Of a stretch of DNA of 31,401 bases, positions 1 through 31,401 are shown piece after piece. The first letter of the stretch is position 1. Each line of letters begins with the position of its first letter. The stretch comes from a virus. The DNA lies in IMG/VR virus record IMGVR_UViG_3300033144_005525, positions 1 to 31,401 of that record, one strand, 5' to 3'. A program made the position numbers and the translations under genes. Below the pieces are notes generated by a model. It was not told where the DNA came from, did no database searches, and saw nothing but the letters and a program-made list of their open reading frames with translations.

Positions 1-56
1 AACTCCGAGAGGAGCTCCGAAGGGCTCAATACCATATGCGCCCAGGCCAAATGCCA
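1..56 (-). CDS. Virion/tail protein, 5' part only (runs off left edge)
   Basis: An ATG at position 56 opens a frame that stays open to the window edge; the 19 visible residues read MAFGLGAYGIEPFGAPLGV. It begins 10 nt after the stop of the 508-residue fibre-like protein and continues the same minus-strand operon. The glycine, proline and aromatic-rich start resembles the starts I know from tail structural proteins, but so few residues cannot identify a family. There is no strong Shine-Dalgarno sequence, so translation is probably coupled to the gene before it. Confidence 0.6.
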
Positions 57-66
57 TGGGACCAAC

Positions 67-1593
67 CTAGCCGACTCTCCGCACAGTGACTTCGGAGCCT
101 TCGAGGATTCCGCTCGCAAGTGTGCAGATGAAATCCAGCGACGTGAGGTTGGCAGCAGCATCTTCCCAGTTACCAGACACGTCGATGTTATTTATCCAGC
201 TAGAGGCACCAAACTGATGAGCATTGGTGGCCCTGAAGCCACGCCGAACCGCAACTCCGTTGATTGTACGTGCCGCCCAGAAACGCATTTTGACGCGCAG
301 TACGTTGTGACCAGTTGCCGAACCACTGGAGTTGAACTGTCCGTTTGAGTCATCGACCGCCGACCCTCCCGAGACCACACGCTCCGTGTTCATGTTCGTC
401 GTAGAACCGTTGGGGGCTATATCCACGTCTTGTGCGCTCAGAGAAGTGATCAGCGTGCCGCTGATCTCGTACTCACCGTCCGTGTCGCCATCGAGCCCGG
501 TGAGGGAAAGCGTGGTGGCGTCGGCAGTCAGCACCGTTCTGGAAACGATGTTCGAGCTGTTCGTGCGCTTCAAGCGGTAGAGCGAGAAGCGAGCTCCCTC
601 TTTGATAGCACTGGCAACCGACGCCGTGATGTCGAGCGACGTGATGTTGGTTGCCGTATCAGCCCATCTTCCCGAAGTAAGGATGACGTAATCCGCTGAC
701 GCGGATATCTGCGCATCCTGTCCGTGGAAAAACCTGTTCTGGCCCGTCTTTGCAGATAGCCAACATCGGCCAGAATTCTCGTCACCAGAGATAGGCGCCG
801 CGATTAGCAGACTGGAGAGCGTTGCATCATCGAGCGAGGTTCCACCGAAGATCCTGGCCCCTGTCTGGTTGGCGGTAATTCCATTTGGACGCAGAGTGTA
901 GGAGACCGTCCCGACCGGGTCTGGAAAGAAGTACTCCAGGTAGTACTCCTCGTCTTCGTCCCCGTTGAGTCCGTCGAAGGTCACCGTCGTGGTATCGGCG
1001 CCAACCTCGATGGTCTCCAGGTGCTCCAGTGGACCAGCGAGTCCACCAGGTCCGCCCATTTCCATGATGGAAGCAGACGTACCCACACCCGCCCAGGCAG
1101 CGGATGACAGGGTTGTGGCGCCGCCTCCGAGCGCGACAGCTAGACACCTGATCTCGACTTCGATGTCAGTGGAAGGAACAACCAGAGCAAAAGGGGCCAC
1201 GCTGTACCCGGAATCACTGTTGACATTTGCAGAGAAAGGCACGCCTGCCGAACCCAGCACGACATCGTTGGTTACGTCGTGCCAGGAAAACGGTATGCGG
1301 GTCCCATTGTCACCAAGCGAAATGCCCGCCGTGAGGAAGTACGTTCTACCGGCCTTCAGCGTACTGAACCGTCCGACGTTCGTTACTCCATCAACCTCAA
1401 TCCCACGATTCTGCATGACCGTGTCGAACTCAACGACATCATCTACAGCCCATGTCCTTGACTGGTCGGAGGACAGCTTCGCCTGGATGAAGTCCGGCGC
1501 CCCTCGCCCACCCAGGCGTTCAACGAACGTCTTGGTGGCGACATCGTTTGCGTCAACTGGGTCGGGAACTTGCTGGTAGGATTGCTTCGACAT
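67..1593 (-). CDS. Modular tail fibre/receptor-type structural protein (domains A-B-B)
   Basis: This 508-residue protein is probably a virion surface or fibre component. It shares modules with the next two upstream genes. Module A (about residues 35-180) contains a GRFSTLKAGRTY block, a later W-x-DVT segment, and an EIxxMG-type end. Module B occurs twice (about 190-345 and 350-508), each copy with a GDxDxEY segment, a PNGxxxN segment, and a W-x-D-x-x-x-N-x-TSLD segment. The ATG at 1593 is preferred over an earlier in-frame codon at 1620. It has AAGGAGAT at 1600-1607, six bases before it, and overlaps the previous stop as TGATG. There is no signal peptide, membrane segment or enzymatic motif. 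The fibre role is inferred from module repetition and operon position; no named family is recognised. Confidence 0.75.
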   Translation of the reverse strand: MSKQSYQQVPDPVDANDVATKTFVERLGGRGAPDFIQAKLSSDQSRTWAVDDVVEFDTVMQNRGIEVDGVTNVGRFSTLKAGRTYFLTAGISLGDNGTRIPFSWHDVTNDVVLGSAGVPFSANVNSDSGYSVAPFALVVPSTDIEVEIRCLAVALGGGATTLSSAAWAGVGTSASIMEMGGPGGLAGPLEHLETIEVGADTTTVTFDGLNGDEDEEYYLEYFFPDPVGTVSYTLRPNGITANQTGARIFGGTSLDDATLSSLLIAAPISGDENSGRCWLSAKTGQNRFFHGQDAQISASADYVILTSGRWADTATNITSLDITASVASAIKEGARFSLYRLKRTNSSNIVSRTVLTADATTLSLTGLDGDTDGEYEISGTLITSLSAQDVDIAPNGSTTNMNTERVVSGGSAVDDSNGQFNSSGSATGHNVLRVKMRFWAARTINGVAVRRGFRATNAHQFGASSWINNIDVSGNWEDAAANLTSLDFICTLASGILEGSEVTVRRVG

Positions 1594-3440
1594 CAGCGGA
1601 TCTCCTTGATAGTCGCCCAAGAATTATCCGACTCGATGAACGCAGACGCTGTCCCCGTCAACATTCGGCACTCGACTTCAGAGTCCACAGAAGGTGTAAA
1701 AATGGCTTTTGCCACACTTTGTGTCGCAGCTGGTGATGTCGCAGTCGGTGTGCGACCTATGCCGGCGATCCCCAGCGAGACTGCACCAGTCACGTCGTAC
1801 CACTGATACCGAATCTCAGCAGAACCCGACCCTATTACTACCTGCGAAGAAGCGGTCAATTCATACGTGCGCCCAGCCTTGAGTGTCATAAATTTTCCAG
1901 CCGAGTCTGTGGTAAGCACTTTCGAGCCCAAGTCGGTATCGAAATCGATGGCCGTCACAGCAAACGTGTGGTCCCCGGAGAGTCCAGCCATGATGTACTC
2001 GGAGCCTCGCGCCGGCTGAGCCAACGCTTCGTTGATCAGCGTGACGTTGACCGTGATACCAGGCGTTCCTCCTCCTGTGGTTGTGAGCGAAGTCGTCGCA
2101 ATACCAACCTCGATCTCATCACCCAACGCAAGCTCATGAATGCCCACAGCCTCGATGTCGCGTGCGAAAATGGTGTTCGTCGTATCGAGCGTTGCCGTAA
2201 GGACTGTGACCCCACCCACTTTCAAGTTCACCGTAATCGAACCAGCAGTCACCACGTCGTTGAGAGATGCACTCAGACCGATCGCGCTGCCCTGGTACGT
2301 AGCGTGCCCAGTGGTGTACTCGACCTCGGCATTGGTACCTTGCGAGACCGTGGCGCCAACCTGGCGCTCGTACGTTGAGGCGTTGTCAGCGCGAACGTTG
2401 CTGCTGGTCCGACGCCAAAGGACGAAACGGGCGCCAGCGCGGATCAAGGACGCAACAGTCGAAGTGATATCTATGCTGGTGACGTTGGTTGTCGTATCAG
2501 ACCAGAATCCATAGTTCTGGATGGCATGACGGTTACTACCTCCATCACTCTGAAACTGCTCACACTGAAATGCCCGTTGCTTGCCAGTCTTTGCGTGAAA
2601 CTCAGCTCTGAGACCCTGGACGTATGGTGTTGTGTTTGACTGAGCGAGGTACAGCCTTGAACCAGTGGCCGTTGCGTGGGAGGAACCTGCGTAGTGGCGT
2701 ACTCCTAGCTGGTTGGTCGTTAGTCCATTCGGACGAAACTCGAAATCCCCGGTTCCTCCTGGACTCGGCAAGTAGCCCTCAAGAATATACGTCTCGTCAA
2801 CGTCGCCATCGAGAACACGCCCAAAAGCTCCATCCCCTCCTTCTCCGAAGGACACCGAAGTCTGATCCGCTGTGACCTCGATGATGTCCAAGAATTCCAG
2901 GCCACCGATGACGTTTGCCTGAACCGCGCCTATTTCTTCGATCAAAGCGTGCGTGGAGATGTTGCTGAAGGTCATGCCCGAATCGGTGGCCCACAGCTCG
3001 ACTTCCGTATCTTCCGTCGGTTTGATCACTGCGAGGGCGCATGGTTGAGCGCTAACACCTCCAGTGTTGTTGACAGCGTAGTGGATGGCTTGCTGCCCGA
3101 TCAACGCAGCCCCAGTAATGTCTCTCCACTGTGTCTTGCCAGCAGCGTTAGTCGAGATCCTGCCCCAGCCCAGCAAGCGATAGGTCCGACCTGCCTTGAG
3201 TCCTGAGAACCTTCCAGCAGCACTCACCGCGAGGTCCCCTTGGCTGTCCAAAACAGTGTCGATATCTAACGGCGTGTTGATGGCGGGCGAGTGACCTGTC
3301 CCCATCGTTGCGTGAAGGAAGTCTCCCTGCGCCGCCGCAACGAAACCGCCGCCTCCTCCTGAGGAATCAGCGTACGCCTTGTTGGCTGCGTCTACGTCAT
3401 CGACGGCTGTGGGTGGCGTCTGGTGTGCGAGCTTAGACAT
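1593..3440 (-). CDS. Modular tail fibre/receptor-type structural protein (domains A-B-C-A)
   Basis: This 615-residue protein is a paralogue of the C-terminal two thirds of the 907-residue protein encoded upstream. Module order is A (about 40-172), B (180-343), C (350-478), then a second A (482-615). The N terminus has a DxxxxANKAYAD segment followed by a glycine run, as seen at the N-terminal side of many phage fibre proteins. Module C is a predicted beta-rich block that is strongly conserved between the two paralogues. The protein ends in IKEIR, and those codons also contain the Shine-Dalgarno sequence of the next gene. The ATG at 3440 is chosen because AAGGAGAT (3447-3454) lies six bases upstream and the start overlaps the previous stop as TGATG; a start at 3461 would ignore both. 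The structural role is an inference. Confidence 0.78.
   Translation of the reverse strand: MSKLAHQTPPTAVDDVDAANKAYADSSGGGGGFVAAAQGDFLHATMGTGHSPAINTPLDIDTVLDSQGDLAVSAAGRFSGLKAGRTYRLLGWGRISTNAAGKTQWRDITGAALIGQQAIHYAVNNTGGVSAQPCALAVIKPTEDTEVELWATDSGMTFSNISTHALIEEIGAVQANVIGGLEFLDIIEVTADQTSVSFGEGGDGAFGRVLDGDVDETYILEGYLPSPGGTGDFEFRPNGLTTNQLGVRHYAGSSHATATGSRLYLAQSNTTPYVQGLRAEFHAKTGKQRAFQCEQFQSDGGSNRHAIQNYGFWSDTTTNVTSIDITSTVASLIRAGARFVLWRRTSSNVRADNASTYERQVGATVSQGTNAEVEYTTGHATYQGSAIGLSASLNDVVTAGSITVNLKVGGVTVLTATLDTTNTIFARDIEAVGIHELALGDEIEVGIATTSLTTTGGGTPGITVNVTLINEALAQPARGSEYIMAGLSGDHTFAVTAIDFDTDLGSKVLTTDSAGKFMTLKAGRTYELTASSQVVIGSGSAEIRYQWYDVTGAVSLGIAGIGRTPTATSPAATQSVAKAIFTPSVDSEVECRMLTGTASAFIESDNSWATIKEIR
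2016..2396 (-). repeat. Module C copy 1 (diverged coding repeat)
   Basis: This segment encodes the C module of the 615-residue protein. It aligns without large gaps to 3908-4291 in the 907-residue gene. Many differences fall at third codon positions, and the protein blocks NAEVEYTTGHAT and LKVGGVTVLTATLDTTNT are unchanged. The pattern suggests an old duplication kept under protein-level selection. Identity was judged by eye. Confidence 0.8.
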
Positions 3441-6163
3441 CAGAGGATCTCCTTGATCCACACCCGAGAGCGGAGGTAGTAGAAACGCTGTAAACCGCCC
3501 GTCGTAATCACGTCGAGCTTGATGGTGATGTCGGCCACTGGCTCAAAAATATGCGTGGATGTACAAAGCGTCACGTTGTCGGTTCCAACGTTGTCGTACA
3601 GCAGGAAACCCCCCATCTCAAGGCCCAGAACATCCACGAGAGCGGAGTCATCGGAATCATCTCGCCACTGAACATGGCAACCGCCTTCGTTCACGAGCGG
3701 GTTCAGGTGCGCGTACAGCTCATAGCGCTTGCCACCCTCCAAGGTGAACAGCCCGTTGTTTTGGCTCGGTACGGCGTCGGGCGCGGTGAGCGTGATAGAT
3801 GTCCCACGCGAGTCCTCCACGTTCCACTCGATATGGTGGTTCACCGATTTGTTTACTGTCTGATCTTCGCTGAGCCCAGCGTACAAGTAATCGAACGCAG
3901 TCTCTGGCGGTTGCGAAATCCCTTCATTGACCAGCGTGACGTTGACCGTGATGCCTGGAGTGCCTGCGCCCGTCGTGACAAGAGAGGTTGTCGCAATGCC
4001 AATCTCGATCTCGTCACCCGCCACCAAGTCATGAACACCGACGGATTCAATGTCCCGGTCGAAAATGGTGTTCGTCGTGTCGAGCGTCGCCGTGAGAACC
4101 GTGACCCCACCCACCTTCAAGTTGACAGTGATCGAACCGGCCGTCACCACGTCGTTGAGAGACGCGCTCACGCCGATTGCACTGCCTTGGAAAGTCGCGT
4201 GCCCCGTCGTGTACTCGACTTCGGCATTGGTTCCCTGCGCGACTGTGGCTTCCACGTTGCGCTCGTACGTCGAAGCGCTGTCGGCCCGCACGTTGTTGGT
4301 GGTTACACGATACAACGTGAAGACAGACCCGGGTTCGAACGTTGTACCAGCAATGGCAACCACGAGACTCGTGATGTTGGTGCTCGTGTCGTCCCACTTA
4401 CCCCCGCAGTGGTGATCCTTCAGATCAGTCGTCGCTACACCGGGTTCCGTGTTGATGCTGTCCGACAGCCAGTGTCGTGGTTGTCCCGTCTTCGCATCAA
4501 GGGATGCCTTGAAATACCCGAACTGTGCAGTGGCATCAGAGATGAGCAACGTCGCGTTTGTGCCCTGAAACAAACCAGCACTGGTCAAGTTCCTTCGCAC
4601 CGACATCTGGTTCGCAGTAATCGCATTTGGCTGAAGCGTGATGTCGTTGGCTGTATTCCCCGGCTTCACAATTCGACCGACCACCACGTACTGCTCATCC
4701 GCGTCTCCATCGAGAGCACGAAGGAGCGCACCGTCCCCGGTGGCACCGAACGTCACCGAAGCGGCGGATGCTCCAACAACGATCTGGTCCATATACTCCA
4801 GGCCGCCGATGACGTTGGCTTGGACTGCGCCAATCTCGATAACCGCGCCCCATGAATCCGACCCGTCCGAGTTGGCAGGACTTGACTGTATCCAGTTGAT
4901 TCGCAGCTCAACTGTAGTGTCAACGAGTGGCGTGAAAATTTCGTGAGTGTTAGCAGCCCTCCAAGTTGTGGCCGTAGCCGCCTGACCAAGCCAAACCGAA
5001 TTAGTTACATCGTACCAACGGACCCCCATGTTGTCGGTAGAGGAGCGCATCCGACCTATGAGTAAGTACGTTCTACCGGCCTTCAGTCCAACGAACTGAT
5101 TGCCTGAACTCGATAGGTCTCCGCGCTGTCGATCAACAGTGTCGAGATTGGCTGAATCTCCAACAACAATGCCCGTCTGCGAAGAACCCAGCTTCGACAG
5201 ATAGTCACCCAATGCCGCCGTGACAGGCTCAGCACTACCGCTCTCGTCCTGCCAAGTGGCTGTTGTGGCAGCGGTGGCCTTGAGCACCTGGCCGACGCTC
5301 GGAGGCGCTGCTGCAGCCACGTCCACGTCCGCGCCGGTGGTCGCCAGAGCTTCCGCCGTGGTGCCTCCTGATGGAGGAACAGCAAAGCTCCCATCAGCAC
5401 GAAGGAAATCCGTCGTGCCTCCGGGGTACTTCTGCATCAGACCATGAACAGAGGTGCTGGCATCCAGATCCGTGTTGTCGTCAGGGACCGCCAAATCGTC
5501 GAGTTTCACTGCATCTGGTTGACCCTCACCATGATCAGCCGCATGAAGCTTTGCATGATGATCGTCGGTCGTCTTACCTGTCGTGTCTGTATGAGCATGC
5601 GTGTGTGCTGTCGGTGTACGAGCGTCGGTGTTCCTGGAGTCGGAGTCCGTGACGTAGGGATTGCCCGCTGCAGGGGCTCCGTCTGTACCTGCGAGTGCGT
5701 CGTTCTCATCTGCTGATGGGAGCTGAGCATCCAGAGGACGGAGCAAGGCATCCAGGCGCGGCCCGTAGCCAGCTACGCCATCGAACTGAAGTGTCTCTCC
5801 CAGACCCAGGAGCTGGTTGCCTCCCGGTTGGGCGATCGCCAGACCACCCTGCGTGGAGACCTTGTTCCCGTCCGCATCCAGAGTGTAGGACTTGGTCCCA
5901 TCTCCATACTCCACGAAGGCCAGGTAGGCTCCCTCTTCTCCAACAGCAGGAGTGAAGGTAGGGAGCTCGGCAGTGGTAGAGGACAGGACAACTGTGGACC
6001 CATCGGGTACGAGCAGTGTCCACAACCGTCCAGGAACTGCACCTGGATTTGCTGGGTCACTCAGAGTCACTACCTGGCCAGTGACGCCATCGACACGAGA
6101 TGATCCAGGAGTACCGGCTCCTAGAGTGACCTGATCAATCAGGATAGTGACTGGGTTAGCCAT
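3440..6163 (-). CDS. Large modular tail fibre/receptor-type protein (N-domain plus A-B-C-A)
   Basis: This 907-residue protein is the longest of three mosaic paralogues. Residues 1-150 form a unique N domain, perhaps for virion attachment. Residues 185-215 are a histidine-rich stretch with HTHAH and DHHAKLHAADH, like the HxH segments of tail fibres that can bind metal. Residues 239-267 (HGLMQKYPGG ... DGSFAVPPSGG) follow a pattern common in phage fibre repeats. Modules A (about 320-447), B (455-620), C (625-752) and A (755-907) then match the neighbouring 615-residue protein in order. It ends in WIKEIL, whose codons carry the next gene's Shine-Dalgarno sequence. The start at 6163 lies 7 nt after the previous gene. 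Known: such mosaics are typical of adsorption proteins. Inferred: this one binds receptors or forms side fibres. Confidence 0.78.
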   Translation of the reverse strand: MANPVTILIDQVTLGAGTPGSSRVDGVTGQVVTLSDPANPGAVPGRLWTLLVPDGSTVVLSSTTAELPTFTPAVGEEGAYLAFVEYGDGTKSYTLDADGNKVSTQGGLAIAQPGGNQLLGLGETLQFDGVAGYGPRLDALLRPLDAQLPSADENDALAGTDGAPAAGNPYVTDSDSRNTDARTPTAHTHAHTDTTGKTTDDHHAKLHAADHGEGQPDAVKLDDLAVPDDNTDLDASTSVHGLMQKYPGGTTDFLRADGSFAVPPSGGTTAEALATTGADVDVAAAAPPSVGQVLKATAATTATWQDESGSAEPVTAALGDYLSKLGSSQTGIVVGDSANLDTVDRQRGDLSSSGNQFVGLKAGRTYLLIGRMRSSTDNMGVRWYDVTNSVWLGQAATATTWRAANTHEIFTPLVDTTVELRINWIQSSPANSDGSDSWGAVIEIGAVQANVIGGLEYMDQIVVGASAASVTFGATGDGALLRALDGDADEQYVVVGRIVKPGNTANDITLQPNAITANQMSVRRNLTSAGLFQGTNATLLISDATAQFGYFKASLDAKTGQPRHWLSDSINTEPGVATTDLKDHHCGGKWDDTSTNITSLVVAIAGTTFEPGSVFTLYRVTTNNVRADSASTYERNVEATVAQGTNAEVEYTTGHATFQGSAIGVSASLNDVVTAGSITVNLKVGGVTVLTATLDTTNTIFDRDIESVGVHDLVAGDEIEIGIATTSLVTTGAGTPGITVNVTLVNEGISQPPETAFDYLYAGLSEDQTVNKSVNHHIEWNVEDSRGTSITLTAPDAVPSQNNGLFTLEGGKRYELYAHLNPLVNEGGCHVQWRDDSDDSALVDVLGLEMGGFLLYDNVGTDNVTLCTSTHIFEPVADITIKLDVITTGGLQRFYYLRSRVWIKEIL
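3908..4291 (-). repeat. Module C copy 2 (diverged coding repeat)
   Basis: This is the partner of the repeat at 2016-2396, located in the 907-residue gene at about residues 625-752. Module order around it (A-B-C-A) is the same in both genes, so the duplication probably covered most of the gene rather than module C alone. Confidence 0.8.
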
Positions 6164-6169
6164 GGTGAC

Positions 6170-6757
6170 CTATACAGGATCCCGTTCGAAGATAGTCGTA
6201 TTCGTAGGGATCCCGCCTTCATCCTTCAGATTGAATGTCCTGAAAACAGTCACCCCGTCATCTTCGTACAGCTTGAGTTGAGTGCCCTCGATCTTCCATC
6301 TACCTAATGCCGCTTGTCGAGTTTCCGGAATGTCATCGACGTAGTCTCCCCAGTACAACGATTTGTATTGATCGAGAGCTAAAGCATCGTTCGACGAGGC
6401 TTTGATGACCCACTCTCCCTCTTGGAAGCTAGCCAGAGGTACTGAGGCTTTCCAGTGATCGACGTCCGCATCAAAAGTTGGAGTAGGTGGAGAAGGAAGA
6501 AGAGTGTTGTCTGGACGTTTGATCACCAAAGTGATCGAGTCCGTTCCAATGATGCGAGCACCGGAAGCGGTGTAGAACGCAGGGAAGGTGATACGGAGAT
6601 CTTCTGTAGAAATGAATTGAGACTTCATATCATCCTCAAGCAGAACTAGTAAAAAGTTCCCTGATGGGCCGAGTAACAGAAGACTCCCACCGAGAGAGTT
6701 GTCTGGAGCACCTCCGGCTGGATTTGGGAGATCAACGAATCCACCATCTACGGCCAT
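6170..6757 (-). CDS. Tail-module protein of unknown function (195 aa)
   Basis: No family is recognised. The segment from residue 44 onward reads like a compact beta-rich domain: it has SITLVIKRPDNT, then HWKASVPL, EGEWVIKASS and a RWKIEGTQLKLYEDDGVTVFRTF strand pair. The last is the kind of terminal 'default value' beta hairpin seen in small phage structural proteins. The first 43 residues are glycine, proline and leucine-rich and less convincing. The ATG at 6757 sits 3 nt after the upstream stop, favouring coupled translation. An alternative ATG at 6628 with GAGGAT close upstream would give 152 residues, but would leave about 130 nt uncoded. Position suggests a minor tail protein. Confidence 0.65.
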   Translation of the reverse strand: MAVDGGFVDLPNPAGGAPDNSLGGSLLLLGPSGNFLLVLLEDDMKSQFISTEDLRITFPAFYTASGARIIGTDSITLVIKRPDNTLLPSPPTPTFDADVDHWKASVPLASFQEGEWVIKASSNDALALDQYKSLYWGDYVDDIPETRQAALGRWKIEGTQLKLYEDDGVTVFRTFNLKDEGGIPTNTTIFERDPV

Positions 6758-6760
6758 GAC

Positions 6761-6967
6761 TTACTCGACTATGCCTGGGTCTTTCTGATCTACGACAGTG
6801 CGAACCAAAGCTGCTATCCCAGCATCGTTAGCCGACAGAGTCTCGACCACGACCAAGCCTGCATCATCCACACGAACCAACACAGCGTTCCCTGGTGATA
6901 CGTCTCGCACCGAGATGGTCTCGCTCCATTGTCCCTTTGCAATGACTTTGATATCTGCACTTGCCAT
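6761..6967 (-). CDS. Small tail-module protein (68 aa)
   Basis: This 68-residue protein begins MASADIKVIAKGQWSETI and continues with alternating hydrophobic residues (NAVLVRVDDAGLVVVETL), suggesting a small beta fold, then a short helix. No family is recognised. The ATG at 6967 is chosen because AGGTGA lies just upstream and it overlaps the preceding stop as TAATG. A longer in-frame start at 6997 would lie inside the paralogous virion gene before it. Confidence 0.62.
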   Translation of the reverse strand: MASADIKVIAKGQWSETISVRDVSPGNAVLVRVDDAGLVVVETLSANDAGIAALVRTVVDQKDPGIVE

Positions 6968-7962
6968 TAGGTCACCTGCGGTAGCGTTCCATCCCACGGA
7001 ACAATGACGTCACTGAATTGTGCGAACAAATGCGTTCCAGTTCCAGGATACGTCGTGCCATTCACAACGTTTGCTCGTCCGAACCACACATCTGGAATTC
7101 GTCCAATAACTCCAGACGCTCCGGCAGTCCCACTAACGACCACCGTTGGGAGTATTGGATTACAGGCATCCAGCTCATTGGCGATGGTGATGCGCTCACC
7201 TACTGAATCACTCACTGTACCTTCACAGGCTAGTGAGCACGACATCAGAACTCCCCCATCAGTGACACGCATGAGCCCTTGCTCTGCATTGTGCATCGTC
7301 GCGTAGTTGGCTGCGTTTACATCTGCGCCTTGAGAAAGGAAAGAGCCAAGACGTCGATTGATCCAACTAACTTGCGGTATTGCAAAACCAGTTACTGGAT
7401 CCAACAGAGTATCAACAAACCACTTGGCGTAAGGCGCTCCTCCACGGAACGTAAACAACCTAGTATGTAGGTTGTCGGTACTCTGCATAATGTGGACAAC
7501 AGACTGAGCACTACCCGAATAGTTACTGGTAAGAAATCCTCCAGCACTGATTATGGTCGATCGATTAGGAGATGTCGGTATAGCTGTATTGGAGCCTCCA
7601 CTAAAGTCAGAGAGAGGGCTCCAGTATAAGTACACTGTGTAGTGAGCCAACAAAGAGCTTCCTTGAATGCGTCGATCTTCCCACAGAATCTGCTGCCCAC
7701 CTGGGCTCTGCATAACGATCCAGCTACGCGCTCCTGATCCAGACGAACTAGAAACAATGTCCCCTAGATCGATCCAACGATCTACACCGTCCATGTCTCC
7801 AGTTACTGCATCACTGGAACCAGCTATAGTCCACCCGAAGGTGGTCTTCAGCATGTTTTTGATGGCGAAGATTGCCTGCTGTCCAGCAGAAGATCCGCTC
7901 CCAGTTACCGTGAACATGTCGTAGGTCCAAGACAATTCCGGCGTAGGTAGTGTGCAAGCCAC
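6967..7962 (-). CDS. Virion protein, tandem paralogue 2 (331 aa)
   Basis: This protein is a paralogue of the gene directly upstream (7962-8966). Both contain a DxVDRW segment, an RSWIV block (about residues 75-95), a YxxWSP segment, and a C-terminal GRIPDxWFG block. Both end with FAQFxDxIVPWxG. The C-terminal PW-G ending is familiar from uncharacterised phage tail proteins, but I cannot name a family. The start is a GTG at 7962 that overlaps the preceding stop as TAGTG, with GGAG eight bases upstream. The paralogues are well diverged, so the duplication is old. The role, perhaps a baseplate periphery or decoration component, is inferred only from position between the sigma gene and the fibre genes. 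Confidence 0.68.
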   Translation of the reverse strand: MACTLPTPELSWTYDMFTVTGSGSSAGQQAIFAIKNMLKTTFGWTIAGSSDAVTGDMDGVDRWIDLGDIVSSSSGSGARSWIVMQSPGGQQILWEDRRIQGSSLLAHYTVYLYWSPLSDFSGGSNTAIPTSPNRSTIISAGGFLTSNYSGSAQSVVHIMQSTDNLHTRLFTFRGGAPYAKWFVDTLLDPVTGFAIPQVSWINRRLGSFLSQGADVNAANYATMHNAEQGLMRVTDGGVLMSCSLACEGTVSDSVGERITIANELDACNPILPTVVVSGTAGASGVIGRIPDVWFGRANVVNGTTYPGTGTHLFAQFSDVIVPWDGTLPQVT

Positions 7963-8966
7963 TATGCGATCTCCGGGATGACGCCGTTCCAAGGAACGAT
8001 CAGGTCACCGAACTGAGCAAACTGATACGTGTTGTCGGCGGGGAACGGAGTACCTGTGACGGTTGCTGCATTACCGAACCACAGATCCGGTATCCGTCCC
8101 AGACGTCCACGAGCTCCTACGGTCGTGGACACGATACCGATGGGCAAAAATGGATCCTCTCCTGTGAAGGAATTTGGAACCAACAAGCGTTGTCCCACAC
8201 CATCGTTCACACTGGCCCACGTTGATAACGATGCGTTGAGTTGTACACCTCCGGCCGACACGACTCCCTGGAACGTTTCTGCGTCGAACAGCTCAGAGTA
8301 CGATGGAGCCCTGGTTTCTGTGGACGTGGCTGCGTGTGAGGCATCCGCCACGTAAGGCAGCGTCCAAGCGGCTGCCACGTCCACAACCTTAGTGAAGATC
8401 CAACGAGCTGTACAAAGACTATTCCTCGTGAACAACACAATGGTCGCAGCACCATCGGTCGTGCTCAACACATGGACTTTGAAGGTTGCTCCGCCGTTGA
8501 TGTCTGCGAGCCACGCGTTCGAACACAACGTACGGTTATCTGTTGCAGTAGGTTGCGTGGTTGTGGTTCCACCCACATATCCACCACTAGGAGACCACTG
8601 GATGTAGATATCTCGTGCGGAGTTTCCAGACCCTCCCGGGTTGTCAGTGCGACGACAGTCGATTAGAAGCTGCCCACCATCTACGTTCTGCAGCACAATC
8701 CAACTGCGAAGCTTTGTGCCAGAGTCGCTCGTAGAGAACTTGATGTCTGTGTCCGGATCAGTCCAGCGGTCTACGGCATCCATCCCAGCGGTGACCGTGT
8801 CGTTTGATCCAGCGACTGTCCATGGATTCAACGCGAAGCCAATCATGGACTGCTTCACCGCAAAGAGAACCTCACGGTGATGATCTTCCCGACTCGTACC
8901 AGACACGAGTTGGTTGACGTCGTGTTGCCACGCCTTCTCCAACGTCGGTAATCCGAACAGAGCCAT
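7962..8966 (-). CDS. Virion protein, tandem paralogue 1 (334 aa)
   Basis: This is the first of two adjacent paralogues; see 6967-7962 for shared blocks. Here the C terminus reads GRIPDLWFGNA followed by QFAQFGDLIVPWNGVIPEIA. The N terminus (MALFGLPTLEKAWQHDVNQ) has a helix absent from the second copy. The ATG at 8966 has GGGAG about seven bases upstream and overlaps the preceding TGA as TGATG. There is no signal peptide or membrane segment. It is probably a tail-associated structural protein, with function unassigned. Confidence 0.68.
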   Translation of the reverse strand: MALFGLPTLEKAWQHDVNQLVSGTSREDHHREVLFAVKQSMIGFALNPWTVAGSNDTVTAGMDAVDRWTDPDTDIKFSTSDSGTKLRSWIVLQNVDGGQLLIDCRRTDNPGGSGNSARDIYIQWSPSGGYVGGTTTTQPTATDNRTLCSNAWLADINGGATFKVHVLSTTDGAATIVLFTRNSLCTARWIFTKVVDVAAAWTLPYVADASHAATSTETRAPSYSELFDAETFQGVVSAGGVQLNASLSTWASVNDGVGQRLLVPNSFTGEDPFLPIGIVSTTVGARGRLGRIPDLWFGNAATVTGTPFPADNTYQFAQFGDLIVPWNGVIPEIA

Positions 8967-9196
8967 CAGCTATCTCCCTTGAGCTTCGGAGGTTTGCCCA
9001 GATACTCGTCGATGGAATCGACCAGAATCACAGAGGCCCCTTCTGCGTTGGCATCCTGCAGACCTATATTTCCTCCACGCTTCTTGGAGATAGCGTCCAG
9101 GAAGTCGAACTCAGCGTTCAACCTGACCTTCTCCTTGGCGAAGTACTCATCGGCAGCCGTCTTGAGCTCGGCCAATCGTTCTGTTGCAGTGGCCAT
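8966..9196 (-). CDS. Small helical protein (76 aa)
   Basis: This 76-residue protein has a strongly helical, charged N-terminal half (residues 1-40, heptad-like AELKTAADEYFAKEKVRL) and a C-terminal DEYLGKPPKLKGDS tail. No family is recognised. It overlaps the sigma gene stop by one base (TAATG) with GGAG directly adjacent, so it is probably translated by reinitiation after the sigma factor. It could be a small virion component or a partner of either neighbour; nothing in the sequence decides this. Confidence 0.6.
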   Translation of the reverse strand: MATATERLAELKTAADEYFAKEKVRLNAEFDFLDAISKKRGGNIGLQDANAEGASVILVDSIDEYLGKPPKLKGDS

Positions 9197-10056
9197 TACT
9201 CCAAGATCTCCATGGCATCTCTGACCCTACCCTGCAGCTTCTTGCGAATACGGGAGATCTTGCTGGCGTGGATACCTGTCTTCTTGGCGATCTGTCCAGG
9301 CTTGAGGAGAGGCTTCCCATTCACACCGAAGGTGTACTCGTAGACCGTCCTCTCTTCTGGCTGTAGGTCATACTGAATGAGCTTGAACGCCTCGAGCTCC
9401 TTGGGAGCCAGGACCTCGGCCGGGTCATTCAAGAACCCAGAAGCGGATAGATCCGGCCTATTTTCTTTCTCGAGCTGGATGATCCTCTTGACAGGCTCAC
9501 CCATGTGGTCGGCGATGCTTTGAGTGTCGGGCTCATGTCCGAGCTTGGCAGCCAGTTCCTCCTTGGCAGCTTTGTACGGAGTGATGAGGCTGATCTGCCC
9601 CTCTGGGATCTTACCCAGGTTCTGGTAGGTCTTGATGAAGCGCTGCCCCTTCTTGAGGTTAGTCGTCACCCAAGTATTGAGCTTGGTGCCTCTTCCAGGA
9701 TCGTAGGACTTCATCGCGTTGACGAACTGCTTGTTCATCTCGTGATGGATGGCCGACGTAGGGATTGGGACCTTGCCAGAGTAGACCCTCGTCTGCTTGG
9801 CTATGATGGGCTTGAAGGACTCGTGGAGAGGCTTCAGGTCGGCTGGCTTACGCCCTCCCTGATCCCACTTCTGCCAGAGCTCCGCCTCCTTCTGCTGAGT
9901 CTTGCGGAGATCCTTGCGGGCCATGCCCATCCTGGAGTCCTGCCTGGGAAGAGCCAGGAAGCGTGGGATCTCAGGCTGCCGAAATAGATCGAAGAACCCA
10001 GCCTCCTTTGTCAGGAGCAGGGAGTCCAGCACATCTTCGTCACGCTTGGTCATCAT
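9196..10056 (-). CDS. Phage sigma-70 family RNA polymerase sigma factor
   Basis: This 286-residue protein is predicted to redirect host RNA polymerase to phage promoters. A region-2-like segment covers about residues 76-150, with NAMKSYDPGRGTKLNTWV matching the core-binding and melting helix pattern (xYDPxRGTxLxTW). A region-3-like segment follows at 160-195 (ELAAKLGHEPDTQSIADHM). Region 4 covers 222-285, with a helix-turn-helix at about 254-275 (PGQIAKKTGIHASKISRI). The N-terminal 60 residues are not sigma-like and contain AGFFDLF, loosely resembling the peptide shared by the neighbouring small proteins. Two adjacent ATGs (10056 and 10053) are both usable; the first overlaps the previous stop as ATGA. 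A perfect inverted repeat lies just upstream. Its position in the tail operon is unusual and suggests action late in infection, or in the next infection if it is packaged. Confidence 0.82.
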   Translation of the reverse strand: MMTKRDEDVLDSLLLTKEAGFFDLFRQPEIPRFLALPRQDSRMGMARKDLRKTQQKEAELWQKWDQGGRKPADLKPLHESFKPIIAKQTRVYSGKVPIPTSAIHHEMNKQFVNAMKSYDPGRGTKLNTWVTTNLKKGQRFIKTYQNLGKIPEGQISLITPYKAAKEELAAKLGHEPDTQSIADHMGEPVKRIIQLEKENRPDLSASGFLNDPAEVLAPKELEAFKLIQYDLQPEERTVYEYTFGVNGKPLLKPGQIAKKTGIHASKISRIRKKLQGRVRDAMEILE

Positions 10057-10229
10057 ACCTTTGGAGTGGTCACTCCAATTTTAGGTACAGATGGCGGACG
10101 AATACCACCGTTACGTAAATTGCCTAATGCCAATCCAGCGGTGGGCATCTTAGGAACCGCCAGACCAGGTATCGAGACGGCTATTTTCCTGAGCTCATCG
10201 CTGAATGCTTGGATGGATAGTGCATCCAT
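10053..10229 (-). CDS. Small KIA-peptide protein (58 aa)
   Basis: This 58-residue protein begins MDALSIQAFSDELRKIAVS and so carries the AF-x-D-EL-x-KIA peptide at residues 8-17. The rest is proline and glycine-rich with PKMP, PPSVPK and TTPKV segments and is probably extended. The ATG at 10229 is chosen because it follows the previous stop (10237) by 7 nt with an AGGCAG sequence between. A start at 10274 would overlap the upstream gene by 38 nt. It lies between a larger KIA protein and the sigma gene. Function unknown; the shared peptide suggests a common binding partner. Confidence 0.62.
   Translation of the reverse strand: MDALSIQAFSDELRKIAVSIPGLAVPKMPTAGLALGNLRNGGIRPPSVPKIGVTTPKV
10061..10078 (-). 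promoter_or_regulatory. Inverted repeat directly before the sigma factor start
   Basis: TTGGAGTG and CACTCCAA form a perfect 8-bp stem around a 2-base centre (in RNA, more likely 7 bp with a 4-base loop). It ends 4 nt before the first ATG of the sigma gene, so the AAGG ribosome-binding sequence partly falls in the stem. It could limit translation of the sigma factor, or act as a DNA operator. It lies within the last codons of the preceding 58-residue gene, so it may also be a by-product of coding sequence. Confidence 0.45.
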
Positions 10230-10236
10230 CTGCCTG

Positions 10237-10806
10237 TTATCCGAGTTGCCAGACGCCTGCTCCTCGACCACCACCTACTTGCCTGATGGGAGCAGAGGCT
10301 GCTGGGAGAGCTGCTTTGGCTTTGGGAACAGCCTTCGTGGCTCCCTTTCCGACTCCACCGCCCACCCTCTTGAGGAAATTCGTGACGGCTGGGCTCTTCC
10401 CTACTCCGGCGAGGAGGCTAGCGATTTTGTCGAGCTCACTCTCGAAGCCCAGATATGCAGCCCTGACGTAGTCCGGAGACGCTGCCTTCATCAGATCTGT
10501 CTGGCGCAGCCCATCGAAGAATGCCTGGTGGGCGGCCACCTTGAGCAGAGGATTGCTGGAGGCTGCTTCTGGAGATCTCTTGGCCTGTGGCAGCAGCTTC
10601 CCGACGAGCTTGGTGTCGGCGGTCTCGGCTGCCGCGGCCTGCTCGAACATGGGCTTGAGCTGAGCCCGCTGGTCCTTGACGTTGGCGTTGAGCTCAGCAT
10701 TGGCGATCTGCTGATCATCCGTGCTGGCCGACCACTGGGCCGGGTTGGTCTCTTCCGCTCTCTTCTCGAGCATGTTGATGTAGAAATCTCGGACCGGGGT
10801 CGTCAT
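10237..10806 (-). CDS. KIA-peptide protein with helical body (189 aa)
   Basis: This 189-residue protein is helical and alanine-rich and ends in a basic, glycine, proline and alanine-rich tail (residues 135-189) with repeated KAxxA units. A GFESELDKIA peptide lies near residues 120-129, internal rather than N-terminal. Two weaker look-alikes occur in the same protein: FYINMLEKRAE near the N terminus and AFFDGLRQTDLMKAA around residue 95. The ATG at 10806 has GAGGTG five bases upstream; the ATG at 10818 overlaps the previous stop but lacks spacing for a ribosome-binding site. No family is recognised. The basic tail would suit nucleic acid or virion-interior contact, which is speculation. Confidence 0.68.
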   Translation of the reverse strand: MTTPVRDFYINMLEKRAEETNPAQWSASTDDQQIANAELNANVKDQRAQLKPMFEQAAAAETADTKLVGKLLPQAKRSPEAASSNPLLKVAAHQAFFDGLRQTDLMKAASPDYVRAAYLGFESELDKIASLLAGVGKSPAVTNFLKRVGGGVGKGATKAVPKAKAALPAASAPIRQVGGGRGAGVWQLG

Positions 10807-10814
10807 CGAGCACC

Positions 10815-11363
10815 TCATTGGGTTGGGTCGCTAGGGATAGCGAAACGTTGGCCCATCGTTGGTGGCCGAAGTCTATCCCCCTTGTGAATTACCTTGTCTT
10901 GGAAACTACCGACTGCGCGGCTTTGTGCCAAGGACCTACCGGGTGTGAAAGTTCCAGACCCCGTCATAGCTGTCTTTTTCTTCCCTACGGCCATGTAATC
11001 TGCGATGCCAGCACCCCCACCAATCAGAGCGGAGGTAGTGTATTTGAGTCCGGCCGCTCTGCCGCCTGTCAAGATATTGGCGAGCAGGCTACCTACCAGG
11101 GCTCCTTTTGCAGCAGCTGCAGCAGGCTTCCTTGCTTCCCGATACCCTTTGTGGAACTTGCCTTTGAGTCCCTGTTGATCATCACTGGCAGCGATCTTGG
11201 GAACGAAGTTGGTGTCTCCTGGATGATTGCTGGAGAGCTCTCCACCAGGCAAGTACTCCTTGCCATGCCTGCCCGCCATGTTCGCTCGAGTGGCTGCATC
11301 CAGAGACACTGCAGCTATCTTCTGCAGCTCATCCCCGAACGCTTTGTAGGCTTGAACGTCCAT
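10815..11363 (-). CDS. KIA-peptide protein with glycine-rich hydrophobic segment (182 aa)
   Basis: This 182-residue protein begins MDVQAYKAFGDELQKIAAVS, with the KIA peptide at residues 8-17. Residues about 82-130 are alanine, glycine and leucine-rich (GALVGSLLANILTGG, then SALIGGGAGIADYM) and could form one or two membrane-inserting helices of the small-residue type. The C-terminal 50 residues are basic. The ATG at 11363 follows the previous stop by 2 nt with AGGT nearby. No family is recognised. The mix of a short N-terminal tag and a small-residue hydrophobic region would fit a protein delivered from the virion into the cell envelope, but this is only inference. Confidence 0.68.
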   Translation of the reverse strand: MDVQAYKAFGDELQKIAAVSLDAATRANMAGRHGKEYLPGGELSSNHPGDTNFVPKIAASDDQQGLKGKFHKGYREARKPAAAAAKGALVGSLLANILTGGRAAGLKYTTSALIGGGAGIADYMAVGKKKTAMTGSGTFTPGRSLAQSRAVGSFQDKVIHKGDRLRPPTMGQRFAIPSDPTQ

Positions 11364-11365
11364 GC

Positions 11366-11575
11366 CTATCTACCTGAGCGGACTCTGATCTCTCTACCCA
11401 GCTTGCGATCTGTATTGGCTTTTCGGAGGAGCTCCCACCCAGCAATGCCAGCTGCAGGCAACAGGAACTGGGGGCTCTTGGCCATGCTGAGTGCCTTGGT
11501 TCCGATATTGGCTTGAGCGATCTTCTGCAACTCGCTCTCGAATCCTCTTGACATTACGTCTACATAATCACTCAT
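11366..11575 (-). CDS. Small KIA-peptide protein with hydrophobic patch (69 aa)
   Basis: This 69-residue protein has GFESELQKIA at residues 11-20, then a hydrophobic stretch (FLLPAAGIAGWELL, about 37-50) and a basic end (RKLGREIRVRSGR). A strong GGAGGA lies immediately upstream of the ATG at 11575, and a 58-nt gap separates it from the hub-like gene, so it is translated independently. It is the first gene of the KIA cluster in reading order. Family unknown. Confidence 0.65.
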   Translation of the reverse strand: MSDYVDVMSRGFESELQKIAQANIGTKALSMAKSPQFLLPAAGIAGWELLRKANTDRKLGREIRVRSGR

Positions 11576-11633
11576 AAATCCTCCGAGTGGTTGCAGGATA
11601 GCTCAGTACTCTAAGGTACGGGAAGCCCTTAGT

Positions 11634-14600
11634 TTACCCGAGTAACCCAACACCGAGAGAGCCTCTACTACCACCAATCGCATTAGAGTACGCCTCTACC
11701 ATCTCTCTTCTACCTTTACGTGGATCGAGAGCTTTGGAGATTGGGAATTTCTTCCCCTTCTTGTGGAGTCGAGCTAGCTCCAGATCGGGGTTGTCCATCA
11801 ATCCCAACAGATCTTCGAAGGGAGCGACTGCCGTTGAGTGGAAGCCTCCCTTACCGCTGACTATTTCGAGGGTGCTCTTATCCTTAGAAGCTTTGTACTC
11901 GAGATCTATTGTTCCCAGGATGTCCCGCATCGTGGCGATCGGCCTACTGGTGTAGTCGGCCACAAACTTCTGAACATCTGCACCTTGGCGACGTACGTCA
12001 CCATAGATGAACGCCAAAGCATCAGTAGATGTCTCAACACTTGGGATCTCACTCAAAGTCTTGGACTGATTCTCAGGTCGATTCAAGATCTCAGCGACAG
12101 TGACTGGATCACCATCCGCTTGTTTTATCTTCGACAGAATCTCTTCCCGCTCTGCTGAGCTACTAAAGAATGCCTCCCCTTCGGGAGTAGTGAATAAGGA
12201 CTGATCCACGATAGACCCAACACCGAAGAACTTGTCGTAGATGTTATCGCCGATGAACAGGTTGGAGTAGAGAGGACTGAACCACGGAGGACGGATCGAT
12301 TCTTCGATAGGTATGGTTTTCTTCTGACGTGCGTTGACAGCTACCTCTTCGTGAACGGCTATCTTTCTCCACAAGAAGAAGCTATCTGAGTTCTCTCCTT
12401 TTTGTTTCCTCTTGCGGAGAGCTTTCTTGTCCCTACGACTCTTGATGAATTTGTTGACGTCAGCAGACGATATCTCAATGACTGCATCAGAGAAGAGTTG
12501 GATCTGCGAGACCTTACCTTTACGGAACAAGCCTCTGGATCCTGGGCGAGTTTTCTCCGAGTAAGGGTTCGGCTCCAAGATAGTAAGACGGGTCCCTTTG
12601 AGAGTACTCCGCTTAGTAGTACCTCGGAGCCGGATGACTCTAGATCCACCCAGCTCGAACTTACCTGTAGCTTCGTTGAAGTCTTGATCGCTCAGATCCT
12701 CTGTGATGCTGGAACGTACTTTGATCGGATTTCCCTGGAACAGTCCCAAGTCCAAAGAAGATCCCAAGAAGAATGGAGCCAGTTTGGATAGACTTAGATC
12801 CGGAGCCCCCGTAGGTCGTTTATCTAGACCCAGCAACTCTTCGGAGAAGTCTTGATCATCTTCTGGTACTGGGTTATCCGCTGCCAGTATGTCCGACTCA
12901 ATCTGATCGAGGATATTCTGCGGAGTACAGTCGATCAGATAACGTAGCCTCTTGTAGTCACCGCTCTTGAGCAACTCTTCTGCATCCAGGACGGTGGTCT
13001 CAGTACGTGTGGATACTCTGTCGGACATTTCTGCGGAGAAGACTCCCAAGAAATCATCGTCCGTAATTCGATGAGTCCTGGCGTGAGTGAGCGTGACATT
13101 GGTGACCCCACCCTTCTGATCCACCATGTGCGATACACCTGCAGGCATACCGAGGTACTGCGTCGGAGCCTTCAGAGCAACTGACAGAGAACCGATATTG
13201 GAGAGGATCAGACTACCCATACTGATCTTGGACGTGCCTCGGATGCCTGTCTTTTGCAGAGCCTTTACGATGTCTGCTGGGTCCACCATGAAGGGCTTGT
13301 CAATAATCAGAGCCGGGAACCCCAGGACAAACTGAGGAGCGAACTTGGCAGATACAGTCAGGGTTCTTGGAGCGAATCGGTACTTCATGAAGTTGAAGTT
13401 CGCTGCACGCTGGGCGTAGTTCCTGCCATGCCCTATCACATTCTTCTGAATTTTCCTCTGCCTTCTATTGGCGTGGTAGTTCACCTCAGAAATGTGCTCG
13501 AACTTCGGCAAGATTCCAGAGTACTTCTCCCAAGGCAAGAGAGTGCGGAGGCCTTTGTTTCCCTGTGACTTCGCCAGTTCTTTGATGTCTTTGGTCGCGG
13601 GAGCGAAGTGGGAACTCTGAAAGAAGCTGGACCCTTTGCCGCTGATGAACTGCAGACCGGTGGTGAGTCTGAGTCTCGTGATCTCTTGTAGGAAGTTCCT
13701 CTGGTATTGAAACTGTGTGTATTGCTCCGGGAACAGTACGTTGCACTTGGGGGGTGCTACGAAGAAGCAATCAGGACGGAAGATCTGCGTATGCAGTTTG
13801 TCTAGCTTGGCGGCTGTCTTATCGACTTTCCGTCTGAGCTTGGACCTAGTTTTGGTTCCAAGGTTCAGTGCCTTCAGTAGATCATCAGAGATACGTTTCC
13901 AGTTACCTCTGTTGGCTAGGAACGGAGCGATGGATCTTTTAGGAGGCTCGAGAGCTACTGCTCTTCTAGCATTCGCAGGTCCGGTCACTGCTGTAGTGAA
14001 TACCTGAACTCCCGTTACGATATCTGCCAGACGGAAAGACTCCGCAGTGACCTTCCTAATGAAAGTGGTTTTTGTCTTCGCACTTTCTAAAATCTTGCGA
14101 GCTTTCGGAACCAAGTCGCCAGTGAATAGGCTTGGTTCAGAGGTGATCGTAGTTACTTCACCTGTTCTGGTGTTTTTTACTGTACGGGTCGCGACCCCAA
14201 CTCCCGTACTCGTGGAGCTGGTCGTATCTCCCCCTCCACCAGATACAGTGACCTGTTGACTGGAAACCTCACCAGTACGAGGAACCGTCGATGCTGCACC
14301 AACTCCGGCTACCCCTCTGACTATTATTCTGGCTGCTCCCTCACCTTGCTGAGTAACCGATACCTTTGTGCGAGTCCGCAGAAGACTGGCGAGTTTTTTC
14401 TCAATACGTTTGGCGACTACCTCTTCATTGACACTTCTCTGAGCTTCGAGTGTCGTAATGTCCCCAGACGAACCATCGTACTTCTTGGTAGTGCGCAGAA
14501 GAGTTCGTACTACTCTGCGCTGCTCTTCGTTCAGGACTCCCCCACTCCGTATATTGACCTTTACCTGACTATGCACTTCCTTCTTCGCTACGGATGGAAC

Positions 14601-15458
14601 GAATTTGGCCGCAGGTATAGGAACGGTCTCGTAGTAGATGTACTGGAACAGCAACTTCAGCATGTCTCGAAAACTGACGAGCTCGCCGAGACTAGAGATT
14701 CTGCGATTCATCCAAGCACTGAACGTCTTAGCCTTGAATAGTCTCTGTGCTGTGTTGTCGTTCTCCTCAGCTACGATCTGCTGCAGTAGATGATTCTTGA
14801 GTTCAGCGATAGTGAAGAAATCGTTGACTCCGGAGATGTGCTCTGGCACTCCTCCCATCTTCTCTAGTAGGGCAATGATTCCACCCATCAACCCCCGGAC
14901 GTCTTTCAAGCCATCCGTTTGTGGTCTTTTGCGTAGGGTGGAGGAGAGTACCGAGCCGTGCGACGACAAGAGGTTGTGGAACAGGGTATTGCCTCCCGAC
15001 CACACGGAACTCTTGTCTCCGGACCAGTTTCCGTTGGGGCTCCACGAGATGAAGATCTGATAAGTGGTGTCCCAATAGGTAGAGAAGTCCGCGCACTGAA
15101 GTACTGCTTGTCTGCCAGAGGGGGACTTCATGAAAGCTAGTCCCACAACTTCTCCACTGAACAGCAACTTGTACTTGTCGAGTCGAGAGTTTGGATCCGA
15201 CGTCGTAGCTACAGGTCCATCGATTCCTTCTTCACCCTCTTCTGGCTGGTCTGGGATATCCTCGTTGAAGTCCCAGTAGAACAGGTGGACCATCGTTCGA
15301 GCCTTGAGCTCGAGGAGAGGGTCAAGAGGGATGACCTGAATCGATGCAGTGGCCGGAGCATTCAGGTTCATCTGTACCTGAGCCCCGATAACTGGAACCT
15401 CTATCCCTTCCAGGAACAGACGCAGTTTCAGTTGTTGTCCAATGGCTCCAGTAGTCAT
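11634..15458 (-). CDS. Very large baseplate hub-like tail protein (1274 aa)
   Basis: The N terminus (residues 1-170) resembles the first beta-barrel of phage hub proteins of the gp27 / late-control-D type. It has a short ligand-like strand, then an APATASIQVIPLDP segment, a hydrophobic strand, and LFSGEVVGLAF followed by QAVLQCADFSTYWD. Residues about 300-450 are basic and then serine, threonine and glycine-rich, probably a flexible linker. Residues about 555-750 return to ordered sequence with FVAPPKCNVLFPEQY and FAPQFVLGFPALIIDKPF, reminiscent of hub second domains. The C-terminal region (about 1140-1220) has a YTSRPIATMRDILG block. The start overlaps the preceding stop as TAATG. No lysozyme or peptidase motif was noticed. 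The hub assignment is from pattern and from position after the tape measure and baseplate-like genes. Confidence 0.55.
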   Translation of the reverse strand: MTTGAIGQQLKLRLFLEGIEVPVIGAQVQMNLNAPATASIQVIPLDPLLELKARTMVHLFYWDFNEDIPDQPEEGEEGIDGPVATTSDPNSRLDKYKLLFSGEVVGLAFMKSPSGRQAVLQCADFSTYWDTTYQIFISWSPNGNWSGDKSSVWSGGNTLFHNLLSSHGSVLSSTLRKRPQTDGLKDVRGLMGGIIALLEKMGGVPEHISGVNDFFTIAELKNHLLQQIVAEENDNTAQRLFKAKTFSAWMNRRISSLGELVSFRDMLKLLFQYIYYETVPIPAAKFVPSVAKKEVHSQVKVNIRSGGVLNEEQRRVVRTLLRTTKKYDGSSGDITTLEAQRSVNEEVVAKRIEKKLASLLRTRTKVSVTQQGEGAARIIVRGVAGVGAASTVPRTGEVSSQQVTVSGGGGDTTSSTSTGVGVATRTVKNTRTGEVTTITSEPSLFTGDLVPKARKILESAKTKTTFIRKVTAESFRLADIVTGVQVFTTAVTGPANARRAVALEPPKRSIAPFLANRGNWKRISDDLLKALNLGTKTRSKLRRKVDKTAAKLDKLHTQIFRPDCFFVAPPKCNVLFPEQYTQFQYQRNFLQEITRLRLTTGLQFISGKGSSFFQSSHFAPATKDIKELAKSQGNKGLRTLLPWEKYSGILPKFEHISEVNYHANRRQRKIQKNVIGHGRNYAQRAANFNFMKYRFAPRTLTVSAKFAPQFVLGFPALIIDKPFMVDPADIVKALQKTGIRGTSKISMGSLILSNIGSLSVALKAPTQYLGMPAGVSHMVDQKGGVTNVTLTHARTHRITDDDFLGVFSAEMSDRVSTRTETTVLDAEELLKSGDYKRLRYLIDCTPQNILDQIESDILAADNPVPEDDQDFSEELLGLDKRPTGAPDLSLSKLAPFFLGSSLDLGLFQGNPIKVRSSITEDLSDQDFNEATGKFELGGSRVIRLRGTTKRSTLKGTRLTILEPNPYSEKTRPGSRGLFRKGKVSQIQLFSDAVIEISSADVNKFIKSRRDKKALRKRKQKGENSDSFFLWRKIAVHEEVAVNARQKKTIPIEESIRPPWFSPLYSNLFIGDNIYDKFFGVGSIVDQSLFTTPEGEAFFSSSAEREEILSKIKQADGDPVTVAEILNRPENQSKTLSEIPSVETSTDALAFIYGDVRRQGADVQKFVADYTSRPIATMRDILGTIDLEYKASKDKSTLEIVSGKGGFHSTAVAPFEDLLGLMDNPDLELARLHKKGKKFPISKALDPRKGRREMVEAYSNAIGGSRGSLGVGLLG

Positions 15459-16834
15459 TAGAAAATGTTGGTTGCTTGGCGAAGTCTGGCCAACCCGGAA
15501 CCTGAATCCGTAGAGATGGCTCCGGCTACCACAGAGAACAGACCGAATAGAGCTCTCTTGGTCAGTAAGGTCGCCTCACGTGGAGGATCGACTGTTACTC
15601 CGAAGGCCTCGAATATTGCTCGTACCTTCGGCTCGACCTGACTCTCTTTGATCTTTTGGTCCAAGAACAAGTCGGGTGGCTTGATAGGACCGCCCAAAGA
15701 CTCTGGTATTCGAGCGATGAACTCATCGAGGTTGTTTTGGAACCTTCCAAACCTCGCCGGAGATGTAGAGATTTTCGTATTGAGAGGAGCCTTGATAACG
15801 AACGGATGAGGTCCCAATTTGGATTTGATGATGAGCTGCCTAGCTCCATCCGAGTTGACAGAGGGAGCTACCGAAGCCAGAGCAATCTGTGTTTCTTGGT
15901 CGAACACAGAGCCTCCAGCAAACCCGATAGGAACTCGAATATTTCTGCCGTAAGCGAATCGATCCGCTAGTTCCAGTAGACTAGACAACTGTCCGTCCAA
16001 GGTAACGACCGCAGTGAGTCCATCACGTAAGGTCTGTAACAGAGAGTTCTTCGGTCCCCCGATGTTCTCGGAGTTGAGCTCTCGAACACGCTGCGTCGTA
16101 CTCTTCAGGTTCCCAATACCTTCTCCCGTGGTATCCAGACTGTACGGATCTAGATGTACTTCTTTTCCGGCCGGGAATTCTGAGAGACCGATGCGAGAGA
16201 CGTTCGCATAGTTGGTCAAGAAGATCTGGAACTCCAACTTCACCTGGTTGGGTTCGGTAGCAGACTCTACTGCATCCGCTTTGATGAAGTACCCCTCAAT
16301 GACTATGTCATCCCAAGACATAGTGATGCGGGTCTTGTTCTGCACACACTTAGTACCGCGCAGATGCTTGTCGTAGTTCTCCCAGAACTCTGCTCGCCAG
16401 TTAAAGTCCTCTGTGTTTAGCAGGACTCCGCTCGCTGAGATGATCCTAGGATGCTCTCCAAAGAAGAATATGAAGGGCTCTCCAAAGGTCTGGATGACCT
16501 GCATCTTCTCTGCACGCTGCTCTTGAACGCTTTGCAGTAGGAAGTTGGAGTACTCATTCGTGAAACCGAACCCGAGGTTATCCGGATCTTCGATGGCACC
16601 AGCAGCGTCGATCAGGGGGATGTTCCTGCCATCGGCTTTGCGGACCTGGATGGTGGCATAGGTGTCGTTCTTGATCTGGATGCCACGCACAGGACGACGT
16701 ACGTGATCGAAGGAACCGAATGCCCTGGCTCGAGCTGCTCCTGGAGTTGTTCCCTCCTCGTTGGCGTCTCCTACAGTCCTGCCGCGAAAGCTCTGTGCAA
16801 AAGGATCTGGAGTGATTTCGACGAAGGTAGGCAT
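15458..16834 (-). CDS. Baseplate/tail-tip protein (458 aa)
   Basis: This 458-residue protein lies between the tape measure group and the hub-like protein, the usual place for tail-tip or baseplate connectors. A well-defined middle block (about residues 95-215) contains GEPFIFFFGEHPRIISASGVLLNTEDFNW-type text, then ENYDKHLRGTK and MSWDDIVIEGYFI, ending with LEFQIFLTNY. This pattern (beta strands with a G-x-L-x-N/D-x-x-N-W turn) is one I associate with tail tube or baseplate adaptor proteins that carry a local coordinate fold. The C-terminal 120 residues are hydrophobic and less distinctive. The ATG at 16834 overlaps the preceding TGA as TGATG. The role is inferred, and the exact family is not recognised. 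Confidence 0.58.
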   Translation of the reverse strand: MPTFVEITPDPFAQSFRGRTVGDANEEGTTPGAARARAFGSFDHVRRPVRGIQIKNDTYATIQVRKADGRNIPLIDAAGAIEDPDNLGFGFTNEYSNFLLQSVQEQRAEKMQVIQTFGEPFIFFFGEHPRIISASGVLLNTEDFNWRAEFWENYDKHLRGTKCVQNKTRITMSWDDIVIEGYFIKADAVESATEPNQVKLEFQIFLTNYANVSRIGLSEFPAGKEVHLDPYSLDTTGEGIGNLKSTTQRVRELNSENIGGPKNSLLQTLRDGLTAVVTLDGQLSSLLELADRFAYGRNIRVPIGFAGGSVFDQETQIALASVAPSVNSDGARQLIIKSKLGPHPFVIKAPLNTKISTSPARFGRFQNNLDEFIARIPESLGGPIKPPDLFLDQKIKESQVEPKVRAIFEAFGVTVDPPREATLLTKRALFGLFSVVAGAISTDSGSGLARLRQATNIF

Positions 16835-17049
16835 CAGCCTGAGAGTACTCCAATCTTGATGAAGTAGTCCTTTAGGTCTCGTCCGATGGCGGGGAAGATG
16901 TCGTCAGCTGTTACGACTCGATAGGCCTCAGCCTTCATACCCTGCACCAGGACATCATCTATCACCAGGCCATCGAGGACCTTGACTACCACAGCACTAC
17001 CATCCTCCATGAGGATTCTAGAGCTGGACTCTCTACGACCGTTCGCCAC
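16834..17049 (-). CDS. Small tail protein (71 aa)
   Basis: This 71-residue protein is mostly beta-like (ILMEDGSAVVVKVLDGLVIDDVLV) with a C-terminal helix (IGRDLKDYFIKIGVLSG). It starts at a GTG (17049) overlapping the previous stop as TAGTG, with AAGGTGA upstream. Position directly after the tape measure group suggests a small tail-tip component. No LysM or tail-protein-X pattern was seen. Confidence 0.6.
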   Translation of the reverse strand: MANGRRESSSRILMEDGSAVVVKVLDGLVIDDVLVQGMKAEAYRVVTADDIFPAIGRDLKDYFIKIGVLSG

Positions 17050-17252
17050 TACTTCACCTTAACTGATTGTCCGGAGTCTTTACGGTGCTTCTGCATAGTC
17101 TCCATCACAGTAAGAGCGGCCTTCTCTTGCCAGTTGAGATTGTCTCTGGCTGTGTCTATGAGAGTGACGAGCTGCGATTGAGCATCTTGCATCTGCTGCA
17201 GGTGTCTCTTGGTAACTCCACTCCAAACATGAGGAGGCCTGCGTTTCGCCAT
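17049..17252 (-). CDS. Small helical tail-module protein (67 aa)
   Basis: This 67-residue, basic, helical protein (KRHLQQMQDAQSQLVTLIDTA, then QEKAALTVMETMQKHRKD) follows the tape measure gene with a one-base TAATG overlap. No family is recognised. Small helical proteins at this position are often tail assembly or tape-measure partners, but nothing in the sequence proves it here. Confidence 0.6.
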   Translation of the reverse strand: MAKRRPPHVWSGVTKRHLQQMQDAQSQLVTLIDTARDNLNWQEKAALTVMETMQKHRKDSGQSVKVK

Positions 17253-20200
17253 TACTTCTTCTCTCTGGCAGCATCTATGGATGCAACGATAGATGCCAGC
17301 GATTTAGTAGCTTCTCCAAACTGAGCCATGTGGTTGGCTATATCAGCCTGGCTAGCGTAACGACTCTTCTCCTCAGTACCGGAAGAAGTCAAAGCTGCAA
17401 CTCCTTGATCACCCGCCATGAACTCGGCTGCAGCATCCAGACCTTTCGTCTTCAGAATGTCGAGGACCTTCTCGGCTCTCTCTTTGTCTAAGCTACTACT
17501 ACCTTCTCCGATGAATTTCTCTGCAGCGAATCGTTCCTTAAGTCCTTTCTTCCCCAACTTTTTCGATAATCCATAACGACCGACCGCATCTTTTACCTCA
17601 TCAGAAGCGACAGCTAACGCCCGTTCTTTGTCTTTTCCCTTGAGTTTGTAGATCTCTCCAGCGACCTCGCCGATGTCTTGAGCCACTGTTGTCTTGTCGA
17701 GATCCCTTTTGTAGACACCTCCCCCTATGTCCTTCTGACCAAATGCGGCAGCAACGCCTTCTACGTCTGTTGCTCCTTCTTCCCTAGCTGAGATGGATTC
17801 GAGTTTCTCCAGGACACCTCCGAGCTTCTTACTTATCTTGATGTCCTTTATGTCTTCGAGCTCTTCGATCCTTCTCCGCTGCTTTGCGCCGGTATTAACC
17901 AAACGAGCGCTGATCTGCGACATCCCTAAAGCTGATTTGTCTCCAAGGAGTCCTGACATCGCCTCTGCGCCAGCAGCACCTCCGATAGCTAGCAGGGCTT
18001 TTTTCCCCTGTAACTCTGCCACTTTCTCTTTAGTGAGTTCTTCAGGAGTTATCCCAAGGCTTTTTATGTACGCGAGCTCTTTGTCACTGAAATCTTCTTC
18101 TTTGCTTTTACCATCGCCGGCCTTGTTGAGAATACCAGTGAGTACTTGTTCTTCTTTGGCCTTCTCGTACGCCACTCCCTGCTTAGCGATCAATTTGTTC
18201 TGAGCGGCAGACAAGGACTCTTTCCCCTTTACAGCTTCCTGAACCGCTGCTTCACGGAGCTGATGGATCGTCTCCAACGTAGTGTCGTATACGACATCCT
18301 CACCCTCAGAGACGTACCCGCCTACCTTTCCTGCTCCTACACGTCTCTTGGTTCTTACGGTCTTCTTCACCCCTACCAGATCGGAAGCTGTGATGATCGT
18401 ACCCATCAAAGCTGAGGCTTGAGCGCTTCCGCCTTCTTCGTTTATGAACTCGAGAAGTTCCTCTGCTTTCTCGTCACCCATAGATTTGCGTAGAGACTTC
18501 TCTCGACTTTCGATCGACTTAGATATCTTCGCCTCACCGCCCGCAGAGAATTCGTATCCCTTACCTACTCCTTGGAACACGTCGGACATAGCACTACTGC
18601 CTACCAATCTATCGGCGTGCGACATCATCGCAGCGGCATTACCACCCAATAGTTCCTTAACTACTTCTACGTTCCCGCTCCTGGCGGACTGCTTCATCAA
18701 GGAGAGTCGTACAGCTCTCAACCGCTCTTCTCCTTTAAGTTGGGAGAGAGCTGGATTGGACGCAGTGACCACCATGTAGTCCATGGTCAGTTGCTTTTTG
18801 GCTGCGCTGTCCAGATCATTCTTAATCCGGGATAGGCCTTCAGTATCTCTACCCTTAGCCAGAGCATTGAGATCGTCTTGCACGGCCTTGTAATCCGTCT
18901 GGGACAGGTATCTCTCTTGGTTGATCTGTTCGTTGCTGCCTATGTCTCGGGTCCAACCTCGTCCGTAGGTGCGGGAGGTAATGATGTCTGTGTCTCCTCC
19001 GACCAGCTTCCCACCGCGCATGACTCCGGTACCTGCAGTTCCTACGTCCCTCTCCCTAACACGACGGCCAGTTAGATTTGTCAGGAACTCCAAGTTCTCT
19101 CCCGAAGTCGTTCGTCCTGTAGCCCAATTAACTGCAGCACCCGCATACCCTGTGGAGAAATCTTGACCCCCAGTTAGTCCTTTTTGAAGGGCACCTTTGT
19201 TGGTCGTCAACATCTCACCAAAGCGGGCACTGGATGTACCGATGTCGCTCATCGCACCTCGAGCTAAGTTAGATAGCCCTTTGGTGACTTCGACTTTGTA
19301 GCGACCGGTGATGTCATCCACGAAATCATCCACCGTTTCATTGATGGAGTTTCGTAGATCGGCTCCAAACTTTTTGAAGGGCTCCGTAACTATGTTCGCG
19401 ATCTTCTTTTTGGCTTTGGTAGTGACGGCATCCCAAGAGTAGTTCTCCTTCATGAAGGACTCTTGGGCGATGCGCTTCGCATCTGATCTGCCTCGAATCC
19501 CCATCTCTTGCTCTATCTCCGGCATTCTCTGCATCAGAGGAAGGAGCTCGGCCTGTCGTTGCGACATACCAAAACGTTGAGACATCAGATTAAGAGCGGA
19601 GGGGTCAGTGAAACCACGACCACCTAGAGCTCCTCGAAGCATCTCGGTAGTTCCCTCAGCTCCCATACCAGAAGCCAGATTCGCCCTCATCGCTTTGTCG
19701 TGGGAGTAATAGGACATCGCTGCTTTGCGACCCCTTCTTTTCCCAGCCATTTTCTTGATGTCGGAGAGCGAGAACTCACCCGCTCTGTATCGAGTCATCA
19801 AGTCTTCATCCATCTTCCCGGTGAAGCGTCCTTCTTCCATCTCACCAAGAGCAATAGAGGTCACCATGCCGATGCCACTACTTTTGGTCATTGTGTGAGC
19901 GAGTCCGACCATCTCAGCACTAAGCTGTTTGAGGCCTTCGGATCCTCCTACACCACCGGTGTGTTCCATGATCTGCTCTTCGGTGAGCAGCCCCATCCTC
20001 TTGGCCGTTCCTAGCTGTCCCGCAACACGTAGAGCGTGCTTCGATCCCTGAGCTAGTTCCCCTCCTCGTCGCCAGTTAGTTTGTGCTCCGTACTGAGCAA
20101 GCTGACCGACCTGGGCTTGGTTCATTCCCGTAGCGCTGCCAGTAATCTGGCGGTTCATTGCGTTCTTGAGAATGTCGGTGGTGGAGTAAATACCTGAACG

Positions 20201-20974
20201 ACGGATCTCCCCGAACAGAGGGAGAGCTTCCTCCATCGTGGTGCCCATCACCTTCGACATGTCCTTCAGGACCTTGATGGTGTCTTTGAACTTCTGCCCG
20301 AAGTCCGAGACGTTCTGGGCTCCTTGCATCAAGCCCATCCCACCCATCTTGTCCATGATGCGTGTGAGCTCTCCCATCGAAGTCATCATCTCCGGGAGCT
20401 GCTGCATGTTGCGCATCATGCCGCCGATAGCCATCGACTGCGGACGGCTGAATCCCCTGCCTCCTGTAGACGAGTTCATGAACTGTTGTCGACCTAGAAC
20501 CTGCTCTACCTGTGCTTGCTCTTGGGCACCGGACATAGTCGAGCCGATTGCATGACTGGCAAAAGCAAGGGCTCCAGCTACAGGAGCCATTCCGATGGCC
20601 CCCATCCCAAGCCGACCACCCATCCCCATGCCCATCCGGCCGCCCATCCGGTACATGGCTCCGCCGCCGGCAAACGGATCTAACGCAGCTCGAGCTGTCC
20701 CCCCCATCATCCCCATGCTGGCCATCAAGCTTCCAGCACCGAGGCCGAACTGAGCCATCCCACCCATTGAAGAGACAGCCCCTCCGCTGGCTCGACTGGA
20801 GAAGTCGTAGCCGAGTGGGGCTCCTCCTCCGTAGCTGAACCCTCCCCCTCCCGACTGGCCTCCTCCATACATGTTGGGCATGGAGGCAGAGATTTGGTGG
20901 GAGTACTGCGCTGCCCCAGCAAACATCTGGTTCTGCTGCGACATCATCGCAGCGACTTGGCCAGACGACATCAT
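17252..20974 (-). CDS. Tail tape measure protein (1240 aa)
   Basis: This is a long protein with the usual tape measure composition: alpha-helical, rich in A, G, K, E and M, without cysteine-rich or enzymatic motifs. Residues 30-150 are extremely glycine and methionine-rich and hydrophobic (many GGM, MGMGMGG and GGA units), with a probable membrane-active segment near 115-140. The remainder alternates long helices with short glycine breaks. Known: tape measure length sets tail length at about 0.15 nm per residue, so 1240 residues would imply roughly 190 nm. It is first in the tail operon, just after a sigma70-like promoter. Two adjacent ATGs (20974 and 20971) exist; a GGGGGG run about 9 nt upstream is the only ribosome-binding candidate. 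No muramidase or peptidase domain was seen. Confidence 0.82.
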   Translation of the reverse strand: MMSSGQVAAMMSQQNQMFAGAAQYSHQISASMPNMYGGGQSGGGGFSYGGGAPLGYDFSSRASGGAVSSMGGMAQFGLGAGSLMASMGMMGGTARAALDPFAGGGAMYRMGGRMGMGMGGRLGMGAIGMAPVAGALAFASHAIGSTMSGAQEQAQVEQVLGRQQFMNSSTGGRGFSRPQSMAIGGMMRNMQQLPEMMTSMGELTRIMDKMGGMGLMQGAQNVSDFGQKFKDTIKVLKDMSKVMGTTMEEALPLFGEIRRSGIYSTTDILKNAMNRQITGSATGMNQAQVGQLAQYGAQTNWRRGGELAQGSKHALRVAGQLGTAKRMGLLTEEQIMEHTGGVGGSEGLKQLSAEMVGLAHTMTKSSGIGMVTSIALGEMEEGRFTGKMDEDLMTRYRAGEFSLSDIKKMAGKRRGRKAAMSYYSHDKAMRANLASGMGAEGTTEMLRGALGGRGFTDPSALNLMSQRFGMSQRQAELLPLMQRMPEIEQEMGIRGRSDAKRIAQESFMKENYSWDAVTTKAKKKIANIVTEPFKKFGADLRNSINETVDDFVDDITGRYKVEVTKGLSNLARGAMSDIGTSSARFGEMLTTNKGALQKGLTGGQDFSTGYAGAAVNWATGRTTSGENLEFLTNLTGRRVRERDVGTAGTGVMRGGKLVGGDTDIITSRTYGRGWTRDIGSNEQINQERYLSQTDYKAVQDDLNALAKGRDTEGLSRIKNDLDSAAKKQLTMDYMVVTASNPALSQLKGEERLRAVRLSLMKQSARSGNVEVVKELLGGNAAAMMSHADRLVGSSAMSDVFQGVGKGYEFSAGGEAKISKSIESREKSLRKSMGDEKAEELLEFINEEGGSAQASALMGTIITASDLVGVKKTVRTKRRVGAGKVGGYVSEGEDVVYDTTLETIHQLREAAVQEAVKGKESLSAAQNKLIAKQGVAYEKAKEEQVLTGILNKAGDGKSKEEDFSDKELAYIKSLGITPEELTKEKVAELQGKKALLAIGGAAGAEAMSGLLGDKSALGMSQISARLVNTGAKQRRRIEELEDIKDIKISKKLGGVLEKLESISAREEGATDVEGVAAAFGQKDIGGGVYKRDLDKTTVAQDIGEVAGEIYKLKGKDKERALAVASDEVKDAVGRYGLSKKLGKKGLKERFAAEKFIGEGSSSLDKERAEKVLDILKTKGLDAAAEFMAGDQGVAALTSSGTEEKSRYASQADIANHMAQFGEATKSLASIVASIDAAREKK

Positions 20975-21003
20975 GGGCTAATAACCCCCCGATCCATTGA
21001 CCC

Positions 21004-21033
21004 ATTGTAGGTGCCACCACCTGAAAAGGGCAA
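21004..21033 (-). promoter_or_regulatory. Sigma70-like promoter for the tail operon
   Basis: On the minus strand TTGCCC (21028-21033) and TACAAT (21004-21009) are separated by 18 bases. Transcription would begin near 20997, about 23 nt before the tape measure ATG. The -10 box matches the consensus at 5 of 6 positions and the -35 box at 4 of 6. It is the only promoter-like pair I found in the 102-nt gap. Confidence 0.5.
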
Positions 21034-21076
21034 CGATCGTCCGGGATAAGCCCTGTAGAGACCAAAGGAGGTACGC

Positions 21077-21526
21077 ATGTTTTGGTGGAAGATACCAATC
21101 ACAATCATATCCTGGACTCTGGGAACCACAGCTGTGGTCTCAAGTTTTGGGGTGGCTCGGTACGGATTGCCGTTGATTTTCACGGCCCTTGCTGTTCGAA
21201 ACAACTACAGGCCTGGGGAGGGGCCAGCCACTGAGAAGTTCTTCGATAGGGGAGTGTTCGTCGACCTAGATAGTGAGGAGCCGCTTGGGGTGATACTGGC
21301 ACAACTGTCCAGTCACTTCGATATCCTACCGAGACCAGGAAGTCTGTATGAAATGACCTGGGCAGAGGCAGAGGAACTACGACTGCTTCTGGTGGTGATA
21401 ATGGAACATCCTTCCTACCAACAGTTGGGGAAGGAAGAGTCCTCAATCACTGGGCTACTGCCGGCCGTGATGGCACTGCAGAATTGCCTGGAGAGGTTTC
21501 CATCATCGAGGACATTCAGCGTGTGA
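21077..21526 (+). CDS. Plus-strand membrane protein of unknown function (149 aa)
   Basis: This lone plus-strand gene sits between minus-strand blocks. A near-perfect AAAGGAGGT lies four bases before the ATG at 21077, so it is well translated. Residues about 5-42 are hydrophobic (IPITIISWTLGTTAVVSSFGVARYGLPLIFTALAV) and could span the membrane once or twice. The remaining 105 residues are soluble, with acidic helices (AEAEELRLLLVVIM, TGLLPAVMALQNCLERF). No family is recognised. A holin or envelope-directed role is possible because of the membrane anchor, but the soluble domain is larger than in most holins. Its 5' end faces the tape measure promoter, so the two transcripts diverge here. Confidence 0.7.
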   Translation: MFWWKIPITIISWTLGTTAVVSSFGVARYGLPLIFTALAVRNNYRPGEGPATEKFFDRGVFVDLDSEEPLGVILAQLSSHFDILPRPGSLYEMTWAEAEELRLLLVVIMEHPSYQQLGKEESSITGLLPAVMALQNCLERFPSSRTFSV

Positions 21527-21542
21527 AGGGGATCTCCCCTTC
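21525..21542 (+). terminator. Hairpin at the 3' end of the membrane protein gene
   Basis: GAAGGGG and CCCCTTC form a perfect 7-bp stem around a 4-base loop, overlapping the TGA stop. No T-run follows on the plus strand, so it is a weak or factor-assisted terminator at best. Confidence 0.35.
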
Positions 21543-21550
21543 CTTAGCAC

Positions 21551-21591
21551 AAAAAGAAGTGCCGCCACCCGGTTCCAGACAGGTGGCGGCA
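21551..21591 (-). terminator. Rho-independent terminator of the GIY-YIG transcript
   Basis: A 10-bp GC-rich stem (TGCCGCCACC paired with GGTGGCGGCA, 21560-21569 with 21582-21591) closes a 12-base loop. On the minus strand it is followed by CTTCTTTTT (21551-21559), the expected U-rich tail. It would end transcription that reads leftward through 22521-21623 before it meets the oppositely directed membrane protein gene. Confidence 0.75.
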
Positions 21592-21622
21592 AGCGGGGAG
21601 GTCGCATGGTCCCCGGGAGTGC

Positions 21623-21919
21623 TTATGAATTGGCAAGCGCTGGGTGAGAGCTCATGTTCACGTGTGGGAGATTTTCGATGTTCCCAGCTCCGTCGAGCTC
21701 ACCGGTGATCTCTCGGTAGAGGTAGGTCCTAATAGCGGCCTGCTCGAACTTGGCCATCGGTCCGCCCAGCTCTTGATCGCACCACTGGTTGAACTTCTCC
21801 AGGCGCTCGTTGATGAGAGCCAGGAGCTTGCGGCCTCGATCCTCCTTGGAGGTGCAACGAGACAACTCATCCAGTGCTGTGTCGGAGAGCCTGATAACTA
21901 CTGCTTCTTGTCCTGCCAT
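21623..21919 (-). CDS. Small putative DNA-binding protein (98 aa)
   Basis: This 98-residue protein begins with a strand-like AVVIRLSDTALDELS and two helices (SKEDRGRKLLALINERLEKF), an arrangement compatible with a ribbon-helix-helix fold, though no family signature is certain. The C-terminal half is unassigned. AAGGAG lies seven bases before the ATG at 21919. The gene overlaps the end of the GIY-YIG gene by 22 nt, so the two form one transcript that ends at the hairpin at 21551-21591. Confidence 0.68.
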   Translation of the reverse strand: MAGQEAVVIRLSDTALDELSRCTSKEDRGRKLLALINERLEKFNQWCDQELGGPMAKFEQAAIRTYLYREITGELDGAGNIENLPHVNMSSHPALANS

Positions 21920-22521
21920 CCCTCGTCTCCTTGAACTACTAAGCGCACATTCTGTCGGAGTTTCTTCGAGTACTCCGCTTGAATGTTTTTTGGAGAGACT
22001 CCATTTCTGTCGGTAATTTCCATGATTTCTGGGATGGCTCCCATCTTCTGGAGAACTACCTTGTCCTTCGTGATGTTCAACTGGTACCCGTTGCTGATGT
22101 CGTGCTTGTCGAAGTACTCCTCCAAGGAGTCACTTATGATCGCGGTTTGCGATTTCCGTAGAACGAACGAAGCGTGTTTCAGTTGAGAAGCTAGATCAGG
22201 AAGCAACCTAACCGTGGTGGCTGCTCCCTTGAATGATTTCGATTTTCTACCAGACAGTTCCTTAGAGTTGAACTCTGGCTTTAGCTTCTCTATGTACGAG
22301 TTCTCCTGGCTTGTCAGTTCCTCTTCTGGGCACTCAGTGAGAACGGACATCTCGAAATCAGTCTCCCCGAATAGCTTCCACGCGTACTGAAGAGCCTTGT
22401 TTTTGTGGCTGCCTCTTTTGAGAGTACGTACGTGCTCTTTCTGGCGGCCATATATGTCGACTGCGCTGCCGACATATCGATGTCCGTTACTCCTACACAA
22501 TATCTGATATACCCCCGACAC
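21898..22521 (-). CDS. GIY-YIG endonuclease with ribbon-helix-helix-like domain
   Basis: This predicted DNA endonuclease (207 residues from the GTG at 22521) has the GIY-YIG nuclease core at residues 3-85. The paired motifs are GVY (3-5) and YVG (16-18), with catalytic arginine R26 in YGRQKEH and glutamate E73 in SQENSYIEKLKP. From about residue 110, TTVRLLPDLASQL and KSQTAIISDSLEEYF read like a ribbon-helix-helix DNA-binding unit, where homing enzymes usually carry NUMOD or other helix-turn-helix modules. An upstream in-frame TTG (22572) is unlikely, because the near-consensus promoter boxes lie inside that extension. The start at 22521 (or GTG 22527) puts the nuclease motif at the N terminus, as usual in the family. 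It is free-standing, probably a selfish element between gene blocks, or a regulator. Confidence 0.82.
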   Translation of the reverse strand: MSGVYQILCRSNGHRYVGSAVDIYGRQKEHVRTLKRGSHKNKALQYAWKLFGETDFEMSVLTECPEEELTSQENSYIEKLKPEFNSKELSGRKSKSFKGAATTVRLLPDLASQLKHASFVLRKSQTAIISDSLEEYFDKHDISNGYQLNITKDKVVLQKMGAIPEIMEITDRNGVSPKNIQAEYSKKLRQNVRLVVQGDEGWQDKKQ

Positions 22522-22533
22522 TAACACAACCAA

Positions 22534-22562
22534 GTTATAGAGGCATTGAGTGTTGAAGTCAA
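22534..22562 (-). promoter_or_regulatory. Near-consensus sigma70 promoter of the GIY-YIG gene
   Basis: On the minus strand TTGACT (22557-22562) and TATAAC (22534-22539) are exactly 17 bases apart, each 5 of 6 to consensus. Transcription would start near 22527, giving a leader of at most about 6 nt before the GTG at 22521, or none if GTG 22527 is used. This is the best sigma70-type promoter seen in the window. Confidence 0.7.
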
Positions 22563-22573
22563 TGCCATACAAA
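22546..22573 (+). promoter_or_regulatory. Possible divergent promoter for the ligase operon
   Basis: On the plus strand TTGAGT (22546-22551) and TACAAA (22568-22573) are 16 bases apart, 4 of 6 matches each. The position suits the ligase gene starting at 22597, and it overlaps the -35 box of the opposite GIY-YIG promoter. This is weak evidence; only position makes it credible. Confidence 0.35.
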
Positions 22574-22596
22574 AATACTGAGTCATGGAGTTACTT

Positions 22597-24111
22597 ATGT
22601 CAACAAATACAGTCACAGAAGAATTCGCCAAGCACTGGGCCTCCCTCCACTTCGAGAGCCGACAAGCTCAGTGGGATGGGGCTCGCCGTACGTTCAGACA
22701 GCTCCACGGCCGTGCTGAACGGCCCACGGTCTGGAGGATCTGGGTAGAGGGCGATCGCTACCTGACGCAGCACGGGCTCCTGGACGGCAAGATGCAGAGC
22801 ACGTCCAAGAAGGGCAAGGCCAAGAACAAAGGCCGCGCCAACGAGCTCACTCCGGAGCAGGACGCTTTGGCTGAGGCCCGGCGCCTATGCCGGAAGAAGT
22901 GGGACTTCGAGGGATACGACGAGTATGTCCTAGACATCAACATCGACTGTCGTGCCACTGCCGGAGACATCTCGATCCCACACCTGCTCACCAACTTGCC
23001 GAGCTCCTTCTGCCTCTACAAGCCGCAGAACAACATCGAGGAGTGCAAGGGACTGCTCAAGAAGGCAGCCGCGGCCAAGGTCCTGTACACGCTCAAGCGG
23101 AATGGACTGGCCATGTGGATCGTCGTCGACGGCTCCGGGGACGTCCACATGTACAGCCGACGGAACCGTGTGTCCCACAAGAACGAGGGGCCTCGAGAGA
23201 TGATCGACGGGACGATGCACTACGGAGAGGTGATTCCCTGGGTGATTCGATTCCCCCATCTGGTGGATGCCGTGAAGTCCTTAGAGCTCCCTCCGTTCTC
23301 CATGATGGCCTGCGAGCTGATCTCGATGGAGGGAGATGAGAAGAAGCACTTCGCTCATGTCTGCTCTATCGAGAAGTCCCTCACCCCAGAATCTGTAAAG
23401 AAACAGGAAGAGAGAGGCCACCTGGGTCTGTACTGGTGGGATCTGCCCTTCTACAACGGTGAGGATTGGGTCTCGACCAAGTCGGTGAGTGCTCGTTACA
23501 AAACCCTCAAAGGTATTCACGATGCTGCTGGGCTGAAGAATGAGGCTGCTGGGTGGATCCAACCAATCACCTACTACGAGTTTGGCGACCCGGACCTAGC
23601 AATCACCTTCGCCAAGGAGAACAACCTCGAGGGATTCGTAGTGGTGGATCCAGAGGGAGTCTACGGCGACAAGGGCTGGAACATGAAAGGCAAGCCAGAC
23701 CGACCAGGGAAGTTCTGCGCGAAGCTCAAGCCCTTCTGGGAGGACGACTTCATCGCCTTCTGGAATCCCAGTACGGGCTGGGGAACCGAAGGGAAGGGCA
23801 AACACGAGAAGGGCAAGAAGGTCACCTTGCCCAACCAGAAGACGGTGGTGCACGGAGGAGTAGGTAGCGTTGGGTTGGGGCAATACAACCAGGCTGGGGA
23901 GCTGATCTACATCTCGGACTGCAGCTCCGGTATGTCTTACGCCCTTCAGTCATACCTCACCGCAACGGACTTCCCGATGGTCTGTGAGGTCAAGTACAAC
24001 GATCGCTCCTACATCTCTGATGGAGACGACACCAACGCTCTCACCTTCCCAGTCTTTGTGAGGCTACGTCCCGACAAGGCCCTTGCGGAATGTGTCAGTG
24101 ACAAGCTCTAA
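22597..24111 (+). CDS. ATP-dependent DNA ligase with N-terminal WGR-like domain
   Basis: This 504-residue protein is predicted to seal DNA nicks. Residues 15-110 form a WGR-like domain (VWRIWVEGDRYLTQHGLLDGK, then GKAKNKGRANELTPEQ and a KKW-x-x-GY end), as found in front of several phage ligases. The nucleotidyltransferase core has motif I KRNG (167-170), motif III CELISMEG (239-246), motif IIIa LYWWDLPF (278-285), motif IV EGFVVVDP (345-352) and motif V CAKLKPFW (374-381). An OB domain ends in FVRLRPDKA (487-495, motif VI). Motif I is KxDG in known ligases, so the asparagine is odd. The ATG at 22597 is chosen over 22585 because GGAG lies six bases before it. It is first of a plus-strand set with small overlapping genes. 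Confidence 0.9.
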   Translation: MSTNTVTEEFAKHWASLHFESRQAQWDGARRTFRQLHGRAERPTVWRIWVEGDRYLTQHGLLDGKMQSTSKKGKAKNKGRANELTPEQDALAEARRLCRKKWDFEGYDEYVLDINIDCRATAGDISIPHLLTNLPSSFCLYKPQNNIEECKGLLKKAAAAKVLYTLKRNGLAMWIVVDGSGDVHMYSRRNRVSHKNEGPREMIDGTMHYGEVIPWVIRFPHLVDAVKSLELPPFSMMACELISMEGDEKKHFAHVCSIEKSLTPESVKKQEERGHLGLYWWDLPFYNGEDWVSTKSVSARYKTLKGIHDAAGLKNEAAGWIQPITYYEFGDPDLAITFAKENNLEGFVVVDPEGVYGDKGWNMKGKPDRPGKFCAKLKPFWEDDFIAFWNPSTGWGTEGKGKHEKGKKVTLPNQKTVVHGGVGSVGLGQYNQAGELIYISDCSSGMSYALQSYLTATDFPMVCEVKYNDRSYISDGDDTNALTFPVFVRLRPDKALAECVSDKL

Positions 24112-24238
24112 GTACCGCGAGGACCTTGTCTTCAGCAGAGAAGAACTAGTAGCGGCCGCACGTAGAGTGGTGTGCATCTCCTGGGAGGAGTACCAATACC
24201 AATGCTACTTGGTGCGCGAGAAAGCGAGAGGACGATGA
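24098..24238 (+). CDS. Small unrecognised protein (46 aa)
   Basis: A GTG at 24098 (or 24092) opens a frame that begins in the last codons of the ligase gene and ends at 24238. Its TGA overlaps the next ATG (24235) as ATGA. The protein reads MTSSKYREDLVFSREELVAA then a basic, aromatic helix (RRVVCISWEEYQYQCYLVRE). It fills what would otherwise be a 120-nt gap in a tightly packed set of genes. No family or strong ribosome-binding site was seen, so it is probably translated by coupling to the ligase. Confidence 0.6.
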   Translation: MTSSKYREDLVFSREELVAAARRVVCISWEEYQYQCYLVREKARGR

Positions 24239-24564
24239 GCGATTCATTCCGCCTAGTGATTTGCGTAGACGTGGATGCCAACGACCTGGCCGACGCCTAT
24301 GGGAAAGTCTACGAAGCCATGGCCAAACTACCAGAGGGCATGGACTGGGAATCCTCGGACGAGTGGTTCGATGACAGTGGCGACAGCACTGGGGATCCGG
24401 ATGAGCTACAAGCTGCCCGGATGAAGTACCTCCAATGCCCAGCAATGCAGAGAATGGGACCGGACTCAATCCAGTGTTCTCTCTCAAAAGAACACGAGGG
24501 GCCGCACAAGCCGCCTGCTTGTGCCTCATGGGAGGACCACAAGTGGACGGAGAGTAACCGATGA
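24235..24564 (+). CDS. Unrecognised acidic protein with CxxH-like motifs (109 aa)
   Basis: The N-terminal part (residues 1-35, FRLVICVDVDANDLADAYGKVYEAMAKL) reads as a beta-alpha unit like a small dimerisation or ferredoxin-like fold. An acidic linker follows (WESSDEWFDDSGDSTGDPDE). The end has YLQCPAMQ, QCSLSKEHEGPHKPPACASW and two tryptophans; this C-x(n)-C-x5-H-x3-H-x4-C array could bind zinc. AGAGGA lies just before the ATG at 24235. The ATG overlaps the stop of the small gene before it, and the TGA overlaps the next ATG. Function unknown. Confidence 0.68.
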   Translation: MSDSFRLVICVDVDANDLADAYGKVYEAMAKLPEGMDWESSDEWFDDSGDSTGDPDELQAARMKYLQCPAMQRMGPDSIQCSLSKEHEGPHKPPACASWEDHKWTESNR

Positions 24565-24995
24565 GTTGGGAGATGCAGGGAGGGAAACTCACGTGCCTGA
24601 TAGGACCAATCAAGTTGGCCATCTATCCAAAAGAGGGAGGGTACGAATACGGAATCGCCCCCACCGATGAAGCAGATGGGTGGCGCGAGTACCAAGACGA
24701 GGCGACTGACTTACAGGAAGCCAAGCTAGCCGTCATACAGATGGCGGAGAGCATCGTCGAGCTCATGCAATCGGACCTGGAGCAAGCAAAAGAACTCTTC
24801 TTGTTCGCTCTCGTCGATCCCAATGGAGACTTAATAGGGGACGCTCCATTCGACGGCACCTCATTGTCGGAGGTCAAAGCAGAGATCCTCAACACCTACC
24901 CAGACGTAGCGCTTGACGCTTTGGGGTGGAAGATAGTGCCCCTCACCACCGCTCTGGAAGAACAGTACAGAGAAAGGAGACACAACAATGACTAG
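24561..24995 (+). CDS. Unrecognised protein (144 aa)
   Basis: The ATG at 24561 overlaps the preceding stop by four bases (ATGA). The N-terminal half has beta character (GGKLTCLIGPIKLAIYPKEGGYEYGI), followed by a long helix rich in E, A, L and Q (DLQEAKLAVIQMAESIVELM, about 52-71), then a second beta-alpha half (LFLFALVDPNGDLIGDAPFDG). No catalytic or metal motif was noticed. It lies between two other unrecognised genes in the ligase operon. Function unknown. Confidence 0.68.
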   Translation: MSWEMQGGKLTCLIGPIKLAIYPKEGGYEYGIAPTDEADGWREYQDEATDLQEAKLAVIQMAESIVELMQSDLEQAKELFLFALVDPNGDLIGDAPFDGTSLSEVKAEILNTYPDVALDALGWKIVPLTTALEEQYRERRHNND

Positions 24996-25392
24996 CCCAT
25001 TCAAAAAGAACCAGTACTACGCTGCGAAGTACAACGGCCACAACGGAGACTTGATTGTGGGTCGTGTAGAGAGCGTGAGAAGTGGAGGAGACGTACTCCT
25101 AACCAACCTACTCACCAAGAACAGATCCTTGAAGAAAGAAAGTGTCCTTCTTCGACGGAACCATAAGATCACCAAAAAGAAGGCGGATCAGTTGGTCTCT
25201 CTGTTCCGAAACTCCAAGAAGATAGCCGTCGTCAGAGAGATGGCCGTGGTTATGTACCAATCCACGAAGAATGGAGTGCCCACCAAGAAGCCTGATCGAT
25301 CTACCAAGAGGAATAGACTCGAGAAGGAGCTCATATCCTTAGCCACACAGATAAAGGAAGTGGCTGAGAAACTGGAGGCTTTGAGAAGTTAG
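24988..25392 (+). CDS. Unrecognised basic protein (134 aa)
   Basis: This is a lysine and arginine-rich protein. The first 60 residues are beta-like (YYAAKYNGHNGDLIVGRVESVRSGGDVLLTNLLT), similar in feel to a small SH3 or Tudor-like barrel. A basic middle follows (RRNHKITKKKADQLVSLF), and the end is a coiled coil (RLEKELISLATQIKEVAEKLEAL). AAAGGAG lies seven bases before the ATG at 24988, which overlaps the previous gene by 8 nt. The charge suggests nucleic acid binding. It ends the plus-strand operon, tail to tail and overlapping by 4 nt with the zinc-ribbon gene on the minus strand. Confidence 0.7.
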   Translation: MTSPFKKNQYYAAKYNGHNGDLIVGRVESVRSGGDVLLTNLLTKNRSLKKESVLLRRNHKITKKKADQLVSLFRNSKKIAVVREMAVVMYQSTKNGVPTKKPDRSTKRNRLEKELISLATQIKEVAEKLEALRS

Positions 25393-25592
25393 AGAGACTG
25401 CACGCTGTACTTGCGGCCGCAACTCCCACACTTGAGCACGGTGCCCCCGGTCCCGTCTGGGACCGGGTGTGCCAGTGTTTGGCAGACCTGGCAACGGACC
25501 TTGGTGATATTCCCACCGGTGGCTTTGTGCACCATGACCTGCGACTTGAGGGCCTTGGTACCGGTGATGACTGTCGGTCGTTTGCTTGACAT
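25389..25592 (-). CDS. Zinc-ribbon protein (67 aa)
   Basis: This 67-residue protein has the pair CQVC (about residues 34-37) and CGSC (55-58), the C-x2-C ... C-x2-C pattern of a zinc ribbon. A basic N terminus (MSSKRPTVITGTKALKSQ) precedes it. GGAGGA lies seven bases before the ATG at 25592, inside the last codons of the gene before it. Zinc ribbons often contact nucleic acid or RNA polymerase; the partner here is unknown. A strong GC hairpin (25446-25467) lies in the segment between the two cysteine pairs. Confidence 0.78.
   Translation of the reverse strand: MSSKRPTVITGTKALKSQVMVHKATGGNITKVRCQVCQTLAHPVPDGTGGTVLKCGSCGRKYSVQSL
25446..25467. other. Strong GC hairpin inside the zinc-ribbon gene
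   Basis: CCCGGTCCC and GGGACCGGG form a perfect 9-bp stem with a GTCT loop, starting 54 bases past the end of the plus-strand operon. No T-run follows on either strand. It could still slow or stop plus-strand transcription after 25392, or be a chance result of glycine and proline codons. Confidence 0.4.
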
Positions 25593-25595
25593 CGA

Positions 25596-26231
25596 TTATC
25601 CTCCGAAGACTTCGGCTCCCTCAGGAATCTTGGAGCCCTCTCCGCCAGGCTCAGTGAGCATAGTAGAAGGTTCCTCGGCCTTTTGCATCTCCTGCTCGAC
25701 GACTTCGGCCTCAGCCTTCTGGGCTTCTTCTTCGGAAGCCTTCTTGGCTTCTTCAGCTGCTTTTTTGGCAGCAGCTCTCTGTTCCTCGATGGCTGCTTTT
25801 CTTTCCTCGTTGACCTGCCGGAAGCACTCCTGCATCGTGTCTTTGTAGGTCTCCTGAGCAGACTCCTTGATGGAAGCCAGCTCTTCCGCAGTCAACTCTG
25901 CGAAGTCCAGATCAGACTTCTGCAGTAGGGTGTCGAGCATCTCGAAACGTCCGTAGGCCTCACGGACACCTCGATCGACGGCTTGGATATTGATGTCGAG
26001 ACGCTCCAACACGTTGGAGTGGATCTGCTGGTTCGCGCTGACGCCAGCAAGCTGTTGCCCTACAGCCACGATGAACTTCTCGAATCGATTGGACAGGCTG
26101 TTGAACTTGTCCGCCCACTCGTCACGGAAGGACTTGTACTCCTTCTGCATCTTCTCCGCGACGCGGACAACCTTGGAGATGCCGGTCTCTCCGGACTTCT
26201 CTTTGCTCTTTCCTTTGCTAGCTCTGCTCAT
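25596..26231 (-). CDS. Coiled-coil protein (211 aa)
   Basis: The N-terminal 20 residues are basic (KGKSKEKSGETG). Residues about 25-130 form a helical bundle-like region (VAEKMQKEYKSFRDEWADKF, then VLERLDINIQAVDRGVREAY). Residues 135-195 form a highly charged A, E, K and Q-rich single helix or coiled coil (AAIEEQRAAAKKAAEEAKKA). The composition of the last part resembles phage scaffold-type or linker helices, but this is not diagnostic. A GGGGGAA sequence precedes the ATG at 26231. It overlaps the next upstream gene by 14 nt. Function unknown. Confidence 0.72.
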   Translation of the reverse strand: MSRASKGKSKEKSGETGISKVVRVAEKMQKEYKSFRDEWADKFNSLSNRFEKFIVAVGQQLAGVSANQQIHSNVLERLDINIQAVDRGVREAYGRFEMLDTLLQKSDLDFAELTAEELASIKESAQETYKDTMQECFRQVNEERKAAIEEQRAAAKKAAEEAKKASEEEAQKAEAEVVEQEMQKAEEPSTMLTEPGGEGSKIPEGAEVFGG

Positions 26232-26514
26232 CGGATTCCCCCTTCTCGAGTATGACGACTTCCATGTTCTCGATGTCCTCGATGCTTTTCTTCAGATCTT
26301 TGATGGGACCTGTACTGATAGAAGCAAGGATCTCTTCGAGAGTATCCTCATCTACCACAGCTTTTAGACACTCAGGAACCTTGATAGCCTTATCTGGATT
26401 TCGACCGTCTTTGGTCACGTAGTTGTTATCGATGTAGTGGTACATAACTTCCCAGACAGCCAAATGGTGCTGGGCTTTGGTGAGGGATTCCTGTTGATCT
26501 TTCAGGGTCGGCAA
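26218..26514 (-). CDS. Small acidic protein (98 aa)
   Basis: This 98-residue helical protein starts with an amphipathic helix (QQESLTKAQHHLAVWEVMYHYIDNNYV) and has a second acidic helix pair near the end (EDTLEEILASISTGP). The start is an unusual TTG at 26514, supported by GGAG six bases before it; no ATG or GTG in frame fits as well. It is separated from the gene before it by 100 nt with no recognisable gene or convincing promoter. No family is recognised. Confidence 0.66.
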   Translation of the reverse strand: MPTLKDQQESLTKAQHHLAVWEVMYHYIDNNYVTKDGRNPDKAIKVPECLKAVVDEDTLEEILASISTGPIKDLKKSIEDIENMEVVILEKGESDEQS

Positions 26515-26614
26515 GCAAAGTCTCCGTGATTGACGGGATAAGAACTTTGTAGAGAACCGGGGAACTACCCTGGCCCTGGTGAAGCGTCTATTCGCGGATG
26601 AGGGCTAGGTTCCT

Positions 26615-27199
26615 TTACTTAGCCAACAGAACCGACGCTGCTCTTCCCCTAACCGAAGCCGACTTCATGAATTGAGAGATGAGTCCTTGTCGAGGGAAGT
26701 GTGCTCTGTAGGCCCGGTCCTTGATCTTGCTCTTAGTGACCTCGTCCCGAGCTAGTTCTTCTCCCCGCATAGCCTTAGCGAGTCGGAAAACATTCATTGG
26801 AGCCGCTGCTGATTTTTCTTTCATCATCTCTTTAGCTCCCTGCTTCATCCTCTTGATGTGCTTGCACTCCCCACTCGATCCCTTACGTTTGACGGACCGA
26901 ACGTAGGTAAAGTCTCCACAGGAACAGGAGAACCTACTGTTCTCTGGGTGATACTTGATCCGGTGCTTGCTACCGGTGTCACCGGGGACCAATACTCCCT
27001 TGGACTTCGACTGTTGTCGGAGCCCGATCATCTTGGAGAACCTGACCAGCTTCGGATCCGAGCGGGTGTCTTGTCTCACCGCTTCGGCAAACCGCTTGTC
27101 TTTGAGCTTCTTCTGAAAGCTCTGCCACTTCGGCTCGATGCTGAAGTGCTCATCCAGGAACTCTTGATGCTGGGGGAATATGGGAGTTGCTTTTGCCAT
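26615..27199 (-). CDS. SWIM-type zinc-finger protein (194 aa)
   Basis: This 194-residue basic protein has CSC near residue 92 and a later CKH near residue 112, the CxC-x(n)-CxH arrangement of SWIM zinc fingers, within about 80-120 (RFSCSCGDFTYVRS ... SGECKHIKRM). The N-terminal part has a helix (FQKKLKDKRFAEAVRQ) and a possible beta hairpin (RIKYHPENSRFSCSC). The last 60 residues are helical and basic. SWIM fingers are known in DNA-binding and transposase-like proteins and in plant and bacterial regulatory proteins; here the partner is unknown. The start at 27199 follows the preceding stop by one codon. Cysteine spacing was read by eye. Confidence 0.72.
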   Translation of the reverse strand: MAKATPIFPQHQEFLDEHFSIEPKWQSFQKKLKDKRFAEAVRQDTRSDPKLVRFSKMIGLRQQSKSKGVLVPGDTGSKHRIKYHPENSRFSCSCGDFTYVRSVKRKGSSGECKHIKRMKQGAKEMMKEKSAAAPMNVFRLAKAMRGEELARDEVTKSKIKDRAYRAHFPRQGLISQFMKSASVRGRAASVLLAK

Positions 27200-27202
27200 C
27201 GC

Positions 27203-27865
27203 CTATGCTTTGAAGAATGCCTCGAACCGTCCTTCGACCGAAGCTCCGGCGGACGTGTCCTTGAGGATATTCTTTAGCGGGTAGATGAACAAGCCGCGAA
27301 GCTCGTGGGCCTTAGCTGCCCCTACCTTCTTCTCCATGATCTCTACCCGCATGTCCTGTCTATCGTACTTGCAGTAGATATCGGCGGCCATACCCAACTG
27401 CCTCCAGATTTTGGTGACGTGCTCAGCCAGGGCCTTGGTAGGTACGTTACCGAATCTCTGACCAGTCAAGTAGTCCGCATTGATCTGAGCAGAGCAGCCC
27501 TGACAGAAGGCTGTTCCACGGAAGATTCGATCTCCAGGGATGGGAGCCCAGCAACCGTCATTGTGCCCCTCTCGGACATCCTTGCACCAGTACATGAGCT
27601 CGTCGCCACCGCCATGGAATCTCTTGCCGGATTCGTAGGCCTGCAGACAGTAGGTGTTGGGACCGGTCACAGTGCGGTCTTTCCCGAACATGATCTCGAT
27701 CTTGTAGGGAGCGATTATCTGATCCGCTCCCATGATGTGAACGGTGTGTTCATCAGGAACGAAGTCACTTCTCCCGGACCTTTGGGATGCCTCATAGGTG
27801 CGACGCTGCGACGGGGTCAGCTTGTTGAGGTCAAAATCCTTACTAGCTTCTGAGAAGTTATCCAT
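27203..27865 (-). CDS. Cysteine-rich unrecognised protein (220 aa)
   Basis: Cysteines are scattered (TYCLQAY, YWCKDVREGHNDGCW, FCQGCSAQIN, IYCKYD). FCQGC is a likely metal-binding pair, so a structural zinc site is possible. Aromatic, charged segments such as YKIEIMFGKD and GGDELMYW suggest a folded alpha/beta domain. No family or catalytic motif was recognised. The ATG at 27865 is preferred to the in-frame GTG at 27874 because AGGTGG lies five bases before it. It overlaps or abuts its neighbours in the same operon. Confidence 0.7.
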   Translation of the reverse strand: MDNFSEASKDFDLNKLTPSQRRTYEASQRSGRSDFVPDEHTVHIMGADQIIAPYKIEIMFGKDRTVTGPNTYCLQAYESGKRFHGGGDELMYWCKDVREGHNDGCWAPIPGDRIFRGTAFCQGCSAQINADYLTGQRFGNVPTKALAEHVTKIWRQLGMAADIYCKYDRQDMRVEIMEKKVGAAKAHELRGLFIYPLKNILKDTSAGASVEGRFEAFFKA

Positions 27866-27866
27866 G

Positions 27867-28481
27867 TCATCCACCTACTATGCCACTACCGCCAGTGGGT
27901 GGCTTGAAAGGGTTACCAAGTCGTTGGCTTCCGAACATTCCGTGAGCTCCAACTCCCTCTCGGTTTGGATAATTCCTGTCCAGATAAGGGTCCAACCCTG
28001 CCATTGGGATCTCTTCCACTCGATGGTGTGGAGGGACTTTGGGATTCCCCCTCGGGTCTGACTCAGGAGCTGCCGCCTGTCTGCGGACAGAAGAAGGGGA
28101 AGGTACAGCTAAGTGTTTTGGTGGAGGGGCGGCACGAAGCTGAGTAGGGACTCTCTCTGAAATGAAGGAACGGATGAGCTCTCCTAAAGTCTCGCTCATG
28201 AAGTTGGAGGTGATGCCTACATGCCACCCGTACACCATCTTTCCATCACGAACGAAGTACAGGCGGCAGATGTGGGAGACCCAGTAACACTCCCGACCTT
28301 TGTTAGCTTCCGCGGCTAACAGGATCTTCTCCACGATGTGGGCCCACTTGGTCTCGGCCCCCTTCTGAATTCGGCAGAGTATCTGCACATTCGAACTACC
28401 GAACTCGGCATTCAGCGCAGTCACAAATGGCAGGGAGTCCAGAGCGTGTGCCAGTCTCTCTGCATGTTCTTTGGAGCTCAT
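27867..28481 (-). CDS. Unrecognised protein with proline-rich tail (204 aa)
   Basis: Residues 1-125 look folded (VQILCRIQKGAETKWAHIVEKILLAAE and CRLYFVRDGKMVYGWHVGIT), alternating helices and strands. Residues 126-204 are proline, arginine and glycine-rich and probably unstructured. AGGAGG lies nine bases before the ATG at 28481, which overlaps the preceding stop as ATGA. No family is recognised; the tail could be a flexible linker to a partner. Confidence 0.7.
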   Translation of the reverse strand: MSSKEHAERLAHALDSLPFVTALNAEFGSSNVQILCRIQKGAETKWAHIVEKILLAAEANKGRECYWVSHICRLYFVRDGKMVYGWHVGITSNFMSETLGELIRSFISERVPTQLRAAPPPKHLAVPSPSSVRRQAAAPESDPRGNPKVPPHHRVEEIPMAGLDPYLDRNYPNREGVGAHGMFGSQRLGNPFKPPTGGSGIVGG

Positions 28482-28804
28482 GTCGATTCGCCTCCTTCTA
28501 GGACGCCGAACTTTGGTCTGTCTGAATCATCGGCGTCTTCGATGACTCCCTCTCGTATCATGCGAATTGCTTCCGAGTACTCCGAGAGATTGCGCTCGAT
28601 GTGTGAGACAGCCATCTCTAGAGAACCGATTACAGCCCGTGCACCAGACCACTTATGCAACGGGGGGTATGACCTGGTGGAGTTGAGCGACTCATCTACC
28701 CTGGACCTCATGATGTCCAAGGACCTAACAAAGGCTTCTCTATCCTTCTGTAGCTCTTCGAACTCCTGCTGAATAGACGACAGACTGAGCCGCTGCTTGG
28801 TCAC
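28478..28804 (-). CDS. Coiled-coil protein (108 aa)
   Basis: The GTG at 28804 begins one base after the preceding stop, with AGAAGG five bases upstream. This gives MTKQRLSLSSIQQEFEELQKD, a typical start. A longer frame from 28888 would overlap the neighbouring zinc protein by 83 nt and is rejected. The body is a coiled coil (residues 8-40 and 60-90) with a short glutamate-rich tail. No family is recognised. Confidence 0.68.
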   Translation of the reverse strand: MTKQRLSLSSIQQEFEELQKDREAFVRSLDIMRSRVDESLNSTRSYPPLHKWSGARAVIGSLEMAVSHIERNLSEYSEAIRMIREGVIEDADDSDRPKFGVLEGGEST

Positions 28805-28805
28805 A

Positions 28806-29093
28806 CTAGCCTTCTTCCGGACCCAGGATGCTGCTGATCTCCTCTTGGTCGACGTGAAGACTGAGTGAGGCACCTCCCAGACGGGCATTAGCCCTGAGGC
28901 CTTCCTTCCGCGTGTAGGAGAGTCCGTAGTCGAGCTTCCGACCTAGGACCAGTCCTCGCTCCGTCTGAGGCTCGATAACTGTTCTCCCCGCCGAGCAATC
29001 ACCACAGAAAAGGATACCGGTCTTGTTCTCTTCGAGCAGCTCTTCCGGTTTCAGGTTCGTCTTGGAACATTCTTCGTTCTGACATCGCGGCAT
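28806..29093 (-). CDS. Zinc-finger protein (95 aa)
   Basis: The N-terminal 35 residues contain CQNEEC (4-9) and CGDC (30-33), a C-x4-C ... C-x2-C zinc site similar to DksA/TraR-like or ribosomal-type zinc modules, although no such family is certain. The rest is unrecognised; the last 25 residues are acidic. A strong AGGGAGG precedes the ATG at 29093. It lies in an operon with several other small cysteine-rich proteins. Confidence 0.72.
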   Translation of the reverse strand: MPRCQNEECSKTNLKPEELLEENKTGILFCGDCSAGRTVIEPQTERGLVLGRKLDYGLSYTRKEGLRANARLGGASLSLHVDQEEISSILGPEEG

Positions 29094-29123
29094 GTTGACC
29101 TCCCTTGGTTTGTTGTTCAGCCC

Positions 29124-29582
29124 TTAGATCTTCGTCGCTCTAACTTGGTGTGCGTACCGATGTTCCCCCACAAATAGGGGAGTTACTTCATCGATCTCCC
29201 ACACCTGATCATCATTTATCCGTCGGAACCTTCCAGTAGGTAGAAGCCAATCTGGGTATAGGTCCTTGGGGAAGATGAAGTTCTCCATCTCATCCAGGAA
29301 GACAACGATCTTACCTGTGGTCCAGCGGAGAGGTTGAACCAAGAAAGGTTCTCCCAGTGCGATGGACAGCCTGGTCTCATGGTTGTTTCGGTACTCCTCT
29401 TCTATCAGGCTATCCAGCTCCTCGACGAACTTCATCAACGTCGATTCGGAAGCTTCTCGTAAGTCTTCTTTACCTACCAGCTCGGAAGCTCCGCGATCTA
29501 GTGTTCCCCACTTCTCCATCAGGAGAGCAGTGTGTTTATTGACTAGTCCCGATTCCAGGATCTTCTGAACGATTGGCTTCAT
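29124..29582 (-). CDS. Unrecognised protein (152 aa)
   Basis: This has a helical N-terminal half with an amphipathic helix at about 40-68 (LREASESTLMKFVEELDSLIEEEYR) and a mixed alpha/beta C-terminal half (RLSIALGEPFLVQPLRW, IVVFLDEMENFIFPKD). No catalytic motif or membrane segment was noticed. AAGGTGA lies eight bases before the ATG at 29582, which overlaps the preceding stop as ATGA. No family is recognised. Confidence 0.68.
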   Translation of the reverse strand: MKPIVQKILESGLVNKHTALLMEKWGTLDRGASELVGKEDLREASESTLMKFVEELDSLIEEEYRNNHETRLSIALGEPFLVQPLRWTTGKIVVFLDEMENFIFPKDLYPDWLLPTGRFRRINDDQVWEIDEVTPLFVGEHRYAHQVRATKI

Positions 29583-30091
29583 GGCAATGTCACCTTCACT
29601 GCGTACTTGATGTCTGCCGCAGTAGCGTCTGGTTCCCTGGCCCCACAGATGATCAGGACATCCTCTTCCATGCTCTTTTCAAACAGCAGAGGAACTCCAT
29701 AGAGAGTGGTCGCCTTGCGACTGAAGAGGATCCACTTACGGAGCTCGAGGGGACCCCTACCGGACAGAATGTGGCTGGGAGAGCACCCAGCGTCTGAGAT
29801 CATCTCGATCATCTCGAACATCTGCTGGAACGGAGAGGCATCACTGTCCTCCGGCATGTACTCCTCCATATCCACTGTACGGAGAATGTCCCTGAACGAA
29901 ACTGACTTCTCTGCCGCTTCCTCTGGAGAAGCAACCCTCCAAAAGTCGATGGTGTCTTTCCTGGCATCTACTATGAATCGGACCACCCCAGGCTGAGTCA
30001 CTACCTTTTTCACCATACCGACGATGTTGTCCACCGTCTTTGTTGACAGAGGTAGAGCATCCTTGATGAGGACTGCTTCGTTATCGCTCAC
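29579..30091 (-). CDS. Unrecognised protein (170 aa)
   Basis: The start is a GTG at 30091 overlapping the preceding stop as GTGA. Alpha/beta text includes VVRFIVDARKDTIDFWRVASPEE, a possible short-repeat unit, and LLFEKSMEEDVLIICGAREPDAT, which looks like a strand followed by a turn. An acidic segment (MEEYMPEDSDA) sits in the middle. No family is recognised. It is tightly packed between the small ribbon-helix-helix gene and the 152-residue gene. Confidence 0.68.
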   Translation of the reverse strand: MSDNEAVLIKDALPLSTKTVDNIVGMVKKVVTQPGVVRFIVDARKDTIDFWRVASPEEAAEKSVSFRDILRTVDMEEYMPEDSDASPFQQMFEMIEMISDAGCSPSHILSGRGPLELRKWILFSRKATTLYGVPLLFEKSMEEDVLIICGAREPDATAADIKYAVKVTLP

Positions 30092-30252
30092 TGCTGTTCC
30101 TCTCGTAGGGATGTCAAGTGATCAACAATGAGTTGAGTCAGGTTGGTGTTCTTCTTCAAGACGTAGTTGTCCGCCCAACGAACCAGGTCGGCGGGGATCC
30201 GAAAGTTCTTCCGGATCTTCCCGTTCTCGATCTTGGGTTTTTTTCTCTTCAT
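30088..30252 (-). CDS. Small ribbon-helix-helix protein (54 aa)
   Basis: This 54-residue protein starts MKRKKPKIENGKIRKNF, then RIPADLVRWADNYV and NLTQLIVDHLTSLREEQQ. A basic tail, a strand and two helices match the Arc/MetJ-type ribbon-helix-helix layout, with the hydrophobic positions of the second helix (LIVDHL) present. The ATG at 30252 is two bases after the stop of the 25-codon frame upstream, and its TGA overlaps the next GTG as GTGA. Such proteins usually bind DNA as dimers and repress; the target is unknown. Confidence 0.7.
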   Translation of the reverse strand: MKRKKPKIENGKIRKNFRIPADLVRWADNYVLKKNTNLTQLIVDHLTSLREEQQ

Positions 30253-30254
30253 CA

Positions 30255-30332
30255 CTACACGAGTAGATCTGGACTGACTCTGTACTTCTTACCGTCCTTC
30301 ACCGCCAAGTTGTTACCAGTGAGTTTGCCCAT
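30255..30332 (-). CDS. Possible very small protein (25 aa) or frameshifted extension
   Basis: An ATG at 30332 gives MGKLTGNNLAVKDGKKYRVS and four more residues before TAG at 30255. It overlaps the end of the truncated P-loop gene in another frame and leads directly into the small ribbon-helix-helix gene. Its amino acid choice looks like real coding text, but there is no ribosome-binding site, so it may be the remnant of a frameshifted extension of the P-loop gene instead. Confidence 0.35.
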   Translation of the reverse strand: MGKLTGNNLAVKDGKKYRVSPDLLV

Positions 30333-30522
30333 GTAGGTACCAATTACCCACAGGATCGATCACCACTGTCTGTGCGCCGATACTCAACATCTCTTCCGCT
30401 AGCTTTGTGGCTGTGTAGGTCTTTCCAGAACCACGCTTCGCGATGATGTTGATGACCTCGGTGATGATGTCTGTCCCAAAAGACAGATTCGACGCCAAGT
30501 GGATTTTGGTTCTCTTGCCCAC
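30313..30522 (-). CDS. Truncated HerA-like P-loop ATPase (69 aa)
   Basis: The sequence IIAKRGSGKTYTATKLAEEM followed by VVIDPVGNWY is a close match to the start of HerA-type hexameric ATPases, where a P-loop is followed by an IDP-x-G segment and a long ATPase body. Here the protein stops after 69 residues, just past that segment. The Walker A box reads AKRGSGKT, with alanine in place of the usual first glycine. Walker B, the sensor and the arginine finger are all absent. The start is a GTG at 30522 with GGGAGGA close upstream, so it is still well set up for translation. It is either a degenerate remnant or a short nucleotide-binding relic with a new role. Confidence 0.65.
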   Translation of the reverse strand: MGKRTKIHLASNLSFGTDIITEVINIIAKRGSGKTYTATKLAEEMLSIGAQTVVIDPVGNWYLHGQTHW

Positions 30523-30539
30523 AGTTCCTCCCGGATGGA

Positions 30540-30908
30540 CTAGGAATCGAACAGTTTGATTACCTTCCCTGTATCTTTCTCCCCTAGACCAGCCCGTCTA
30601 GAGGAAGTGAGTACTCCCATGAATGTGTGGATCTCAATCCCATCGACTTCGATTGGTAGACCCATAGGACACATACTCATGTTCATCTCTCGATGCAGGG
30701 GAGGTTTGATACAGAAGTTGATGACTACTTGCGCTCCGTCTGTGTGCATCTCCATCGTCCCTTCGTAGTCCCCACCAGGAACTTCGGAGATGGAAAAACT
30801 ATCGATAGAGTAAGTGGAGTCCGGGAGTCCAGCACCTGCAAAGGCTTTACGGAGCCTTTGTAGGGAGAACTCGTTAGAGAACACCTCTTTGAACTCTTCG
30901 ACGTTCAT
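30540..30908 (-). CDS. Unrecognised protein (122 aa)
   Basis: This has a helical first 30 residues (VEEFKEVFSNEFSLQRLRKAF), then beta-rich text (YEGTMEMHTDGAQVVINFCIKPP) and a PIEVDGIEIHTFMGVLTSS segment. No motif or family is recognised. The start at 30908 follows the stop of the GroES-like gene by three bases, with only a weak ribosome-binding candidate. It belongs to the same operon as the co-chaperonin. Confidence 0.66.
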   Translation of the reverse strand: MNVEEFKEVFSNEFSLQRLRKAFAGAGLPDSTYSIDSFSISEVPGGDYEGTMEMHTDGAQVVINFCIKPPLHREMNMSMCPMGLPIEVDGIEIHTFMGVLTSSRRAGLGEKDTGKVIKLFDS

Positions 30909-30911
30909 TGA

Positions 30912-31268
30912 CTACTCGCGGGTCATCAACCCAGACCACTCACCCATCTCTAGTTCTGGTGGAATAGCCATTAGCACGTCCTCGATGCGGAGGAGGAAGA
31001 TCTGGCAGTCGTCTTCATCCCGCTGGAAGGCATCGTGGAAGGCGTCCTTCAAGAAGCCCCGGTAGCAAACACGCTCCCCGGGCTCGACTTCCTTCATGGC
31101 CTCCGGACCACACTTGAGGACCATCCCAGTTCCTTCCATGACTCGCTCGACCTTGGTGAGCTCGTCGGTGAGAACGATCCCACCTAGAGTCTTCTTGACT
31201 CTGGGATCAGCTTTCACCAACACCCACTTGTGGAGTGGTCGGAAGGTCCTCCAATCGACGAGGGTCAT
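30912..31268 (-). CDS. GroES-like co-chaperonin (118 aa)
   Basis: The N-terminal RPLHKWVLVKAD (residues 10-21) matches the PLHDRVLVK start of GroES. The mobile-loop region follows at 22-38 with GGIVL (29-33), the hydrophobic tripeptide that contacts GroEL. Later blocks GxMVLKCGPEA, VEPGERVCYRG and LLRIEDVLMAIPP match the GroES barrel pattern (VxVGDxVxFxxG, then a terminal VLA-type strand). At 118 residues it is longer than bacterial GroES (about 97), with insertions in the barrel and a tail like phage versions. The ATG at 31268 overlaps the upstream stop as ATGA. It would adapt host GroEL to phage protein folding, often capsid, as T4 gp31 does. Confidence 0.78.
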   Translation of the reverse strand: MTLVDWRTFRPLHKWVLVKADPRVKKTLGGIVLTDELTKVERVMEGTGMVLKCGPEAMKEVEPGERVCYRGFLKDAFHDAFQRDEDDCQIFLLRIEDVLMAIPPELEMGEWSGLMTRE

Positions 31269-31401
31269 ACCTGTTCTGTTCCGTCCAGCCCTGAAGGGAT
31301 CGGAGTCTCCACCACCTGAGGCTTCCTCTCTTCTTCGGGCTTCAGGCCCAGAGCAACGAGGATGTCACTCTTGAGCCAAGACTGGGCCGGCTTGGAGAGG
31401 C
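31265..31401 (-). CDS. Unrecognised protein, 3' part (runs off right edge)
   Basis: Forty-four codons of an open minus-strand frame precede a TGA at 31265-31267, whose bases overlap the GroES-like ATG as ATGA. The visible part reads SKPAQSWLKSDILVALGLKP, then EEERKP and PIPSGLDGTEQV. It has a charged helix and a proline-rich end. Too little is present for an assignment, but the stop/start overlap makes it part of the same operon. Confidence 0.65.
   Translation of the reverse strand, partial: LSKPAQSWLKSDILVALGLKPEEERKPQVVETPIPSGLDGTEQV

Follow-up and report, generated by a model that had tools for sequence, protein, structure and literature searches.

The window analysed here, meaning the whole stretch of 31,401 nucleotides, comprises bases 1-31401 of a virus record of 191,126 bases (G000). 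Between a gene for a hub-like protein and a sigma-factor gene, its minus strand carries four consecutive genes whose products share a ten-residue peptide ending in KIA, hereafter the tag. Genes were called with a simple codon-usage script, and their exact starts are therefore provisional. In window coordinates, the features of the cluster are:

9196..10056, minus strand: sigma-70-like factor (Pfam Sigma70_r3, 1e-5; PHROG 351, 1.5e-10)
10000..10008, minus strand: K-E-A element of the sigma factor (LLLTKEAGFF)
10053..10229, minus strand: tagged small protein of 58 residues (MDALSIQAFSDELRKIA...), ATG at 10229, tag at residue 8
10179..10208, minus strand: AFSDELRKIA, tag copy of the 58-residue protein
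10237..10806, minus strand: tagged protein of 189 residues, ATG at 10806, tag internal
10420..10449, minus strand: GFESELDKIA, internal tag copy of the 189-residue protein
10756..10764, minus strand: short K-x-A element (MLEKRA) close to the start of the 189-residue protein; a single instance, weak alone
10815..11363, minus strand: tagged protein of 182 residues (MDVQAYKAFGDELQKIA...), ATG at 11363, tagged also in syntenic relatives
11313..11342, minus strand: AFGDELQKIA, tag copy of the 182-residue protein
11366..11575, minus strand: tagged protein of 69 residues, ATG at 11575, tag retained in homologues
11516..11545, minus strand: GFESELQKIA, tag copy of the 69-residue protein

On the minus strand all four decapeptides read in frame, exactly where a preliminary description of this DNA had placed them. 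Searches of the window's tagged proteins against PHROG and Pfam matched no family. The same description called the four proteins otherwise unrelated, and there is indeed no significant similarity outside the tag, except that the 189- and 69-residue proteins also match before it: the internal copy of the former aligns with the latter over 18 residues at 67% identity (DYV...GFESEL.KIA), the residues that precede the tag (PDYVRAAYLGFESELDKIA) corresponding to the N terminus of the 69-residue protein (SDYVDVMSRGFESELQKIA). Given this agreement before the tag, a fusion is the simplest account of the 189-residue protein, in which a new N-terminal part was likely joined ahead of a tagged protein, burying a once N-terminal tag. 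An internal start at ATG 10491 for this tag was considered and rejected, as no ribosome site is visible upstream. In the 58-residue protein, the position of the tag at residue 8, counted from the ATG at 10229, is the commonest spacing among relatives.

The adjacent sigma factor had been proposed to carry a degenerate tag copy, AGFFDLF, near its N terminus. That assignment was mistaken: the common element is LTKEA, which directly precedes AGFFDLF and takes the place of the long tag. Orthologous sigma factors have LEKEA, LGKLA or LGKIA here, and the orthologue in one relative, G003, lacks the element. Elsewhere in the window, three tandem paralogous minus-strand genes (67-6163; 517, 622 and 907 residues) and a second pair of paralogous genes (6967-8966) are in tail-region positions, a look-alike of GIY-YIG homing nucleases (GVYQI...YVGSA) was recognized by eye at 21898-22572, and the plus strand at 22585-24111 encodes an ATP-dependent DNA ligase-like protein with weak Pfam matches.

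The tag was initially described as a property of four neighbouring genes, a limit that does not hold, as three further exact copies lie elsewhere in the record, and looser copies adjoin the capsid gene:

46380-47003, 125925-126119 and 147072-147659 of record G000: genes with further exact tag copies

Nor is the peptide as rare in this proteome as chance would predict, the outcome that the preliminary description had named as counting against it. The called proteome of G000 holds seven exact copies of F..EL.KIA, all on the late strand, against 0.0023 expected, and seven of the narrower [AGS]F.[DS]EL.KIA against 0.00007; no exact F..EL.KIA occurs among the 1,306 uncalled open reading frames of the record. 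A DNA-level version of the pattern, with Phe also allowed for Leu, gives eight matches in G000, all on the minus strand, and its reversed control none. When viral contigs were searched with a degenerate DNA pattern for AF.DEL.KIA, we found at least 136 copies in at least 118 stretches, distributed over many large environmental phages; a motif with the same letters in scrambled order matched three stretches. Bacterial and archaeal genomes, 257 Gb in all, gave 75 matches to the pattern, all single. Chance, low complexity or a DNA-level repeat (duplicated gene starts, a mobile element or a ribosome-site artefact) could draw on the clustering of the four genes and on nothing more, and is already refuted by the expected and scrambled-motif counts. 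Moreover, the Leu, Lys and Ile codons vary among the copies in G000, so that conservation is at the protein level, which speaks for selection on the peptide and against a recent DNA repeat; we give this explanation practically no weight.

A looser pattern, applied to G000 and 25 further large records (134-210 kb), gives 1-11 copies per record, mostly on one strand, and its reversed control matches none of the 26. Among the matches listed, the tag lies within 20 residues of the chosen start in 91 of 114 non-redundant tagged proteins, most commonly at residue 8, and a minority of tags is internal; the N-terminal placement proposed as a check in the preliminary description is thus the prevailing one. 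The profile of these 91 N-terminal tags is M-[N/E/D]-x-[I/V]-x-[L/M/Y/F]-x-A-F-x-D-E-L-[E/V/Q]-K-I-A, in which the letters A-F-D-E-K-I-A were preset by the search pattern; conservation ends at the last Ala, with none beyond. Looser copies from five whole phages, collected without preset letters, have the same form. With the looser search G003 has about 18 tagged proteins (MNSFEFGFFDELEKIA...), and a copy from G018 reads MIDFSAFSDELVKIA.

Relatives of G000 were reached through the tag. Megablast against phages gave no match, nor did tblastn of a 20-residue tag against phages, and IMG/VR pattern searches with the sigma factor or the hub alone returned no relatives, whereas the tag motif itself did. 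The four records G014, G009, G018 and G003, although found via the motif alone, are true relatives, which share orthologous core genes with G000, those for the capsid protein, the terminase and the sigma factor among them. G014 and G009 preserve the gene order from the hub-like protein to the sigma factor and have tagged genes there too: G014_88 and G009_63, the syntenic genes of the 182-residue protein, are tagged, and G014_87 and G009_62, homologues of the 69-residue protein, keep the tag, so that the conservation in homologues on which the first description had made its proposal depend is observed. Most of the four also share a fused RNA polymerase with G000, where a protein of 2,104 residues (G000:134351-140665) matches several beta-subunit RNA polymerase families and is apparently the fused enzyme; it has little excess of K-[ILVMT]-A and may therefore not be processed like head proteins.

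The last three residues of the tag match a shorter signal, K-[I/L/V/M/T]-A, that is in threefold excess in the head proteins of G000. In many head proteins just the end of the tag is present, as phi-x-K-[I/V/L/M/T]-A; it mostly falls among the first 30 residues, and its flanks diverge: the capsid protein has EGKEKVA in its N-arm, orthologues of one head-block protein have FEKMA, FRKMA, HEKTS, VEKLA and LEKIA, and those of a second have LEKTA, QEKLA, IEKMA and LEKLA. The 40 head-block proteins of G000 contain 78 instances of K-[ILVMT]-A, whereas each of its five permutations has 23-30; [EDQ]-K-h-A is there 32 times and the reversed AhK[EDQ] three times. Within that block Arg does not stand in for Lys, and the tail, baseplate, early and replication genes of G000 show no excess of K-[ILVMT]-A. 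Ranked among 400 a-[ILVMT]-b classes, this signal comes first in the head proteins of G000 (z=10), first in the late proteins of G003, G018 and G014, and fourth in those of G009; in the head proteins of the distant relatives Arash and D69 it is second, with a weaker excess than in the four closer records. A grouped test gave 213 against 45, with groups that were picked after the motif was known. In G003, Gly is accepted at the last position in tags and head proteins alike (EKLG in the capsid protein), which hints that the same machinery reads both. The capsid protein element sits about ten residues earlier in some tag-bearing phages; an AF2 model of this protein (pLDDT 34) was too poor for use.

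The T4 prohead protease gp21 cuts at [I/L]-x-E. Such T4-like sites, and phiKZ-like S/A-x-E, were considered as head sites here and rejected for want of a head-specific excess: L-x-E is equally in excess in head (z 2.7) and non-head proteins (z 2.6), I-x-E is not enriched in head proteins (z 1.1), and the tag ends in KIA. The general occurrence of K-x-A in head proteins would also fit a tag that is a processing signal only: the cargo would come to the head in some other way, and the peptide would just be cut efficiently by the protease. We regard this as improbable, since conservation covers F-x-D-E-L and the preceding residues and so extends well past a tripeptide site, and since most head structural proteins have K-x-A alone and lack the F-x-D-E-L part.

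A protease that could read such sites is encoded in the record:

117254-119377 of record G000: prohead (head maturation) protease gene, identified by the phrog_18299 profile and an invariant His/Ser pair, with fold matches in a viral structure library

The phrog_18299 profile (head maturation protease) matches the N-terminal domain in 17 of 18 homologues (best 2.5e-11), and H80 and S136, 56 residues apart, are invariant in all 18 and are candidate catalytic residues. In the viral structure library, an AF2 model (pLDDT 80.5) matches numerous proteins annotated as prohead proteases with probability 1.0; Foldseek of the model against the PDB gave no match at E<0.001, and a PDB sequence search with the protease no significant one. 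All 26 tag-bearing records searched encode the protease, and three scrambled-motif records, which are smaller, do not. In G002, G004 and G024 the profile matches the protease gene in two to four separated pieces in one frame (953-1,679 residues), as if large in-frame insertions, perhaps inteins, interrupted it. The protease domain is also matched by proteins of unknown function, gp19 of Bacillus phage G and others from Mycobacterium and Gordonia phages, so new head maturation protease annotations could be made there.

In essentially all homologues, those of Arash and D69 included, the protease domain is bracketed by K-x-A, with EKTA, EKVA, EKSA, TKQA and so on at its N-side and KLAS, KVAS or KAAS at its C-side. 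An inorganic pyrophosphatase-like domain (PF18823) likewise has K-x-A or K-x-S near one or both ends in most settings, compared with an expectation for K-x-A of about 8% in a random 15-residue window. PF18823 modules are found in the protease gene itself and in a head-block gene of G000 that also bears a C39 peptidase (127497-129773), unusual company for such a domain. Some K-x-A sites fall within folded domains (residues 137 and 220 in the protease gene), and therefore not all can be cut.

These sites bear on the main rival explanation, a permanent docking tag whose helix would bind the scaffold, the portal or the inner wall of the capsid without ever being removed, K-x-A being part of the binding motif. 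The conserved A, F, D, E, L, K, I and A would make an amphipathic helix, and both the internal tags and the K-x-A sites in folded regions suit such an explanation. It accounts less well, however, for the sharp drop in conservation right after KIA and for the K-x-A sites on both flanks of the protease domain and at most pyrophosphatase modules, and site turnover in linkers also speaks against it; on balance we consider permanent docking unlikely.

Tagged proteins are mostly small, of no recognized family and with unrelated folds. The recognized cargo comprises SNF2-type helicases, C92 amidases, a DNA ligase domain, a GNAT acetyltransferase and MazG. After the tag, cargo carries a charge of +0.082 per residue, against -0.015 in length-matched late proteins (p=3e-23), and glycine zippers occur in 65 of 131 tagged cargo proteins, against 32 of 131 length-matched late proteins. 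A membrane-anchor role was considered and rejected, as TM-like stretches are not commoner in tagged cargo (6/131 against 10/131). Basic internal proteins bearing sequences like the capsid-targeting sequence (CTS) are packaged by T4-type phages (PMC9026906). The helicases, ligase domain and MazG could also be expected of a tag for localisation inside the cell, such as to a replication compartment or to vegetative DNA, with no relation to the virion; yet the copies are mostly on the late strand, and the K-x-A excess is found in head proteins and is absent from replication genes, which makes such a role quite improbable.

We therefore return to the reading that we favour, at a probability of about 0.66: the tag would be a removable capsid-targeting propeptide, cut by the prohead protease after K-x-A, with the cargo staying in the head. 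In the mechanism proposed from these sequence patterns, some 17 N-terminal residues would form an amphipathic address by which the cargo docks on the core or scaffold while the prohead grows. The prohead protease (117254-119377) would then cut after K-[I/V/L/M/T]-A, a short site that would also serve in the N-arm of the capsid protein, in scaffold and internal proteins and at either flank of the protease domain; a cut after K-x-A would probably be a new protease site. Candidate scaffold genes lie at 113600-117195 of the record. Once freed, the cargo would stay alongside the DNA inside the head, from where it would presumably be injected. The earlier suggestion that the peptide targets proteins to capsid or scaffold, and does not reflect a shared catalytic role, is largely upheld by the N-terminal placement, the unrelated basic cargo, the late-strand genes, the ending common to head proteins and protease flanks, and the 26/26 co-occurrence with the protease; the tag is not limited to this cluster, and the suggestion had not foreseen the likely cleavage by a head protease and erred on the sigma-factor copy.

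In T4, as described in PMC9026906, CTS are propeptides of 10-19 residues that both target and are processed, and in IPIII the targeting residues are in the first part and the processing residues at the end. The split between F-x-D-E-L and K-I-A would be the same division of targeting and processing in other letters. As with the CTS of IPI-III in that source, a short N-terminal peptide (about 17 residues here) is found on otherwise diverged proteins, the cargo is small and basic, the site at the end, here a presumed one, is common to other head proteins, and a prohead protease is encoded. Unlike the T4 CTS, the tag has another sequence, its presumed cut site is K-x-A where T4 has Glu at P1, and it occurs on a larger and more diverse set of proteins (about 18 in G003), helicases and amidases included. 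We suggest that the tag works like a T4 CTS and do not claim membership, given the differences in cut site and sequence.

The systems of phiKZ gp175 and SPN3US gp245, in the portions of PMC9026906 and PMC10052503 that cover them, offer a second likeness: a three-residue P3-P1 motif recurs in many head proteins of large-genome phages, and the protease processes its own flank. A shared N-terminal address tag is not described in those portions. In contrast to the S/A-x-E and A-x-E sites of phiKZ and SPN3US, it is K-x-A that is enriched here; A-x-E and S-x-E are not. Salmonella phage Arash and Vibrio phages D69, D181 and D148 (about 180-187 kb) are related to G000 in capsid protein, terminase and protease. 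In Arash and D69 the protease is present and the head proteins have K-x-A elements, as in G000, but there is no copy of the long F-x-x-E-L-x-K-I-A tag, and this head type therefore does not require it. Beyond phages, encapsulin cargo-loading peptides are short linear tags that address unrelated enzymes to an HK97-fold shell; they differ in position, sequence and shell type, and encapsulins have no removal step. In the literature covered, outside which most subscription papers fall, we found no mention of DELEKIA or such a tag.

More broadly, we see an even chance that, in a large and mostly uncultivated phage clade, a portable N-terminal tag of this kind loads up to about 18 proteins per phage, whole enzymes among them, into heads for delivery to the host, and is trimmed by a prohead protease specific for K-x-A, as opposed to the Glu-P1 sites of T4, phiKZ and SPN3US. 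If so, the prohead protease would have a new cut site, and exact mature N termini would be predictable from the tag. Head-carried proteins that enter the host are a long-standing blind spot, and a ten-residue pattern alone would predict which proteins of uncharacterized function ride in the head, presumably as the first to enter the host; the tag would also be a simple label with which to load chosen proteins into phage heads.
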